DNA of 61,479 nt from assembly GCA_013619125.1 (NCBI GenBank), contig JABXKS010000023.1:1-61479 (forward strand). Reading direction: 5' to 3'. Made by a program: the position numbers and the translations under genes. The notes below the pieces were generated by a model, which was not told the DNA's origin, did not search any database, and saw only the letters and a program-made list of their open reading frames with translations. This DNA is from Clostridiales bacterium. GTDB lineage: Bacteria > Bacillota > Clostridia > Tissierellales > GPF-1. Every line of letters begins with the position of its first letter. Within the stretch, counting starts at the first letter, position 1. Below, one piece after another: positions 1 through 61,479 of the stretch.

Positions 1-57
1 GAACTTCATAAACTGATCCAATTTAATAAATGGCGTCTTAATTTTTATTATTTTCAT
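1..57 (-). CDS. yaaA: S4 domain-containing RNA-binding protein YaaA, N-terminal fragment
   Basis: Only the first 19 codons are inside the window; the gene runs off the left edge. The start is an ATG preceded by a good AGAAGGAG ribosome binding site. The visible peptide, MKIIKIKTPFIKLDQFMKF, resembles the start of the YaaA/YbcJ small S4-domain family (I-T-I-L-QF-K pattern). In Bacillus and clostridia yaaA sits between dnaN and recF, so recF, gyrB and gyrA probably lie just outside the window. Identity rests on a short stretch plus context. The rest of the gene, and whether it is intact, cannot be seen. Confidence 0.72.
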   Translation of the reverse strand, partial: MKIIKIKTPFIKLDQFMKF

Positions 58-98
58 TCGTTACTCCTTCTCTTGTTTTTCCTCTTTTATTATATCAT

Positions 99-1469
99 TT
101 ATTCGACATCTTTCGGAGAGAATCTTTCCAAAATTGCCTGAGTCATGGCCGATTCTTTTTTCAAGTACCACCCTACCATTACCAAACCTTTCGTTATGCT
201 GGAAAGACAAATCGCCCACCAAATTCCATTTAATCCTAATGAAGGGATTAACATCAATGCCAATGGAATTCGAAGGGCATTCCCTCCGATTCCAATGATT
301 GCCGGCGGTAAGGTTTTTCCCAATCCATTAAAGGCGCCCGCAGTTGTAATTTCCAGACTCATAAATACTTGTGAAAAGGCGAGTATCCTTAGATAATCAA
401 TCCCTAGAGACAAGGCTTCCGATTCAGATAAAAAAATTGAAAAAATCGGTTCCGCAAAAAAGAACAAGAGGATCGTCGCCACGATTCCAAGACCAAACAT
501 CATCGATAAAGCAGAGCGTATCCCTTCTTTGACACGATCGATCTGCTTTGCACCTGCATTTTGGCCGGTAAATGCACTGACCGCGGCCTGAAATCCCGAT
601 GCTGTCATCCAAGAGATTGATTCAATCTGCGAACCCACTTTTTGCACCGCAATCGGTGTGGGGCCCCACTGCGCAATTATTCGGGCAAGAATCATCGCGA
701 TCAAGGTAAACATTCCACTTTGTACAGAAACCGGAAATCCTAAGCGGAGAATCTCCTCGGCGATCTTACGGTCGAATCGACGAAGATAAAAAAACGGGCT
801 CAAGTAACTGCCGCGTCTCGCAAAAACGATCAAAAAACAAATGACCACCAAGGCTTGCGCGAGAACCGTTGCAATCGCGGCTCCAAGAACCCCCATTCCT
901 TGAAAACTTCCTACGCCAAAGATCATCAAAGGATCCAGAATCATATTGGCAACCAATCCCAATGTATTGATCAAAAATGGCGTTCGGCTGTTTCCACTTC
1001 CATTCATGATCCCTGTAAAAATCGGTGGCAAAAACGTGAAAGGCATACAGACTGCCATCACCTGTAAGTAAACGATCGCATTGGCCTCGACTTGCGGATC
1101 TCCCAATTGAAAGAATCGAATTAAAGAAACCCGGAAAATCATCAAAAACATGCCGAATAGCACGCCATTGATCATACCAATCTTCACGGCGGTTCCCGCT
1201 ACTTGCTCTGCTTTATTTTGATTGCTAGCGCCCAAATATTGCGCAACCAATACCTCCGCGCCAATTTTTGATAAAATAATGATAGCGAATGAAAACCAGA
1301 TAAAAAAACCAGCCGTACCCACAGCCGCGACTGCAGACGAGCCCAAGTGTCCAATCCAAAACATATCTGTTAAGTTATATGCCATCTGTAAGAAACTTGT
1401 TGCCATAATCGGTAATGCCAACTTCAAGAGGGTTGTTGAAACCTTTCCCTTTGTTAAAACCTGCTGCAT
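99..1469 (-). CDS. MATE family efflux transporter
   Basis: A 456-residue inner-membrane protein with about 12 hydrophobic segments in two similar halves, the usual size and layout of multidrug and toxic compound extrusion (MATE) proteins, which export cationic compounds using Na+ or H+ gradients. The N-terminus (LALPIMATSFLQMAYNLTDM) is typical of the bacterial NorM/DinF-like branch, and the second half repeats the pattern near residue 240 (LRLGFPVSVQSGMF). The start is chosen from a GGAAGGGG ribosome binding site. A terminator lies between it and the upstream Crp-type gene, so it probably has its own transcript. The substrate cannot be told from sequence. Confidence 0.9.
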   Translation of the reverse strand: MQQVLTKGKVSTTLLKLALPIMATSFLQMAYNLTDMFWIGHLGSSAVAAVGTAGFFIWFSFAIIILSKIGAEVLVAQYLGASNQNKAEQVAGTAVKIGMINGVLFGMFLMIFRVSLIRFFQLGDPQVEANAIVYLQVMAVCMPFTFLPPIFTGIMNGSGNSRTPFLINTLGLVANMILDPLMIFGVGSFQGMGVLGAAIATVLAQALVVICFLIVFARRGSYLSPFFYLRRFDRKIAEEILRLGFPVSVQSGMFTLIAMILARIIAQWGPTPIAVQKVGSQIESISWMTASGFQAAVSAFTGQNAGAKQIDRVKEGIRSALSMMFGLGIVATILLFFFAEPIFSIFLSESEALSLGIDYLRILAFSQVFMSLEITTAGAFNGLGKTLPPAIIGIGGNALRIPLALMLIPSLGLNGIWWAICLSSITKGLVMVGWYLKKESAMTQAILERFSPKDVE

Positions 1470-1487
1470 GATGAACCCCTTCCCCGT

Positions 1488-1515
1488 GAAAAAAAGAAAG
1501 CCTGAAGGCTTTCTT
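1488..1515 (-). terminator. Intrinsic terminator after the Crp-type regulator
   Basis: On the minus strand AAGAAAGCCT and AGGCTTTCTT form a 10-bp stem with a two-base loop, followed by a run of T. It ends the Crp-type transcript before the MATE gene. Confidence 0.85.
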
Positions 1516-1517
1516 GA

Positions 1518-2210
1518 TTACCAATAAATATCTGTCAATTTTCTTAATCCCATTGGATCCAGAAGCCGAAAACATCGGCCGTCATAGATAATATATCCCT
1601 CTGCTTTTAATTCCTTCAGCACATTGGTGATGGTTACCCTTGAACATCCCACCGCATCTGCCAGTTCCTGATGGGTATAGACATATTCGATCGTTGATGG
1701 CTCACGGGTATCATTGCCATGTTGTGCCGTAATTTCCAAGAGTGTATCGCTTATGCGCGCCTTTACATCCAACAAAATAGTTCTTGCTGATTTTAACATC
1801 AATATCCGATATTTTCTCGTGATGGAGTGAATAAAATGGCGGTATAATATAGGGGTTTCTTGCAAGGCTCCCTCCACGATCTCTCTTGAAACAATCGATG
1901 CCTCACTATTTTCCAACACCTTTGTAATCATAATGGTCGGTTCTCCATCAAAATAATCCATCTCTCCAAAGATCGTTCCCCTCCGAAGTCGAAATAACGA
2001 GCATTCTTTTCCATTGCGATTAATCAATACCTGCTTAAAGTATCCACTTAAAACAATATAAATTTCATCCGCTCTTGTTGGATGAATGATTTCTCCTTTT
2101 TTAAAGACACGTCGGTTTCCCAATGGCGCCAAATATTCGAGGTAGAATTGACTCATCTCTTGTTGCAATTCCTCATTAAATAATACATTTCTCATATTAT
2201 TATTTTCCAT
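1518..2210 (-). CDS. Crp/Fnr family transcriptional regulator
   Basis: A 230-residue protein with an N-terminal cyclic-nucleotide-binding-type beta barrel (about residues 30-120, with IYIVLSGYFKQVLI and a GTIFGEMDYF turn), a dimer helix, and a C-terminal winged helix-turn-helix (about 180-210, THQELADAVGCSRVTITNVL). It should bind DNA as a dimer in response to a small effector. The N-terminal cysteines of FNR-type iron-sulfur sensors are absent. A longer frame begins ten codons upstream, but the start used here has AGGAGGG at six bases, which decides it. That ribosome binding site lies inside a long hairpin. Targets are unknown; the neighbouring MATE gene is one possibility. Confidence 0.9.
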   Translation of the reverse strand: MENNNMRNVLFNEELQQEMSQFYLEYLAPLGNRRVFKKGEIIHPTRADEIYIVLSGYFKQVLINRNGKECSLFRLRRGTIFGEMDYFDGEPTIMITKVLENSEASIVSREIVEGALQETPILYRHFIHSITRKYRILMLKSARTILLDVKARISDTLLEITAQHGNDTREPSTIEYVYTHQELADAVGCSRVTITNVLKELKAEGYIIYDGRCFRLLDPMGLRKLTDIYW

Positions 2211-2255
2211 AAAGAACCCTCCTCTTTGATAGTATATCAAAAAGGAGGGTTCTTT
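2211..2255 (-). terminator. 21-bp hairpin: terminator of the upstream operon and RBS-containing leader of the Crp-type gene
   Basis: Positions 2211-2231 and 2235-2255 are inverted copies (21 bp, one mismatch) around a three-base loop. On the minus strand it follows the gamma-glutamylcyclotransferase stop codon directly and ends in TTCTTT, so it can terminate transcription in that direction; the A-rich other flank suggests it works both ways. The descending arm contains the AGGAGGG of the next gene (2217-2223), so read-through RNA would hide that ribosome binding site. A TATACT that could be a -10 box spans the loop (2231-2236), but no good -35 is visible. Confidence 0.8.
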
Positions 2256-2256
2256 A

Positions 2257-2667
2257 TCACTTATTCATAAATTTCCGCCATGCACCATTGGGGATTGGAT
2301 ACAGTTGATCCTCACGATTCAAGTCCGCTCCCGGATTATATCGATAGATATAGGCTTCAATCTCTTGATCCTCCATCATCACCGGTTGCACCACTCTCAC
2401 ATACTGACTTTTCTGCTTCTTAGCTTCAGAAAAACTCTCCATGTGATCCAACTCACAAACGACCTCTTTAAAATCCTTGACCCAAATCACTTCGCCATAA
2501 ACAGTCTCCGGTCCTTCGATCAAAGCAGGAAATCCTTTGTTTTCAATGTGATACAGCCGCCCGTTTGTCTTTCCCGGTACGCGACGAACCACTTTCCCTT
2601 TTAGGTATTTTTCTTCATTCCAAAATCCTTGCATCAAGGACCCATATACAAAAAATGGTTTTTCCAT
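2257..2667 (-). CDS. Gamma-glutamylcyclotransferase (AIG2-like) family protein
   Basis: A 136-residue protein with the family's N-terminal nucleotide-independent loop motif FVYGSLM and the acidic residue in LDHME that aligns with the catalytic glutamate. The family turns gamma-glutamyl amino acids or related amines into 5-oxoproline plus the free amine. A TTG five codons upstream is possible, but the ATG used here has GGTG with good spacing and avoids overlapping pcp. It lies eight bases after pcp, which releases pyroglutamate (the same 5-oxoproline) from peptides, so the two probably feed one pool. The actual substrate is uncertain because this fold is used by several enzymes. Confidence 0.82.
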   Translation of the reverse strand: MEKPFFVYGSLMQGFWNEEKYLKGKVVRRVPGKTNGRLYHIENKGFPALIEGPETVYGEVIWVKDFKEVVCELDHMESFSEAKKQKSQYVRVVQPVMMEDQEIEAYIYRYNPGADLNREDQLYPIPNGAWRKFMNK

Positions 2668-2675
2668 CACTTCAC

Positions 2676-3317
2676 CTAACAAATTTTACCTTCCGCAATT
2701 TTAATATCCTCTTTATTTTCAACAGCAGCTTCAATCATTGCCTCCAGTCCCCTGGCAATATTCTCAACACTCATAGATGGCATATTTCTCTTCTCCACTA
2801 CTTGTTCAACAATAAAGGGAACATGGATAAAACCGCCACGAATCGTTGGAAACTCTTTATCAATCAGATACATCAATCCATACATCAAGTGATTGCAGAC
2901 GAATGTTCCGGCCGTGTTGGAAACACTTGCGGTTAAATTTTGTTTTCGAACATTTTGAACCATTTTTTTGATGGGAATGTTCGCAAAATATGCTGACTCT
3001 CCATCCGCAAAGATCGGCTCATCAATGGGTTGGTTTCCGTCATTGTCAGGAATGCGCGCATCATCCAAATTAATTGCAACTCTTTCTACTGTTAAATCAA
3101 ATCTTCCACCCGCTTGTCCTATACATAAAACCAATTCAGGTTTCTCGGCTTCGATATTTTTCTTTAACGCTTCAATTGATTTTTTAAAAACCGTTGGCAC
3201 TTCTACCTTGACGATTTTTGCACCGGCAATTTCATCAGGCAATAATTTGACTGCTTCATACGCCGGGTTGATGGATTCTCCTCCAAAAGGATCAAATCCA
3301 GTAACCAAAACTTTCAT
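2676..3317 (-). CDS. pcp: Pyrrolidone-carboxylate peptidase (pyroglutamyl peptidase I)
   Basis: A 213-residue cytoplasmic cysteine peptidase (family C15) that removes N-terminal pyroglutamate from peptides. Start [15 protein letters not shown] is diagnostic. The triad is visible: Glu in TVERVAIN (about residue 81), Cys in [11 protein letters not shown] (about 143) and His in GFIHVPFI (about 165). Length is normal. It is preceded by a GGGGGAAG ribosome binding site and lies between DUF979/DUF969 upstream and the gamma-glutamylcyclotransferase downstream on the same strand, with gaps of 21 and 8 bases, so this looks like one operon. Confidence 0.97.
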
Positions 3318-3338
3318 AGTCTTCCCCCCTGATTTTTT

Positions 3339-4256
3339 TTAGAATGCCCACACATACATTAAAACAATGTGAGTGACCAATAATGCCAAGGCAATCGGTA
3401 CTTGTGAAATAATGACACGGTACTTATTCTTTGTCTCTAACAGGGCTGCTGGTACAACATTGAAGTTTGCCGCCATAGGCGTCATCAATGTTCCACAATA
3501 ACCTGCAGTCAATGCCAAGGCACCTGCAACCGCCGGATTTGCTCCCATTGCATATACAAAAGGTATTCCGATTCCCGCTGTAATCACGGCAAATGCTGCA
3601 AATGCATTTCCCATTATCATGGTAAATACAGCCATACCAACACAATATGCGATTACTCCGCCTAAGATATTCCCTTCACTTAAGACACCTGCAATACCGC
3701 CAGAGATCACTTCTCCAACACCTGCCGCTGCAAATAACGATCCTAACGCAGCCAGCAATTGAGGCAATATGCTTGCAGATCCAACTTGAAGCAAAAGACG
3801 AGATCCGTCATAACCAAATTGCTTGGGTTTTTCTTTTGTCATTACCATAGCAATGATTGTTGCGGCAAGGGCACCAAGTCCCAATCCGACAAGTCCACCC
3901 AATGACTTAAATACCTGGGCTACAAAAAATGCAACCACACCGATTGTCAAAGCCGGAATGAAAATCTTGTTTTTCATTCGATCTGCGCTTTTTTGACGCA
4001 TACCATCCGCCGCATTTACCAACGAGCCAAATGTTACTCGCTTCATCGCTGTCAGTACGCCCATCAATAAGAGCATCGCACCAACGATTGGAGCTGGTAT
4101 GTATTTTCCAACGATAAAAATAGCCCCAAACAAGAACCAGAACAAAGCAGTTTCTTTTTGATGTGGATGCTTATCGTCTTTCAACGCATACACCGCTGCT
4201 ATGATCGAAACCAATCCAGCAAGAACATAAAAGATCTCTAATAATAATGATTTCAT
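3339..4256 (-). CDS. DUF979 family membrane protein
   Basis: A 305-residue protein with about nine hydrophobic segments, matching the DUF979 family, which nearly always sits beside DUF969. The C-terminal half carries conserved glycine- and alanine-rich segments (GALALTAGYCGTLMTPMAANF) resembling transporter re-entrant regions. It follows the DUF969 gene with no gap and precedes pcp by 21 bases. The pair is widely found next to pcp in Firmicutes, which suggests a two-subunit permease for pyroglutamate or small peptides. That role is inference; no biochemical function is assigned by the sequence itself. Confidence 0.88.
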   Translation of the reverse strand: MKSLLLEIFYVLAGLVSIIAAVYALKDDKHPHQKETALFWFLFGAIFIVGKYIPAPIVGAMLLLMGVLTAMKRVTFGSLVNAADGMRQKSADRMKNKIFIPALTIGVVAFFVAQVFKSLGGLVGLGLGALAATIIAMVMTKEKPKQFGYDGSRLLLQVGSASILPQLLAALGSLFAAAGVGEVISGGIAGVLSEGNILGGVIAYCVGMAVFTMIMGNAFAAFAVITAGIGIPFVYAMGANPAVAGALALTAGYCGTLMTPMAANFNVVPAALLETKNKYRVIISQVPIALALLVTHIVLMYVWAF

Positions 4257-4955
4257 TTACTTCACCTCCGCTGCAGGTTTCCCTGATTTTTTCAGACCTA
4301 ATTTTTTTGCAATTCGACGATCCAACATGTAGTTTTGAATCGCGCTGTAAACCAAAGCAATAATTGCGATCGGAATAGAAGCTTTTGATACCGCCAATGG
4401 CGTTACTTCAACTCCAAGTTCGCCCAAGGTACCAACAATTAGTAAGACGCCGCCAGCTGCAACAAATACGTTTTGTCCAAAAAAGTTACCCAAGTTTTCA
4501 GATCCCGCTGCATAGCCTTTGATGATGTCTTCTGTTTCTTCATCAACTTCCGTAAAATTCTTTTCTGCCGCACCATAAGCCATCGGATTAACCAATGGAC
4601 GAATAAACTGAACATGTCCACCTAAGCGAAGAGAAAACGCCGCTGCCAATTCACGAATGACATGATAGGTTGTAAGAACCTTGCCTGTAGTAACGGATTT
4701 CATCCCCCGTATCAAATCAGCTGCCCTTTCTCGCAAACCACTTCGCTCCAAAATTCCGATTACAGGAAGTGTCAACAAAAATAATGACATGTAACGCGTT
4801 TTGATAAACGCCTCGCCGATGATTGTAAGAATTTCTACAAATCCCAATCCTCCAACGAGTCCTGTAATGACACCCGCGACCAATACGACGGCAATCGTGT
4901 CAAATTTCATAATAAAACCAATAACAATAATAAGTACTCCAATTAATTTGATCAA
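4257..4955 (-). CDS. DUF969 family membrane protein
   Basis: A 232-residue protein with about six hydrophobic segments and a conserved central soluble stretch (HVQFIRPLVNPMAYGAAE), matching DUF969. Translation seems to begin at TTG eight bases after a strong GGAGG; no ATG fits. Its stop codon directly abuts the DUF979 start, so the two are translationally coupled and presumably form one complex. The gene order DUF969-DUF979-pcp-GGCT points to uptake and breakdown of pyroglutamyl or gamma-glutamyl compounds (inference). Confidence 0.87.
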   Translation of the reverse strand: MIKLIGVLIIVIGFIMKFDTIAVVLVAGVITGLVGGLGFVEILTIIGEAFIKTRYMSLFLLTLPVIGILERSGLRERAADLIRGMKSVTTGKVLTTYHVIRELAAAFSLRLGGHVQFIRPLVNPMAYGAAEKNFTEVDEETEDIIKGYAAGSENLGNFFGQNVFVAAGGVLLIVGTLGELGVEVTPLAVSKASIPIAIIALVYSAIQNYMLDRRIAKKLGLKKSGKPAAEVK

Positions 4956-5030
4956 AGATTTTACCTCCTCATATTTTATTTCATCCTTATTTTATGACAC
5001 TTTCGTAATGAGTTCTGTAAACTAGACTAC

Positions 5031-5069
5031 AAAAAAAGATTGGAAACCATTTTCCCTGGTTTCCAATCT
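5031..5069 (-). terminator. Intrinsic terminator after the HAD gene
   Basis: GATTGGAAACCA and TGGTTTCCAATC form a 12-bp perfect stem followed on the minus strand by seven T. It separates the HAD gene from DUF969. Confidence 0.93.
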
Positions 5070-5087
5070 GTAAAGCACGCAACAATT

Positions 5088-5735
5088 TTATAGAAATGTA
5101 AGTAACTCGTTCGGATGATCAATTAAATGCGCATCCTTTTTTTGTGCAAGATGTTCTCGATCCCGAAATCCCCAAGTCACCAAAACAATTTTCATCCCCG
5201 CATTTTTCCCTGTCTCATAATCCGGTAAGGAATCTCCGACAAACAAACAATTTTTCGGATCAACCCCCGCCTTGCTTGCTATCTCTAAGGTAAAGTGAGG
5301 ATTAGGTTTCTTGGTTTCTTCTGAACGATATCCGATCACATCAACAAAAGAAGTATCAGGAAAAAGAGTTCGAACAATTTCTGTTGCCGCAAACTGCGGT
5401 TTGTTGGTATGCACCGCAATTTGAATTCCGCGCTTTTCTAGTTCTAAAATGAGTTCTTTAATTTCCTCATAGGGTTTTGTTTTATTGGTCATTCTTTTTT
5501 CATAATAGTCTTTAAATTTTTCGAATGCTTCTTCAATTTCCCTTTGCCCATTTTTCCCTGCAGGAAGTGCGGATTCCAGCAATTTAAATCCACCATATCC
5601 AACCATCCCTTTAATTGAAATAAGATCGTGAATCGGATATCCGTATTCTTTGAGAACATCGTTGGTGGCATCTCTCAAATCTTCCAGGGTATTGATCAAG
5701 GTACCGTCTAAATCAAAAATCACACATTTAATCAT
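5088..5735 (-). CDS. HAD family phosphatase, phosphoglycolate phosphatase-like
   Basis: A 215-residue haloacid dehalogenase superfamily hydrolase of subfamily IA. Motif I is FDLDGTLINT (nucleophile Asp9 and Asp11), motif II is HTNKPQ, the lysine of motif III is in ETKKPNPHF, and motif IV is VGDSLPDYETG. A helical cap lies between motifs I and II, as in Gph and PpaX enzymes. The likely reaction is hydrolysis of a small phosphate ester in the cytoplasm; the substrate is not determined. It is flanked by terminators or promoter-like spacing and is probably transcribed alone. Confidence 0.9.
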   Translation of the reverse strand: MIKCVIFDLDGTLINTLEDLRDATNDVLKEYGYPIHDLISIKGMVGYGGFKLLESALPAGKNGQREIEEAFEKFKDYYEKRMTNKTKPYEEIKELILELEKRGIQIAVHTNKPQFAATEIVRTLFPDTSFVDVIGYRSEETKKPNPHFTLEIASKAGVDPKNCLFVGDSLPDYETGKNAGMKIVLVTWGFRDREHLAQKKDAHLIDHPNELLTFL

Positions 5736-5801
5736 GTTTTTAACTCCCCTCTTACTGTTATTTCCCTTATTATATATAAATTTTATGTTCTAGGGAAAAA
5801 C

Positions 5802-6413
5802 TTATGATTCCCTTTCATATTTAGGTGCAAGCCTTTCATTTACCCAATAGTCAATCCACCAAGCCAGGATGCTCGGGATGAAATAAAGAAAGGACAAATG
5901 AACTCGAAGCACAAGAAACAGCGAGGTCCCCATACTAGTCAGCAAAAGAATCGAGGGAATCAAATTTAAATGTGCAATTCGAAAACTCTGAATCAAAACG
6001 ATTTTGACACTTGCTTTTTGCCGAATAAACAAGGGAAAGAAATAACTCCCTAAAAGAATCGTCTCCAATGCCAATACCCCATAAAGAGGAATAATCCAAT
6101 TTGCAAAGTTTCCAAAGAAAATCAAACCATAATTGGTTGTGAGAAAAATGACGAAGAAAATTAAAAGTTGGATCCCCCAAGCAATCGTTCCTTGTTTCCA
6201 GAAAGCTTTTATTCCCTCCATATAGACTCTTGTCATCGCTCTTTTATTTTTTTTCATCCCGTAGCGTATGCTGTAAAACAAAGCCATATTAGCGGCTCCT
6301 GTCGCGACACCAAAGCTTATCATCACCGTTAGAAGCCACAAAAAATTGAGTATCATCCAGTCAAAAACTCGATTTCCCCAAAATATAAATGAGCTTTCCT
6401 TTTTTCTTTCCAT
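5802..6413 (-). CDS. DUF624 (YesL-like) membrane protein
   Basis: A 203-residue protein with about five hydrophobic segments and the family's N-terminal pattern (RVFDWMILNFLWLLTVMISFGVAT) followed by a YSIRYGMKKNK segment. The start used has GGAGGT five bases upstream; a longer frame starting ten codons earlier would run through the dnaN terminator hairpin and is rejected. YesL-like proteins are often found near sugar uptake genes, but their role is unknown. Its ribosome binding site directly follows the T-run of the dnaN terminator, so a promoter must lie upstream or expression depends on read-through. Confidence 0.78.
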   Translation of the reverse strand: MERKKESSFIFWGNRVFDWMILNFLWLLTVMISFGVATGAANMALFYSIRYGMKKNKRAMTRVYMEGIKAFWKQGTIAWGIQLLIFFVIFLTTNYGLIFFGNFANWIIPLYGVLALETILLGSYFFPLFIRQKASVKIVLIQSFRIAHLNLIPSILLLTSMGTSLFLVLRVHLSFLYFIPSILAWWIDYWVNERLAPKYERES

Positions 6414-6423
6414 TTTGACCTCC

Positions 6424-6454
6424 AAAAAAAAACCGGAATTCAAATGAATTCCGG
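6424..6454 (-). terminator. Intrinsic terminator after dnaN
   Basis: CCGGAATT and AATTCCGG form an 8-bp stem with a six-base loop, followed on the minus strand by nine T. It ends the dnaA-dnaN transcript where yaaA and recF would follow in most Firmicutes. Confidence 0.93.
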
Positions 6455-6462
6455 TGAATCAA

Positions 6463-7563
6463 TTAATCGGCAATTCGAACTGGCAATACAAGATACGTAT
6501 ACCAGTCATCATTCACAGGACGAATAATTCCTGGATTGACATTGGAAACGAAGTGCATATAAATTTCATCCTGATCGATGGCTTTTAGGCCATCTAATAA
6601 GTACTTGGTACTAAAAGCGATTAATAAATCATCACCCTCCAATTCAATTGGCAAACATTCTTCAACATGACCGAGTTCCGAAGTGGAACGAATCCACATT
6701 CCCTTATCGGAAATATCTAATTTAACCAAATTGTTTCGTGATTCTCTCGCCAATAAAGAAGCTCTTTCAATAGAATCTCTAAATAATCGTGTGTTTACTT
6801 TTACCCGAAGCCGATGATCGCTTTGAATAATATCCTTGTAATTCAAAAATTGGCCGTCTAATACACGAGAGATCACTTCCGTATCTTCCAGTTCAAATCG
6901 CACATGATGAGAGGATGCTTGAATTAAAACAGGTTCTCCATCATCTCCCAAAATTTTCACGACTTCTTGCAAGGTTTTCGATGGAATGACAACTTTAATT
7001 TTATCTTGTGTATCGACAATCGCATGTTTATATGCAAGGCGATAGGCGTCTAGAGCAACCATGGAAAGTTCACCGTCTTCAACTTCCAATAATTCTCCCG
7101 TTAAGATCGGACGTGTTTCGTCGTTGGCAGTTGCAAAGATCGTTTGACGTACCATGTTTTTCAATAAATCAGTTTGAATGGAGAATGATTGAAAGCTTTC
7201 TAATGTTGGTAATTGTGGATAATCATCTGCTGCTGATCCGACAATGGTGAAATTCGAAAAATCACTGACAATATTCACATGGTAATTGTCTTCAATTGTA
7301 ATTTCAACTTCATCCCCAGGCAATTTACGGATAATATCCCCAAAAATTCGAGCATTAATAACGACTCTTCCTTCTTGATAAATCGTTGCAGGGACTTTAG
7401 TTCTTATCCCCAGTTCAAGGTCTGTTCCTGTTAGAATCAAAGATTCGTCTGCGGTTTCAATCAGAATTCCAGTTAATACAGGCAAGGTTGTTCTAGATGC
7501 AATGGCTTTTTGGACAATAGTAATAGATTTGATTAATTGACTGCGCTCAATGATGAATTTCAT
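6463..7563 (-). CDS. dnaN: DNA polymerase III beta subunit (sliding clamp)
   Basis: A 366-residue protein with three repeated clamp domains, the usual size. It dimerises into a ring that tethers the replicative polymerase to DNA. Recognisable features are the N-terminal MKFIIERSQLIKSITIVQKAI, TRPILTGELLE in the middle domain and the C-terminal YTYLVLPVRI that closes the ligand-binding pocket. It follows dnaA on the same strand after 159 bases that hold the origin unwinding element. It ends in a strong terminator rather than continuing into yaaA-recF. Confidence 0.98.
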   Translation of the reverse strand: MKFIIERSQLIKSITIVQKAIASRTTLPVLTGILIETADESLILTGTDLELGIRTKVPATIYQEGRVVINARIFGDIIRKLPGDEVEITIEDNYHVNIVSDFSNFTIVGSAADDYPQLPTLESFQSFSIQTDLLKNMVRQTIFATANDETRPILTGELLEVEDGELSMVALDAYRLAYKHAIVDTQDKIKVVIPSKTLQEVVKILGDDGEPVLIQASSHHVRFELEDTEVISRVLDGQFLNYKDIIQSDHRLRVKVNTRLFRDSIERASLLARESRNNLVKLDISDKGMWIRSTSELGHVEECLPIELEGDDLLIAFSTKYLLDGLKAIDQDEIYMHFVSNVNPGIIRPVNDDWYTYLVLPVRIAD

Positions 7564-7601
7564 CGAAGATTCGCCCCCTTATAAGTATTATAAATAAAGA
7601 G

Positions 7602-7720
7602 TAATAATAGTAGTAAGGCCTGTGAATATGTGGATAAGTGGCCCAATCAAAGAAGTAGACAAGAACACAGGTGTGGATAAAGTGTGCATACTGTGTAAAA
7701 GCTATCCCCTGTTATCCACA
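7602..7720. other. oriC, unwinding half: DnaA-trios and DnaA boxes between dnaA and dnaN
   Basis: Reading the plus strand, five consecutive TAA/TAG triplets (7602-7616) are followed by GGCC and then two touching DnaA boxes, TGTGAATAT (7621-7629, imperfect) and TGTGGATAA (7629-7637). Further exact boxes lie at 7672-7680 and 7712-7720. Triplets, a short GC-rich step and paired boxes are the arrangement described for the Bacillus subtilis basal unwinding element, where DnaA extends from the boxes onto the triplets to open the duplex. AT-rich sequence continues on the dnaN side (7581-7601). Confidence 0.88.
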
Positions 7721-7722
7721 AT

Positions 7723-9048
7723 TTATGGAGTTTTAATCTTTTCAATCAAAGTTTCAATCTCAGCAGAGAAGGATTGATCGCTTTTCATCATTCGCGAAAT
7801 TTTATCGCATGCATGAATCACGGTTGTATGGTCACGGCCGCCGAATTCTTCCCCAATCTTGGGTAAAGAGAGATCCGTAAGGTCGCGAACCAGATACATG
7901 GCAATTTGTCGTGGAAATGCGATCGCACGCGATCGTTTTTTTGCATTATAATCTTCCATACGGATATGATAGTAAGCAGATACCACAGATTTGATCTCAT
8001 TGGTATCTATTTTTTTTGCTGTTTTTTTGGAAATCATATCTCGTAAAGCTTCTTCAGCCAATTCATCAGTCATTTCTCGATTGGTAAGGGATGAATAAGC
8101 AACTACACGAGTTAAGGCGCCTTCTAATTCTCGAATATTCGAATGAATATGAGTTGCGATAAAGTTTAATACACTGGCTTGTACTTTTAAATGATCTTGT
8201 TCGGTTCGTTTTCTTAGAATTGCAATTCTTGTTTCCAAATCAGGTGCCTGGATATCGGCGATCAAACCCCATTCGAAGCGAGAACGAATCCGTTCTTCCA
8301 GTTTTGGAATTTCTTTTGGCGGTCGATCACTGGATAAGATAATTTGTTTATCTGCGTGGTGAAGTGCATTAAAAGTATGGAAAAATTCTTCCTGGGTACG
8401 TTCTTTTCCGGCAATAAATTGAACGTCATCGACAAGCAGAACATCGACGTTTCGATATTTATTACGGAATTCTTCATTCTTATCATGCTGAATGGCATTG
8501 ATCAGTTCATTGGTAAATTCTTCACTGGATACATAATAAACAGTCAATTTTGGATTTTGCTTTAAAATAAAATGTCCGATGGCATGCATAAGGTGAGTTT
8601 TTCCCAAGCCGACACCGCCATAGATAAAGAGCGGATTATAGGCTTGAGCGGGTGCTTCTGCAACAGCTAAACTTGCTGCATGGGCAAAACGGTTGGAATT
8701 GCCAATGACAAATTTGTCGAAGGTGTATTTGGGATTCAAGGTACTATTGGAAATTATTTTTTCTTCCCTTGGTGATCGCCTGCTGGGACCTTCATCTTCA
8801 GCAGCTAAGGAAATAACGACTTCGCATTCTTGATCAGAAATTTTATTGAAGGCATTTTCAATGAGGTGGCGATAACGATCTTCTAAGATTTTCTTAGCAA
8901 AATCATTGTTCGTGCCGAGCTTTAATTGATTGTTTTCGACACGTAATGGCAGTAACGGCTCAAACCAAGTGCTATAACTAACATCAGTTACTTCTGTTTG
9001 AATGAGTTTGAGGGTTTTGCCCCATAATTCTTCAAGTTGTTGAGTCAT
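7723..9048 (-). CDS. dnaA: Chromosomal replication initiator protein DnaA
   Basis: A 441-residue AAA+ ATPase that binds DnaA boxes and opens oriC. Domain I (about 1-85) mediates contacts, domain III carries Walker [10 protein letters not shown] and Walker B LLVDDVQF, and domain IV ends with the DNA-binding signature [11 protein letters not shown]. The start chosen is the ATG seven bases after GGAGG; a frame opening ten codons earlier would cross that ribosome binding site and a DnaA box. It is flanked on both sides by DnaA-box clusters, as expected for autoregulation. Confidence 0.98.
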
Positions 9049-9068
9049 TGGAGATCCTCCTGATCGAT

Positions 9069-9489
9069 TTATCCACACCGTTATTCACAAAAAAAACGGA
9101 AAAAAATCCCGACAGCGTGTGCCGGAAAGTATCCACAACAACCTTTGCTGGCTGTGAATAAAAGTCGAGTACTAGTAAAAACATCTTGCGTATCAACAAG
9201 CAATGCGATAGATTTATACACAAGAAAGACCCCTGAAAACGGGGCAGTGTAAAAGAAAATGTGGATAAACATTGAGTTATACACACCCTTATCCACAAAT
9301 CAACCACAACTGTGAATATCTTGATAACATATCCACAACGTATCCTTATGATACCAAAAACGAAGTAAAATCGCAATTGCTTATCCACAGAAATTTGAAT
9401 TGTGGATAGCAACCTTGTTGATAACTATCCCCATGATTTTGTAGTTCTTATTTTTATTTTTATTCGTATCTACTAGGGAGTGTGGATAT
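9069..9489. other. oriC, DnaA-box cluster between dnaA and rpmH
   Basis: Exact TTATNCACA boxes (either strand) occur at 9069, 9081, 9153, 9214, 9260, 9277, 9289 and 9381, eight in about 320 bases. One-mismatch boxes are at 9129, 9311, 9329, 9401 and 9481. Orientation is mixed. The 620-base gap from dnaA to rpmH holds nothing else except the rpmH promoter. With the dnaA-dnaN segment this makes a bipartite origin like that of Bacillus, with dnaA between the two halves. It probably also controls dnaA transcription. Confidence 0.93.
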
Positions 9490-9557
9490 TTATTTTTTTT
9501 CATAAATTTCCTGGATTTATATATATAGGAAAGAACCACTAAATTCAGCGAAATTTC

Positions 9558-9586
9558 TTGACATCGTTCGAAGCATTCTCTATAAT
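9558..9586 (+). promoter_or_regulatory. Consensus sigma-A promoter for rpmH
   Basis: TTGACA (9558-9563) and TATAAT (9581-9586) are perfect matches to both consensus boxes with a 17-base spacer, 82 bases before rpmH. It is probably one of the strongest promoters in the window. Confidence 0.92.
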
Positions 9587-9668
9587 AGACAGGTAATGGT
9601 ACGAAAAATGACGATAGCATTGCGTTGAATCGTGAATGATATACGCATTAAGACTGGAGGTGCAACAA

Positions 9669-9803
9669 ATGAAAAGAACTTTCCAACCAAAAAAACGACA
9701 AAGATCAAAAGAACATGGATTCCGTAAGAGAATGGCAGCGAAAAGTGGAAGAAATATTCTAAAAAGAAGACGAACAAGAGGCAGAAAAAAATTAACAGCA
9801 TAA
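9669..9803 (+). CDS. rpmH: 50S ribosomal protein L34
   Basis: A 44-residue very basic protein beginning [20 protein letters not shown], the universal L34 start. It is a component of the large ribosomal subunit. Start follows GGAGGT by seven bases. It lies at its standard place beside the origin, read away from it, followed by a terminator and then rnpA. Confidence 0.98.
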
Positions 9804-9804
9804 C

Positions 9805-9830
9805 AAAGGTCACTTTTTAGTGGCCTTTTT
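9805..9830 (+). terminator. Terminator or attenuator between rpmH and rnpA
   Basis: AAAGGTCAC pairs with GTGGCCTTT (one G-T pair) around a six-base loop, followed by T residues. It would lower expression of rnpA and yidDC relative to rpmH. Confidence 0.75.
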
Positions 9831-9854
9831 ATTCAATTATGGAGTATATGTCCA

Positions 9855-10193
9855 ATGGGTACGATCTTGATGATCAAAAAGAGTCGTGAGTTTGCTAAAG
9901 TATATAGAAGAGGAAAGTCTCGAGCCAATCGTCTTTTGGTTTTGTATCAGAAGCCAAATGGAGAAAAGCTCGCACGGATTGGATTTTCTATATCAAAAAA
10001 AGTAGGCCACGCCCCTGAACGGAATCGATTGAAACGAGTATTAAAAGAGATTTATCGACAGAATGAGTATGACCAATTGACGGGCAATGATCTGGTGATT
10101 ATTGTAAGAGCAAATGCAAACGGCGCATCGTATGATGAACTTGAAAGCGCAATGAAACATATCATGCGGATTTCAAAGGTGGAAAAACGGTGA
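9855..10193 (+). CDS. rnpA: Ribonuclease P protein component
   Basis: A 112-residue basic protein, the protein partner of the RNase P ribozyme that matures tRNA 5' ends. The signature [18 protein letters not shown] with the conserved RNR is near residues 52-70. The start is an ATG about ten bases after GGAG, a weak site; an internal ATG six codons later has none. It lies 51 bases after rpmH and four bases before yidD. Confidence 0.97.
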
Positions 10194-10197
10194 TATT

Positions 10198-10407
10198 ATG
10201 AAATTGATTGTGATTCTTTTGATACGGGGGTATCAAAAATTCATTTCGCCTATGCTGGGAAAAAACTGCCGGTTCTACCCGACGTGTTCACAGTATGCGA
10301 TTCAAGCGTATGAGAAATATGGTTTTTTTAAAGGCACATACCTTGCGATACGACGGGTATTGAAATGTCACCCGTATCATCCAGGTGGATATGATCCATT
10401 AAAATGA
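10198..10407 (+). CDS. yidD: Membrane protein insertion efficiency factor YidD
   Basis: A 69-residue protein with the family signature [20 protein letters not shown] and a C-terminal [10 protein letters not shown]. It associates with the inner membrane and helps YidC-dependent insertion. It begins four bases after rnpA and is followed by yidC, the normal order. Confidence 0.97.
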
Positions 10408-10434
10408 GAGAATTAGGAGAAATGGGGACCCGAT

Positions 10435-11226
10435 ATGACAAACTTTCTGGCGACGTACTTAGGCAAGTTATTACATTTTATTTATGTAGCGGTTAATACA
10501 ATTGGACTTGATTTTGGCTTTTTGTCAGCCTTTTCGATTGCGATTATTATAACAACAATTATCTTTAAATTCTTGATGGTGCCATTGATGGGAAAGCAAC
10601 AGAAATCAATGGTGGAAATGCAGCAGATTCAACCACACTTACAGGAGCTGCAAAAGAAATATAAAAATGAACCGAAAGTCTTACAAACGAAAACAGCGGA
10701 AATTTATAAAGAACACGGGGTGAATCCACTAGGTGGGTGTTTGCCGTTGTTGATTCAATTTCCGATTATCATTGCTTATTTTGGAGTCATGAGAGATCCC
10801 ATTCGATACGTATTTAGTGGAGATCAAGCATTTTATGATTCATTAAATCATGCGTTTTTATGGGTCAAAGATATTAGTGTAGCAGAAAATTTTGTAGCTG
10901 CAGATGGTGTTGTGAATGGTATTTCAATGGGTGGGATTTCCTTGCCTTTGATTGGAGCGGCGATTCCGATCATGGCGTTGGTCGCTGCATTTACAACCTA
11001 TTTAATGAGTAAGACGACGGCAGCGCAACAATCATCATCATCAGGCGGCGCAGATATGGCGCAGTCCATGAATAGATCCATGATGATTATGATGCCGTTG
11101 ATGATTTTCTGGTTTGCGTTGAACTATTCAACTGGTTTGACCATTTACTGGACAATCAGTAATGTCTTCTCGGTATTCCAATACAAATACTTCTACGCAA
11201 AATATCGAAAGCCTAAGGCTGAATAA
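10435..11226 (+). CDS. yidC: Membrane protein insertase YidC/Oxa1/SpoIIIJ family
   Basis: A 263-residue membrane insertase with about five transmembrane segments. Conserved stretches include FKFLMVPLMGKQQKSM and the hairpin GVNPLGGCLPLLIQFPI. It lacks the large periplasmic domain of Gram-negative YidC, as usual for Firmicutes. No clear lipobox cysteine is visible at the N-terminus. It is followed by jag, its usual partner. Confidence 0.96.
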   Translation: MTNFLATYLGKLLHFIYVAVNTIGLDFGFLSAFSIAIIITTIIFKFLMVPLMGKQQKSMVEMQQIQPHLQELQKKYKNEPKVLQTKTAEIYKEHGVNPLGGCLPLLIQFPIIIAYFGVMRDPIRYVFSGDQAFYDSLNHAFLWVKDISVAENFVAADGVVNGISMGGISLPLIGAAIPIMALVAAFTTYLMSKTTAAQQSSSSGGADMAQSMNRSMMIMMPLMIFWFALNYSTGLTIYWTISNVFSVFQYKYFYAKYRKPKAE

Positions 11227-11260
11227 ACGTCGCGAAAGCGATGAAAGGCGGAGGACTGCG

Positions 11261-11884
11261 ATGAGAGAAATTATCAAAACTGGTAGTACCGTGGAAGAAG
11301 CAATTGAAATGGCTTTAGAAGAGTTGGATTTGTTGTCGGAAGACGTCAGTGTGGAAGTGCTGGAGGAACCGGGCAAAGGCTTTTTGGGTCTAGGTGGAAA
11401 AGAAGCAAAGGTGCGAGTGATTGCCGATAAGGATCCCATTTTTATGGCAGAGCGATTCTTGACGGAGTTATTGGTACAAATGCAGATTCCAGCAGAGCTA
11501 GACGTAGAAAGAGAGTCGGGTCAACTCTACGTTGAAATCATTGGTGAAAATCACGATGATATGGGCGTGATTATTGGGAAGCGCGGAGACACTTTGGATG
11601 CGATTCAATACCTATTGAGTTTAATCGTGAACAAAGGTCGGGATCAATACATCCGTGTATTGTTGGATACTGAGAATTACAGAGAAAAAAGAGAAAGAAC
11701 CTTAATTGATTTAGCCACTAAAATGGCCGCAAAAGCCGTACGGAGAGGAAGAAGCGTAAAGCTTGATCCAATGAATCCTTACGAAAGGCGAATTATTCAT
11801 TCTGCTTTGCAATCCTTTGAGGGGATTTCGACATACAGCGTTGGGGACGAACCGTATCGACGCGTCGTAATTGACATCAAATAA
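11261..11884 (+). CDS. jag: RNA-binding protein Jag/EloR (Jag_N, KH and R3H domains)
   Basis: A 207-residue protein. The Jag N-terminal domain covers about 1-50 (TGSTVEEAIEMALEEL), then a type II KH domain with the GKRGDTLDAIQ loop and a C-terminal R3H domain (MNPYERRIIHSAL). The family is linked to cell elongation and sporulation through RNA binding. The start follows GGAGG by six bases; a frame opening 33 codons earlier overlaps yidC and has no ribosome binding site. A terminator follows immediately. Confidence 0.95.
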   Translation: MREIIKTGSTVEEAIEMALEELDLLSEDVSVEVLEEPGKGFLGLGGKEAKVRVIADKDPIFMAERFLTELLVQMQIPAELDVERESGQLYVEIIGENHDDMGVIIGKRGDTLDAIQYLLSLIVNKGRDQYIRVLLDTENYREKRERTLIDLATKMAAKAVRRGRSVKLDPMNPYERRIIHSALQSFEGISTYSVGDEPYRRVVIDIK

Positions 11885-11912
11885 GAAACCCAGATTGCTG
11901 GGTTTCTTTTTT
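11884..11912 (+). terminator. Intrinsic terminator after jag
   Basis: AGAAACCCAG and CTGGGTTTCT form a 10-bp stem with loop ATTG followed by a T-run. It divides the rnpA-yidDC-jag unit from mnmE. Confidence 0.93.
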
Positions 11913-11940
11913 CGTAAATGGGAAGGAAACGAGGAGAACA

Positions 11941-13323
11941 ATGAAAGAAGCAACCATTGCGGCAATTGCAACTGCGCCTGGTGAGGCGGGTGTTGGGATT
12001 GTACGTATTTCAGGAGAAGAATCGTTGCGGATACTAGGTGAAATCTTTTTACCGCAACGGGGAAGAAAAATAGAGAGCGAAGACAATCGAAGGATGGTGT
12101 TCGGTCGAGTCGTTGATCCTAATTCGTTGGAGTTGGTCGATGAAGCACTGGCTGTTTATATGGTAGCGCCTCAAACCTATACACGGGAGGATGTCGTTGA
12201 AATCCAGTGTCATGGCGGTGTTGTTGCCGTGAAAAAGGTCTTACACTTGTGTCTTCAGTCAGGCGCTGAATTAGCGGGTCCTGGCGAGTTCACAAAGCGA
12301 GCTTTTTTAAACGGCCGGTTTGATCTCTCTCAAGCGGAGGCAGTGATGGAATTGATCTCTGCCAAGACCAATGCGAGCTATCAAAACTCATTAAAGCAAC
12401 TGTCGGGCCATTTGTCTGCGCAGGTGTCGGGAATTCGCAGAAATCTTTTGGAAGTGCTGGCGAATATTACGGTAGCCATTGATTTTCCGGAGAATGAAGC
12501 GGAAGCAATTACGGTTCAGCGAATGAAGGGTTTCTTGGAATCGGCACGAACAGAAGTTGAACGATTATTGAGCACAGCGGAAACAGGACGAATCCTTCGA
12601 GATGGTGTAAAAACTGTTATTTTGGGGAAGCCCAATGTTGGAAAATCATCCTTGATGAATGCGTTGCTTCGGGAGAACCGAGCGATTGTCACAGAAGTGC
12701 CTGGGACGACTCGTGACACACTGGAAGAATATGTAAATCTTCATGGGGTTCCCTTGCGATTAATCGATACAGCTGGGATTCGGGAAACCGAAGATCGGAT
12801 TGAAAAAATCGGAGTCGAGCGAGCTGTTGATTGGGTGGAACGCGCAGACTTACTGGTTGCCGTCTTTGACAAATCACGTCAATTAGAGGAAGAAGACCAT
12901 CGCGTACTCGCTCTATTAAGTGAACGGAAATCGATCATCTTGTTGAACAAGAGTGATTTGAAGGAAATTATTTCCCGGGAAATGATGGTGAAGGAAGTTC
13001 CAAATGCGATGATTATCGAAACCTCCATGGCAACACAACAGGGGTTGGAAACCTTTGAAAATGCGATCAAGGACTTATTCTTCCATGGCGGCGTCGACCT
13101 ACAACATGAAACGGTGATTTCAAACGTCCGGCACAAGAATTTATTGCAAAAGACATCCGCTAGCATTGGGGAAGCCTTGCAGGCGATTGAGGCTGGGATG
13201 CCGGTTGACTGCTTCGAGGTTGATGTGAAGGATGCATGGCAAAGCCTTGGAGAAATTAGCGGGGATTCTGTCACGGAAGATGTATTGGATCAGGTCTTTT
13301 CAGAGTTTTGTATTGGGAAGTAG
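11941..13323 (+). CDS. mnmE: tRNA modification GTPase MnmE
   Basis: A 460-residue G protein that works with MnmG to build cmnm5 groups on the wobble uridine of several tRNAs. The N-terminal folate-binding domain starts VRISGE. The GTPase domain shows GKPNVGKSS (about 229), PGTTRDT, DTAGIRE and NKSD. The C-terminus ends in the conserved catalytic CIGK. Start follows GAGGAG. A perfect Noc binding palindrome is embedded in the G-domain coding region (12970-12983). Confidence 0.98.
12970..12983. promoter_or_regulatory. Noc binding site (NBS) inside mnmE
   Basis: ATTTCCCGGGAAAT is a perfect 14-bp palindrome, identical to the published Bacillus subtilis Noc binding consensus. It lies in the mnmE coding sequence 3 kb before noc. 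Confidence 0.82.
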
Positions 13324-13334
13324 AGGAGGTTTCT

Positions 13335-15233
13335 ATGCAATTTGGGAAACAGTATGATGCAGGTAATTATGAACTTGTCGTGATTGGTGCCGGGCATGCG
13401 GGTTGCGAGGCGGCGTTGATTGGAGCAAGAATGGGCATGAGAACCCTATTGCTGACAATTAGTTTGGACTCCGTTGCCTTTATGCCATGCAATCCATCCA
13501 TTGGAGGGACTGGCAAGGGGCATTTGGTTCGAGAGATTGATGCGCTGGGCGGAGAGATGGGAATAAACATCGATGAAACCTTGATACAAAGCCGTATGCT
13601 CAACACCTCAAAAGGACCGGCGGTCTTTTCTCTTCGCGCACAAGCGGATAAGCAGAAGTATCAAAATCGGATGAAGCAAGTCATCGAGTCTCAGGAGAAC
13701 TTGGACCTGAAGCAAAATGAAGTGATTCATATTGAAATAGAGAACGGCGTTGTGCAAGGCGTTTTGTGTAAAACAGGTGCTTATTATCATACAAATGCAG
13801 CGATTATGGCGACGGGAACTTATCTGGGCGGCAAGATTTTCATTGGCGACATGCATTATGATGGCGGCCCCAATGAAATGCGTGCAGCGATGTATTTGAC
13901 AGAACGGTTGGAAGCGAATGGAATTCACTTCCGTCGATTCAAAACCGGTACCCCTGCAAGGGTTCACAGCGATACCATCGATTATTCGAAAATGGAAATT
14001 CAGCATGGCGATCAACCGATTGTTCCCTTCTCATTTTTGACGGATTCGATTGAACGGGAGCAAGTTCCTTGCTATTTGGCATATACCAATCTGGAAACCC
14101 ATGGAATTATCAAGGATAATATCGGACGCTCTCCCCTATATACAGGTGCGATACAAAGTACAGGACCTCGCTACTGTCCTTCCATTGAAGACAAGGTAGT
14201 GAGATTTGCTGACAAGGAAAGGCACCAGCTCTTTATTGAGCCTGAAAGTCTGGGAACAAAGGAAATGTATGTACAGGGATTGAGCTCTTCCATGCCTTCT
14301 GAAGTGTATATGGCTTTTTTACGATCCATACCGGGATTGGAGAAGGCTGAGGTGATGCGAGAGGCATATGCGATTGAATATGACTGCATTGACCCTACGG
14401 ACTTAAAGCCGAGCCTGGAGCGAAAGGATGTATCAGGATTGTATTTTGCGGGTCAAGTCAACGGATCATCCGGATATGAAGAGGCTGCCGCGCAAGGTTT
14501 GATAGCTGGAATCAACGCCGTTTTACAGATCAAGAATGAAGAAGCTTTGGTTTTGGATCGTTCGGAGGCGTATATTGGAGTCTTGATCGATGATTTGGTG
14601 ACGAAGGGAACCAATGAGCCATATCGCATGATGACCTCTCGATGCGAGTATCGATTGACATTGCGTCAAGATAATGCAGATTTGCGTTTAACGCGAAAAG
14701 GATATGAGGTTGGTTCCGTTTCAGGTTTACGATTTGAGCGATTTGTTCAGAAAGAAGAAGCGATTGAGCGTGAATTGGATCGTTTGAAGACGATTATGGT
14801 AACTCCGACAGAAGAGAACAATCAAAAAATGGTAGAAATTGGAAGTTCGGCATTAAAAACAGGCTTAACATTCTCTCAAGTGTTGAAGCGACCGGAATGC
14901 AACTATATCAGCTTACAAGTATTTGATCCTGAGAGACTTGAATTAGCGGCAGAAATCACGCAGCAAGTGGAGATTCAGGTGAAATATGAGGGATATATTC
15001 AAAAGCAACAACGTCAGATTGAGCAATTCAAGCGACTGGAAAGAAAATTACTTTTGGAAACGATCCCCTATCAAGAAATTCAAGGATTGCGGATTGAAGC
15101 GCAACAAAAGCTTGCAGCAATGAAGCCGAGATCGGTTGGACAGGCATCTCGAATTTCAGGCGTTTCTCCGGCGGACATCAATGTCTTATTGGTCTATCTT
15201 GAGCAAGAGAGAAGAAAGAAGGGACAATCATGA
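13335..15233 (+). CDS. mnmG: tRNA uridine 5-carboxymethylaminomethyl modification enzyme MnmG
   Basis: A 632-residue FAD enzyme, partner of MnmE. The dinucleotide-binding motif is [19 protein letters not shown] near residue 17, and [12 protein letters not shown] and GGPNEMR are family hallmarks. The start follows AGAGGAGG by six bases; nine extra in-frame codons upstream overlap mnmE and are not used. The stop overlaps the rsmG start, indicating coupled translation. Confidence 0.98.
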
Positions 15234-15949
15234 TGGATCAAGAGCGATTAGTGGCTGGAGCGAAAGCGATGGATGTTGCGTTATCATCGGAACAGGTGGA
15301 ACTCTTTATGCACTTCCGAGATCAGTTGTTGGAAAGAAACAAGGTTGTGAATTTAACGGCGATTCGAGAGCCGGGAGATGTGATTACCAAACATTTTTTA
15401 GATAGTTTATGTGTTTTTGCAACAGGGATGGTTAAACCAAAGACTCGAGTGCTTGATGTTGGAACAGGCGGCGGCTTTCCTGGGATTCCGATGAAGATTG
15501 CAGATCCAAGTTTGCAAATTGATTTGTTGGATAGCTTAAAGAAGCGTCTGGTGTTCTTGGATGAAGTCATAGCGGAGAATCGATGGTCGGGCATTCGGAC
15601 TTTGCACGGACGAGCCGAAGACTTTGCTCAAAATCGTCAGTATCGCGAACAATATGACCTGGTTGTATCCCGGGCAGTGGCACGGCTTGCGATTCTTTTA
15701 GAGTACTGTCTTCCCTATACAAAGGTTGGTGGCTTTTTTCTAGCCTTGAAAGGTCCGATGTTGGATGAAGAAGTGAATGAAGCCAAACGTGCGATAATAG
15801 TATTGGGTGGGCGGATAGAAAAAATGGTGGAAGTGAAAATTCCGTATACAGATCTTTCTCATCGAATTATTATTATTAAAAAGATCAAGTCTACACCCAA
15901 GATCTATCCGAGACAAGCGGGAAAACCGAGAAAAGAACCGATCATCTAG
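15230..15949 (+). CDS. rsmG: 16S rRNA (guanine-N7) methyltransferase RsmG
   Basis: A 239-residue SAM-dependent methyltransferase that modifies G527 of 16S rRNA. The SAM-binding motif is [14 protein letters not shown] (about residues 73-86). Loss-of-function in this family gives low-level streptomycin resistance in other bacteria. The start codon overlaps the mnmG stop, and noc follows after 12 bases. Confidence 0.97.
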
Positions 15950-15961
15950 GAGGTCAGAGAC

Positions 15962-16744
15962 ATGAATGATAAATTGATGATTCATTTATTGCCAATTACT
16001 CAGATTTCACCAAATCCTGATCAACCGCGGGTGCATTTTGACTCTTCACAATTGAAAGAACTGGCGAACTCGATTCAAAATCATGGTGTCTTTCAACCCG
16101 TGCATGTGAGGCGACAAGGGGAACAATTTGTATTGATTGCTGGAGAAAGGCGATTGCGGGCGTCGAAACTTGCTGGGAAAACACAAATTCCGGCGATTAT
16201 TGTGGATGTAGCGGATCAAACAGCGGCTGCGCTAGCGATGATTGAGAATTTACAGCGACAGGAATTGAATTTTTTGGAAGAAGCCTTGGGATATCAAGTA
16301 TTAATCAAGAAATATGGTGCCACACAAACCCAAGTGGCCCAAATGATGGGAAAAAGTCAGTCGGCGGTTGCGAATAAATGCAGACTTTTAAAGCTTTCTG
16401 ATGAGGTTCTTACGGCAGTGAAACAAAAAGGACTGACGGAACGACATACGAGAGCGTTATTGATGTTAACGAAAAAATCTTTGCAATTGCAAGTGATCGA
16501 GCAGATCGATAAAAAACAACTCACGGTGAAAGCAACGGAAAATTTAGTGGAACGGATTCGTTTGAATGAGAAGTTGGAAACGCAAACCAAGAATCAAAAG
16601 ATAAAAATGCGGATCAATCCAAGAATCTACTTAAATACGTTAAAAAATGCGTGGCAAGCGATAGAAAATACGGGTGTGGCAACTGAATATCAAGAAATTG
16701 ATCATGAAGAGTTTGTTGAAGTCGTGATTCGTATCAAAAAGTAA
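15962..16744 (+). CDS. noc: Nucleoid occlusion protein Noc (ParB family)
   Basis: A 260-residue ParB/Spo0J-family CTP-binding protein. The N-terminal domain has AGERRLRASKLAG (about 60-72) and ENLQRQELNFLEEA, followed by a helix-turn-helix (TQTQVAQMMGKSQSAVANK). Noc blocks septation over the chromosome after loading at NBS sites. Position after rsmG, and the two perfect NBS palindromes nearby, favour Noc over a second ParB. The N-terminus is short: only about 14 residues precede the ISPNPDQPR motif, so the amphipathic membrane-targeting helix of Bacillus Noc is reduced or absent. Confidence 0.88.
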   Translation: MNDKLMIHLLPITQISPNPDQPRVHFDSSQLKELANSIQNHGVFQPVHVRRQGEQFVLIAGERRLRASKLAGKTQIPAIIVDVADQTAAALAMIENLQRQELNFLEEALGYQVLIKKYGATQTQVAQMMGKSQSAVANKCRLLKLSDEVLTAVKQKGLTERHTRALLMLTKKSLQLQVIEQIDKKQLTVKATENLVERIRLNEKLETQTKNQKIKMRINPRIYLNTLKNAWQAIENTGVATEYQEIDHEEFVEVVIRIKK

Positions 16745-16748
16745 AGCA

Positions 16749-16764
16749 TGTTTCACGTGAAACA
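16749..16764. promoter_or_regulatory. parS site 1, doubling as terminator stem
   Basis: TGTTTCACGTGAAACA is a perfect match to the ParB recognition site. Extra pairing (AAAGCA/TGCTTT) extends it to a longer dyad followed by a T-run, so it may also end transcription of noc and, on the other strand, of the acetyltransferase. Confidence 0.95.
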
Positions 16765-16772
16765 TGCTTTTT

Positions 16773-17789
16773 TCATTGAGAATTTTTATAAAGCAAGGCA
16801 TGGGACTCTCGATTTTCATAGCAACCGGTGCGCGGATTGCGAATATATTCGATTAAAGTTCCTTCCGGATGGAAGCGCAGGCGTTCTAGCACTCGGATAG
16901 AGGCGATATTGTCCGGATGGGTAATTGATTCAATGCGTCGTAAATGCAGCGTATGAAAAGCAATGTGAATCATCATTTTAGCGGCTTCTGTCGCAATACC
17001 CTGTTTCCAATAGCTGGGGATCAGGGAATAGCCGAGCGAACATTGATCGTGATGAATTTGATGAAGAGAAATGATGCCGGCAAATTGTCCCTCCACAAAG
17101 ATTCCCCGCGCGAGCCTTTTATGTTGCAAGGACTGGCAAACCAAGTGATTGTAGTACTCTTTTGCGTCATCTTGTGTGAGAATGGGATTCATGGCTTGAT
17201 AGCGAAGCACCTTTGGATCAGAAAAGAGCGAAATCAATTCATTTGAATCAAATTCAGTCAATGGTCTTAATTCCAGATGTTTCACGTGAAACACTTCATC
17301 GAGAAAGAGGTCGTCCATTGCATGGTTGAGCTCTTTTTTTAAAACAAGTTCATCTTGAATAGGAATTCCATCAAGGATCTGCGGCCGTTTAGGGTACTCG
17401 CCGCAGGAGGTCATGATTGAACGGGGACGAAGCTGGAACAATGAAAAACCCTGCTGCTGATAAAACTGAAGGTCTTTTAAATTGGCATTGGTTATTGTGA
17501 TGCGAATATCTCTAAGTTTCTTTGCTTTTCCCAACAGCTCCAACTCATGGAGCAATTCAATACTGATTTCTTCTCCTGGTTGACTGGAAAGGAGAGCAAG
17601 AATTTCTATCGTTGATGAATGAATGCGATAACTAAGGGATCCGATGGGCTCAGGATTTGTTGCTATCAAAATTGAATGGGACATAAAGTCGATTGTTTCT
17701 TCAAAAAGCGTGATGGTCGATGACTTCCATTGGCTTTTAAAGGTGTTTTCGAAATCAGGCGGTGGTACAGATGCATGAAGTATTTTCAT
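16773..17789 (-). CDS. Two-domain GNAT acetyltransferase inserted between noc and parA
   Basis: A 338-residue protein with two acetyltransferase folds. Residues about 1-140 form a divergent GNAT-like domain (FYQQQGFSLF near its end). Residues about 170-338 are a RimJ/RimL-type domain with YSLIPSYWKQGIATEAAKM (acetyl-CoA loop) and NIASIRVLERLRF. The start follows AGGAG; a longer upstream frame reaches into the parA promoter region and is not used. It reads against the neighbouring genes and towards oriC. The region joining the domains contains a parS site, giving FHVKHL. Substrate unknown; in Bacillus noc and soj are adjacent, so this is an insertion relative to that order. Confidence 0.82.
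   Translation of the reverse strand: MKILHASVPPPDFENTFKSQWKSSTITLFEETIDFMSHSILIATNPEPIGSLSYRIHSSTIEILALLSSQPGEEISIELLHELELLGKAKKLRDIRITITNANLKDLQFYQQQGFSLFQLRPRSIMTSCGEYPKRPQILDGIPIQDELVLKKELNHAMDDLFLDEVFHVKHLELRPLTEFDSNELISLFSDPKVLRYQAMNPILTQDDAKEYYNHLVCQSLQHKRLARGIFVEGQFAGIISLHQIHHDQCSLGYSLIPSYWKQGIATEAAKMMIHIAFHTLHLRRIESITHPDNIASIRVLERLRFHPEGTLIEYIRNPRTGCYENRESHALLYKNSQ
17278..17293. promoter_or_regulatory. parS site 2 inside the acetyltransferase gene
   Basis: TGTTTCACGTGAAACA, identical to parS site 1 and 529 bases from it. It is read through as coding sequence at the join of the two GNAT domains. Confidence 0.95.
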
Positions 17790-17837
17790 AAAAGTCTCCT
17801 TTATACATAGTGTACCTGATTTTGTCGAATTTGAAAA

Positions 17838-17853
17838 TATTTCCCGGGAAATA
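17838..17853. promoter_or_regulatory. Noc binding site upstream of parA
   Basis: TATTTCCCGGGAAATA is a 16-bp palindrome containing the full 14-bp NBS consensus. It lies in the divergent gap between the acetyltransferase and parA, about 40 bases before the likely parA -10 box (TATAAT, 17891-17896). Confidence 0.85.
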
Positions 17854-17926
17854 ATCACTGTTTTTTCTGTTTTTCGCGTGATGAATCAAGTATAATAGAG
17901 AAGAATGATCAACTGGAGGACATAAA

Positions 17927-18700
17927 ATGGGAAGAATAATAGCGGTTTTTAATCAAAAAGGTGGCGTTGGCAAAACAACGACGATTATAAACCTTGCAGC
18001 TGCGTTGGCAGAGCTAAAAAAGAAGATCTTAATTATCGATATTGATCCTCAGGCGAATTCGACGAGTGGCTTGGGGATTGATCAGAACATAGTAGCGGAT
18101 TCGATTTATGATGTATTGATCCATGATACGCCTGCGCGAGATGCTGTGCTTCATACAGAGACGAAGAACCTGGATTTATTGCCTTCTAGTATGGATTTGG
18201 CTGGTGCTGAGATTGAACTAGTTTTTCAAGAGCACTGGGAGCATCGGCTGAAAAAGGCCATTGTACCTTTAAAAGAAGAGTATGACTATATCTTTATCGA
18301 TTGCCCCCCGTCCTTAGGGGTGTTGACCATCAATGCGCTAGTGGCAGTCGAGAGTTTTCTTATTCCGATCCAGTGTGAGTACTATGCATTGGAAGGTGTC
18401 GGGCACTTAATGAAAACCTATAAATTGATCAAAAAATCTATGAATCCAAATCTGGAAATTGAGGGCGTTGTGCTCAACATGTATGATCGAAGAAATAACC
18501 TATCCATTCAAGTGAAGGATGAAGTGGTTCGATACTTTAAAGATCGAGTGTTCCAAGTTGTGATTCCGCGGAACATACGTTTGGCAGAAGCGCCAAGCTA
18601 CGGAAAATCAGTAATTGAATACGATCCGAGCTCAAAAGGAGCACGTGCATATCGCAATCTTGGAAAAGAATTTTTGCGTCGCGAAAGGGGAAAATCATGA
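17927..18700 (+). CDS. parA: Chromosome partitioning ATPase ParA (Soj)
   Basis: A 257-residue deviant-Walker ATPase with FNQKGGVGKTTT at residues 8-19 and DIDPQANSTSG after the first strands. It partners with ParB-parS in origin segregation and regulates DnaA in related bacteria. Start follows CTGGAGG. Its stop overlaps the parB start. The likely promoter is TATAAT at 17891 with a weak -35; a Noc site lies just upstream. Confidence 0.97.
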   Translation: MGRIIAVFNQKGGVGKTTTIINLAAALAELKKKILIIDIDPQANSTSGLGIDQNIVADSIYDVLIHDTPARDAVLHTETKNLDLLPSSMDLAGAEIELVFQEHWEHRLKKAIVPLKEEYDYIFIDCPPSLGVLTINALVAVESFLIPIQCEYYALEGVGHLMKTYKLIKKSMNPNLEIEGVVLNMYDRRNNLSIQVKDEVVRYFKDRVFQVVIPRNIRLAEAPSYGKSVIEYDPSSKGARAYRNLGKEFLRRERGKS

Positions 18701-19557
18701 AAAAGGAAAGGGGATTAGGAAGAGGATTGTCGGCATTGATTGCGGACGATTTTCAACTTGATGAGAGTAAGGAGCAGCGGATTGTAGAGATATCCTGTTC
18801 GTCGATTGAACCCAACCAATCACAGCCTCGTCGCGTTTTTGCAGAAGAAGCGCTGTCTGAACTAAAGGATTCTATCTTGGTTCACGGTGTTTTGCAGCCG
18901 ATCTTAGTAAGAGAACAAAATGAGGGATATGAGTTGATTGCTGGAGAACGCCGATGGCGTGCTTCCATGATGGCGGGCCTCGAGAGTATACCGGCGATTG
19001 TGCGATCTTTCTCAGATGAAGACTCGGCAGCGATTGCTTTAATTGAAAATCTACAGCGTGAAGATTTGAATCAAGTCGAAGAGGCTCGCGCTTATCGAGA
19101 GTTGATCAATCGATTCGGATTTACGCAAAAGACCATCGCTTCGAAGATTACAAAAAGTCGCGTTCATGTCACCAATACATTGCGGTTGTTGCAACTGCCA
19201 AAAACTGTTTTGGATTGGGTGAGTAATGGAGATTTGAGTGCCGGTCACGGTCGGGCTTTATTGGGCCTAGAAACGGAAGACGAGCAGATTATGGGGGCTC
19301 AATTATCCATTTCAAAGGGCTTTTCCGTTCGTCAAACCGAAAAATGGGTGAGAAGTGCTCAAGTAAAACCATCAAAAAGGAAAATAAAGGAAAAAGATAT
19401 TCATATACAAGCGGTGGAAGAGACCCTAGAGAATCTCCTTGGACGAAAGGTCCGTATTCAGGCAGCCTCTTCGGGAAAAGGAACGATCAGCTTAGAATTT
19501 TATAATGAAGAAGATCTTCAACATTTGATTGATTGGATGGAGATAAACGAAAAATAA
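18697..19557 (+). CDS. parB: Chromosome partitioning protein ParB (Spo0J)
   Basis: A 286-residue centromere-binding CTPase. The start KKERGLGRGLSALI is typical, followed by AGERRWRASMMAG, ENLQREDLNQVEEA and a helix-turn-helix (TQKTIASKITKSRVHVTN). It should bind the two parS sites 1.4-1.9 kb upstream. The start overlaps the parA stop. A GNRA-loop terminator follows. Confidence 0.97.
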   Translation: MKKERGLGRGLSALIADDFQLDESKEQRIVEISCSSIEPNQSQPRRVFAEEALSELKDSILVHGVLQPILVREQNEGYELIAGERRWRASMMAGLESIPAIVRSFSDEDSAAIALIENLQREDLNQVEEARAYRELINRFGFTQKTIASKITKSRVHVTNTLRLLQLPKTVLDWVSNGDLSAGHGRALLGLETEDEQIMGAQLSISKGFSVRQTEKWVRSAQVKPSKRKIKEKDIHIQAVEETLENLLGRKVRIQAASSGKGTISLEFYNEEDLQHLIDWMEINEK

Positions 19558-19577
19558 ATGAAAAATAGAGAAAAATC

Positions 19578-19602
19578 GAGTTGGGAAACCAACTCTTTTT
19601 TT
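19578..19602 (+). terminator. Intrinsic terminator after parB
   Basis: GAGTTGG and CCAACTC pair around a GAAA loop, followed by seven T. Confidence 0.93.
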
Positions 19603-19675
19603 ATGGAAAAAACCAGCTAAAAAGGAAAAAAGAAGAATGTTACACAAACTTAACAATAAACATGGAAAATGATGC

Positions 19676-19713
19676 AAGAAAACGTTTACAAAGAAAATAT
19701 GGTGTGGTATGAT
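19676..19713 (+). promoter_or_regulatory. Promoter with overlapping cre-like site for the 24-aa micropeptide
   Basis: TTTACA (19685-19690) and TATGAT (19708-19713) are spaced by 17 bases. The -35 lies within 19676-19691, which matches the WTGNAANCGNWNNCWW catabolite-repression consensus with one mismatch. The 11-mer AACGTTTACAA recurs 203 bases downstream (19884-19894), beyond the gene. Confidence 0.6.
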
Positions 19714-19772
19714 TAGATCAAATTTCGGAATTTGCCGAAAAAGAACCAGTATTTTGATAAAAAGGAGGGATC

Positions 19773-19847
19773 ATGGTCATGGATAAAAAAGTTTGGGGCA
19801 TGATTTTTGGAGTTTTTGCTGTTGCAGGACTGCTCTTAATGATGTAG
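19773..19847 (+). CDS. Hydrophobic 24-residue micropeptide
   Basis: A tiny open frame with a strong AAAGGAGG ribosome binding site and its own promoter 60 bases upstream. It starts MVMDKKVWG and continues as a single hydrophobic helix rich in F, V, A, L ending in LLLMM. A second ATG at 19779 could be the start (22 residues). The peptide has the size and shape of single-span membrane micropeptides, including type I toxins. No family is recognised. Around it, 19603-20041 otherwise holds only its promoter, a small stem after the stop, a terminator and the promoter of the next gene. Confidence 0.62.
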   Translation: MVMDKKVWGMIFGVFAVAGLLLMM

Positions 19848-19959
19848 TATATATACTGGAGGGGAATTTGGTTCCCCATTAATAACGTTTACAATCCCTT
19901 AATATAAACATGCATTGATGTTGTTTAAGTCCTACGTGAGTAGATCCTTGAATAACAGC

Positions 19960-19990
19960 AAAAAACCTAGGAGAAATCCTAGGTTTTTTG
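19960..19990 (+). terminator. Intrinsic terminator after the micropeptide transcript
   Basis: AAAAAACCTAGGA and TCCTAGGTTTTTT form a 13-bp stem with a GAAA loop. About 110 untranslated bases lie between the micropeptide stop and this stem, long enough to carry RNA-level regulation. Confidence 0.92.
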
Positions 19991-20041
19991 TTTTGTTGGA
20001 AAAGCAATATGCTATAATAGTTCAGTAGAGAGGGTGGAAGA

Positions 20042-21184
20042 ATGATATATTTTGATAATGCAGCGACCTCATATCCGAAACCGGAGGCATTATATCAAGA
20101 AATAGGAAGTCGAATGAAGCGATATGGCGCAAATCCAGGCCGCTCGGGTCATGAATTTGGACTTAGAACCAATCGTGCGATCTATGAAACGAGAGAAGCG
20201 TTGAATCAGACATTTTCTGGCGACAATCCTTTGCACTTTGTTTTTACGGCTAATGCAACCGAGAGCATTAATCTTGTGATTTTGGGGCTTTTAAAGGATG
20301 GAGATCATGTGATTGCCACTGAGACGGAGCACAATTCTGTTTTGAGGCCGCTCGAATTGGCAAAAAGTCGTGGGATTTCGGTTTCACTTGTATCAGTAGA
20401 TGAACAAGGACGGGTTAACCCGGGAAAAATCGAAGCGGAAATTTGCGCTCAGACTAAGCTGGTTGTTTGCACCCATGCGTCCAATGTAACAGGAGCCATT
20501 CAACCGATTGAGGAAATTGCTGCAATCACCGAAGCGCATGGCGTTTTCTTTTTGGTGGATGCCGCACAATCTGCTGGGATTCTTCCTATTAATTTATCAA
20601 AAGCAAAAATTGACTTTTTGGCGATTACCGGACACAAAAGCTTATATGGTCCTCAAGGCATTGGCGCATTATATGTTCGCGAGCCAATGAGTTTGCCCGT
20701 CATCAAGACGGGAGGGACGGGAAGCCGGTCATCCGATTTGAACCAGCCGGATGTAATGCCGGATCGATTTGAATCGGGCACGCTGAATACCCCAGGGGTT
20801 CTCGGCTTGCAGATGGGGCTGGATTTTGTCAGGTTGCAGGGCCGAGAGAAATTATTTGCTCAAGAATATGCCTTGACGCAAGTTCTGATGAAAGAATTGA
20901 ATAGAATTCCGGGAATCAAAATCTATGGACCTCCGATCGGGGAGCCTCGTGTTCCGGTTGTTTCTTTTAATCTGGGAGACTTGGATTCCGCGGAGGTAAG
21001 TTATATATTGGATGACGAGTTTGGAATCATTACCCGAGGCGGGCTGCATTGCGCTCCGTTGATTCACAGGAGATTGGGTACAAGCCAACAGGGCGCTGTG
21101 CGTGTCAGTTTGGGTGCTTTTTCAACAAAGCAAGAAATAGAGGCGTTTTTAGAAGCAATACGAGCGATTCAAAAAATGATGTAG
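20042..21184 (+). CDS. Cysteine desulfurase-family aminotransferase class V
   Basis: A 380-residue PLP enzyme beginning MIYFDNAATSYPKPEAL. PLP-binding features are HASNVTGAI, VDAAQSAGI and the Schiff-base lysine in ITGHKSLYGPQG. A cysteine occurs in GGLHCAPLIHRRLGT, where this subfamily places its active-site residue. It would release sulfur from cysteine, or act on a related substrate. It is distinct from the iscS at 51406. An extended -10 (TATAAT at 20013) precedes it, and DUF4446 follows after eight bases. Confidence 0.88.
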   Translation: MIYFDNAATSYPKPEALYQEIGSRMKRYGANPGRSGHEFGLRTNRAIYETREALNQTFSGDNPLHFVFTANATESINLVILGLLKDGDHVIATETEHNSVLRPLELAKSRGISVSLVSVDEQGRVNPGKIEAEICAQTKLVVCTHASNVTGAIQPIEEIAAITEAHGVFFLVDAAQSAGILPINLSKAKIDFLAITGHKSLYGPQGIGALYVREPMSLPVIKTGGTGSRSSDLNQPDVMPDRFESGTLNTPGVLGLQMGLDFVRLQGREKLFAQEYALTQVLMKELNRIPGIKIYGPPIGEPRVPVVSFNLGDLDSAEVSYILDDEFGIITRGGLHCAPLIHRRLGTSQQGAVRVSLGAFSTKQEIEAFLEAIRAIQKMM

Positions 21185-21192
21185 GAGTGTGT

Positions 21193-21687
21193 ATGGACGT
21201 TTTTTTTCAAATGTATGGAAATCTATGGATGATCGGAACGGGTGTTGTTTCATTGGTGTTGATGATTGTTGTTTTGGTGTTATGGATTCAGTTGCGCCGA
21301 ACCCACCTAATGATTCAGCAAATCTTACCGGAGTCTGAAGCAAACTTTCTTGAAGTGCTCGCGCAACAGCAAACATGGAATCAAGAAACCAACCAATCAG
21401 TAAGAAAATTACATGAAAAAGATGCGACGTTGCAGGGTTTGGTGGATGGCGCATTTCAATACCGCGGGATTGTAACCTATCGCGCATTTGATGTCGGGGG
21501 TCGGGAATTGAGTTTTTCCTTAGCTGTATTGGATGCGAGACAGAATGGCTGGGTGCTATCTAGCCTCTATGCAGGTGCAGAAGGGTCTTCGGTCTATTTA
21601 AAACCAATAGAGGCGGGGAAGCCTGTCGAGCGATTAACACCAGAAGAAGAACAGGCATTGCAACAAGCAATTGTAAAATTATCTTAA
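21193..21687 (+). CDS. DUF4446 family protein
   Basis: A 164-residue protein with one N-terminal membrane span (about residues 10-32), a coiled middle and a C-terminal soluble domain beginning near YRGIVTYRAFDVGG. DUF4446 genes are commonly found near parB in Clostridia. The start follows AGGAG; a frame opening 48 codons earlier overlaps the desulfurase gene and has no ribosome binding site. Function unknown. The C-terminal domain suggests a membrane-anchored cytoplasmic protein. Confidence 0.83.
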   Translation: MDVFFQMYGNLWMIGTGVVSLVLMIVVLVLWIQLRRTHLMIQQILPESEANFLEVLAQQQTWNQETNQSVRKLHEKDATLQGLVDGAFQYRGIVTYRAFDVGGRELSFSLAVLDARQNGWVLSSLYAGAEGSSVYLKPIEAGKPVERLTPEEEQALQQAIVKLS

Positions 21688-21702
21688 AATTCACAAAGAG
21701 GA

Positions 21703-21741
21703 TTGACAATCGCTTTCCTCTTTGCTAATATTGGTATATAC
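21703..21741 (+). promoter_or_regulatory. Promoter and HutC-type operator of the murQ-PTS-SIS cluster
   Basis: TTGACA (21703-21708) and TAATAT (21726-21731) are spaced by 17 bases. GTATATAC (21734-21741) follows directly and matches the HutC-subfamily GntR operator consensus GT-N-TA-N-AC. A second dyad, CAAAGAGGA/TCCTCTTTG (21694-21702 and 21716-21724), encloses the -35 box. The cluster encodes a HutC-type GntR protein, so self-regulation of the operon is likely. Confidence 0.75.
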
Positions 21742-21765
21742 AACATATCAACGTGAGGTGACGTA

Positions 21766-22647
21766 ATGATCTGGTCAACAGAGAAGCGAAATATAAGGAC
21801 AATGGATATTGATCTCGGCAATAGTTTAGAGATTGTATCAATTATAAATGAGGAAGATCAAGGTGTATCTCTTGCGGTGAAGGAAGAATTGCCATTTATC
21901 GCGGATGCAGTCGACAAAATCGTGGAAACGCTTCAAAATGGAGGCCGTTTGATTTATTTGGGTGCAGGAACGAGTGGGCGATTGGGCGTGCTGGATGCAT
22001 CGGAATGTCCGCCGACCTACGGAACGGATCCATCACTGGTTCAGGGTTTGATTGCAGGCGGAACCCACGCGCTGACAAACTCAGTTGAAAATGTGGAAGA
22101 TTCAACTGAGCAAGTAGTGAAAGATTTAAAGAATATTTCTTTCGGCGCAAAAGATATTCTGGTTGGGATTGCAGCCAGCGGCCGAACACCCTATGTATTA
22201 ACGGGCATCAAATATGCGAAAAGCTTGGGCGCCAAGACGATTGCCTTGGTTACCAATAAAAACACGCCAATTGGCGCAGCGACAGACATAGAGATCGCCG
22301 TTGAAGTTGGTCCTGAGGTGATTACAGGTTCAACTCGGATGAAATCCGGCACCGCTCAGAAAATGGTGTTGAATATGCTGTCTACCGCATCGATGGTTCG
22401 GTTGGGAAAGGTCTATGGGAATTTGATGGTGGATGTCAAAACCGCCAATCAAAAGCTGTATACGCGAGCGGAACGGATTGTGATGCAGGCGACTGATGCC
22501 GATGAAGAGACGGCCAAAATTGTTTTGAAGCAATGCGACTATCACGTGAAAACAGCAATCGTGATGATTCTTTGCGACTGTGAAGTTGAAGAGGCGAAAA
22601 GCCGACTTGAATCCAACAATGGATATATACGGGAAGCGCTGAAATAG
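21766..22647 (+). CDS. murQ: N-acetylmuramic acid 6-phosphate etherase (MurQ family)
   Basis: A 293-residue SIS-domain lyase. Family motifs are GAGTSGRLGVLDASECPPT (about 65-83), ENVEDS with the second catalytic glutamate, and GSTRMKSGTAQK. The known reaction removes D-lactate from MurNAc 6-phosphate to give GlcNAc 6-phosphate in the cytoplasm. Start follows GAGGTGA. It opens a plus-strand cluster with a mannose-class PTS rather than the glucose-class MurP normally paired with it. Whether MurNAc is the true substrate here is open. Confidence 0.92.
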   Translation: MIWSTEKRNIRTMDIDLGNSLEIVSIINEEDQGVSLAVKEELPFIADAVDKIVETLQNGGRLIYLGAGTSGRLGVLDASECPPTYGTDPSLVQGLIAGGTHALTNSVENVEDSTEQVVKDLKNISFGAKDILVGIAASGRTPYVLTGIKYAKSLGAKTIALVTNKNTPIGAATDIEIAVEVGPEVITGSTRMKSGTAQKMVLNMLSTASMVRLGKVYGNLMVDVKTANQKLYTRAERIVMQATDADEETAKIVLKQCDYHVKTAIVMILCDCEVEEAKSRLESNNGYIREALK

Positions 22648-22668
22648 CTTCCTTTTTTTAAGAGCATC

Positions 22669-22684
22669 ATGCAAACGTTGTCTT
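22669..22684 (+). promoter_or_regulatory. cre (CcpA) site before the PTS genes
   Basis: The 16 bases ATGCAAACGTTGTCTT match every position of the WTGNAANCGNWNNCWW consensus. They lie between murQ and the EIIC gene, suggesting carbon catabolite repression of the transporter. Confidence 0.68.
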
Positions 22685-22735
22685 TTACTTGGAAATTTTC
22701 AAGTGGAATAAAAATTATAAGGAGGAATTATTTGG

Positions 22736-23485
22736 ATGGGTGATTATGGATTTTTAACTGCTCTGATCTTAGGGATTTGGGCGTACTTCTCCATCATCGG
22801 AGCTTTGGCAGGCTGGGGAACCGCGGAAGCGTTAGTCTCTGGTTTTATCACGGGTCTTGTTGTTGGTGATGTGAAGTTGGGTCTTGAAATTGGTGCGACC
22901 TTGACGTTGATGTCTTTGGGCATGGCGACTTACGGTGGCGCAACAATTCCAGATTTCAACACAGCTGCAATTATTGGTACTGCAATCGGTGCGGCTGCTG
23001 GCGGTACAAACGCGGCAGAGCTCGGTTTAGGGATTGCGATCCCGGTGGCATTATTTATGACGCAATTGGATGTATTGGGTCGTGCAACGACTACCTTCTT
23101 TATGCATGGTGCGGAACAAGCCTTGGAAAAAGGGAACTTGAAGTCGCTTGAAAAATGGCATTTGATGGGTACGATTCCTTGGGGCTTGTCTCGCGGCATT
23201 CCAGTTTTCTTGGGTGTGTTGGCCGGTCAAGCGGTTATTGACAATGTTGTTAATGCAATTCCTGCATGGTTTATGCATGGAATGAGAGTAACAGGTAGTG
23301 TTCTTCCAGCCTTAGGTTTTGCGCTTCTGCTTTCTATGATGAACTTGAACAAAAACTGGCCATATGCACTTATTGGCTACGCATTGTTTGCGTATCTTGG
23401 AGTTCCAACACTGGGATTGGCATTTATTGGTTTGTCATTGGCCTTCATTATCACAAAAAACAGAGGGGGTGTAGCGAATGTCTAA
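22736..23485 (+). CDS. PTS system mannose/fructose/sorbose-class EIIC
   Basis: A 249-residue membrane subunit with the class hallmarks: repeated glycine-rich hydrophobic segments, LVVGDVKLGLEIGATLTLMS (about 40-60) and AIPVALFMTQLDVLGR. Together with EIID it forms the sugar channel of a mannose-class phosphotransferase system. Start follows AAGGAGG. It overlaps the EIID gene by eight bases. Specificity cannot be read from sequence; the neighbours suggest an N-acetylated amino sugar. Confidence 0.93.
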   Translation: MGDYGFLTALILGIWAYFSIIGALAGWGTAEALVSGFITGLVVGDVKLGLEIGATLTLMSLGMATYGGATIPDFNTAAIIGTAIGAAAGGTNAAELGLGIAIPVALFMTQLDVLGRATTTFFMHGAEQALEKGNLKSLEKWHLMGTIPWGLSRGIPVFLGVLAGQAVIDNVVNAIPAWFMHGMRVTGSVLPALGFALLLSMMNLNKNWPYALIGYALFAYLGVPTLGLAFIGLSLAFIITKNRGGVANV

Positions 23486-24287
23486 TGAGAGAAAACTAGA
23501 TCAAGCGACCCTAAGAAAGATGGCTTTGCGTCATAATATTACGCTTCAATGGTCATGGAACTATGAACGTATGCAAGCCTTGGGATTCGCGTATTCTTTG
23601 ATTCCTGCATTTGAAAAATTGTATGACACAAATGAAGAGCGTGTTGCGGCGGTTCAACGTCATATGCAATTTTACAATACGCATCCTTCTATGTCAGCAA
23701 TCGTCTTTGGTGCGGCAACTGCCTTAGAGGAAAGCTATGCACCCGACGCAGCTGAAAGTATCAAAATTGGTTTGATGGGACCTCTTGCTGGTATCGGTGA
23801 CACCCTTCAATCTGTATTGATGCGACCGATCATCGGCGTGATTGCAGCCGGATTGGCCGCTGAGGGAAGTATTTTTGGTCCGATCTTGATGTTCTTTGCA
23901 CAATTCTTCTGGTTTGCGATTCGATTCCCACTATTTAACTGGGGATACAAAAAGTCGATTGGCTTGATTAGTGAAATGGTTGGCGAAGGCATTATCAACA
24001 AGATAACAGAAATTGCAACCATCTTAGGTCTTGTCGTTATCGGTGGATTTGTTCCATCCATTATGGCAGGAGTGAAGACGCCTTTGGCTTATACCAAAGC
24101 ATTTGAAGGCGGCGAAAAAGTCATTGCGATTCAAGGGGTATTGGATGGAATTATACCATATATGATTCCGTTGCTACTTGTTGGTTTCAGCTATTGGTTA
24201 CTCACAAGCAAGAAGTTCTCTCCATTGAAAACATTGCTTGCATTGATCGTTGTCGCATTTGCCGGCGCGGTAGCTGGATTGCTGTAA
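23478..24287 (+). CDS. PTS system mannose/fructose/sorbose-class EIID
   Basis: A 269-residue membrane subunit. It has the EIID family start (NITLQWSWNYERMQALGFAYSLIPAFEKLY), a large cytoplasmic N-terminal part with MGPLAGIGDTL (about 103-113), and three or four C-terminal spans. It is exclusive to mannose-class systems. A terminator hairpin lies between it and EIIA. Confidence 0.95.
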   Translation: MSNERKLDQATLRKMALRHNITLQWSWNYERMQALGFAYSLIPAFEKLYDTNEERVAAVQRHMQFYNTHPSMSAIVFGAATALEESYAPDAAESIKIGLMGPLAGIGDTLQSVLMRPIIGVIAAGLAAEGSIFGPILMFFAQFFWFAIRFPLFNWGYKKSIGLISEMVGEGIINKITEIATILGLVVIGGFVPSIMAGVKTPLAYTKAFEGGEKVIAIQGVLDGIIPYMIPLLLVGFSYWLLTSKKFSPLKTLLALIVVAFAGAVAGLL

Positions 24288-24302
24288 AAAGGTAGTTGAG
24301 AG

Positions 24303-24335
24303 CTCCCTTTACGCAAGCCGTAAAGGGAGTTTTTT
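24303..24335 (+). terminator. Internal terminator between EIID and EIIA
   Basis: CTCCCTTTA and TAAAGGGAG form a 9-bp stem with a nine-base loop and six T. It lies inside the PTS operon, so it may set the ratio of membrane to soluble subunits or be controlled by antitermination. Confidence 0.88.
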
Positions 24336-24361
24336 GTATAAAGATTTATGGGAGGAAGAAA

Positions 24362-24757
24362 ATGGTAGGGATTATTTTAGCAAGCCATGGTGGAATGGCA
24401 AAGGGTATGTTGGAGTCCGCTCAAATGATTATGGGGGAACAGGAACAGATTCAAGCCCTAGCCTTAAATCCGCAAGATGATCCGCTATCATTGGCGGAAG
24501 AAATGAAAGAAGCCGCTAAAGTGGTTGATACTGGAGACGGGGTAATTTTACTGGTTGATTTAATGGGAGGATCTCCTTCCAATGCGTCCGCGTATTTGGC
24601 ACAAGAGGGAGTTCCAGTGATTACGGGAATGAGCCTACCGATGCTTTTAGAATTATTGGGCATGCGATTCGAATTTTCCGAATCTTTGATTGAGCATGTT
24701 ATGGAAGCAGGGAAAAGTGGTATTATGGATATAAGAACAATTTTGGGGGTGAAATAA
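24362..24757 (+). CDS. PTS system mannose-class EIIA
   Basis: A 131-residue cytoplasmic protein with the phosphorylated histidine in LASHGGMAKGM (His9) and the strand VDLMGGSPSNAS. It passes phosphate from HPr to EIIB. The start follows GGGAGG; a 22-codon upstream extension crosses the terminator hairpin and is rejected. Its last base overlaps the EIIB start. Confidence 0.94.
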   Translation: MVGIILASHGGMAKGMLESAQMIMGEQEQIQALALNPQDDPLSLAEEMKEAAKVVDTGDGVILLVDLMGGSPSNASAYLAQEGVPVITGMSLPMLLELLGMRFEFSESLIEHVMEAGKSGIMDIRTILGVK

Positions 24758-25242
24758 TGGTAAAGCATATGAGAATTGACAATCGCTTGATTCATGGTCA
24801 AGTAACGACAACCTGGGTTGGACAAATCAATGCAGATGTAATTATGGTTGTGAACGACAAGGTTTCGAAAGATCCGATCCAAACGGTGATGCTTCCCATG
24901 GCGGCACGGGGTGTAAAAACCTTGGTGTTGAGCATTGAGGATGCCATCAAGTATATCCAAGAAAATGAAAAGATAAAAATTATGATTGTTGCCAAATTTG
25001 GTACGGATGCCTTGGCTTTAATGGAAGCGGGAATTCGACCGGTGGAAGTCAACATGGGGAATCAAGCACCATTACCGGCAACGAAGTACGAAATGGTAAC
25101 AAAATCGATTGCGGTAACAAAAGAGGATGCAGCGATCTATCGAAAAATTGCTGAATTGAATGGCGGGACTTTGACGACTCAAATGATGCCTTCTAATCCG
25201 AAGCAAGACTTTGTGAAATTGATGGATGCAAAAGGATTGTAG
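24757..25242 (+). CDS. PTS system mannose-class EIIB
   Basis: A 161-residue cytoplasmic protein with the EIIB signature RIDNRLIHGQVTTTW, in which the histidine (His13) is phosphorylated before transfer to the incoming sugar. Length is typical. EIIA and EIIB are separate genes here, and the next gene starts 13 bases later. Confidence 0.95.
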   Translation: MVKHMRIDNRLIHGQVTTTWVGQINADVIMVVNDKVSKDPIQTVMLPMAARGVKTLVLSIEDAIKYIQENEKIKIMIVAKFGTDALALMEAGIRPVEVNMGNQAPLPATKYEMVTKSIAVTKEDAAIYRKIAELNGGTLTTQMMPSNPKQDFVKLMDAKGL

Positions 25243-25255
25243 GAGGGATAGAGAA

Positions 25256-26527
25256 ATGCTCGAATTTGGATTTTCGAAAGCATGCATCACTCCCCAGTTG
25301 CCCATTGCGTTAGGCGGGTATGCCGACCGCGAAGGGGAGGCAACGGGTGTGCATGATGATTTATATGTGCGGGCATCTTATCTACAAGCTGATGGCAAGC
25401 AATGCATATTGCTTGCCTTTGACTTGCTGATGATGGATGATGCCTATTATCAACCCATTCAAAAGGAGATTGCGGAGGCATTGCGAATCTCAATTGAAAA
25501 TGTTTTGATTGCAACAACCCATTCGCATTCTGCTCCCCTCTTCATTCGACAAGACACCTTCGGAAAAGTAAGTGAGCGTTATTTTCAGCAGGTGAAAGAG
25601 GCGGCAGTTTTGGTTGCTGTCACAGCTCTTTCGCAGAAGCAACTTGTTAAAACTGGCTGGAGCCAGAAAAAGTTTTCAGGAGTTGGCAGAAGCCGACGAA
25701 GTGGAGATCGCGAAGGTGATGTCGTTTTGACTCTCTTATCTTTTGTGGATCTCGAAGAAAAGCCAGTCGCGACGATTATCAATTACAATTGTCATCCGAC
25801 AGTGCTTTCTGCCGCAAATCGAGAGGTTTCCGCCGAATATCCCGGCGCTGTGATTCGGGCTTTGGAAGAATCTCATTCGGGAGAGTTTCTCTTTGTTAAT
25901 GGAGCGGCGGGCGATGTCAGCACGCGGTTTGTCAGAAGGGAACAAAGTTTTAAAGAGATGGAGCGATTGGGGAAATTACTGGCGGATGAAGTAGGCGAAA
26001 CATTAGAGAAGCTGGAATATCATAAAGAGGAAGACTTCTCCATTCTTTCCCGGGAAATAACGCCAGAAGTAAAGACGCTTCCAGCGTTGGATACCTTGAA
26101 TCAAATGATTCGAGAAGCGTCCGAAAAAGAAGAACAGCTGAAGCAAGCGGGTGCTGACGCTGCGCAATTGCGCCTGGTGCATACCCAATTGCAAGGAGCG
26201 CAGGTTCAAAAAATGCTGAGCCAAGAGTTGGATGAACTAGACAATATTGTAAGAGTGACCACGATAAGTATTGGTGATGGTGCCCTGATGTTTGTTAATG
26301 GAGAATGGTTTTCTGGACCGGCAGCAAGGGTCATGGAAGGCTCGCCCTATGCAATAACAGGGATTGTTGGGTATACCAATGGAATCGTGGGGTATTTTCC
26401 CGATCAACTCGCCTTTGAAGAGGGCGGATATGAAGCTTTATCGTGTCGATTTGCTCCAGGGATCGCAGAAGCGGTAGAAAAAGAAGGACGGAGCTTGTTG
26501 GAAGCGTGTAACACTTTATCGGAGTAG
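25256..26527 (+). CDS. Neutral/alkaline ceramidase-fold hydrolase
   Basis: A 423-residue protein similar to the N-terminal domain of neutral/alkaline non-lysosomal ceramidases, which are zinc amidases. Likely metal ligands are in ATTHSHSAP (about residue 90) and NYNCHPT (about 180). The region NGAAGDVS corresponds to the ceramidase segment that holds the nucleophilic serine, but alanine occupies that place, so ordinary ceramidase activity is doubtful. No signal peptide is visible, so it is cytoplasmic. Start follows GGAGGG. It sits between PTS EIIB and a SIS protein, suggesting hydrolysis of an amide or ester on an imported amino-sugar derivative (inference). Confidence 0.78.
   Translation: MLEFGFSKACITPQLPIALGGYADREGEATGVHDDLYVRASYLQADGKQCILLAFDLLMMDDAYYQPIQKEIAEALRISIENVLIATTHSHSAPLFIRQDTFGKVSERYFQQVKEAAVLVAVTALSQKQLVKTGWSQKKFSGVGRSRRSGDREGDVVLTLLSFVDLEEKPVATIINYNCHPTVLSAANREVSAEYPGAVIRALEESHSGEFLFVNGAAGDVSTRFVRREQSFKEMERLGKLLADEVGETLEKLEYHKEEDFSILSREITPEVKTLPALDTLNQMIREASEKEEQLKQAGADAAQLRLVHTQLQGAQVQKMLSQELDELDNIVRVTTISIGDGALMFVNGEWFSGPAARVMEGSPYAITGIVGYTNGIVGYFPDQLAFEEGGYEALSCRFAPGIAEAVEKEGRSLLEACNTLSE
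26045..26058. promoter_or_regulatory. Near-consensus Noc binding site
   Basis: CTTTCCCGGGAAAT matches the 14-bp NBS palindrome at 13 positions. It lies inside the ceramidase-fold gene, 17 kb from oriC. Confidence 0.5.
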
Positions 26528-26570
26528 TTGTACTATCAACATAACAAGTAGAAAGAAATGGGGGAGAAAC

Positions 26571-27317
26571 ATGAAACTTTCAGGAGAAGTATTTTTTCGT
26601 GAGTCGGAAGAACGGATTGAGAAGCTGGTAGCATCGCAATGGGATGCAATCATCAAAACAGGGAAAGAACTTGCTCAGGTGATTGAAGAGGATGGCGTCA
26701 TTCATATCTTTGGCACTGGACATTCCGAGTGTTTTGCCATGGAGCTGGTATTTCGTGCTGGGGGACTGGTTCCGATGCATCGCATGAGTATTCAAGACCT
26801 CGCATTGCGAGGGAAATTGGATCCGGAAAAACTGAAGGATCCGATGATTGAACGGACACCGGAGATTGCGCATCAATTGTGGGACCTGTATCGTGTGGAA
26901 CCGAAGGATGCATTTATCCTGGTTTCGAATTCAGGTATCAATCCGACAATTATGGAACTGGCAACCATCATTAAGGAAAAAGGTCATCGCTTGATTGTAG
27001 TTACTAGCATGGAACACAGCCAGGCGCAGGAATCTCGCCATGAAAGCGGCAAGAAGCTTTATGAAATGACTCCTTGGGTCATCGACAATTGTGGACCAGA
27101 AGGAGATGCATTGATTGAAGTTGGCGATGGAATGAAAGTTTGTTCCATTTCCTCGATTACGGGTGCGTATATTGCACAGATGCTGACGGCAGAGATCTTT
27201 CAAAACTTGAAGCAGACAGGTGGCACGCCTCCGATACTAATCAGCGCCAATGTCAATGGAGCGGATGAACACAATGACAAAGTTTGCGCCCGATATGACG
27301 GTCGCTGGAACGCATAG
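26571..27317 (+). CDS. SIS domain protein, UPF0309 family (copy 1)
   Basis: A 248-residue sugar isomerase (SIS) fold protein. The phosphosugar-binding loop is HIFGTGHSECFAMEL (about residues 44-58) and a second loop is LVSNSGINPT. It matches UPF0309, a family close to GmhA phosphoheptose isomerase whose reaction is not established. It shares long stretches with the next gene (DNCGPEGDALIEV, CSISSITGAYIAQ), showing local duplication. Start follows GGGGGAG. It probably binds or isomerises the phosphosugar made by the PTS (inference). Confidence 0.86.
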   Translation: MKLSGEVFFRESEERIEKLVASQWDAIIKTGKELAQVIEEDGVIHIFGTGHSECFAMELVFRAGGLVPMHRMSIQDLALRGKLDPEKLKDPMIERTPEIAHQLWDLYRVEPKDAFILVSNSGINPTIMELATIIKEKGHRLIVVTSMEHSQAQESRHESGKKLYEMTPWVIDNCGPEGDALIEVGDGMKVCSISSITGAYIAQMLTAEIFQNLKQTGGTPPILISANVNGADEHNDKVCARYDGRWNA

Positions 27318-27329
27318 GGGGTGGAGAAA

Positions 27330-28076
27330 ATGGTGAATGCAAAGACTTTTTTAGAGGCGGCAAAAGAGCGCGTGAATCAAATTGAAGTAACACAAATGGG
27401 TGTGATACAAGAAGCAGCGAAATTGTTGGCAGAACGAATCAACAACGGTGGTGTGGTACATATATACGGAAGCGGACACTCAGCTTGCTTCGCAATGGAG
27501 TTGAGTTGCCGGGCCGGAGGGCTGGTTCCAATGCATCGGATTGTCAATCAGGATTTGGTCCTAAAAGGCGCCTATACCCATGAAGAATTTACAGATGGGA
27601 AGTTTGAAAGAAGAGAAGGTGTGGCGGATACTTTCTGGGGACTGTATAATATACAAAAGGAAGATGCTTTCATTATTGTATCGAATTCAGGGCGGAATGG
27701 TTTGATCTTGGATATGACATTGAAGGCAAAAGAAATGGGGCTTCCGGTTATTGCTGTAACAAGTATGGAGCATACGCAAGCCGTTGAGAGTCGACATTCT
27801 TGCGGCAAAAGATTGTTTGAATTGGGCGATCTTGTTATTGATAATTGTGGTCCGACGGGAGACGCACTCTTGGAGGTTGAGGACTTGCCAATGAAGGTTT
27901 GTTCGATTTCATCCATTACAGGCGCTTATATCGCGCAAGCATTAACTGCTGAGATTTATCAACGATTAGCAGATTATGGGCAAATTCCACCGGTTTTGAT
28001 CAGCTATAACGTAGCTGGCGCAGATGAACACAACAAAAAAATACTAGAAGCTTATGAAGGTCGTTGGAATTCGTAA
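27330..28076 (+). CDS. SIS domain protein, UPF0309 family (copy 2)
   Basis: A 248-residue paralogue of the preceding gene, 12 bases downstream, with HIYGSGHSACFAMEL, VSNSGRNGLI, DNCGPTGDALLEV and the C-terminal ISYNVAGADEHN. A GTG nine bases upstream is possible, but the ATG used here has GGTGGAG at ideal distance. The two copies differ in the region after residue 75 (LALRGKLDPEKL against LVLKGAYTHEEF), the part lining the substrate pocket in SIS folds, so specialisation rather than dosage is plausible. Confidence 0.86.
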   Translation: MVNAKTFLEAAKERVNQIEVTQMGVIQEAAKLLAERINNGGVVHIYGSGHSACFAMELSCRAGGLVPMHRIVNQDLVLKGAYTHEEFTDGKFERREGVADTFWGLYNIQKEDAFIIVSNSGRNGLILDMTLKAKEMGLPVIAVTSMEHTQAVESRHSCGKRLFELGDLVIDNCGPTGDALLEVEDLPMKVCSISSITGAYIAQALTAEIYQRLADYGQIPPVLISYNVAGADEHNKKILEAYEGRWNS

Positions 28077-28094
28077 GCGGGAAGTGAGGAACCG

Positions 28095-28826
28095 ATGCGA
28101 AAGGTACAAAAAGAAAACCCGATCCCTTTATACTATCAATTGAAAGATATTATCTTGGAAATGATTGACAACATGGAGCTTCAGGCTGGAGATCCTATTC
28201 CGCCGGAACGGGAATTGTGCGAAATCCATGGAATCAGTCGAATGACAGCGAGGAAAGCCATTGATGTATTGGTGAACGAAGGGGTCATTTATCGAGAGCA
28301 GGGGCGGGGTTCTTTTGTTGCGGAAGCTAAAATCAATCAACCAATCACAAGACTCGTTGGATTTACGGAAGACAATAAAAGCCGTGGAAAGCGCACGGAA
28401 ACAAGGCTTCTTGATTTTGAAGTCAGACCGGCGACCAAGATCTATGCGCAACGTCTTCAGATCCCGGAGGGGAGCCTGATTATTAAAGCGCGTCGATTGC
28501 GTACGACTGATGGAGAGCCAATAAGCATTGAGAGTATCCATGTGCCCAAGGCGCTTTTTCCAGATTTAACGGGAGATATGCTCGATAATAAATCCTTTTA
28601 TTCTCTGGTAGAGAAGGAATATGGATTTACATTGGACTATGCGAAGCAGACGATTGAACCGTTGATTATCAACGATTATGATTCTGAACTCTTGAACCAA
28701 GAAGAGGAGGCTTTGGGTTTGTTATTCAGACGGACAACCTTTGTGAAGAGTGGAAAGATTATTGAGTATACCAAGACGGTGTACCGAAGCGATCGGTATC
28801 GATACGAAATCACCCTTGATCGATAG
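28095..28826 (+). CDS. GntR family regulator, HutC subfamily
   Basis: A 243-residue repressor. The N-terminal winged helix (IPLYYQLKDIILEMI, then PPERELCEIHGISRMTARKAI) is followed by a chorismate-lyase-like (UTRA) effector domain of about 160 residues that usually binds sugars or sugar phosphates. It is most like NagR/YvoA-type regulators of amino sugar use. It sits in the cluster between SIS copies 2 and 3. The GT-N-TA-N-AC operator at the murQ promoter is its likely target. Start follows a GAAGTGAGG site. Confidence 0.92.
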   Translation: MRKVQKENPIPLYYQLKDIILEMIDNMELQAGDPIPPERELCEIHGISRMTARKAIDVLVNEGVIYREQGRGSFVAEAKINQPITRLVGFTEDNKSRGKRTETRLLDFEVRPATKIYAQRLQIPEGSLIIKARRLRTTDGEPISIESIHVPKALFPDLTGDMLDNKSFYSLVEKEYGFTLDYAKQTIEPLIINDYDSELLNQEEEALGLLFRRTTFVKSGKIIEYTKTVYRSDRYRYEITLDR

Positions 28827-28933
28827 ACAACTTCATGTCAAAGACACGCCTGTCATAATTCATGCAGACTAACGGTCTTGTTCGAAAAGGGGAAACACTT
28901 ATTGGATGAAGATGAAACTGGAGGAATGAAGAA

Positions 28934-29656
28934 ATGGCAACTTTTACGTATATGAAACATGCAATTGCATTATTGGAAAAAATTGATCAAGAACAAGGGG
29001 AACAGATGAAGTTGGCAGCTGAGTGGGTTGCGGACAATATTCGGGAAGATCGAATGATTCACGTGTTTGGAACGGGACATTCCCATATGATCGGGATTGA
29101 GATGTTTGTTCGTGCAGGTGGATTGGCCAATGTGAATGCGATGCTGGATCCGGATGTATTGACATCAAACGGTGCAAGACGAAGCGGCGCCCTTGAAAAA
29201 TTGCCTGGTTTGGCAGACATTCTGTATGATCAATATGATATTCGCACGGGCGATATCATGATTGTCATTTCAAACTCTGGCAGAAACGCGATGCCGATTG
29301 AAATGGCTATGCGTGCGCAGAAAGAGGGCGTGAAGGTAATCGCCTTGACCAATTTGAAGCAATCCGAGCAGACAATTAGCCGCCATCCAAGTGGGAAGCG
29401 ATTATTTGAATGCGTAGACCTTGTGATCGATTCGTGTGTACCGTTTGGAGATGCGATGATGGAGGTAGGCGGAGTGCCAACAGCGCCGGGTTCGACCTTG
29501 TCTGGGGTTGCAACCATTAATGTGATTGTCAACGAAGCGATGATGACTCTTGCGGCAGAAGGACATTCGCTGCCCGTATTTGCAAGCCAAAATGTCGATG
29601 GTTTTAATAATGACGCACTCTATGAAAAGTATGTAGGACGCGTTCGACATATCTAG
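28934..29656 (+). CDS. SIS domain protein, UPF0309 family (copy 3)
   Basis: A 240-residue SIS protein with HVFGTGHSHMIGIEM, VISNSGRNAMP and SRHPSGKRLFE. It is more distant from copies 1 and 2 than they are from each other: DSCVPFGDAMMEV replaces DNCGPxGDAL, and the C-terminus is NVDGFNNDALYEKYVGR. A 107-base gap after the GntR gene leaves room for a separate promoter. Three members of one uncharacterised SIS family in 3 kb is unusual. Confidence 0.85.
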   Translation: MATFTYMKHAIALLEKIDQEQGEQMKLAAEWVADNIREDRMIHVFGTGHSHMIGIEMFVRAGGLANVNAMLDPDVLTSNGARRSGALEKLPGLADILYDQYDIRTGDIMIVISNSGRNAMPIEMAMRAQKEGVKVIALTNLKQSEQTISRHPSGKRLFECVDLVIDSCVPFGDAMMEVGGVPTAPGSTLSGVATINVIVNEAMMTLAAEGHSLPVFASQNVDGFNNDALYEKYVGRVRHI

Positions 29657-29664
29657 GCGTTGTT

Positions 29665-30222
29665 ATGGAGTGGAAGTTTCGAAAATTGAAACGGAGAGAT
29701 TTTTCTCTGCTTTATGAATGGATGAATGGTGGAGAAGTGAAAAAATGGTATACAAAGGGAACGATTACCCAGGCGCGAATCGAGGAAAAATATTTGCCTT
29801 GCGTGCTAGGAAAGTCGCCTAAGCTTACGATGCTCGCCTACGTGGATGCAGACCCCATCGGATTTGTGCAGGCCTATAGCATCCACCACTATCCCGCTTA
29901 CGAAGAACAGGTGGGAATCCAGGATAGTATCGGAATTGATATGTTTATCGGAGACGCAGAGCGAATCAACCAAGGATTGGGAAGTCAGATGTTGAAAGTG
30001 TTTGTAGAAGACGTGATTTCAGACTATTTTTCCGAGAAGATCGCGGTGATTGGACCGGAACCGGACAATAAACGGGCAATTCGCGCCTATGAAAAAGCGG
30101 GCTTTCATTTTTCGCATCAAATCGAGAATCCGAGAGAAGAAATCCATGAGTATTTGATGAAACGAGAAATTCCGAAAAATCGGGAAATTTCGGTTGACAA
30201 AAATGATCCAATTGAGATATGA
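29665..30222 (+). CDS. GNAT acetyltransferase, AAC(6')-like
   Basis: A 185-residue acetyltransferase starting WKFRKLKRRDFSLLYEWMN and containing IDMFIGDAERINQGLGSQML (acetyl-CoA loop) and PDNKRAIRAYEKAGF. This arrangement is shared with aminoglycoside 6'-N-acetyltransferases and siderophore-type IucB domains. It has no good ribosome binding site and starts eight bases after the SIS gene, so coupling is likely. In this cluster acetylation of an amino sugar is a reasonable guess; drug resistance is possible but not supported by context. The pyr promoter lies over its last codons. Confidence 0.8.
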   Translation: MEWKFRKLKRRDFSLLYEWMNGGEVKKWYTKGTITQARIEEKYLPCVLGKSPKLTMLAYVDADPIGFVQAYSIHHYPAYEEQVGIQDSIGIDMFIGDAERINQGLGSQMLKVFVEDVISDYFSEKIAVIGPEPDNKRAIRAYEKAGFHFSHQIENPREEIHEYLMKREIPKNREISVDKNDPIEI

Positions 30223-30223
30223 T
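30194..30223 (+). promoter_or_regulatory. Promoter of the pyr operon
   Basis: TTGACA (30194-30199) and TATGAT (30218-30223), spacer 18. It overlaps the 3' end of the acetyltransferase gene and precedes a 150-base leader. Confidence 0.82.
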
Positions 30224-30240
30224 TACCGCAGTAAGTGAAT

Positions 30241-30344
30241 CTTTAAATCAGTACGAGAGACTGGAAAGGTTGACGCATTAGGGACATACTGCTTATTTGC
30301 GGCTATTTACGACCTTTCTTGATTTTCAAGGAAGGTCTTTTTTT
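30241..30344 (+). promoter_or_regulatory. PyrR-type attenuator upstream of pyrB
   Basis: CTTT (30241) pairs with AAAG to make a lower stem; after an asymmetric bulge CAGU/ACUG makes a short upper stem capped by ACGAGAG. This fits the PyrR binding loop architecture (conserved GAGAG and CU). GGAAAGGTTG (30263-30272) can instead pair with CGACCTTTCT (30310-30319) as antiterminator, overlapping the ascending arm of a terminator (30311-30337) followed by seven T. UMP-bound PyrR would favour termination. The pyrR gene is not in the window. The loop also resembles the 23S sarcin-ricin loop by sequence. Confidence 0.75.
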
Positions 30345-30389
30345 ATCCATTTTTAATTTTGCCCAGCGAGGCAAAGAAGGAGGATTTTT

Positions 30390-31310
30390 ATGATTGGCAG
30401 ACATTTGATTGAACCTAGAGATTTTTCGGTAGAGGAATTGGAAGAAATCTTTCAATTGGCAGAAAAGATTATTGAAGCACCGGAGGTCTATGTAGACGTA
30501 TGCAAAGGTAAGTTGCTGGCGACTCTTTTTTATGAACCATCCACACGAACGCGATTTTCATTCGAAGCGGCAATGCTACGTTTGGGCGGATCCATTATCG
30601 GTTTCGATGATCCCAATGCATCTTCGGCGGCGAAGGGGGAAACCCTATCCGATACAATTCGAACCATTTGTGCCTATGCGGACGCGATTGTGATGCGACA
30701 TCCCAGAGAGGGTTCGGCAAAGCTGGCATCGGAGTCTTCAAACAGGCCATTGATCAATGCCGGGGATGGCGGACATCAGCATCCAACCCAAACCCTGACG
30801 GATCTTTTGACCATTCGACAGGAAAAGGGCAGGCTTGAGAATCTGACTATCGGAGTCTGCGGCGATCTGAAATTTGGCCGCACGATTCACTCCTTGATTC
30901 GAGCCATGGATCGATATGCGGGAATCCGATTTATCTTTATTTCGCCGGATGAGCTGCAATTGCCAAGCTATGTGAAGGATGAAATCACACATGCAAGCTT
31001 TGAAGAAACAAAGAATCTGGAAGATGCCATGGGCGAGCTGGATATCTTATATATGTCTCGGGTACAGCGAGAACGATTTGTATCGGAAGAGGAATATCTG
31101 CGGTTGAAGGATATCTACATCTTGGATACGGATAAGATGGAAAAAGCGAAACCGGATGCGATGATTCTACACCCGCTTCCGCGAGTCAATGAGATTTCGA
31201 TAGAAGTTGATCAGGATCCGAGAGCCAAGTATTTTGAACAAGCCCATTATGGCATGATTGTGCGAATGGCTTTACTGATGAAGGTCTTGGGGGTGAAAGA
31301 AAATGATTAA
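30390..31310 (+). CDS. pyrB: Aspartate carbamoyltransferase catalytic subunit
   Basis: A 306-residue enzyme joining carbamoyl phosphate and aspartate. Active-site motifs are [11 protein letters not shown] (about 51-61), [22 protein letters not shown] and HPLPRVNEI. Start follows GGAGG. It overlaps pyrI by eight bases, as in enterobacterial-type holoenzymes. Confidence 0.98.
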
Positions 31311-31737
31311 TGTATCGAAGTTGAAAAAAGGATTGGTCATCGATCATATTGCAGCCGGCAGTGGATACCGAATTTTTCGCCAGCTGAAACTCGATGAATT
31401 GAGTGATGTTGTCATTCTGATGAGAAACGTTCCGAGCCAAAAAATGGGTAAGAAAGACGTGATCAAGATTGAGAATCACATTAACCTGGATCTGGAAGTC
31501 TTGGGATTGATTGATCCCCATGCGACGATCAATGTCATTGACAATGGGAATCGGACAAAGAAGATCCGCCTTGCCTTGCCAAAACGGGTTGAGGGCATCT
31601 TGAAATGCAAAAATCCACGCTGCATCACCCAATATGAAAAGGTGCAAGCGCCGGTGTTTTATCTGGCGAAGGAAGAGGAAAAGACATACCGCTGCAGCTA
31701 CTGCGATTCTCCAACGCAATTTGAGGGAGGAGAATAG
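31303..31737 (+). CDS. pyrI: Aspartate carbamoyltransferase regulatory subunit
   Basis: A 144-residue allosteric subunit with an N-terminal nucleotide-binding domain ([18 protein letters not shown]) and a C-terminal zinc domain with four cysteines in CKNPRC and CSYC. CTP and ATP control PyrB through it. It implies feedback at the enzyme level in addition to leader-level control. Confidence 0.97.
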
Positions 31738-31739
31738 GG

Positions 31740-32897
31740 ATGAAACGATATATGAATCTACACCTTGTTGATGCGAACCTGGATTCCTTTGGCGACCTGT
31801 GGGTCAATAAGGAAGGGAAAATAGAAAAAATCATTCTTCGCCCAATCACAAAAAGTGAGATTATAGAGGGAGACTTTGATGGATGGGGATTGACTTGCAT
31901 GCCATCTTTTATCGATCTTCATGGCCATTTTCGCGAGCCGGGGCAGGAACAAAAAGAGACGATACAATCTGGGATTCAAGCTGCTGTCAAAGGCGGATAT
32001 GGATTGGTAGTCGCCATGGCGAACACAACGCCCATCTGCGATGAGCCGAAATGGATCATGACCAATCAAGAAAAGGCGGCAGGATTTAACCAGGCGGAGC
32101 TACTTCAAGTGTCAGCCGTTACCAAAGGATTTGAAGAGGATCCCGTAGACTATGCAGTCATGCGACCGCACACCCGGTGCTTTTCCAACGATGGGAAACC
32201 CATTGATGATGCGAAAGTTATGGTGCAAGCTTTGTTGGATTCACAGAAACATGACTTCCTGCTAATGGTTCATCAAGAGCCGGAAGAGGAAATGATTCGC
32301 AGAGACCTTTTGTTGGCAGAGGCGGTGGGCGGAAACCTGCATATATGCCATGTCAGCACTGCTCGTTCGGTTGCCTTGATTCGTGAGGCAAAACAGCGTG
32401 GGGTATGCGTGAGCTGTGAGGTAACACCGCATCATCTATATCGCGCCAATGAAAACTATCGCGTCAATCCGCCCTTTGGAACTGAACCGGATCGGCAAGC
32501 CCTTCTGGCAGGACTCTTGGACGGAACCATTGATTGTGTCGCAACGGATCATGCGCCTCATACGGAAGCGGATAAGGAAGCGGGCTCACCGGGTATAACC
32601 GGATACGATGCAGCTTTTTCACTGGTTCGCACAGCGATGCCAAATGCGTCTTTACAAGCAATCAGCCGATGGATGAGTGCGAATCCAGCCAAGATCCTTG
32701 GGATCGAACGGATGGCGAAAGAAGGCAAGCTGGAAGTCGGGATGGACGCGAATCTCGTGATCCTTCAACCAAACGAGGAACGCATATTGAATGTTTTCTA
32801 CTCAAAATCTGAAAATACGCCGTTTGTTGGAGATCATGTCATTGGGAAAATCGAACAAACAATCCGGAAGGGAGAAAGAATTGATGAAAATGCATGA
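31740..32897 (+). CDS. pyrC: Dihydroorotase, class I
   Basis: A 385-residue metal-dependent amidohydrolase that cyclises carbamoyl aspartate. Metal ligands are visible in DLHGHFREPG (about 60-70), HQEP, HVSTA and ATDHAPH (about 264-270). Length fits the longer class I form. It begins two bases after pyrI and overlaps pyrF. Confidence 0.95.
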   Translation: MKRYMNLHLVDANLDSFGDLWVNKEGKIEKIILRPITKSEIIEGDFDGWGLTCMPSFIDLHGHFREPGQEQKETIQSGIQAAVKGGYGLVVAMANTTPICDEPKWIMTNQEKAAGFNQAELLQVSAVTKGFEEDPVDYAVMRPHTRCFSNDGKPIDDAKVMVQALLDSQKHDFLLMVHQEPEEEMIRRDLLLAEAVGGNLHICHVSTARSVALIREAKQRGVCVSCEVTPHHLYRANENYRVNPPFGTEPDRQALLAGLLDGTIDCVATDHAPHTEADKEAGSPGITGYDAAFSLVRTAMPNASLQAISRWMSANPAKILGIERMAKEGKLEVGMDANLVILQPNEERILNVFYSKSENTPFVGDHVIGKIEQTIRKGERIDENA

Positions 32898-33741
32898 ATT
32901 AGCAATAAGAAGTGAAAGTAAGGGACCGGTTTGTTTGGGTCTGGATGTGCGAGAGGCGTATTTGCCGGAGATACTGAAAAATGATACGGGATTATCGCGG
33001 GAGGAAAAAATCTTTCGCTTCAATAAAGAAATCATCTTGCATACGGAAGAGGCGGTTGCCTGCTTCAAGGTGCAAATTGCATGCTATGAAGCCCTTGGTT
33101 TAGAAGGACTTAGAGCCTATGCCAGAACCTTGGAATTTGCGAGAGAACGGGGAAATATTGTGATCGCCGATGTGAAAAGAGGCGACATCGCTTCGACGGC
33201 GGGGATGTATGCTCAGGGTCACTTCAGTGGAGACTTCGAGTCGGATATTATGACAGTGAACGCGTATATGGGAGAAGATGCGATTACTCCATACTTCCCG
33301 TTTATGGAAAAGCACGGCAAAGGTCTTTTTGCTTTACTACGCACCTCGAACCCATCGGCTGTTGATTTTCAGGAGTTAAAAACTGACAAAGGGCCGCTTT
33401 ATCTGGAAGTGGCAAGAAAGATTGAAGAGTGGGGCGCACGGCTGCCTCGAGAAGGAAATTTCAACGCGATTGGCGCAGTCGTCGGACTGACGGCTCCAGA
33501 AGCCTTTGAAGAGATTCAAGCGGCGATGCCCCATACATTCTTCCTGGTACCGGGATACGGCGCGCAGGGAGGAACTGGTAAGGACTTGGCTCGTGTCTTA
33601 ACAAAATCACGATGCATGGTCGTGAATTCTTCTCGAGGCTTGATTACCGCGCATCAGGGCGTGGAAGAAGGCGCTGATTTCGCCAAGGTGATTCAAGCCA
33701 AGACGGAAGCGATGCGGGAGGAGATCTTGCAATGGGTGTAG
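32884..33741 (+). CDS. pyrF: Orotidine 5'-phosphate decarboxylase, type 2
   Basis: A 285-residue enzyme that makes UMP. The catalytic DVKRGDIAST lies near residue 95 and LVPGYGAQGG near 223. The long form belongs to the type 2 subfamily. An open frame 31 codons longer lies inside pyrC; the ATG used has GGGAG upstream and overlaps pyrC by 14 bases, giving coupled translation. Confidence 0.95.
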   Translation: MKMHELAIRSESKGPVCLGLDVREAYLPEILKNDTGLSREEKIFRFNKEIILHTEEAVACFKVQIACYEALGLEGLRAYARTLEFARERGNIVIADVKRGDIASTAGMYAQGHFSGDFESDIMTVNAYMGEDAITPYFPFMEKHGKGLFALLRTSNPSAVDFQELKTDKGPLYLEVARKIEEWGARLPREGNFNAIGAVVGLTAPEAFEEIQAAMPHTFFLVPGYGAQGGTGKDLARVLTKSRCMVVNSSRGLITAHQGVEEGADFAKVIQAKTEAMREEILQWV

Positions 33742-34466
33742 AGGGGACGGAAGGAAATGTCTTATCTATTCAAGAGGTGGGTGAAGAAATCGTTCATTTG
33801 ACGGTTGCGACACCAACAACACCGAAACCGGGACAATTCTACTTGCTGCGTGCGTGGCAGGAAGCGCCGCTTTTGGGTAGACCCATCAGTGTGTTCGATT
33901 ATAGCGAAGGTAAAGTGGAGTTCGTCTTCAAGGTCGTGGGAAAAGGAACCGAGATTCTAGCGAAGCTGAAGGTGAACGATAAGCTCCAGTTACAGGGTCC
34001 TTTCGGCAATGGATTCCCCGAAGTAGAAGGAAAGATATTACTTGTGGGTGGAGGTCTTGGCAATGCGCCTTTGCATGCGACGGCGAAAGCCTTGAAAGCA
34101 AGAGGCCAAGAAGTTGATCTGCGATTGGGATTTGCGGAAAAAGTCTATTTGGAAGAAGAATTCAATCAGGCTGCTACAATCACGCAATTGATGGTCGGAG
34201 GTCTTGTGACTGACGGATTAAACATAAGAGATTATGATGTGGTCTTTACCTGCGGCCCCCATCCCATGATGGAAGCTGTGGTCAAGATGGCACGGGAAGC
34301 AGGCATTCCAAGTTATGTATCCATTGAAAAGAGGATGGCCTGTGGAATTGGTGCTTGTCTGGTCTGCACCTGCAAAACCAAGAGCGGAAACAAGAAGACC
34401 TGCAAGGATGGTCCAGTATTTGAAGGGGAGGAAATATTTTATGAAGACAAGTATCAAATTTCTTGA
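33732..34466 (+). CDS. pyrK: Dihydroorotate dehydrogenase electron transfer subunit
   Basis: A 244-residue FAD and 2Fe-2S protein that passes electrons from PyrD to NAD+. FAD binding is by LGRPISVFDY, NAD binding by ILLVGGGLGNAPL, and the iron-sulfur cysteines are in ACGIGACLVCTC plus a fourth cysteine in KTCKDGP. It overlaps pyrF by 10 bases and pyrD by 26. Confidence 0.97.
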   Translation: MGVEGTEGNVLSIQEVGEEIVHLTVATPTTPKPGQFYLLRAWQEAPLLGRPISVFDYSEGKVEFVFKVVGKGTEILAKLKVNDKLQLQGPFGNGFPEVEGKILLVGGGLGNAPLHATAKALKARGQEVDLRLGFAEKVYLEEEFNQAATITQLMVGGLVTDGLNIRDYDVVFTCGPHPMMEAVVKMAREAGIPSYVSIEKRMACGIGACLVCTCKTKSGNKKTCKDGPVFEGEEIFYEDKYQIS

Positions 34467-35340
34467 TCTTGAACTAAAGAATCCCATCATTGCGGCATCC
34501 GGCACCTTTGGTTTTGGCGAAGAATACGCGGAGTACTATGATATAGAGAAATTGGGCGGGATCAGCTATAAGGGACTAACCCTGGATCCGCGAGATGGTA
34601 ATGAAGGCATTCGTGTGTGGGAGACGCCCGCGGGGATGATGAACTCGGTTGGGCTCGAGAACCCCGGTGTCGATGCTTTTGCATCCGATATCTGGCCTCG
34701 CATTCAAGATCGAAATCTGATTTCGGTGGTAAATGTGGGGGGAAGCACCCTGGAAACCTATTTGGAGGCTATTCGAAGATTGGATCATTGTGACTATGAT
34801 ATCTTGGAATTGAATATCTCCTGTCCGAATGTGAAGGCCGGCGGTATGGCCTTTGGTACGGAAGCAAAAAGCGCGGAACGGATTACTCGTGCGGTTCGAA
34901 TGACGACTCAGAAGCGTTTGATGGTGAAGCTATCTCCGAACGTAGGGAATATTGGCGAAATTGCCAAGGCCTGCGAAGCGGGAGGCGCCGATGCCATCAG
35001 CTTGATTAACACGGTGCAAGCTATGGCGATTGACACAAAGTCACGACAAATCGTATTTAATAATACCTATGCAGGTCTATCAGGACCGGCGATTCGGCCG
35101 ATTGCCCTTCGCATGGTGCATCAAACGGCAAAGGCTGTGAAAATTCCGATTGTCGGGATGGGCGGTATTACCAATGCCGATGAAGTCATACAGTTTCTGA
35201 TGGCTGGCGCAAGCGCCGTACAAATTGGAACCGCGTTTTTTACAAATCCGAATCAAATCTTTCGAATTCCAGCCGAGTTAGAAATGTGGATGGAAAAAGA
35301 AGGGATTCGATCACTTGAAGAGATTATTGGAATTGTCTAA
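34441..35340 (+). CDS. pyrD: Dihydroorotate dehydrogenase, class 1B catalytic subunit
   Basis: A 299-residue FMN enzyme that oxidises dihydroorotate to orotate. The catalytic cysteine is in NISCPNVKAGG (about 127-137). The start follows GAGG near the end of pyrK; a frame opening 42 codons earlier inside pyrK is not used. Class 1B requires PyrK, which is present. Confidence 0.97.
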   Translation: MKTSIKFLDLELKNPIIAASGTFGFGEEYAEYYDIEKLGGISYKGLTLDPRDGNEGIRVWETPAGMMNSVGLENPGVDAFASDIWPRIQDRNLISVVNVGGSTLETYLEAIRRLDHCDYDILELNISCPNVKAGGMAFGTEAKSAERITRAVRMTTQKRLMVKLSPNVGNIGEIAKACEAGGADAISLINTVQAMAIDTKSRQIVFNNTYAGLSGPAIRPIALRMVHQTAKAVKIPIVGMGGITNADEVIQFLMAGASAVQIGTAFFTNPNQIFRIPAELEMWMEKEGIRSLEEIIGIV

Positions 35341-35349
35341 AGGAGGCAA

Positions 35350-35928
35350 ATGATGAACGATATCAAAGCAATTTTAAAGGAAACGGAAGCATTTTTAGAG
35401 GGACATTTCCTATTGTCTTCAGGACGGCATTCCGGTGAATATGTACAATGCGCAAAGGTCTTGCGTTTTCCAGACCAAGCAGCCAAGGTTTTAGCGCCAG
35501 TCGCCAAGAGGTTGAACGAGCTTGAGGTGGATGTGATTGTGGGACCTGCTATGGGCGGTGTGATTGTTGCCTACGAGTTGGGTCGACAATGCGGCAAAGA
35601 AGCATTATTTACGGAAAGAAAAGACGGAGAGATGCAACTCAGACGCGGATTTCAACTTAAACCAGGCGCGAAGATCATCATAGCAGAAGATGTTGTAACA
35701 ACCGGAAAATCGACAGTTGAGACCAAGATAGCCTTGGAAAAACTGGGTGGTGTCGTTGTCGGTCTGGCTTGTATCGCCGACAGAAGACCAGCGGGATTTG
35801 ATTTGGATTTTCCAGTCTACGCGGCAATTGAATTGGCGATTGAATCTTATGAGCCGGAGGGATGTCCGCTTTGTCAGGCGGGGGAGATTGAGCTGGTGAA
35901 ACCGGGATCGAGAGAAATAAAAAAATAA
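35350..35928 (+). CDS. pyrE: Orotate phosphoribosyltransferase
   Basis: A 192-residue enzyme joining orotate to PRPP. The PRPP loop is IIIAEDVVTTGKST (about 113-126). It ends with CPLCQAGEIELVKPGS, a short tail with two cysteines found in many clostridial PyrE. Two adjacent ATGs follow AGGAGG; the second (35353) is equally possible. It is the last gene of the operon and is followed by a strong terminator. Confidence 0.97.
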   Translation: MMNDIKAILKETEAFLEGHFLLSSGRHSGEYVQCAKVLRFPDQAAKVLAPVAKRLNELEVDVIVGPAMGGVIVAYELGRQCGKEALFTERKDGEMQLRRGFQLKPGAKIIIAEDVVTTGKSTVETKIALEKLGGVVVGLACIADRRPAGFDLDFPVYAAIELAIESYEPEGCPLCQAGEIELVKPGSREIKK

Positions 35929-35935
35929 GGTTTGT

Positions 35936-35970
35936 GGGCAGTTGCTTTTAAATAGCAACTGCCCTTTTTT
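35936..35970 (+). terminator. Intrinsic terminator of the pyr operon
   Basis: GGGCAGTTGCT and AGCAACTGCCC form an 11-bp perfect stem with a seven-base loop and six T. Confidence 0.95.
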
Positions 35971-36001
35971 ATGTTAGAATAAAGAAAAAGGAGGAAGTGC
36001 G

Positions 36002-37177
36002 ATGAATAAAATCAAAGTTTTACTCTGGATTTGTTTAGTTGTTCTCCTTTTTTGTGGATGCGAAGACGCGTCTGACAGCAGTAAAGATCAGGCACCTACA
36101 CCCATAGAAGAGGAACAAAGGATCCAGGATGCTCCGGAGATGGTTTTGGTGGATAATGGGGAGTCGGAAACGGAACAGGCTCTGGGGACCTATTTTGTGG
36201 AAAAGAAGGTTGTTTTTGAATTTGGCGAGGAAGAGATTTTCAATGAGCAAGAGTTGATCGGGCAATATATTGAGGGCGTTCCGTATTTTGATTTGTCCAA
36301 GATTGCGGATCGGTTCGGATGGACTTGTTCAACGAGTGATGGGAAGTCGATTGAAAAGGGAAATCTCCAATACCAATTTGAGGAAGGAAATGTTCAGCGG
36401 ATATTTTTGGGAGAGCACGGTCCGCCTTATAAGCTAAAAAAATCCCTACAATTTGAGGATGAAAATTGGATGGTCTCGCAGCGGGATGCGGAGGCGTTGT
36501 TCGGCCTGCAGAGTTGGTGGGAGACGGAATCAAGAGAATTGACCCTGATTGAATGGGGATGGAGTCTGCCGGATCAAATTCAAGTAGAGAGCAAAGGAGA
36601 TGAAGCGGTTCTCACGCTGAGGGTGCAGCCAAAAGCGGGTAATCAAGAGGTTTTGGATGATTCACCAGGAATCCGAGTGATGAATCAAAAAAAAGAACAA
36701 GAGCGGTTTGATTCTTTCTTTCGGGGTGAGGGATGGCTCTATACCTTGGAGTTTCGAAGCGCGGTTTTGACTCCCGGTACAGCATGGACGGGGGATGCTT
36801 GGGTGTATTTTCAGGAAAGACCGCTTGGCATTTATCCGCTTAACTTGGAATTTCATGGAGAGAGCGGAGAGATACACATTGGGCAAACGGGACCTTGGGA
36901 AACGTTTGCGCTGGAATCTCCTGAGTTGTTCTATACAAAAGATCAAGAACTCATGACAATTAAGGGAACGACGGAAGACGAGTGGGTGGATTTTTTGGTT
37001 GAGGCATGGCAAGGTTCGGAGTTTGTGACGGTTTACGATGAACGAATGGAAGTGGATCAAGACTTTGAATGGAATTGGACTTCCATGCAGCCGGGAATTT
37101 TTCGTATTCAAGTTCGTTCCGGAGATTCAACCCGAGAAACAAATCGCACGCGACTCTATTATGAAAAAGTGCAATAG
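36002..37177 (+). CDS. Putative lipoprotein, acidic, function unknown
   Basis: A 391-residue exported protein. The N-terminus has a basic start, a hydrophobic core and CLVVLLFCGCED; Cys20 could be lipidated although Phe at -3 is atypical. A linker of about 40 acidic residues follows. Residues about 85-190 (PYFDLSKIADRFGWTC) resemble the substrate-like domain seen in copper-amine-oxidase-type stalk proteins of Clostridia. The rest looks beta-rich. No enzyme motif is visible. It has its own ribosome binding site (AAGGAGG) and terminator and is probably monocistronic. Confidence 0.72.
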   Translation: MNKIKVLLWICLVVLLFCGCEDASDSSKDQAPTPIEEEQRIQDAPEMVLVDNGESETEQALGTYFVEKKVVFEFGEEEIFNEQELIGQYIEGVPYFDLSKIADRFGWTCSTSDGKSIEKGNLQYQFEEGNVQRIFLGEHGPPYKLKKSLQFEDENWMVSQRDAEALFGLQSWWETESRELTLIEWGWSLPDQIQVESKGDEAVLTLRVQPKAGNQEVLDDSPGIRVMNQKKEQERFDSFFRGEGWLYTLEFRSAVLTPGTAWTGDAWVYFQERPLGIYPLNLEFHGESGEIHIGQTGPWETFALESPELFYTKDQELMTIKGTTEDEWVDFLVEAWQGSEFVTVYDERMEVDQDFEWNWTSMQPGIFRIQVRSGDSTRETNRTRLYYEKVQ

Positions 37178-37178
37178 A

Positions 37179-37204
37179 AAGGCGCCCTAGTGGGCGCCTT
37201 TTGT
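37179..37204 (+). terminator. Intrinsic terminator, probably two-way, after the lipoprotein
   Basis: AAGGCGCCC and GGGCGCCTT pair around a four-base loop, followed by T residues. It lies between convergent genes and has A residues on the other flank. Confidence 0.88.
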
Positions 37205-37206
37205 AT

Positions 37207-37575
37207 TTAATGACAATAACCTCCGCCATATCCGCCGAAACCTCGACCGCCACGACCGTGCATGCCGCCATAGCCATTAAAGTCTTGATCGTCTCGGTTA
37301 TAATCGGCACCATGATGGTAACCGAATCGAGAGGTTTCAAAGCCATTTTCCATGACATCCGCAATTCTCTCGTCTAAGAAGACGAGTCGTTCTTCCGCTT
37401 CTGTTTCTGTAATCAATTCGGCATCAAGCAATTTTTGAATATACTCTCGATTGCTTTCCATGCGAATTAGAAACCGTTGTTCCTGCTCGTTGGATTCGAG
37501 CTCATCGGCAAATGCCGAAACGAACGGAACGGAAGCCAAAGCAATAATCAATGCAACAATTATCCATTTTTTCAT
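37207..37575 (-). CDS. Exported DUF2680-like protein with Gly/His-rich tail
   Basis: A 122-residue secreted or cell-wall protein. It has a signal peptide (MKKWIIVALIIALASVPFVS, likely cut after SAFA), a charged helical segment with LLDAELITETEAEERL resembling DUF2680, and a tail rich in Gly, Tyr and His ending GGYGGGYCH. The tail could bind metal or be disordered. It overlaps the upstream SHOCT gene by four bases and is the last gene of the response regulator-kinase operon. Confidence 0.72.
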   Translation of the reverse strand: MKKWIIVALIIALASVPFVSAFADELESNEQEQRFLIRMESNREYIQKLLDAELITETEAEERLVFLDERIADVMENGFETSRFGYHHGADYNRDDQDFNGYGGMHGRGGRGFGGYGGGYCH

Positions 37576-37766
37576 CTTTCTTCCTCCTCAAGTTGTTTCT
37601 TCATTTTCTGGTAGGTGGATTCATCGAGTTCACCCTTCGCAAAGCGCTTATCGAGAATTTCTTTGGCCTGAGATGATCGGTACCCATCTTTGTTTCGGGG
37701 TGGAGAACCTTTGACAGTCAAATACCAAATGATTCCACCAATTACAAAGGGCCATAAAAACATCAT
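37572..37766 (-). CDS. Small SHOCT-domain membrane protein
   Basis: A 64-residue protein with one N-terminal span (MFLWPFVIGGIIWYLTV) and a C-terminal SHOCT motif (AKEILDKRFAKGELDESTYQKM). SHOCT domains are short oligomerisation helices. Start follows AAAGGAGG; two adjacent ATGs are possible. It sits between the histidine kinase and the exported protein with short spacing. Confidence 0.82.
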   Translation of the reverse strand: MMFLWPFVIGGIIWYLTVKGSPPRNKDGYRSSQAKEILDKRFAKGELDESTYQKMKKQLEEEER

Positions 37767-37811
37767 GAAATCCCCTCCTTTAATTCCAGTATAAAGAATA
37801 GATATGAAAAT

Positions 37812-39158
37812 TTAGTGAAGAGGCTCGATAGGGAGTCGAATCGTGAATAAGGTGCCTTCATGGATACGGCTTTCGCAAGCGATGGTGCCGCTTAACGTCT
37901 GCAACAATTCTTTGACAATCGACAAACCCAAACCGGACCCCCCGGATTCCTTGGCTCTGGCGGGATCAACCCGGTAGAAACGGTCGAAGATATGTGGTAG
38001 CGCTTCTTCTGGAATGCCGATGCCATTGTCTTGAACGGTAATTTGAACTTCTTGATTTTCTCTTTTTGCAGAAACCTGCACGCGCCCGGAGTCGGATGTA
38101 TAGCGCAAGGCGTTTTCCAATAGATTGAAAAGGATTTGCCGGATCGTGTCTTCCTGCGTATTGAAGACAAGAGAATCAGGAGAATCGATCTCGAAGGAAA
38201 TCTTGCGTTCTTCAAACAAAGGGCGATAAGCCTCTGATAATTCATGCAGGACGGTAGCCAGATTAACAGGCTCGAAAACTGTTTCTATTTTTTGTTCAAG
38301 ATTGTTCAGGTGTTCGATTTGGGAAACCATTCGGCTTAGCCGATGAACTTCCTGAATTAACGAGTTGCTTCGCTCCGGTGTTAAGGGGAGGATGCCGTCG
38401 TGAATGGCTTCGATTTGGTTTAAGAGGACATTTAAGGGGGTTCTCAACTCATGGGACATGTTGGTAGTCAATTGCTGTCTCAATTGATTTTGAGCCTTTA
38501 AGCGAGACGATAAATGGATCAAGGACTCACGAAGAGAAGAAATCTCTTTCAATGAACTTGATGCTGGGGGTTGCTCGTCCCAATTTTGGTTTGTGATGGA
38601 GTCCGCGTAATGTTCCAAAGACTGAATGGGCTTAGAAACACGGCGGCTGAGCCATAAGGCGATTGACCCTGCGAGAACAAAACTGAATAAACCAATGAAG
38701 AAATATCCCTGATTTAAGGCGTTACGGAATCTTGATTCCGGCAAGGATAAAACGGTGTTCTTGGGTCGTCCAATTCGAATGGTTGAGAATGGGGTGGTTT
38801 GCAACAGATAATCCCTTTCTGCAAGAATTTGAGGATCGCGTTGCATATGCCCCATGCCCATGGAACTCGAATCGATCACCCCAACGATGTTCCCTGCTTC
38901 ATCAAGGAAAGTGAATCGAAGATCATTCATCATGGCCGCCCGTTGAAGATCGAGGGTTGGATCATTCCCTGCAGCAAGGGTTGTCTCGATAAAAGATACC
39001 CAGTCAAGATCTTCTGAGATGGTTTGATCTTGCAGGTAATCCCCGAAGGTCTGTGTAAAGATAAAGTGCTCAAGAATCAACGCACTTGATAGAATAATGA
39101 TGGCGATGAGCAAAAATGCGCTAAAAAGGATTCTAGAAAAAGAAAAAGCTTTTTTCAT
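37812..39158 (-). CDS. Sensor histidine kinase
   Basis: A 448-residue membrane kinase with two spans around an extracytoplasmic sensor of about 125 residues, a HAMP-like segment (SRRVSKPIQSLEHYAD), the phosphoacceptor histidine in NMSHELRTPLN, and catalytic boxes LFNLLENALRYTS, DNGIGIPEE and GGSGLGLSIVK. Its start overlaps the response regulator stop, so the pair is co-translated. The extracytoplasmic domain and the small envelope proteins downstream suggest sensing of envelope or metal stress (inference). Confidence 0.95.
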   Translation of the reverse strand: MKKAFSFSRILFSAFLLIAIIILSSALILEHFIFTQTFGDYLQDQTISEDLDWVSFIETTLAAGNDPTLDLQRAAMMNDLRFTFLDEAGNIVGVIDSSSMGMGHMQRDPQILAERDYLLQTTPFSTIRIGRPKNTVLSLPESRFRNALNQGYFFIGLFSFVLAGSIALWLSRRVSKPIQSLEHYADSITNQNWDEQPPASSSLKEISSLRESLIHLSSRLKAQNQLRQQLTTNMSHELRTPLNVLLNQIEAIHDGILPLTPERSNSLIQEVHRLSRMVSQIEHLNNLEQKIETVFEPVNLATVLHELSEAYRPLFEERKISFEIDSPDSLVFNTQEDTIRQILFNLLENALRYTSDSGRVQVSAKRENQEVQITVQDNGIGIPEEALPHIFDRFYRVDPARAKESGGSGLGLSIVKELLQTLSGTIACESRIHEGTLFTIRLPIEPLH

Positions 39159-39841
39159 GACGGAGTCACCTCAAATCGATATCCTTTTCCGAAGACCGTA
39201 ACAAGCAGTTTTGGAGATTTTGGGTCATCTTCAAGTTTCTTGCGAAGGTTTTTGATGTGAACATCAATGGTTCTTTCGTCTCCCTCGTAGTCATAGCCCA
39301 ATGTTTTTTCAATGATTAAGCTACGGCTGAGAGGTCGATTCGGATTTCTAATAAAAAAAGATAGAAGTTGAAATTCGATAGGTGTCAAATGGATCTCATG
39401 ATTATTTCTGAAAACTTGTTCCGCTTCCAGGTCAATCCAAAAGTCCTTCGATAGAAAAATTTTCCCCAGAGGTATGCCGAATTGGCTGCGCCGGAGGAGG
39501 TTTTGGATGCGAAGGATCAATTCTTTGGGACTGATGGGTTTTACCAAGTAATCATCGGCACCCAGTTGAAGCCCGGTTAATCGATTCTCCAGCTGCCCTT
39601 TGGCAGTCAACATAATGATCGGAACCGAGGAGACGCGACGGATCTGTCGACAGACTTCTTCACCGTTTAAATCCGGGAGCATAAGATCCAAAACAACAAG
39701 GGCGGGTTTTTCATCGTGGAAGAGTTTGAGGGCTTCTGTTCCGGTATAAGCGGGTATAGGTATAAATCCTGATTGCTTCACATAAGCGACTAACACTTCC
39801 ATTAGTTTTTTCTCATCATCGATCAACAAAATTTTATCCAT
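39155..39841 (-). CDS. Response regulator, OmpR/PhoB family
   Basis: A 228-residue two-domain regulator. The receiver has LLIDDEKKL, the phosphorylated Asp in VLDLMLPD (about 52) and LVKPISPKEL. The C-terminal winged helix ends KGYRFEV. It is first in the operon with its cognate kinase, SHOCT protein and DUF2680-like protein. Confidence 0.96.
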   Translation of the reverse strand: MDKILLIDDEKKLMEVLVAYVKQSGFIPIPAYTGTEALKLFHDEKPALVVLDLMLPDLNGEEVCRQIRRVSSVPIIMLTAKGQLENRLTGLQLGADDYLVKPISPKELILRIQNLLRRSQFGIPLGKIFLSKDFWIDLEAEQVFRNNHEIHLTPIEFQLLSFFIRNPNRPLSRSLIIEKTLGYDYEGDERTIDVHIKNLRKKLEDDPKSPKLLVTVFGKGYRFEVTPS

Positions 39842-39936
39842 TTTTCCCCTCCAGTTTTATTTTATCATGGATTTATGAAGGAGTAATGAAAGGTGTCGAG
39901 GTATTTGTTATAATGGGTCACAGGGGAGGGGATTAG

Positions 39937-41022
39937 ATGAAGATCAATCGATTGCTGGGTGTTTTTCAAAACAAAGCAATGGAGAAGGCCTATTTTGATG
40001 ATTTTTTCGAGAGTTCGATGGGATTTTTGAAAAGAAGTCTTTGGATGTTGGGCATTTTATACGCACTTTTTTTAATACCGGACTGGTTCTTTCTTCGTCC
40101 TCACGCTGATTTTGTTTGGGCCTTTTTAAATCGCTGTCTTTTCTTGGGACTGATGATGATTTTGTATATTTGGCTGCGATTTGGAACGGGATTCACCCTA
40201 TATCCTGTAATTATGCTTTTAACTGAAATTGCGGTTAGCTTGCTTTTTGTTCAAATGTTTGTCGTCTATCAGAAGAGTGGAGATTTGATGATTCAGTTTC
40301 TTGGGATGATTTGTGTTATTTTAGGCATCTTTTTGATTCCCAATCGTGCGGTTTATCATTTGATTTCTACCGGGATTTCTGGACTTGCATTTGTTTTTCA
40401 TGCGATCAACACCTATCACCCGGCAAACTTTCAAGCCGGTGCATGGTCTATGTATGTTGTGATTATCATTGGGATTAGTTATGTGAATGCGGTACGAGGA
40501 AACATTTATCAGCGGAGGCAGTATGTGAACAGTCTGAATCTGAAAGAAATGCTGGAGTTGGATCCGTTGACGGAGATCTACAACCGCCAAAAATTCGATG
40601 AAGAATTGATGAAATACCTTGCCAGTGTTGCGGACGAACAAGTTGCAACGATTATGTTTGATATCGATGATTTTAAACGGGTGAACGATGAATTTGGACA
40701 TATGGAAGGGGACCGGGTTTTGAAAAAGGTTTCGGAGATTGCTCGTCGTTTGGTTCGGGAGAGGGATGTTCTTGCGCGATGGGGGGGAGAAGAATTCATT
40801 ATCCTTATGCCTTATGCTGGAAAACTCGAGGCCTATTCGGCCGCGGAGCGAATCCGATTGGAGATCGAAAAGGAATTTTCAGATGAAGGGCGGGTGGTCA
40901 CCTGTAGTTTTGGCGTGACGGAAATTTCTCGCAATGATAATTTCGAAGCCATTATGAAACGCGTAGATGGTTATTTATATGAAGCGAAGGCAAAAGGAAA
41001 GAATCATACCATGGTGTATTAG
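39937..41022 (+). CDS. Membrane diguanylate cyclase
   Basis: A 361-residue protein with about six N-terminal spans (residues 30-185) and a C-terminal GGDEF domain. The active site reads RWGGEEFIIL, an active variant, and an inhibitory-site RxxD (RERD) lies five residues before it, so c-di-GMP synthesis with product inhibition is expected. It is followed after nine bases by a nucleoside hydrolase gene. Confidence 0.93.
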   Translation: MKINRLLGVFQNKAMEKAYFDDFFESSMGFLKRSLWMLGILYALFLIPDWFFLRPHADFVWAFLNRCLFLGLMMILYIWLRFGTGFTLYPVIMLLTEIAVSLLFVQMFVVYQKSGDLMIQFLGMICVILGIFLIPNRAVYHLISTGISGLAFVFHAINTYHPANFQAGAWSMYVVIIIGISYVNAVRGNIYQRRQYVNSLNLKEMLELDPLTEIYNRQKFDEELMKYLASVADEQVATIMFDIDDFKRVNDEFGHMEGDRVLKKVSEIARRLVRERDVLARWGGEEFIILMPYAGKLEAYSAAERIRLEIEKEFSDEGRVVTCSFGVTEISRNDNFEAIMKRVDGYLYEAKAKGKNHTMVY

Positions 41023-41031
41023 GAGGAAAAT

Positions 41032-41949
41032 ATGAGTAAAGTGATTTTCGATTGCGATCCGGGACTAGATGATGCAATTGCACTTTTGCTGCTCTGTCAG
41101 TCGGAGTACGAAATTTTAGGGGTAACGACGGTGGCGGGAAACCATCGCATTGAAGTGACAACAAAAAATGCGTTGGATCTGCTTTCTTTTTATGGGCGAG
41201 CGGATATTCCTGTGGCAAAGGGGGCGGAGAGACCCTTGATTCAACCCTTGACGATCGCTGATTTTGTTCATGGGCCGAATGGGCTGGGCGAGGTAATCTT
41301 GCCGGAGGCGGATCGAAAACCAGAAGCGGTTCATGCTGTGGAATGGATGAAAAACACCCTGATGGCAAGCACTGAAAAAATCACCTTGATTGCAATTGGT
41401 CCTTTGACGAACATCGGATTGTTGCTGAGCATGTATCCGGAAGTGAAAGAACAAATCAAGGAAATTTCGATCATGGGCGGCTCGACGAGCTTTGGAAATA
41501 TTTCACCTGTAGCCGAGGCTAATGTGGGGCACGATCCGGAAGCGGCGCAGATCGTCTTTTCTTCGGGCGTGCCAATCCGCATGAGCGGGTTGAATTTGAC
41601 CTTTCAGATGTTTATTCAGGATCGTGAGATTGAGGAGATTGAAGCTTTGAGTACGGATGTTGCAAAAGCAGCCGCCAAGTTTCTTTGGTATCATGCGGCC
41701 TTTGCAAAGCGTATGGGCCTTGAGGTGGATCAAATGCATGATACCTGTGCCGTTGTGTCCCTGATGGAGCCGGAAGCCTTTACTGGGCGAATGGCGAAGG
41801 TTACGGTGGATACAGGTTGGGGTCCTGGCCGTGGTCAGACAATCGCAGACTTTCGAGCGCTGGAAGAGGAACGAAATGTTTTTATTTACGAGAGCGTAGA
41901 GCGCGATCGAATCATCGATTTGGTTCAATCAGCAATAGCGCGTGCGTAA
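41032..41949 (+). CDS. Inosine/uridine-preferring nucleoside hydrolase
   Basis: A 305-residue hydrolase that splits ribonucleosides to base and ribose. The Ca2+-binding motif is FDCDPGLDDAIALL (residues 5-18) and the catalytic histidine region is QMHDTCAV (about 239). Start follows AGGAGG. Subfamily specificity (purine, pyrimidine or broad) is unclear. Confidence 0.94.
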   Translation: MSKVIFDCDPGLDDAIALLLLCQSEYEILGVTTVAGNHRIEVTTKNALDLLSFYGRADIPVAKGAERPLIQPLTIADFVHGPNGLGEVILPEADRKPEAVHAVEWMKNTLMASTEKITLIAIGPLTNIGLLLSMYPEVKEQIKEISIMGGSTSFGNISPVAEANVGHDPEAAQIVFSSGVPIRMSGLNLTFQMFIQDREIEEIEALSTDVAKAAAKFLWYHAAFAKRMGLEVDQMHDTCAVVSLMEPEAFTGRMAKVTVDTGWGPGRGQTIADFRALEEERNVFIYESVERDRIIDLVQSAIARA

Positions 41950-41975
41950 TAAGGGTATATCAGTAGAATAAGAGT

Positions 41976-42010
41976 AAAAAAAGGAACCGATCCAAGGATC
42001 GGTTCTTGTT
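41976..42010. terminator. Two-way intrinsic terminator
   Basis: GAACCGATCC and GGATCGGTTC pair around AA, with an A-run on the left and T residues on the right. It separates the convergent nucleoside hydrolase and nucleotidase genes. Confidence 0.9.
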
Positions 42011-42583
42011 TTACTCATGGGACATGGAATGAATGATTGATTCGACCTCTTCCCAATCGGATACGCGACGAATCAACTGATGCATGGGTTTTCGATTGTA
42101 TGCGCAATCCATGAGTAGGACGGGATATCCGGCTTCTGCCAAGGAACTTGCAATCTCAAGATTGTCTTCAATAAACAATTGACAGCCCAATTTCTTTGCG
42201 GGCGTTACCTTGTCAAAACTCTCAAGCACATGCAGGGTACCCGGAATTTTATGATCGGTTAAAAGTTGCTGGGTAATATCTTCAAATTGTTTTTCTCGTG
42301 AGGTGACGATGTGAACCCGATGCTGTTGATCGAGCAAATTCATCACATGGTCTGCATAGGGACGCATGGTGCATAAGTCGTAGTAAAAGGTTTTTCCGTT
42401 TGCGAGATAGAAATTCGCATATTCTTTTGATGTGATTCCCAAGGCTTTTGCTGTATTGCAGGTCTGGTACATTTCTGAAGTGATCGTCTTGTTATAGACC
42501 TCGGCGGTGTATTCAAGCCAGGCATAAGGTTTTGTTAAGGTACCGTCAATATCGACACAAATCGTTAGGGCGCGTGTAGTCAT
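42011..42583 (-). CDS. HAD-like 5'(3')-deoxyribonucleotidase family protein
   Basis: A 190-residue HAD hydrolase with motif I CVDIDGTLTKPY (Asp11 and Asp13), motif II VTSREKQ, a lysine in TPAKKLG and motif IV IEDNLEIASSL. The motif I variant and small insert match the NT5C/YqfW-type putative nucleotidases. It faces the nucleoside hydrolase, and both could act in nucleotide salvage, although they are convergent and not co-transcribed. Confidence 0.82.
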   Translation of the reverse strand: MTTRALTICVDIDGTLTKPYAWLEYTAEVYNKTITSEMYQTCNTAKALGITSKEYANFYLANGKTFYYDLCTMRPYADHVMNLLDQQHRVHIVTSREKQFEDITQQLLTDHKIPGTLHVLESFDKVTPAKKLGCQLFIEDNLEIASSLAEAGYPVLLMDCAYNRKPMHQLIRRVSDWEEVESIIHSMSHE

Positions 42584-42652
42584 TCCATCTTCTCCTTAAT
42601 TCATCATCTTCTTCAGTGTAGACAATGAAGGCGGAGAAGTCAAAGGGATTTC

Positions 42653-42681
42653 TTGTTTAAAGCACTTTAGTGTGATATAGT
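42653..42681 (+). promoter_or_regulatory. Likely promoter of proBA
   Basis: TTGTTT (42653-42658) and TATAGT (42676-42681), spacer 17, about 35 bases before proB. Confidence 0.6.
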
Positions 42682-42715
42682 AGGAAGCAAAATATTCGCA
42701 ATTTAAGGAGCCGTT

Positions 42716-43519
42716 ATGCGTAAGCGAATTCAGGAATGTAAGCGTATTGTCGTAAAGATTGGAACCTCTTCACTTACCCACCCGCAAGGGGGGATGAATT
42801 TACGGAAAATTGAGCGTTTGGCCTTTGTTTTATCGGATCTTCAGCGATCGGGCAAGGAGGTTGTTCTTGTATCATCGGGAGCCATTGGGTTCGGTATGGG
42901 GCGCTTGGGTTTGAACGAACGGCCCAACACTCTGGCGGAGACGCAAGCGGTTGCCGCAGTGGGGCAGGGACGATTGATGCAGGTTTATGAAAACTTTTTT
43001 TCGACCTATAATCAGCCCATTGCGCAAATTCTTTTAACCAAGGATGTGATGGATCATCCGATTAAGAGTGAAAATGCAAAACGAACATTTCAAACCCTGA
43101 TGTCCATGGGTGCGATCCCCATTGTAAATGAGAATGACACGATTTCCACGGAAGAAATCGAGGAGAGTCGGTTTGGTGACAATGACACGCTGTCGGCGAT
43201 TGTAGCCAGCTTGTTGTCCGCAGATGCACTGGTTATTCTATCGGATATTGCGGGCTTATATGATCAGGACCCAAGGAAAAACGCAAATGCGAAGTTGATT
43301 GAGGAAGTGGAGACGATTACACAGGAAATCCAGGATATCGCAGGTGGTCCGGGAAGTAGCCAGGGAACCGGCGGGATGGCAACGAAGGTGGTTGCCGCCA
43401 AGATTGCAAAGAAAAATGGCATTGAGACGATCATATCATCGGGTGAAAATATTGATCAATTGTTTGAGATTCTGGATGGCAAAGCCATCGGTACTTGGTT
43501 TCATGGAGGAGGAGAATAA
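42716..43519 (+). CDS. proB: Glutamate 5-kinase
   Basis: A 267-residue amino acid kinase that phosphorylates glutamate in proline synthesis. Motifs are VVKIGTSSLTHP, VSSGAIGFGMGRLG, and NENDTISTEE. It lacks the C-terminal PUA domain found in longer homologues, which is common in Firmicutes. The ribosome binding site is AAGGAG. proA follows at once. Confidence 0.96.
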   Translation: MRKRIQECKRIVVKIGTSSLTHPQGGMNLRKIERLAFVLSDLQRSGKEVVLVSSGAIGFGMGRLGLNERPNTLAETQAVAAVGQGRLMQVYENFFSTYNQPIAQILLTKDVMDHPIKSENAKRTFQTLMSMGAIPIVNENDTISTEEIEESRFGDNDTLSAIVASLLSADALVILSDIAGLYDQDPRKNANAKLIEEVETITQEIQDIAGGPGSSQGTGGMATKVVAAKIAKKNGIETIISSGENIDQLFEILDGKAIGTWFHGGGE

Positions 43520-44764
43520 ATGAGTGTAAAAGATTTGGGGAAATTGGCAAAAAGCGCATCGATAAAAATGGCGATCTTGGGCAGCGAAGAAAAGAATCAA
43601 GCCCTGCGAGCGGTAGCGGAAGCATTATTGGCAAAGAAGAAAGAAATTTTGGAAGCCAATGCAAAGGATATGGAGAAAGCGGAAGAAAATGGTGTGCGTG
43701 GATCCCTTTTGGATCGGCTGTTGTTGACCGAAGAACGAATCGAAGGAATTGCGGAAGGCGTTCGCCAAACTGCGGCTTTGAATGATCCGGTTGGCGAGGT
43801 ACTATGGATGAGAACCCACCCCAATGGCATGACCTATGGGCAGAAACGGGTGCCGATTGGTGTTTTGGGCATGATTTATGAAGCGAGACCCAATGTTACG
43901 GTGGATGCTTTTGCTTTGAGCTTCAAATCGGGGAATGCTGTGATTCTTAGAGGGGGAAAGGAAGCCTTCGAAACCAATCAGGTGTTTGTCAAGATTATTA
44001 AAGAGGCGTTGTCATCAGCTGGATCAATTCCGGAAGCTGTGCAGATGCTGGAAGATCCATCCCGTGAAACTGCACGAGAACTGATGCAGTTGAATGAATA
44101 TCTGGATGTGCTGATTCCACGAGGCGGTGCTGGATTGATTAAATCCGTTATCGAGAATGCAAGTGTGCCGGTGATCGAGACCGGTGTTGGGAATTGTCAT
44201 ACTTATGTTGATGAAAGTGCAGATCTGGAGAAGGCGAAGCCGATTGTCATCAATGCGAAGGTGCAACGCCCTGGAGTCTGCAATGCGTTGGAAACCCTCT
44301 TGGTGCATGAAGCGGTTGCGGATGAGTTCCTTCCGGCAATGCTTCAAGAGTTGAAAGAGAATGGCGTGGAAATCCATGGCGATGAGCGTGTTTGTTCATT
44401 TGATGATTCGGTAATTCCAGCCACTGAATGGGATTGGGAAAATGAATATTTGGATCTGAAGTTGGCGATCCGCGTGGTTCCGAGTGTTGAAGCGGCGATC
44501 GAGCATATTGCCAAGTACAGCACCAAGCATTCGGAAGCGATTTTAACGGAAAGCTATTCCGCGTCACAAAAATTCTTAAATGAAGTGGACGCGGCAGCAG
44601 TCTATGTGAATGCCTCCACTCGATTCACCGATGGATCGGAATTCGGGTTTGGCGCGGAGATCGGCATATCGACGCAAAAGCTGCATGCCCGAGGACCAAT
44701 GGGTGTTGAGGCTTTGACTACAACCAAGTATATTATCTATGGAAACGGTCAGATTCGAGGTTGA
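43520..44764 (+). CDS. proA: Gamma-glutamyl phosphate reductase
   Basis: A 414-residue NADPH-dependent reductase of the aldehyde dehydrogenase superfamily. Catalytic cysteine is in RPGVCNALETLLVH (about 254); GGKEAFETNQ and FGFGAEIGISTQKLHARGP are family hallmarks. It starts on the base after the proB stop. The third gene of the pathway, proC, is 13 kb away at 57460. Confidence 0.97.
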   Translation: MSVKDLGKLAKSASIKMAILGSEEKNQALRAVAEALLAKKKEILEANAKDMEKAEENGVRGSLLDRLLLTEERIEGIAEGVRQTAALNDPVGEVLWMRTHPNGMTYGQKRVPIGVLGMIYEARPNVTVDAFALSFKSGNAVILRGGKEAFETNQVFVKIIKEALSSAGSIPEAVQMLEDPSRETARELMQLNEYLDVLIPRGGAGLIKSVIENASVPVIETGVGNCHTYVDESADLEKAKPIVINAKVQRPGVCNALETLLVHEAVADEFLPAMLQELKENGVEIHGDERVCSFDDSVIPATEWDWENEYLDLKLAIRVVPSVEAAIEHIAKYSTKHSEAILTESYSASQKFLNEVDAAAVYVNASTRFTDGSEFGFGAEIGISTQKLHARGPMGVEALTTTKYIIYGNGQIRG

Positions 44765-44788
44765 CACAATACCCCTATTGGGTATAAT
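44761..44788 (+). promoter_or_regulatory. Promoter with CsoR/CstR-like operator for the thioredoxin-like gene
   Basis: TTGACA (44761-44766, overlapping the proA stop) and TATAAT (44783-44788) with a 16-base spacer. The spacer holds the dyad ATACCC-N5-GGGTAT (44769-44785), whose right arm enters the -10 box. C-tract/G-tract dyads of this type are bound by CsoR-family repressors (copper or persulfide sensors). No CsoR-family gene is in the window. Confidence 0.68.
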
Positions 44789-44806
44789 GGTTTCAGGAGG
44801 AAGACC

Positions 44807-45130
44807 ATGAAATCATTATTGGAAATGCAAGAAATTGAGAAATTTATAGCGGAATCCGGATTTCGTTTGGTATATTTTGCATCGGAAGCTTGTTCAGTAT
44901 GTCAGTCGATGCGTCAAGAGGTTCAGGCTCGGTATCAAGAGCAGAAGAATATGGATGTAGGACTCGTCATGATCGAGGAAGTGCCGGAAGCAAGAGGGCG
45001 ATATCAGGTTTTTGCAGCGCCGACAATCCATGTGTATTTTAACGGACAGCGAGTATATGAAGCGAGTCGGTTTTTGCGGTTGGAAGAGCTTGATCAAATG
45101 ATGGAACGGATTGAAGAAATCAATCGATAA
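44807..45130 (+). CDS. Thioredoxin-like protein with CSVC motif
   Basis: A 107-residue thioredoxin fold with FASEACSVCQSM (redox CxxC at about 26-29) and the cis-proline segment VFAAPTIHVYFNG. The CSVC motif and lack of a tryptophan before it separate it from housekeeping thioredoxin (WCGPC). It is likely a specialised disulfide or persulfide reductase, in agreement with the CsoR/CstR-like operator at its promoter (inference). It is monocistronic, with its own promoter and terminator. Confidence 0.88.
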   Translation: MKSLLEMQEIEKFIAESGFRLVYFASEACSVCQSMRQEVQARYQEQKNMDVGLVMIEEVPEARGRYQVFAAPTIHVYFNGQRVYEASRFLRLEELDQMMERIEEINR

Positions 45131-45138
45131 GCATAGAG

Positions 45139-45165
45139 AAATGACGCCGAAAGGCGTCATTTTTG
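45139..45165 (+). terminator. Intrinsic terminator after the thioredoxin-like gene
   Basis: AAATGACGCC and GGCGTCATTT pair around a GAAA loop, followed by T residues. Confidence 0.92.
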
Positions 45166-45201
45166 TTATTACGGGTAAAGGAAAAATGAAGGAGGAAAAT
45201 T

Positions 45202-46473
45202 ATGACTTTTTCACAAGTTTTTGCTGTTTTAATGATGGTGGCCGCGATCTTTGTGTTTATCAATGAGCGGTTTCTTCATTTTCCTTTTACAATCGGATTG
45301 ACGGTCTTATCTTTGGGTTTTTCAATTATTTTGATTCTATGCGAGTTGGTGGGTATTCCTTTTGGACACACTATTTTTTTGAAACTACTCACCTTGATCG
45401 ACTTTAAAACCTTTTTGCTGGAATATGCCCTGGGGTTTCTTTTGTTTGCTGGAGCGATTCATCTGTCAAGTCGTGATCTTAAACCGGATCGGGGCCTGAT
45501 TGTGGCGCTGGCGAGCCTTGGCGTTATTTTTTCAACCCTGATCTACGGCGTTCTTTTGTATCTTGTGCTGGAAGGAATCTTTCATATCGGGCTTGGCTGG
45601 ATTGACGCCTTTCTATTCGGGGCAATTCTTGCACCGACGGATCCCATTGCGGTCATCAGTATTTTGCGGGATATGAAATTGCCAAAACGGTTGGAGGTAT
45701 TGGTATCGGGAGAATCGTTGTTTAATGACGGTGTGAGTTACACGCTATTTTTAATTCTCTTGAGTATGAAGTTGCACCCCGATGTGGTGAAAACAGGAGA
45801 CGTATTGCGAATTATAGGAGAGGAAATATTTGGAGGAGTTTTATTGGGACTTGTTGTCGGTCTTTTAATCGTATTTCTTCTTGCTCGAATTCGCGAAGAT
45901 ATCACGGCGATTTTTGTTACCGTGGCCTCGGTGTTTTTCACTATATCAGCGGCAACGACATTACAGGTGAATGGTCCCTTGGCTGTTGTGATTGTTGGAA
46001 TCACCATTGCAACTCGGGTTCATGACATTGAGATCGTCTGCGATCCCAAGTCTCTATTAAACATTTTTTGGGAGATGGGCGATCAAATTTTAAATGGATT
46101 TCTCTTTATGATGATTGGATTTCAGGTTGTCTTTTTGACTTTTTTTGAGCAATTGTGGTTGGAGAGTTTTTTTGTTATTGGAATTGGGATCCTGGGTCGC
46201 TACTTGGCTGTGTATCTTCCGGTTTTGATCTATCGAAAGAGGATGCAGCTGAGCTGCAACCGTTGGAATTTGATGCGACTTTTAACCTGGGGTGGTTTAA
46301 AGGGCGGGCTGACAATCGCCTTGGCACTTCAATTGCCGGAATCAGCCCTCAGCAACCGAATTCAAGCTTTAAGTTATATGGTCGTAATCTTTTCGATTGT
46401 GATTCAGGGGAGCACCATTCGAAAGGCGGTTTCCATTGAAGATTTTGAATTGGCATTAAAAAGGAATCGCTAA
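45202..46473 (+). CDS. Na+/H+ antiporter, CPA1 family
   Basis: A 423-residue membrane protein with about 12 spans. The ion-binding segment AILAPTDPIAVISILRDM (about 144-161) and VSGESLFNDGVSY (about 168-180) are hallmarks of NhaP/CPA1 exchangers. The C-terminus lacks a TrkA-C regulatory domain. The stop codon lies in the loop of a terminator hairpin. Role: pH and sodium homeostasis. Confidence 0.93.
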   Translation: MTFSQVFAVLMMVAAIFVFINERFLHFPFTIGLTVLSLGFSIILILCELVGIPFGHTIFLKLLTLIDFKTFLLEYALGFLLFAGAIHLSSRDLKPDRGLIVALASLGVIFSTLIYGVLLYLVLEGIFHIGLGWIDAFLFGAILAPTDPIAVISILRDMKLPKRLEVLVSGESLFNDGVSYTLFLILLSMKLHPDVVKTGDVLRIIGEEIFGGVLLGLVVGLLIVFLLARIREDITAIFVTVASVFFTISAATTLQVNGPLAVVIVGITIATRVHDIEIVCDPKSLLNIFWEMGDQILNGFLFMMIGFQVVFLTFFEQLWLESFFVIGIGILGRYLAVYLPVLIYRKRMQLSCNRWNLMRLLTWGGLKGGLTIALALQLPESALSNRIQALSYMVVIFSIVIQGSTIRKAVSIEDFELALKRNR

Positions 46474-46487
46474 GCGATTCCTTTTTG
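46459..46487. terminator. Two-way terminator overlapping the antiporter stop codon
   Basis: AAAAGGAATCGC and GCGATTCCTTTT pair around TAA, which is the antiporter stop codon. It serves the convergent antiporter and lipA transcripts. Confidence 0.9.
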
Positions 46488-46491
46488 GTGT

Positions 46492-47352
46492 CTATTGATT
46501 TTCAAATGGATCTGCGGCATGATAGCTGCTTCGGACAAAAGGTCCGCTTGAGACATGGGCAAATCCAAGGGATTTGGCGAAGGCTTCATAGGCTTTGAAT
46601 TGTTCGGGGGTCACATATTCCACAACCTCAGCGTGTGCTTTGCTTGGCGCTAAATATTGGCCGACCGTTAGCATTTCACACCCGTGATCGTATAGGTCGC
46701 ACAAGACCTGTTGAACCTCTTCAGGCGTCTCTCCCAAACCGACCATAATACCGGACTTGGTTTTGATGTGAGGCGCGGCCTCCTTGACTCGTTGAATCAA
46801 GGTGAGGGTTTGCTGATAGTTTGCCTCAGGTCGAATGGTGTCATAGAGTCTTGAAATCGTCTCGATATTGTGGTTGAGGACTTCGGGCGCCGCATCGATC
46901 ACAGTCTGTAGCGCGGTGGCGTTTCCTTGAAAGTCAGGAATCAGAACCTCGATGTTTACATCGGGGGTTTTTGCTTTGATGGCACGAATCGTTTTGGCAA
47001 AGTGATTGGCGCCGCCATCCGGTAAATCATCACGAGTGACTGAGGTGATGACCGCATATTTAAGTCCCAAAGTCTCGACCGCTTCTGCTACTTTTTCGGG
47101 TTCTTGAGGGTCGGGTGCGATGGCAGTGCCATGTGTAACATTACAGAACTTGCAGTTTCGTGTGCACTGACTGCCTAAAATCATAAAGGTTGCGGTGCGT
47201 TTGCTGAAGCACTCGTATTGATTGGGGCAATTGGCTTCTTGGCAGACGGTAAGCAAACCCGTTTTTTCAATGAGTTTTTTAACTCGAGCCATTTCTTTGG
47301 GGCGATAGGCTTGCATGTCGATGCGCAGCCATTCTGGTTTACGTTTGATCAT
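46492..47352 (-). CDS. lipA: Lipoyl synthase
   Basis: A 286-residue radical SAM enzyme that inserts sulfur into octanoyl groups. It carries both clusters: the auxiliary cluster cysteines in [12 protein letters not shown] and the radical SAM motif [10 protein letters not shown]. The C-terminal RSSYHA serine ligand is present. It follows the lipoate ligase gene by 11 bases, so the two form an operon for making and salvaging lipoyl groups. Confidence 0.97.
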
Positions 47353-47363
47353 TGGTTCCTCCT

Positions 47364-48344
47364 TTAAAACAATAGGGAGAGCAATTCTTCTGCAGGGATC
47401 CCATAAAAATACTCCTCGAGTGGAAATTGTTGGAGCACAGAGAGCAGGATTTCTGGATCATGGCGCTGCCCGATCATAGCAATTTGGATATCCATCAAGT
47501 CAAGGCGACTAAGGAAATCACCATGAAAAACGATATCGGTCACGATTCCTTTTTGCACGGAAAGATCAATTTCAACAATTCCACCGGCAAATCGGTGTTC
47601 ACGATGAAAGTCATATTTGGGCGACTGACCAATGGTCCAATTCCAGTCTCGATACTTGTTATCGGCAATTTTTTCAATTGCTATAATCTCTTTCGCCGTA
47701 AAGTCGCGAACGATGGCATCCGGGTCTTTCGACAGCATATGGGCATAGATTAATTCGCGGAAAGCAAGCACATCCATCGGTTCCTTTAGGTGAGAAGCGA
47801 TATTGGTCACTCGTTTTGCTGCGGATTCAATGCCTCGATCTTTGTACTTGAGCGGATCGGTCTTCAAAGCGCCGGCAAGGTCTTTCAGGTCGGCTGAAAA
47901 CAGAAGGGTTCCGTGGTGGAGGAGACGATTCTTTATTCGATATTGCGCATTCCCAGAAAACTTTTGTCCTTCAATCGTTAAATCGTTTCGTCCACTAAAG
48001 ATGGCAGGAATCTCCATTTGATTGAGAACTTCTAAAATGGGTTTTGTGAAGAGCCGGTAATTATTGACCTTTTCCGTTCCATGGTTTTCAATAAAGGAAA
48101 AGTTTATATTTCCCAAATCACAGAAAACCGTTCCACCGCCAGAGGAGCGGCGAACCAGTAGGATCTCTCTTTCTTTGATATAGTCAAGGTTCACTTGCTT
48201 CCAAGCGTTCTGGTTTTTCCCCAAGAGGATACATTTCTTTGCGCGCCAGAGCATAAAAACGGGTTCTAGGGTATTTTCCATTAAGAAATCTTCGGCGGCA
48301 TGAAAAAATGGTGCATCGGTACGATCACTGCGAATTATAAGCAC
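47364..48344 (-). CDS. lplA: Lipoate--protein ligase
   Basis: A 326-residue ligase that attaches free lipoate to carrier domains. Motifs are [20 protein letters not shown] (about 73-92), with the C-terminal accessory domain after residue 250 present. The start is assigned to GTG with GGGGAGG six bases upstream; a TTG five codons earlier lies inside that ribosome binding site. Its leader is folded into a terminator hairpin discussed separately. lipA follows in the same operon. Confidence 0.94.
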
Positions 48345-48397
48345 AAAAAGCCTCCCCAATTTTTCTTCATTATAAGGGGAGGCTTCGTACCTGTCAA
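48345..48397 (-). promoter_or_regulatory. lplA promoter threaded through a terminator hairpin
   Basis: On the minus strand TTGACA (48397-48392) and TATAAT (48374-48369) are spaced by 17 bases. The spacer contains AAGCCTCCCC (48385-48376), which pairs perfectly with GGGGAGGCTT (48357-48348), the lplA ribosome binding site, and five T follow. RNA arriving from pepT would form the 10-bp terminator; RNA started at this promoter (near 48362) lacks the ascending arm and keeps the site free. Confidence 0.85.
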
Positions 48398-48416
48398 TTT
48401 GAGCTTTTGTTCATAC

Positions 48417-49628
48417 CTAATTGATGGTTCGTTTGGCAATTTCAACCAATAAGGAAACGGCCTTTTCCATCGATTCAACAGGAATGAATTCATATCGTCC
48501 ATGGTAGTTGTGCCCGCCGGTGAAAAGGTTCGGGCATGGGAGTCCCATATAGGATAATCGCGCGCCGTCAGTACCGCCTCGGATGGGGTCAATCCTCGGA
48601 GTAATACCGATTGCCTCCATGGCATCAAGGGCATTTTGTACGACGTGATAATGAGGGAGTATCATTTCCTTCATATTTTGATAGCTGTCTTCGATGCAAA
48701 CTGAAATCAGTTCTTGTTTATATTTCTCATTGAGTTGGTTCGCACATTTTAGAAAATAGCTTTTTCGCCATTCAAAAGCGAATGCGTCGTGATCCCGAAT
48801 GATATAATCGAGGGTCGCTTCTTCAACGCTGGCATTGGTTTTCATCAGATGGAAAAATCCCTCATATCCTTCCGTGTATTCCGGTCGGTCGAAAGTGGGT
48901 AGCATGGCATCAAATTCCATGGCGAGGTGATTCGCGTTGATCATTTTATGTTTCGCGCTGCCTGGATGAACATTTCTGCCCTGGATTGTAACGGTTCCAG
49001 AAGCTGCATTAAAGTTTTCGAACTCGATGGAGCCCAAGGCGCCGCCGTCAATGGTATAAGCGAAATCTGCTGCAAAAGCGGCTACATCGAAATTGTCAGC
49101 ACCTTGACCGACTTCTTCATCCGGGGTAAAGGCAAGCTTGATGGTGCCATGGGGAAGTTCTGGATTTTGCACCAAGGTTTCAATGGCTGTTAAGATTTCA
49201 GCGATTCCTGCCTTGTCATCGGCACCCAAAAGGGTGTTTCCATCGGTTGTGATTAGGGTTTGCCCAAGATAGTCTTTCAGTTCCGGAAAATCAGCTGGAT
49301 TCAATTTGAATTGTTTATTCAGTGAAATGATTCCACCATCGTAGTTTTCAATAAACTGGGGCTGTACCTGGTCACCAGAAAGATCTGGAGAAGTGTCCAT
49401 GTGGGCAATCCACCCCATAACGGGGGCGCCATCTATATTCCCGGGCAAGGTTGCCGTAACAATGCCGTATTCGGAAACAGAGACTTGCGTCAAGCCGAGG
49501 TCCTTGCATTCTTCTTCCAATAGACGAGCAAGTTCCCATTGTACATCGGTGCTGGGGAATTGGTCGGTTCCCTCTTTTGATTGCGTATTGATTTTTACAT
49601 AACGGATAAAGCGTTCAACAACGGTCAT
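48417..49628 (-). CDS. pepT: Peptidase T (tripeptide aminopeptidase)
   Basis: A 403-residue di-zinc M20B peptidase that removes N-terminal residues from tripeptides. Metal and catalytic motifs are IAHMDTS (about 78-84), LGADDKAGIAE (about 138), TPDEEVGQGAD and, near the C-terminus, NLFTGGHNYHG. Start follows GAAGGAGG. It is upstream of lplA-lipA on the same strand but separated by a terminator. Confidence 0.97.
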   Translation of the reverse strand: MTVVERFIRYVKINTQSKEGTDQFPSTDVQWELARLLEEECKDLGLTQVSVSEYGIVTATLPGNIDGAPVMGWIAHMDTSPDLSGDQVQPQFIENYDGGIISLNKQFKLNPADFPELKDYLGQTLITTDGNTLLGADDKAGIAEILTAIETLVQNPELPHGTIKLAFTPDEEVGQGADNFDVAAFAADFAYTIDGGALGSIEFENFNAASGTVTIQGRNVHPGSAKHKMINANHLAMEFDAMLPTFDRPEYTEGYEGFFHLMKTNASVEEATLDYIIRDHDAFAFEWRKSYFLKCANQLNEKYKQELISVCIEDSYQNMKEMILPHYHVVQNALDAMEAIGITPRIDPIRGGTDGARLSYMGLPCPNLFTGGHNYHGRYEFIPVESMEKAVSLLVEIAKRTIN

Positions 49629-50148
49629 TTTTGTCCTCCTTCAAGGTTTCTCTTCTTTGAGTGTAGACAATTTTTGAGAATTGTGCAAATCAGAACGTGT
49701 TGTTTTCGTGGCTTTAAAGAATTTGAGTATGGTGGGTTCCCGGTCAACTTGATGAAGGGGAGGAAAAGAAAAAAACAGCAAAAGAACAGCCGGGGAAAGT
49801 AATCAGCTGTTCTCTTTCGGAAAATGTTTTATAAAGAACAAACATAGTATGCGCCGAATAGGTGCGAAAAACAATAGAGTATTGCAAAATGTATTCTCAG
49901 ATTACGTAGAGTAGTTTTGTTGGAAAAACCTTAATTTACATAAGGGTGCAAGTAAAAACTGGTGGATAATGAGGCAAGTTATGTGCTATGATTCTATTTA
50001 ATAAGTTAAGGGATGAAAAACTAGATGAGTTTTCTGGAATGCTGTGGGCGTCTTTTTTATCTTGAGTACAATAAAATGATTAGTAGCGTAAGGAATGGAT
50101 TGAGTTGGTAAATGAATCCATAGTCAAGAGAGTGGGAGTGAAGGGGTA
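49629..50148. other. 520-base gap without a recognised gene
   Basis: It holds the pepT promoter region (TTGCAC and TACACT on the minus strand near 49665-49687), a hairpin AGAACAGC/GCTGTTCT near 49782-49812 with T residues after it, and a TG-extended -10 (TATGAT) near 49986-49991 that could serve DUF554. I recognised no riboswitch, RNA gene or credible short coding frame. Confidence 0.5.
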
Positions 50149-50832
50149 ATGTTGACGGGTACAATTGTAAATACGGGTGCGATCTTAATCGGCACCTTTG
50201 TGGGACTTCTTGTGAAGCAAGGGATCAAGGAGAACTATTCAAAAGCGATAATCAAGGCGATTTCACTTGCGATATTGGTCATAGGAATCAGCGGCGCATT
50301 AAAAACGAACAATTTTTTATTGGTGATCCTTTCCATAGCTTTGGGTACGTTGCTGGGAACAGCTTTGAAGATCGAAGCGCGTTTGGATCAATTGGGTGAG
50401 CGATTGAATCGACGATTTGGACGTGGGGACAGTCCTTTTGTAGAGGGCTTTGTTACAGCGTCTCTCATTTTTTGTGTCGGAGCCATGGCCGTTGTCGGAG
50501 CCATTGAATCTGGTCTGCACGGGAACCATGAAACCCTGTTTGCGAAATCTTTACTAGATGGGATCACCTCGTTAATCCTTTCTTCGACATTGGGAATTGG
50601 TGTTTTATTTTCAGCAGTTGTTGTGTTTTTGTATCAAGGTGGGATTACCCTGTTGGCATCCAGCTTGGAGCCGGTTTTAACGGAAGCGGTTGTATCAGAA
50701 ATGTCGGCAGTGGGAGGTCTTTTAATTCTTGGACTGGGCCTAAATATCCTGGAAATTGGGAAGGAAAGAATTCCGGTTGGAAACATGCTTCCAGCGATGT
50801 TTTTACCGATCATTTTGTTGGCAATTTTTTAA
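50149..50832 (+). CDS. DUF554 family membrane protein
   Basis: A 227-residue protein with about seven hydrophobic segments, matching DUF554 (YdfK/YqgA-like): GTIVNTGAILIGTFVGLL at the start, SLIFCVGAMAVVGAIESG in the middle and NMLPAMFLPIIL at the end. It is predicted to be a transporter-like membrane protein of unknown function. Start follows GAAGGGG. A terminator follows directly. Confidence 0.88.
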   Translation: MLTGTIVNTGAILIGTFVGLLVKQGIKENYSKAIIKAISLAILVIGISGALKTNNFLLVILSIALGTLLGTALKIEARLDQLGERLNRRFGRGDSPFVEGFVTASLIFCVGAMAVVGAIESGLHGNHETLFAKSLLDGITSLILSSTLGIGVLFSAVVVFLYQGGITLLASSLEPVLTEAVVSEMSAVGGLLILGLGLNILEIGKERIPVGNMLPAMFLPIILLAIF

Positions 50833-50856
50833 TCACTCGAAAGAGTGATTTTTTTT
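50831..50856 (+). terminator. Intrinsic terminator after DUF554
   Basis: AATCACTC and GAGTGATT pair around a GAAA loop followed by six or more T. Confidence 0.95.
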
Positions 50857-50866
50857 ACGTTTAATC

Positions 50867-50931
50867 TTGACAAATTTACTCGGATATATTATTCTGGGAA
50901 TGCACGAATCCCTAGTAAACGAGTAGGGATT
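50867..50931 (+). promoter_or_regulatory. Promoter and 25-bp dyad operator of the Rrf2-iscS-iscU operon
   Basis: TTGACA (50867-50872) and TATTCT (50890-50895), spacer 17. Downstream, AATCCCTA-N9-TAGGGATT (50907-50931) is a perfect 8-bp inverted repeat with 25-bp total span, the size of Rrf2-family operators, placed over the start of transcription and just before the ribosome binding site. Autoregulation by the first gene is likely. Confidence 0.8.
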
Positions 50932-50944
50932 AGAAGGAGGGCTT

Positions 50945-51394
50945 ATGAAATTATCAACAAAAGGCCGTTACGGTTTAAAAGCGATGTTTGATTTAGCCTT
51001 AAATGATGGCTCCGGGCCTGTCAGTCTAACGGCAATTTCAGAGAGGCAAGGAATCTCAATTCATTATTTGGAACAACTGGTGAGTCCTTTGCGAAAAGCA
51101 GGATTGCTGAAAAGTGTTCGCGGCGCGCAAGGCGGTTATTTATTGGCCAAGCTGCCGGCGGAGATCAGCGTGAGAGAAATTCTTGAGCTGTTGGAAGGTC
51201 CTTTGGCACCTGCAGCTTGTGTCACCGATGAAAAGAATTCTTGCAGTCATTCGGATTTATGTGTTTCCAGAATGATTTATGATCGGATTTATGCAAGCAT
51301 TAACGAGGTTGTGGACAATATCAGCCTACAAGATATGTTAGATGAACAATATCGGAATCTTCAAGATTCCATACCAGATATGAATAACAAATAG
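50945..51394 (+). CDS. Rrf2 family regulator (IscR-like)
   Basis: A 149-residue winged-helix regulator starting MKLSTKGRYGLKAMFDLA. Three cysteines in ACVTDEKNSCSHSDLC (spacing C-x7-C-x5-C, about 92-106) could bind an iron-sulfur cluster, as in IscR, though the first spacing differs from the E. coli protein. It heads an operon with a cysteine desulfurase and a scaffold protein and so probably matches cluster synthesis to demand. Confidence 0.92.
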   Translation: MKLSTKGRYGLKAMFDLALNDGSGPVSLTAISERQGISIHYLEQLVSPLRKAGLLKSVRGAQGGYLLAKLPAEISVREILELLEGPLAPAACVTDEKNSCSHSDLCVSRMIYDRIYASINEVVDNISLQDMLDEQYRNLQDSIPDMNNK

Positions 51395-51405
51395 GAGGGA
51401 ACGGG

Positions 51406-52581
51406 ATGCGTCAAGTATATATGGATTATTCGGCAACAACTCCTGTTAAGGAAGAAGTCCTGCAGGAAATGATCCCTTATTTTACTGAAAAATTTGGGAA
51501 TGCCTCAAGTATTTATTCGACTGGCCGACAAGCCAAGCATGAGATGGACGCTGCGAGAAAGCGGATCACCGATCGACTGCACTGTGCGCCGGAGGAATTG
51601 TATTTTACATCCGGCGGGTCAGAGGCTGACAACTGGGCGATTAAGGGCATTGCAAAGGCAAGAAGAAGCAAAGGGAATCATATCATAACAAGCAAAATCG
51701 AACATCATGCCGTTTTGCATGTTTGCGAAACCCTGGAAAAAGAGGGATTTGATGTTACGTATTTAGATGTGGATGCAAAAGGGTTTGTGGATCCAAAGGC
51801 GGTGGAAGCCGCGATTACCGATCAAACCATTTTGATTACGGTGATGTATATCAATAATGAGATTGGCACCATCGAGCCCATTGTTGAAATTGGAGAGATT
51901 GCAAGAAAGCATCAGATTGTGTTTCATACGGATGCTGTGCAGGCGTTGGGGAATCTACCAATTGATTTGAGTCAATTGCCCGTCGATCTGATGTCCTTTT
52001 CAGCCCATAAGGTTTATGGCCCGAAAGGGGTCGGTGCCCTCTATGTGCGAAAAGGGATTCGCTTGCCGAATTTGATAGAAGGTGGAGCGCAAGAGCGGCG
52101 AAGACGCGCCGGCACTGAAAATGTCGCTGGGATCGTTGGATTCGCCAAGGCGGTGGACCTTGCCTATGATCATTTTGATGAGCATGTGGAGCGGTTGATT
52201 GCCATGCGCGAGAGGCTGATCGAAGGCTTGCTCGATTCCATTCCAGATACCCGCGTAAGCGGAGACCGGAAGCAACGACATCCCGGGAATGTGCATGTAT
52301 GCTTTAAATATATTGAAGGGGAGTCCATTTTGTTGAGTTTGGACATGATGGGAATTGCCGGTTCAAGCGGATCCGCATGTACCTCCGGTTCCTTGGATCC
52401 ATCCCATGTATTGATGGCCATAGGATTGGGACACGATATTGCCCATGGATCCTTGCGATTAACGATTGGTGACTTTACCACAGAAGACGATATTGATTAT
52501 GTTTTGGAGCAGCTTCCACCGATTATTGATCGATTGAGAAGGATGTCGCCATTATATGAACAAGCGAAAGGGGCAGAATAA
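51406..52581 (+). CDS. iscS: Cysteine desulfurase IscS/NifS
   Basis: A 391-residue PLP enzyme that provides sulfur for iron-sulfur clusters. Start VYMDYSATTPVKEEV, PLP lysine in SFSAHKVYGPKG (about 201) and the flexible-loop active cysteine in GSACTSGSLDPSH (about 326). It lies 11 bases after the Rrf2 gene; the scaffold gene begins one base after its stop. Confidence 0.96.
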   Translation: MRQVYMDYSATTPVKEEVLQEMIPYFTEKFGNASSIYSTGRQAKHEMDAARKRITDRLHCAPEELYFTSGGSEADNWAIKGIAKARRSKGNHIITSKIEHHAVLHVCETLEKEGFDVTYLDVDAKGFVDPKAVEAAITDQTILITVMYINNEIGTIEPIVEIGEIARKHQIVFHTDAVQALGNLPIDLSQLPVDLMSFSAHKVYGPKGVGALYVRKGIRLPNLIEGGAQERRRRAGTENVAGIVGFAKAVDLAYDHFDEHVERLIAMRERLIEGLLDSIPDTRVSGDRKQRHPGNVHVCFKYIEGESILLSLDMMGIAGSSGSACTSGSLDPSHVLMAIGLGHDIAHGSLRLTIGDFTTEDDIDYVLEQLPPIIDRLRRMSPLYEQAKGAE

Positions 52582-52582
52582 G

Positions 52583-53035
52583 ATGTATACAGAAATCGTA
52601 ATGGATCATTTTACGAATCCACGCAATGTGGGCGAAATTGAAAATGCGGAAGGCATGGGTGAAGTTGGCAATGTAAAGTGCGGCGACATCATGCGTATCT
52701 ATCTTCGAATCAATGCGGATGAAATTATTGAAGACATTAAATTTAAAACATTTGGTTGTGGTTCTGCCATTGCAGCTTCCTCAATCGCTACGGTGATCGT
52801 CAAGGGAAAATCAGTGAAGGATGCGTTGCAATTAACAAACAAGCAGGTTGTGGACGCCTTGGGAGGATTGCCGCCGGTTAAGGTTCATTGTTCGGTATTG
52901 GCTGAGCAAGCCTTGAAAGCAGCGATCTACGATTACGCGAAAAAATTTGGCAAGGAATATCCAGAATTGGAAGGATTTGATCCCGATGCGGATGATGATC
53001 ATCACGACCTGATTGAAGAGATCGGAGAATTTTAA
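52583..53035 (+). CDS. iscU: Iron-sulfur cluster scaffold IscU/NifU N-terminal type
   Basis: A 150-residue scaffold with the three cluster cysteines in NVKCGDIM (about 34), FGCGSAIA (about 60) and VHCSVLAEQAL (about 103). A C-terminal tail of about 20 residues, FDPDADDDHHDLIEEIGEF, is acidic with two histidines and is not part of the usual fold. Translation starts at the ATG next to the iscS stop; a longer frame overlapping iscS is not used. Confidence 0.94.
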   Translation: MYTEIVMDHFTNPRNVGEIENAEGMGEVGNVKCGDIMRIYLRINADEIIEDIKFKTFGCGSAIAASSIATVIVKGKSVKDALQLTNKQVVDALGGLPPVKVHCSVLAEQALKAAIYDYAKKFGKEYPELEGFDPDADDDHHDLIEEIGEF

Positions 53036-53046
53036 AGGAAGTTTGT

Positions 53047-53074
53047 AAAAACGGTGGATTTCACCGTTTTTTTT
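53047..53074 (+). terminator. Intrinsic terminator after iscU
   Basis: AAAACGGTG and CACCGTTTT pair around a short loop, followed by T residues. Confidence 0.92.
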
Positions 53075-53163
53075 ATTTGAGAAAATATAAAAAGAGAGAA
53101 GTTTACATTACATGGTATAATTACAATATATGACTGAAAATTCTGAGTAGGAGGAGGGCTAAA

Positions 53164-55473
53164 ATGGATCAATATTCCAGCTTTGGATTTGACCTCACTT
53201 TAAATATTGCGCTCTTTATCACAGGAGCATTTCTTTTTGGAAGTGTTTATCCAAAGATCAAAAACAGCTCTCGTTTTTGGCGTGCGTTGCTTTTAGGTGG
53301 GATTTTGGGGGCACTGGGGATCTTGATTTATTTCTTGCCTTTGTATTTGGGGGCTGAGACGATTATTCATTCCCAATTGATCTTGGTTGCGGCGGCAATT
53401 CTTTATGGAGGACGTGCAGCCGGGCTCGTTACCTTCACGATGATCTGTGGGAACCTCGTATTAATTGACGCCCCGGACTTGTTGATTGAAATTGCTACTT
53501 TGACGATCCCTTTCCTTTTGATTGAGGGATTTTTGTTACTGAAGAAAAAACCCAAAATCAATGGATTCCACCAATTGGCTGTATCCGTATTATTGGCAGT
53601 GACCCAAGGTGTAATGCTTTTGATCGGACCGGATTTCATTTTAGTTGGGAATCCGGATTGGATTCGAATTCTGCCAGAATGCATCGGTGTCGGCGTGATG
53701 TCGATGATGGCATTTTCGTTTTTTGAGCATGAAATGTCGCGCTATTATGTGGAGAAAAAGTTGAACGACAGTGTGGAACGATATCAAGTTTTGGTCGACA
53801 ATTCGCCGGATATCATTTTTAATTGCAACGCATCCGGTGAAGTATTGATGGCAAATCGAAGATTCTATCAAATACTTGCTACAAAAAAAACGGATCGAGA
53901 TGTTTTTTTGATTTACGACATTCTGAGCGGTGAACGAGATCAAATGGAAATGCGTCGGTTGATTGCGGATGCATTAAAAAAGCAAAAAACGATTTTCCGA
54001 GAGCGAGAAATTCTAATTGGAGTGGGAAAGACCAAAATTTTCAATATTGTTGCGGTTCCATTCTTTAATACGGAATTGCATCCCGCGGGGGTTACAGTTA
54101 CCTGGAACGATGTGACGGAACTTCGGGAACAGGAACGGACCATTCGAAAAATCGCGTATTTTGATGATTTGACAGGACTGCCCAATCGGGCGTCAGTGAT
54201 CAGCAAATTGGAACAGGCACTCTATTACTCACAGCAAAGGGAGCTACGAACCTCGATTGTATTTATCGATATCGATAATTTCAAAAACTACAATGATACC
54301 TTCGGACATTTTTTTGGAGACGAAATTTTGATCGAAGCAAGTCGCCGTTTTTCAGAATGCTTGCGAAAATTTGACGTTGTTGGTCGTCTGGGTGGCGATG
54401 AATTCATCATTATTATTCGAGATGTTCGCCAGAAGAATGAAGTAGTGGAAGTAATTCATCGTTTGGAACATAGTTTGGAAGAGCCAATGAAAATCAAAGA
54501 ACGGTTACTTTACTTAAGTATTAGTTCTGGAATCGCCTTTTTCCCGGATGATGGAGACAGCGTGGAGGATTTGCTTCGAAATGCCGATACTGCCATGTAC
54601 CGAGCAAAGGAATTGGGTAGAAACAACTATCAATTTTATGACAAGTCCATGAAGGATCAAGTCGTTCATCGTATGGAATTAGAAAAAAGACTGCGGGAAG
54701 CCATGTCAAAAAAAGAATTGGCATTGTATTATCAACCGCAATTTTATTTGGATAATCGAAACCTTCGTGGGAATGAAGTTCTATTGCGTTGGATTAATGA
54801 CGACGTAGGCATGATTTCAACATCTGAATTTATTCCGGTTGCGGAAGAGACCGGCATGATTCATGCCATTGGCGAGTGGATCTTGGTGGAAGCCTGCAAA
54901 CAAAATGTGGAATGGTGTGAGCAGTTTGGTCGAGACCTGATTATTTCTGTAAATGTTTCTCCAGTTCAATTGAAGCAAAAAAACTTTGTTGAGATTGTGG
55001 AGCGGGCTCTTGAGATTTCTGGAATGGATCCGAGGTTATTGGAACTTGAAATCACAGAAAATATTTTAATTGAATCGAAAAACTATGTATTTAAGCTCTT
55101 GCAGGGACTGCGGAAGATTGGAATTAAAATTGCCCTTGATGACTTTGGTACGGGGTATTCTTCATTAAATTATTTAAAGGAACTGGAATTTGATACCTTG
55201 AAGATCGATAAGTCATTTATCGACCAAATCGATGAGGAAGGAAAAGAATCTTCGATTCTCAATACGATCATCGATCTTGTGCAAAAACTGGGACTCGAAC
55301 TAATTGCAGAAGGAGTGGAAACCTATAGTCAAATGCATTATCTGGAAGATCGTGGCTGCGATATTGTTCAAGGGTATTTGTTTGGGAAGCCCCTTTCTAA
55401 AAAGGGTTTGAAGCGAATGTTGGATCGTTTGCGCAAGTCTGAGCCTTTGGAGGGAGAAGAAACTGTATCCTAA
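53164..55473 (+). CDS. GGDEF-EAL protein with membrane and PAS domains
   Basis: A 769-residue c-di-GMP enzyme. About 1-185 are six or so spans resembling a 5TM-LYT sensor, about 200-315 a PAS domain (YQVLVDNSPDIIF), about 330-490 a GGDEF domain with intact GRLGGDEF and RKFD (RxxD) inhibitory site, and about 510-760 an EAL domain. The signature reads EVLLRW instead of EALLRW, but the first Glu, ENILIE, DDFGTGYSSL and DKSFI are all present, so phosphodiesterase activity is likely. The balance of the two activities cannot be predicted. Confidence 0.95.
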   Translation: MDQYSSFGFDLTLNIALFITGAFLFGSVYPKIKNSSRFWRALLLGGILGALGILIYFLPLYLGAETIIHSQLILVAAAILYGGRAAGLVTFTMICGNLVLIDAPDLLIEIATLTIPFLLIEGFLLLKKKPKINGFHQLAVSVLLAVTQGVMLLIGPDFILVGNPDWIRILPECIGVGVMSMMAFSFFEHEMSRYYVEKKLNDSVERYQVLVDNSPDIIFNCNASGEVLMANRRFYQILATKKTDRDVFLIYDILSGERDQMEMRRLIADALKKQKTIFREREILIGVGKTKIFNIVAVPFFNTELHPAGVTVTWNDVTELREQERTIRKIAYFDDLTGLPNRASVISKLEQALYYSQQRELRTSIVFIDIDNFKNYNDTFGHFFGDEILIEASRRFSECLRKFDVVGRLGGDEFIIIIRDVRQKNEVVEVIHRLEHSLEEPMKIKERLLYLSISSGIAFFPDDGDSVEDLLRNADTAMYRAKELGRNNYQFYDKSMKDQVVHRMELEKRLREAMSKKELALYYQPQFYLDNRNLRGNEVLLRWINDDVGMISTSEFIPVAEETGMIHAIGEWILVEACKQNVEWCEQFGRDLIISVNVSPVQLKQKNFVEIVERALEISGMDPRLLELEITENILIESKNYVFKLLQGLRKIGIKIALDDFGTGYSSLNYLKELEFDTLKIDKSFIDQIDEEGKESSILNTIIDLVQKLGLELIAEGVETYSQMHYLEDRGCDIVQGYLFGKPLSKKGLKRMLDRLRKSEPLEGEETVS

Positions 55474-55546
55474 TAAACATGTGTTCAAGTCGAAGAATTA
55501 CGAGTAAACATAAGCTTAAGTCGATGGGTTTAAAACGAAAATACCA

Positions 55547-55571
55547 TATAATAGGTGAAAACGCTTCTTTT
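55547..55571 (+). promoter_or_regulatory. Possible -10 and degenerate cre-like site upstream of cstA
   Basis: TATAAT (55547-55552) is followed by TGAAAACGCTTCTT (55556-55569), which fits the TGWAANCGNTNWCA cre consensus at 11 of 14 positions. A second TATAAT lies at 55591-55596. Placement just downstream of a -10 suits catabolite repression of a carbon starvation gene, but the match is partial. Confidence 0.4.
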
Positions 55572-55670
55572 CAAATCAAATATTTAGGAATATAATGAAG
55601 TCGTCAAGGGATTTATTGACAAAAAATGTCTGGCGACAGGCGAAAATTCTTAAAGGAAAGAAGGGTTTTC

Positions 55671-57365
55671 ATGAATGCATTAGTACTTGCAATAATCTGT
55701 TATGCAGCCTTTATTCTCGCTTATAACACCTATGGTAAATTTGTAGGGCGTAGGCTGTTTGAATTAGGGTCGAACAAGAAACTGACACCTGCTCACACAA
55801 TGGAAGATGGCGTGGATTATGTACCAACGAAGAAGAGTATTCTTTTTGGTCATCACTATACATCAATTGCGGGAACAGGACCTATTGTAGGACCAGCGAT
55901 CGGCGTTATCTGGGGCTGGGTTCCTGCAGTTATTTGGGTTGTTATTGGCTCAATCTTTATGGGCGCTGTCCATGATTTTGGCTCATTGATCATTTCTGAA
56001 AGAAATGAAGGAAAATCCATGGGCGAAGTAACGAAGGACATCGTTGGACCCACTTCGAAGAACTTATTTTTAGCGGTTATTTTCTTTTTGCTATTGATTG
56101 TCATCGCAATATTTGCAATGATTATCGGCAAATTATTTATTATGTATCCAGCCTCAGTATTCCCGGTATGGATGGAGATTCCAATTGCAATGGTATTGGG
56201 TTACTTAGTTTACAAGAAGGGCATGAAGGTTGGACCTTTATCCATCGTGGCGATTTTGTTGATGTACCTTACGATTTGGATGGGAGCTACATTCTTTAAT
56301 TTTGCATCTCCTGAATCCATTATGGGCATGACACCAATTATGTTCTGGTTAAGCGTGTTATTTATCTATGCGTTTATCGCATCGGTGTTACCGGTTCAAC
56401 AACTTTTACAACCACGCGATTACATGAACTCCCATGAGTTATTGATTGCGATGGGATTGTTGATTATTGGCTTGGTTGTGGTTCGACCTGATATCGTGGC
56501 GCCTGCAATCCGAACCAATGTTCCTGGCGCGCCAGGTTCTATGATTCCATTGTTGTTTATCACTATCGCATGCGGCGCAATTTCAGGCTTCCATAGTTTG
56601 GTATCATCGGGTACGACTTCGAAGCAATTGGATAAAGAAGAAGACGCGATGTTTATCGGTTATGGCTCCATGTTGTTGGAAGGCGCATTGGCAATTCTCG
56701 TTATTATTGCTTGTACAGCTGGCTTAGGCGATTCAGCAGCATGGACAGCTAGGTATGCCGATTGGGCAAGCGCATCAGGCTTGGGCGCGAAGTTGGGTGC
56801 CTTCATTGATGGAGGGGCTAGCTTCCTGACAGGTCTTGGCCTATCGGTTGCTTTCGCGAGAACAATTCTTGCCGTATTTGTTGTATCCTTTGCGGCAACA
56901 ACACTTGATACAGCAACACGGATTCAGCGTTATGTGGTTGCTGAGATTGCAGAAGATATCAAATTCAAACCATTGCAAGGCAAGTATGCCGCAACAGCTT
57001 TTGCGGTATTGTCCGCACTGGCATTGGCAATGGCAAGAGACGGCGGCGCGGGAGCTATGATTCTCTGGCCACTGTTCGGCGCGTCCAATCAATTGTTGGC
57101 AGCCTTGTCATTGATGGTAATCACGGTTTATCTTGCAAAGAAAGACAAACCGGTATTGTATACAGGAATTCCAATGGTCTTTATGATGGTAATGACGGCT
57201 TGGGGCATGATCAACAACTTGGTTGCCTATTACAGTAGCGCAAATTATCTCTTGTTGTTCATTAACATCATTATTCTTGTTTTGGAAGTTTGGATGATTA
57301 TCGAATCCTTCAAAGCAGTGAAACATTATCGAGCAAATAAATTGGCCAACAAAAAAGTAGCATAA
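55671..57365 (+). CDS. cstA: Carbon starvation protein CstA family transporter
   Basis: A 564-residue membrane protein with about 16 spans, the shorter Firmicute-type CstA. Signatures are AYNTYGKFVGRRLFEL, GTGPIVGPAIGVIWGWVPA and SGFHSLVSSGTTSKQL (about 310). The family imports peptides or pyruvate on carbon starvation. The start follows an AAAGGAAAG/AAGGG site; a frame 15 codons longer has none. Terminator follows. Confidence 0.95.
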   Translation: MNALVLAIICYAAFILAYNTYGKFVGRRLFELGSNKKLTPAHTMEDGVDYVPTKKSILFGHHYTSIAGTGPIVGPAIGVIWGWVPAVIWVVIGSIFMGAVHDFGSLIISERNEGKSMGEVTKDIVGPTSKNLFLAVIFFLLLIVIAIFAMIIGKLFIMYPASVFPVWMEIPIAMVLGYLVYKKGMKVGPLSIVAILLMYLTIWMGATFFNFASPESIMGMTPIMFWLSVLFIYAFIASVLPVQQLLQPRDYMNSHELLIAMGLLIIGLVVVRPDIVAPAIRTNVPGAPGSMIPLLFITIACGAISGFHSLVSSGTTSKQLDKEEDAMFIGYGSMLLEGALAILVIIACTAGLGDSAAWTARYADWASASGLGAKLGAFIDGGASFLTGLGLSVAFARTILAVFVVSFAATTLDTATRIQRYVVAEIAEDIKFKPLQGKYAATAFAVLSALALAMARDGGAGAMILWPLFGASNQLLAALSLMVITVYLAKKDKPVLYTGIPMVFMMVMTAWGMINNLVAYYSSANYLLLFINIIILVLEVWMIIESFKAVKHYRANKLANKKVA

Positions 57366-57385
57366 ACAGCAAATCCCTTGACAAG

Positions 57386-57418
57386 ATCCGCGGCATAAGC
57401 CGCGGATTTCTTTTTTTC
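57386..57418 (+). terminator. Intrinsic terminator after cstA
   Basis: ATCCGCGGC and GCCGCGGAT pair around ATAA, followed by TTCTTTTTTT. Confidence 0.93.
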
Positions 57419-57459
57419 CAAATTTTCTATATAATAGGGGAAGAAAGGTTGGTGGTAAA

Positions 57460-58266
57460 ATGAAAATTGGATTTATTGGTTGTGGGAATATGGCGACGGC
57501 GATGATTGCTGGAATTATGGAGTCAGGCAAGTTTGCGCCAACGGATGTGATGGTTAGTAATCCATCGGAAGGGAAACTAATTGCTGTTAAAGAAGAGTTT
57601 GGTATTAAAATTACGCAGGACAATGCGGAGGTAGCGGCATTTGCGGAGATCTTGGTTTTGGCAGTCAAGCCTTATCTCTATGAAAGGGTTGCAAAAGAGA
57701 TTCAAGGAGTCATTCCAGAGTCGACGGTGGTTGTAACGATTGCCGCAGGTGTTAGCATTGAGAAGATGCAAGCACAACTCGGACGTTCACAACCTGTTGT
57801 GAGGACTATGCCGAATACACCAGCGTTGGTGAAGGAGGGTGTAACGGCTATTTGTCGTAGCTCAGAGGTATCCGACGAGATGTATCAAGCGACTCGTCAA
57901 TTGCTAGAGAGCTTTGGAAAGGTTTTTGAATTGCCAGAATCCAAGATGGATGTGGTTCCAGCAATCTCGGGATCCTCGCCGGCCTATGTGTACATGTTGA
58001 TTGAAGCGATGGCTGACGCGGGTGTTTGTGATGGTTTGCCTCGTCAAACAGCAAAAGAGATGGCGGCGCAGGCTGTGTTGGGCGCTGCGAAAATGGTCTT
58101 GGAAACAGGCATTCATCCGGAAGAATTAAAGGATCGAGTTTGCACCCCAGGCGGAACAACGATTGAAGCGGTTTTGACCCTTGAGAAAAATCAATTCCGA
58201 TCTTCGGTACAAGAGGCGATGCGGGCTTGTACAAAGAAAACAAAAGAGCTGACGAAATTATCATAG
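57460..58266 (+). CDS. proC: Pyrroline-5-carboxylate reductase
   Basis: A 268-residue NAD(P)H-dependent enzyme for the last step of proline synthesis. N-terminal IGFIGCGNMATAMIAG is the nucleotide-binding fold; SGSSPAYVYMLIEAMADAGV and CTPGGTTIEAV are diagnostic. It precedes cinA by nine bases and is separated from proBA by 13 kb. Confidence 0.97.
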   Translation: MKIGFIGCGNMATAMIAGIMESGKFAPTDVMVSNPSEGKLIAVKEEFGIKITQDNAEVAAFAEILVLAVKPYLYERVAKEIQGVIPESTVVVTIAAGVSIEKMQAQLGRSQPVVRTMPNTPALVKEGVTAICRSSEVSDEMYQATRQLLESFGKVFELPESKMDVVPAISGSSPAYVYMLIEAMADAGVCDGLPRQTAKEMAAQAVLGAAKMVLETGIHPEELKDRVCTPGGTTIEAVLTLEKNQFRSSVQEAMRACTKKTKELTKLS

Positions 58267-58275
58267 GGGGAGACG

Positions 58276-59523
58276 ATGATAGCGGAAATCATTAATATTG
58301 GAAGTGAATTGCTATATGGCGATGTCGTGAATACTAATGCGGCATGGCTGTCCAAGCAATTGCAAGAATTAGGCGTTACGGTACGTTATCATACCGTTAT
58401 TGGTGACGAAGCGGAGGATATGAAAGACGCTTACTCGCGCTCCCTTGCAAGGGCGGATTGGATCTTTGTAACGGGAGGTTTGGGACCGACTCAAGATGAT
58501 TTGAGCAAGGAGATATTGGCAGAGGTTGTCGATCAAAAAATGGTTCTGGATCCGGAAAGTGAAGATCGGATTCGATTGTTTTTTGAGCATATCGGTCGCG
58601 AGATGACGCCAAATAATCTCAGACAGGCATATTTTCCGAGAGGAGCCCGTATTTTCGATAATCATCGAGGGACTGCTCCCGCCTGCGGGGTGGAGGTTCA
58701 CGGGCACTGGATTTTCTTGCTGCCTGGACCGCCCAGAGAGATGCGGGATATTTTCAGACGTCATTTGACTCCGTTGATCGAACGGGAGCGAACGGAAGTG
58801 ATTGCAGTTCGAAAATTTCATTTGATGGGAATTGGAGAATCCTCGGCCGAAGATCGAGTGATGGATTTGATTACCGGAACTCAAAATCCAGTACTGGCAT
58901 CTTATGCCGGCGGTGGTCAAATCACCTTCCGATTAACAGGCAAGGCCAAGACCAAGGAAGCCGTCGAGGCGATGATGGCACCGATAGAGACAGTTTTTCG
59001 AGAGCGTCTAGGGTCATATATCTACTCGGACAGCAATGAGAATTTGGAGCAGCAGGTGATTCGGTTGTTGATCGAAAAAGAAAAAACCATAGCGGTCGCA
59101 GAATCCTTAACAGGAGGTATGCTGGCAGCTGCATTAATTGATGTGGCGGGCGCATCGGAAGTATTTCAACAGGGGTTTGTCACCTATTCAGAAGAGGCGA
59201 AGGCTGAAACGTTGGGAGTTTCAATGGATCTTATCAAAGAAAAAGGGGTTGTCAGCGAAGAAGTTGCGGCAGCGATGGCGATCGGTGCCGCAGAAAAAGC
59301 GGGAACATCCATTGCACTGTCGACAACCGGGGTTGCTGGACCGACTGGAGGAACTGAAAAGACACCTGTCGGGACGGTTTGTCTGGGACTTTATCTGGAT
59401 GGGAAAGTTAAGACGAGACGAGTTGTTTTTTCTGGTGATCGTGCGCGAGTTCGTTTCCGTGCGGTTCGCACAGCGCTGAACTGGTTGCGGATGGAAATCC
59501 AAGAAAAAACTGAATCAGAATAA
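58276..59523 (+). CDS. cinA: CinA family nicotinamide-nucleotide amidohydrolase
   Basis: A 415-residue two-domain protein. The N-terminal MoCF-like domain (TGGLGPTQDDLSKE, about 65-78; LPGPPREMRD) may act as an ADP-ribose pyrophosphatase. The C-terminal domain (ESLTGGMLAAALIDVAGAS, STTGVAGPTGG) is a nicotinamide mononucleotide amidase that recycles pyridine nucleotides. It is often linked to competence or recA; here it follows proC. Confidence 0.95.
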   Translation: MIAEIINIGSELLYGDVVNTNAAWLSKQLQELGVTVRYHTVIGDEAEDMKDAYSRSLARADWIFVTGGLGPTQDDLSKEILAEVVDQKMVLDPESEDRIRLFFEHIGREMTPNNLRQAYFPRGARIFDNHRGTAPACGVEVHGHWIFLLPGPPREMRDIFRRHLTPLIERERTEVIAVRKFHLMGIGESSAEDRVMDLITGTQNPVLASYAGGGQITFRLTGKAKTKEAVEAMMAPIETVFRERLGSYIYSDSNENLEQQVIRLLIEKEKTIAVAESLTGGMLAAALIDVAGASEVFQQGFVTYSEEAKAETLGVSMDLIKEKGVVSEEVAAAMAIGAAEKAGTSIALSTTGVAGPTGGTEKTPVGTVCLGLYLDGKVKTRRVVFSGDRARVRFRAVRTALNWLRMEIQEKTESE

Positions 59524-59524
59524 G

Positions 59525-59558
59525 ATAAATCCTTTGCTTCGGCAAAGGATTTATTTGT
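59525..59558. terminator. Two-way terminator between cinA and DUF5317
   Basis: ATAAATCCTTTGC and GCAAAGGATTTAT are a 13-bp perfect stem with TTCG loop. It overlaps the stop codon of the minus-strand DUF5317 gene. Confidence 0.88.
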
Positions 59559-60126
59559 GTGCGGATTCAGTTTGTGGTTGACGCATTTTTTGAAAAACGA
59601 AGATAAAAAGTCCTCCGCTGATAAAGAAGTCGCCAAGACTTACGATATATGAGGTTAAAAATGGGTTTTTTATCACATCTGCCAAATAGTAGAACCGAGT
59701 GGCAGAATTCGTCAGGGTATAAAATCCATGAGATTCCAAATATGTGACCTTATCAAGTAAGCCAAAGGTTTGTGCGAGTGTTGGTTCCACAGGCATCTTT
59801 CCTCCATTGGAAAAGATGACGATCATGTTCAGCATGATTCCAAACCCAACGAGCAACAAAGTTTTTTCTTTTCGATTGATCCAAACAAAGATCAATAAAA
59901 TGAAAAAAGCCAGAAAATAGATTGCTGCGGTGATCATTTTAATCATTGGCAGGCTAATCATCTCTGGAAGCAAAGTGGATCGTCGCATCCAATTGGTAAG
60001 CGCCAAAGAAATCACGGAGATCATGATGAGTGGAAATCCTTGTAATTCAATATTCCATAATTTTTTTAAAGAACCGCCAAAGACAAGTCCGAGCAGCAAA
60101 GAATATAAAAAGAGTTCATACATCAT
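59551..60126 (-). CDS. DUF5317 family membrane protein
   Basis: A 191-residue protein with about six spans. The conserved FSNGGKMPVEP in the middle matches DUF5317, a clostridial membrane family of unknown function often beside HD-domain genes. Its start codon overlaps the end of the HD-GYP gene by one base, so they are co-expressed. Confidence 0.83.
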   Translation of the reverse strand: MMYELFLYSLLLGLVFGGSLKKLWNIELQGFPLIMISVISLALTNWMRRSTLLPEMISLPMIKMITAAIYFLAFFILLIFVWINRKEKTLLLVGFGIMLNMIVIFSNGGKMPVEPTLAQTFGLLDKVTYLESHGFYTLTNSATRFYYLADVIKNPFLTSYIVSLGDFFISGGLFIFVFQKMRQPQTESAHK

Positions 60127-61244
60127 TAGAGGTTCCCATCCTTTTTTAAGGATAAGAAGACATCTACGACTTCCGGGTGGAACTGTGTGCCGCGTTCCTG
60201 CGCAATAATGGCAAGAATTTTTTCTTCAGGCAAGGCGGTCCGGTATGGGCGGTCTGAGGACATGGCGTCATAAGCATCCGCTAGGGCAACGATATAGGTT
60301 TCGAGAGCGACACTTTTGCCAGCCAATCCATCGGGATAGCCGGTGCCATCAAAATGTTCATGATGGCTGCGAATGATTTCTTCGCATTTATTCAAATAGC
60401 TGATGCCATGGACGATGGAATGACCGATTTCCGCATGGCGTTGACAAATCTTGTATTCCTCGGCATTGAGTTGACCCGGTTTATTGAGAATCGTATCCGG
60501 AACCCCGATCTTTCCAATATCGGCATCTTTCATATCCACATAAAGCTGGAAGGTATAGCGGGCATAAAGAATTGGCAAGAAGAATAGCAACGAACCGACT
60601 ACACCTAAAGTTTCATACAAAATTGCAAAAATGATACCTGAAATCAGACCGATCGACAGGGAGCTGATAAAGGTCATACGCAGATTTTCTGTAAAATAAT
60701 GAAAAAAACTATTGGGTGTCATGGTGACAAATAGCAACGAAATAAAGAGAGAATTTGCTGCTGAAAAGCCAATCGCATAAATGAATGCGGGTAAAACCGT
60801 ATCGACAACGTCGATGCTATCAGAAAAGTAATAAAATATGGAATAATCATAAAAAAGAAACACGACTCGACTGGCGACAAAGGCGCAGAGAATCATGCTG
60901 AAGACATTATATAAACTCTTGTAGAGAGGAGTATTCATAACATGAACCGTGGTTTCTTTTTTCTTCGTTATGCGAAAGAAAAAACCCACAGCGATAACTA
61001 TGGCAGCGGCAAAGGGGCCGAATAATAGAAAAGAGGCAAGATTTACAGAGAAGCCAATGCTGATGGAGGTATCTTTATAGCCAACTTGAAGCGATTCTGT
61101 GATAAAGGATAAGACCATAAAATAAGCGATAGCGAGCCAATTCAATTGAGTACCAATATGAGCGTACTCCATAAACATATAACGAAGGGCTAATATGCCT
61201 GAAAAATATATGGCTGCCAAATAAAATTTCGTTTTCTTGTTCAT
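60126..61244 (-). CDS. Membrane HD-GYP protein lacking the first half of the HD domain
   Basis: A 372-residue protein with about seven N-terminal spans (1-230) and a C-terminal part that begins in the middle of an HD-GYP domain. Residues 229-240 read ARYTFQLYVDMKD and then ADIGKIGVPDTILNKPG. In intact relatives about 65 residues carrying the first metal histidine and the LHD motif lie between YVDMK and DIGKIG. The remainder is well conserved (RHAEIGH, HHEHFDGTGYP, ALADAYDAM). c-di-GMP hydrolysis is therefore not expected. Reading frame is open and start follows AAGGAG. Confidence 0.85.
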   Translation of the reverse strand: MNKKTKFYLAAIYFSGILALRYMFMEYAHIGTQLNWLAIAYFMVLSFITESLQVGYKDTSISIGFSVNLASFLLFGPFAAAIVIAVGFFFRITKKKETTVHVMNTPLYKSLYNVFSMILCAFVASRVVFLFYDYSIFYYFSDSIDVVDTVLPAFIYAIGFSAANSLFISLLFVTMTPNSFFHYFTENLRMTFISSLSIGLISGIIFAILYETLGVVGSLLFFLPILYARYTFQLYVDMKDADIGKIGVPDTILNKPGQLNAEEYKICQRHAEIGHSIVHGISYLNKCEEIIRSHHEHFDGTGYPDGLAGKSVALETYIVALADAYDAMSSDRPYRTALPEEKILAIIAQERGTQFHPEVVDVFLSLKKDGNL

Positions 61245-61334
61245 GGGGTTACTCCTTTATTGAAAAAGGTCGATTGCATATCAGTTAAGTGTTTTCATTT
61301 TACAAGAACTTTAATTTATTTAACAAAGGACATC

Positions 61335-61412
61335 TTATAACCAGCCTAGGTGTGAACCACCAGCTAGAATAAGTGCTCCAAATGTAGTCAATACAGAAAT
61401 CACTTTTTTCAT
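61335..61412 (-). CDS. Hydrophobic 25-residue micropeptide
   Basis: A 25-codon frame with AGGAGG seven bases before the ATG. The peptide starts MKKVISVLTTFG, has one hydrophobic segment and ends HLGWL. It may be a membrane micropeptide or a small exported peptide. No family is recognised. Its leader can fold over the ribosome binding site. It lies 90 bases upstream of the HD-GYP gene on the same strand, with no clear terminator between. Confidence 0.55.
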   Translation of the reverse strand: MKKVISVLTTFGALILAGGSHLGWL

Positions 61413-61474
61413 CGATATAGCCTCCTGATATAGATACTCTGTGTTTTTTCGCTAGTTAACACAGGCTATATCCG
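61413..61474 (-). promoter_or_regulatory. Structured leader of the 25-aa micropeptide
   Basis: On the minus strand GATATAGCC (61472-61464) can pair with GGCTATATC (61422-61414), which includes the end of AGGAGG, enclosing an inner stem CTGTGTT/AACACAG (61464-61458 and 61445-61439). The window ends just beyond, so the promoter and full leader are not visible. Confidence 0.45.
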
Positions 61475-61479
61475 CTCCG

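Follow-up and report, generated by a model that had tools for sequence, protein, structure and literature searches.

The start of the lipoate-protein ligase gene lplA, in a 61,479-nucleotide stretch of DNA from a Clostridiales bacterium (the window), raises the question of whether a terminator, a promoter and a ribosome-binding site that share the same 56 bases act together as one boundary element or overlap by accident. The answer that we favour on balance, with some reserve, is that these bases would form a composite element, in which a terminator of the upstream pepT gene is combined with a mask over the Shine-Dalgarno sequence (SD) of lplA, this mask acting only on RNA that was begun upstream. 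In what follows, G000 is the source genome (3.42 Mb), G001 and G002 are congeners, of which at least two were found among the 150 genomes searched, and G008 belongs to another family of the same order.

Anatomy and predicted folding of the lplA boundary

The original prediction placed the ascending arm of a hairpin in the 17-base spacer of a consensus promoter, the -10 box in the hairpin loop, and the ribosome-binding site of lplA in the descending arm, with a T-run touching the GTG start. This layout was indeed found exact to the base (Table 1), and terminator, promoter and ribosome-binding site are packed as described into 56 bases (48342-48397, minus strand). On that strand, TATAAT is followed by GAAGAAAAATT, GGGGAGG, CTTTTT and GTG. 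The promoter matches the consensus at 12/12 positions with 17-nt spacing (48397-48369), which fits a sigma-70/SigA-type promoter, while the hairpin has a GC-rich stem of 10 bp and a T-run on the lplA side only. The 8-bp core of the dyad occurs at a single place in the whole G000 genome.

Table 1. Features of the lplA boundary, the genes around it and the second similar layout in the window.
Feature	Position	Strand	Remarks
lplA, lipoate-protein ligase	47364..48344	-	326 residues, GTG start; Pfam LplA-B_cat and Lip_prot_lig_C
M20 peptidase gene (pepT-like)	48417..49628	-	upstream, co-directional
Radical-SAM gene (lipA-like)	46492..47352	-	downstream, co-directional; named by sequence and context
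-35 box TTGACA	48392..48397	-	6/6 consensus; same bases in G001 and G002
Promoter spacer	48391-48375	-	17 nt
Left (ascending) arm AAGCCTCCCC	48376..48385	-	entirely inside the 17-nt spacer
-10 box TATAAT	48369..48374	-	6/6 consensus; within the hairpin loop; same bases in both congeners
Hairpin loop	48375-48358	-	18 nt, containing the -10 box
Predicted transcription start	~48362	-	from the position of the -10 box
Right (descending) arm GGGGAGGCTT	48348..48357	-	its GGGGAGG is the lplA SD
T-run	48345..48349	-	T5, abutting the start codon; T6 in both congeners
GTG start codon of lplA	48344-48342	-	
8-bp core of the dyad	48350-48383	-	
Crp/Fnr hairpin	2211..2255	-	~20 bp; second similar layout in the window

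The reading frame of lplA is preserved across the three species, and alignments with the nearest homologues extend to the first residues after the GTG. The gene probably shares one transcript with the lipA-like radical-SAM gene. Since pepT and lplA are co-directional, there is no divergent gene that could use the left arm as its SD, and since the pepT stop codon lies 31 nt ahead of the left arm, within a gap of 72 bp between the two genes, a ribosome ending pepT should not cover the hairpin. On the other strand, at 50945-52581 (+), ORFs resembling by eye an Rrf2-type regulator (50945-51394) and a cysteine desulfurase were seen near the lipA-like gene.

The window contains three perfect promoters, where 0.04 would be expected, and the whole 3.42-Mb genome contains 30, whereas the backward pattern matches once. 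At 44761-44807 (+), one of them, with the palindrome ATACCC-CTATT-GGGTAT running into its -10 box, precedes a 107-residue ORF, thioredoxin-like by eye, with a leader of about 12 nt; the palindrome is kept in G001 and imperfect in G002. Another, at 9558-9586 (+), stands ahead of an ORF resembling ribosomal protein L34, which we take to be rpmH. Elsewhere in the genome, a perfect promoter (L010, ~1501; G000 C2:89567-89595) carries GAAC-N4-GTTC repeats in its spacer and after its -10 box, which resemble the LexA (SOS) box of Firmicutes, and a short, attenuator-like hairpin with T6 comes soon after the perfect promoter of L009 (~1501; G000 C2:60950), part of whose spacer, TTTCCTAAAGGAA, is seen again in both congeners.

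The 71-nt segment was predicted to fold at -25.9 kcal/mol, compared with -12.4 on average for its shuffles (z -4.93, with 0/200 shuffles as good), and RNA taken from near the predicted lplA start folds more weakly than its own shuffles (z +1.31). The stem between the lplA SD and its upstream region scores 27.5; when upstream regions were permuted among 259 genes, a score of at least 24 was reached by 0.7 genes per run on average, so that about one such case is expected per few hundred genes. In the predictions, accessibility of the SD clearly differs between read-through and native RNA, yet the native SD is only partly open. Indeed, in read-through RNA (130 nt upstream of the SD), where the hairpin is predicted at about -17 to -19 kcal/mol across the three species, the probability that the SD is unpaired is 0.000 in all three, and when the RNA begins at the predicted start, this probability amounts to 0.266 in G000, 0.168 in G002 and 0.373 in G001. 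It should be noted that the predicted native RNA thus keeps the SD paired most of the time, which we counted against masking at lplA. For the start codon, the corresponding probabilities are 0.555 (G000), 0.006 (G002) and 0.402 (G001) in native RNA and 0.003, 0.390 and 0.395, respectively, in read-through RNA, the native start codon of G002 being almost always paired in the prediction.

Considered as a terminator, the element is a 9-bp hairpin of -17.7 kcal/mol with the tail TTTTGT after the ninth pair, and it ranks 24/115 by energy among the terminator-like sites found after 399 genes in a 461-kb sample. Like intrinsic terminators, it has a stable, GC-rich stem with a T-run directly behind it; the short loop expected of them is absent at lplA (18 nt). 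Loops of at least 12 nt occur in 13/115 of the terminator-like sites of this sample, the lplA hairpin among those 13, and some of the other long-loop sites pair inside the loop by eye, while the lplA loop has no inner stem. A simple terminator scan confined to loops of 3-8 nt did not list the lplA hairpin, and a search of the window for known RNA families (riboswitch or attenuator leaders) gave 0 matches that reached the Rfam gathering score. Termination at this hairpin is plausible on the modelled structure, perhaps partial, and it may be weak, because of the 18-nt loop without inner stem and of the mere T5 before the GTG; masking of the SD would catch the RNA that passes.

From a mechanistic point of view, the composite element that we favour would work as follows. 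Polymerase coming from pepT would transcribe both arms, and the GC-rich hairpin with its T-run would end some or much of this transcription; in the read-through RNA that escapes, the lplA SD would be locked in the stem, leading to poor translation. RNA from the embedded consensus promoter would have its 5' end about 14 nt past the left arm and be unable to form the hairpin, and this native lplA RNA, with a leader of about 18 nt, would offer a more open SD. In agreement with the earlier claim that native transcripts cannot form the hairpin, the predicted start lies 3' of the left arm, hence only read-through RNA should be able to form it. A hairpin restricted to upstream-begun RNA would tie the expression of lplA to its own promoter, with whatever benefit this may bring.

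Conservation and alternative readings

Both congeners retain the 12/12 promoter, the spacer motif CCTCCCC, the GGGGAGG, the T-run (6 T) and the GTG, with a promoter spacing of 17 in G001 and 18 in G002, and the sequence upstream of lplA in Eubacteriales bacterium isolate CSMAG_119 (L001) is the same as that of G002. The lplA proteins of the three species are 88-91% identical, third codon positions only 58-65%, and 47/113 fourfold sites are identical in all three. The spacer CCTCCCC is invariant at 7/7 bases, while the same holds for 0/107 stretches of seven successive fourfold sites in lplA; at the fourfold-site rate, the chance of seven unchanged spacer bases is about 0.002. The outer half of the promoter spacer is variable among the three species, and the stretch between the -10 box and the SD is nearly invariant, so that conservation is not confined to the hairpin arms. 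The pair just outside the invariant seven is G-C in G000, G-U in G001 and A-U in G002, and both congeners have an extra A-U pair just inside. The aligner places the pairing A of G002 as an insertion, which yields the 18-nt spacer, and we therefore count one compensatory event at most; furthermore, selection for a longer T-run could alone favour the C to T change in the outer pair. As far as sequence comparison goes, conservation at the level of the genus supports selection on the hairpin. More distant lplA homologues, putative orthologues, were compared at 32 loci, 27 from the order (the further loci listed, of 106 genomes with a match) and five from Bacteroidetes. Six of them (the five from Bacteroidetes and L061) have no scorable SD and were left out of the stem score, and a stem scoring at least 18 was found in 0/26 of the others.

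A first alternative is that the hairpin is the terminator of pepT and nothing more: in a compact genome, bases would be shared by accident between this terminator, the promoter that follows it and the SD, and masking would have no selected role. The position of the hairpin, 31 nt past the pepT stop in a gap where no other terminator-like site is listed, is in line with this, as is its energy rank, and a GGAGG with a T-run before a start codon makes such a merger easy, strong SD stems being more frequent among genes with TTTT before the start than among others (see below). Yet a long loop that holds the -10 box is poor for termination, and the SD lies within the arm in every one of the three species. 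We consider this explanation rather unlikely, while taking it seriously.

The dyad may otherwise be an operator, with a repressor bound to GCCTCCCC...GGGGAGGC across the -10 box of lplA. Operators are typically placed as this dyad is, with the centre near a -10 box, two look-alikes (at the Crp/Fnr and XRE genes described below) carry an inner palindrome on the -10 box, as autoregulation would give, and the ORF resembling an Rrf2-type regulator lies ~2.6 kb off. However, the 18-nt loop of lplA has no inner palindrome, the dyad occurs once in G000 and is absent in that exact form from G001 and G002, the direct neighbours are the pepT-like and lipA-like genes rather than a regulator gene, the T-run is one-sided, and the G-U pair of G001 suits RNA better than a DNA dyad. 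An operator at lplA, whose site neither recurs nor adjoins its regulator, was thus not supported, and we regard it as improbable. Chance, that is a pyrimidine-rich spacer accidentally matching the SD, is just as improbable, since, although permuted regions do reach the score of 24 at the rate given above and the window holds about 54 genes at the density of the sample (404 genes in 461 kb), the same arms are found in three species despite strongly diverged silent sites and the changes within them preserve pairing, a pattern in the sequences that already makes this reading unlikely.

Possible recurrence of the layout in the genome and the order

It had also been suggested that the lplA start, together with the leader of a Crp-type gene, reflects a design that recurs in this genome. 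This is partly supported: strong individual cases exist, but the broad excess differs from genome to genome and is weak when set against controls for composition. In the second similar layout of the window, the hairpin lies directly ahead of a Crp/Fnr-type regulator gene (1518-2210; HTH_Crp_2 and cNMP_binding), with TGATATACT, an extended -10-like motif, in its loop and a right arm, GAGGAGGG, that is the SD of the regulator gene. By eye, its stem is largely kept in G002, where the left arm is one base shorter, and in G001, with one mismatch. The palindrome TTTGATA-TAC-TATCAAA covers TGATATACT, and the hairpin is possibly an autoregulatory operator as well as an SD mask. In G008, the type copy of an XRE-like regulator gene (L211:12950-13303) is preceded by TTGACA, with the SD in the right arm and T7 before the ATG, and the palindrome TGTAATA-TTA-TATTACA on the -10 box stands inside an outer stem that reaches the SD. 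Among the XRE-like loci of that family (L233-L240, L247, L248, L263, L264), TTGACA is present in 12/12 and the outer stem, by eye, in 8/12, being lost in 4/12. Fewer loci retain this stem than retain the palindrome, and the frame of L240 is interrupted by a stop. As both the Crp/Fnr and the XRE cases carry an inner palindrome on the -10 box, an autoregulatory operator is a live alternative at these genes.

Further cases share parts of the layout. At L103:8766, an ABC-transporter ATPase gene that follows a Lon-like gene (both by eye) has its SD in the right arm and T6 touching the ATG, and in G001 a C-G pair of its stem is replaced by U-A, both sides having changed; here the promoter boxes are weak, and conservation does not extend to the -35-like box. 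A perfect promoter ahead of what is presumably a YceD-like gene has ACCTCAAT at the end of its spacer, which pairs with ATTGAGGT at the SD, and this element is identical in the three species and has no T-run. At L226 (~333-378; G000 C54:8732-8777), a terminator of the form CCTCC...GGAGG-T8-ATG has a right arm that is the SD of the next ORF, which looks by eye like an FAD-dependent oxidoreductase; this terminator-SD arrangement is conserved in G001 (L221), and no clear promoter was found in the loop.

A scan for such stems in G000, G001 and G008 gave an excess in some tests and none among the co-directional genes of G001. Upstream regions were permuted, the reversed SD served as a composition control, and the lplA rows of G000 and G001 were dropped. 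At a score of at least 18, co-directional genes with a stem numbered 14/180 in G000 (permuted mean 6.7, the count being reached in 1/100 runs; reversed SD 9), 6/132 in G001 (permuted 4.3; reversed 6) and 8/136 in G008 (permuted 3.0; reversed 5). For genes with divergent or unpaired neighbours, the counts were 8/78 (4.1 and 4), 3/102 (3.4 and 2) and 4/63 (1.9 and 1), respectively, with permuted and reversed values in brackets. The G000 count is thus largely matched by the reversed-SD control, and co-directional genes of G001 show no excess. When the score was raised to at least 20, G008 did stand out, with 5/136 co-directional cases (permuted 1.0; reversed 0) and 4/63 divergent or unpaired ones (permuted 0.8; reversed 1). 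With the two orientations pooled, a score of at least 24 was reached by 3, 3 and 0 genes in G000, G001 and G008, where permutation gave 0.8, 0.7 and 0.2 and the reversed SD gave 0 in each genome. In a farther window, from -116 to -70, no excess was found in G000 and G008, and some in G001 (9/80 at a score of at least 16, against 4.8 permuted). Recurrence as a broad, genome-wide rule was therefore rejected, the excess being inconsistent between G000, G001 and G008.

Other counts have to be read with their composition in mind. The first permutation test in G000 gave 23/259 against 10.3 at a score of at least 18, with lplA included and no composition control. The pattern CCTCC...GGAGG...start has 30 matches in G000, against 8 for the backward pattern, and was not used as evidence, because it takes in double listings, two-strand palindromes, plain terminators and the divergent pair L094/L095, in which CCTCC is the SD of the other gene (19/30 pattern loci were inspected). 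An SD start lies near 23/30 of the perfect promoters of G000, and pairing of the SD with the promoter region at a score of at least 20 was found in two of these cases, against 0.1 permuted (0/500 runs), namely lplA and L026, which reads by eye like an ammonium transporter gene. At lower thresholds, there were 3 against 0.5 (at least 18), 3 against 1.0 (at least 16) and 5 against 4.8 (at least 12); since lplA itself is included, this test lends weak support.

A narrower class, genes that carry TTTT within the 10 nt preceding the start, does stand out: with the lplA rows of G000 and G001 dropped, a strong SD stem is present in 9/40 of them, against 37/651 of the other genes (Fisher p 7e-4). In this class, permutation gave a mean of 1.4 and a maximum of 5 in 300 runs, and the reversed-SD control 3/40, with 22/651 in the other genes. 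Most of the signal comes from G008 (4/14, p 0.006), followed by G001 (3/15, p 0.05) and G000 (2/11, p 0.2), and some of the nine cases are doubtful by eye, for instance where T runs face A runs. These genomes thus probably contain a rare class of terminator-SD fusions. A wider idea, which we put forward tentatively, is that the order uses starts that sense the origin of their RNA, a promoter-threaded and SD-closed hairpin, often with a terminator tail, restricting translation to RNA from the gene's own promoter. It is equally tentative that such starts at lplA, the Crp/Fnr and ABC-ATPase genes and an XRE gene of the other family would represent the trick of T4 lysozyme turned into a cellular boundary device.

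Comparison with known systems

If the composite element is real, the functions of a terminator, a promoter, an insulator and a ribosome-binding site would be united in 56 bases, and the start point of an RNA would decide on its translation. Chromosomal genes would then have a compact insulator of natural origin, a concept for which the best documentation, within the portion of the literature covered, comes from a phage. It would also call for caution, as operon prediction from gene spacing could mislead at such boundaries.

The lplA hairpin resembles intrinsic (Rho-independent) terminators between co-directional genes in its GC-rich stem and T-run shortly past a stop codon, and differs from ordinary ones in that its 18-nt loop contains a promoter box and its descending arm doubles as the next SD. 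The transposase genes of IS10 and IS50 are insulated from outside transcription, as read-through RNA folds over the ribosome-binding site; unlike the chromosomal lplA, they belong to mobile elements, and we know of no overlap of promoter and terminator in them. In Tn916, a terminator near one end works as an insulator, a promoter or SD within the hairpin not being stated in the available text of that source (PMC11658703). Among the matches listed for a few search terms in excerpts of the open-licence literature, none describes a terminator that contains a promoter and lends one arm to the next gene as its SD.

The closest parallel is found in phage T4, where, according to the sections available from one source, an RNA helix masks the SD or the start codon of genes e (lysozyme), soc, 49 and I-TevI, the masking in genes e and I-TevI concerning RNA begun upstream (PMC3014915). 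The same sections report that late-promoter RNA lacks the 5' strand and is well translated, while the longer RNA is not, and that in close relatives of T4 the region coding for the 5' strand contains late promoters (PMC3014915). Like gene e, lplA has its SD paired in upstream-initiated RNA in the predictions for all three species, and its promoter lies over the 5' strand, the left arm standing between the -35 and -10 boxes, upstream of the predicted start. The T4 cases, by contrast, are phage genes under phage late promoters and serve temporal switching, whereas lplA is a chromosomal gene, its promoter is a consensus one of sigma-70 type, and its T-run should bring about termination as well. 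The logic of masking is therefore already known from T4 gene e, and what would be new here is its use at a chromosomal gene, in the form of a terminator and with a perfect sigma-70-type promoter.
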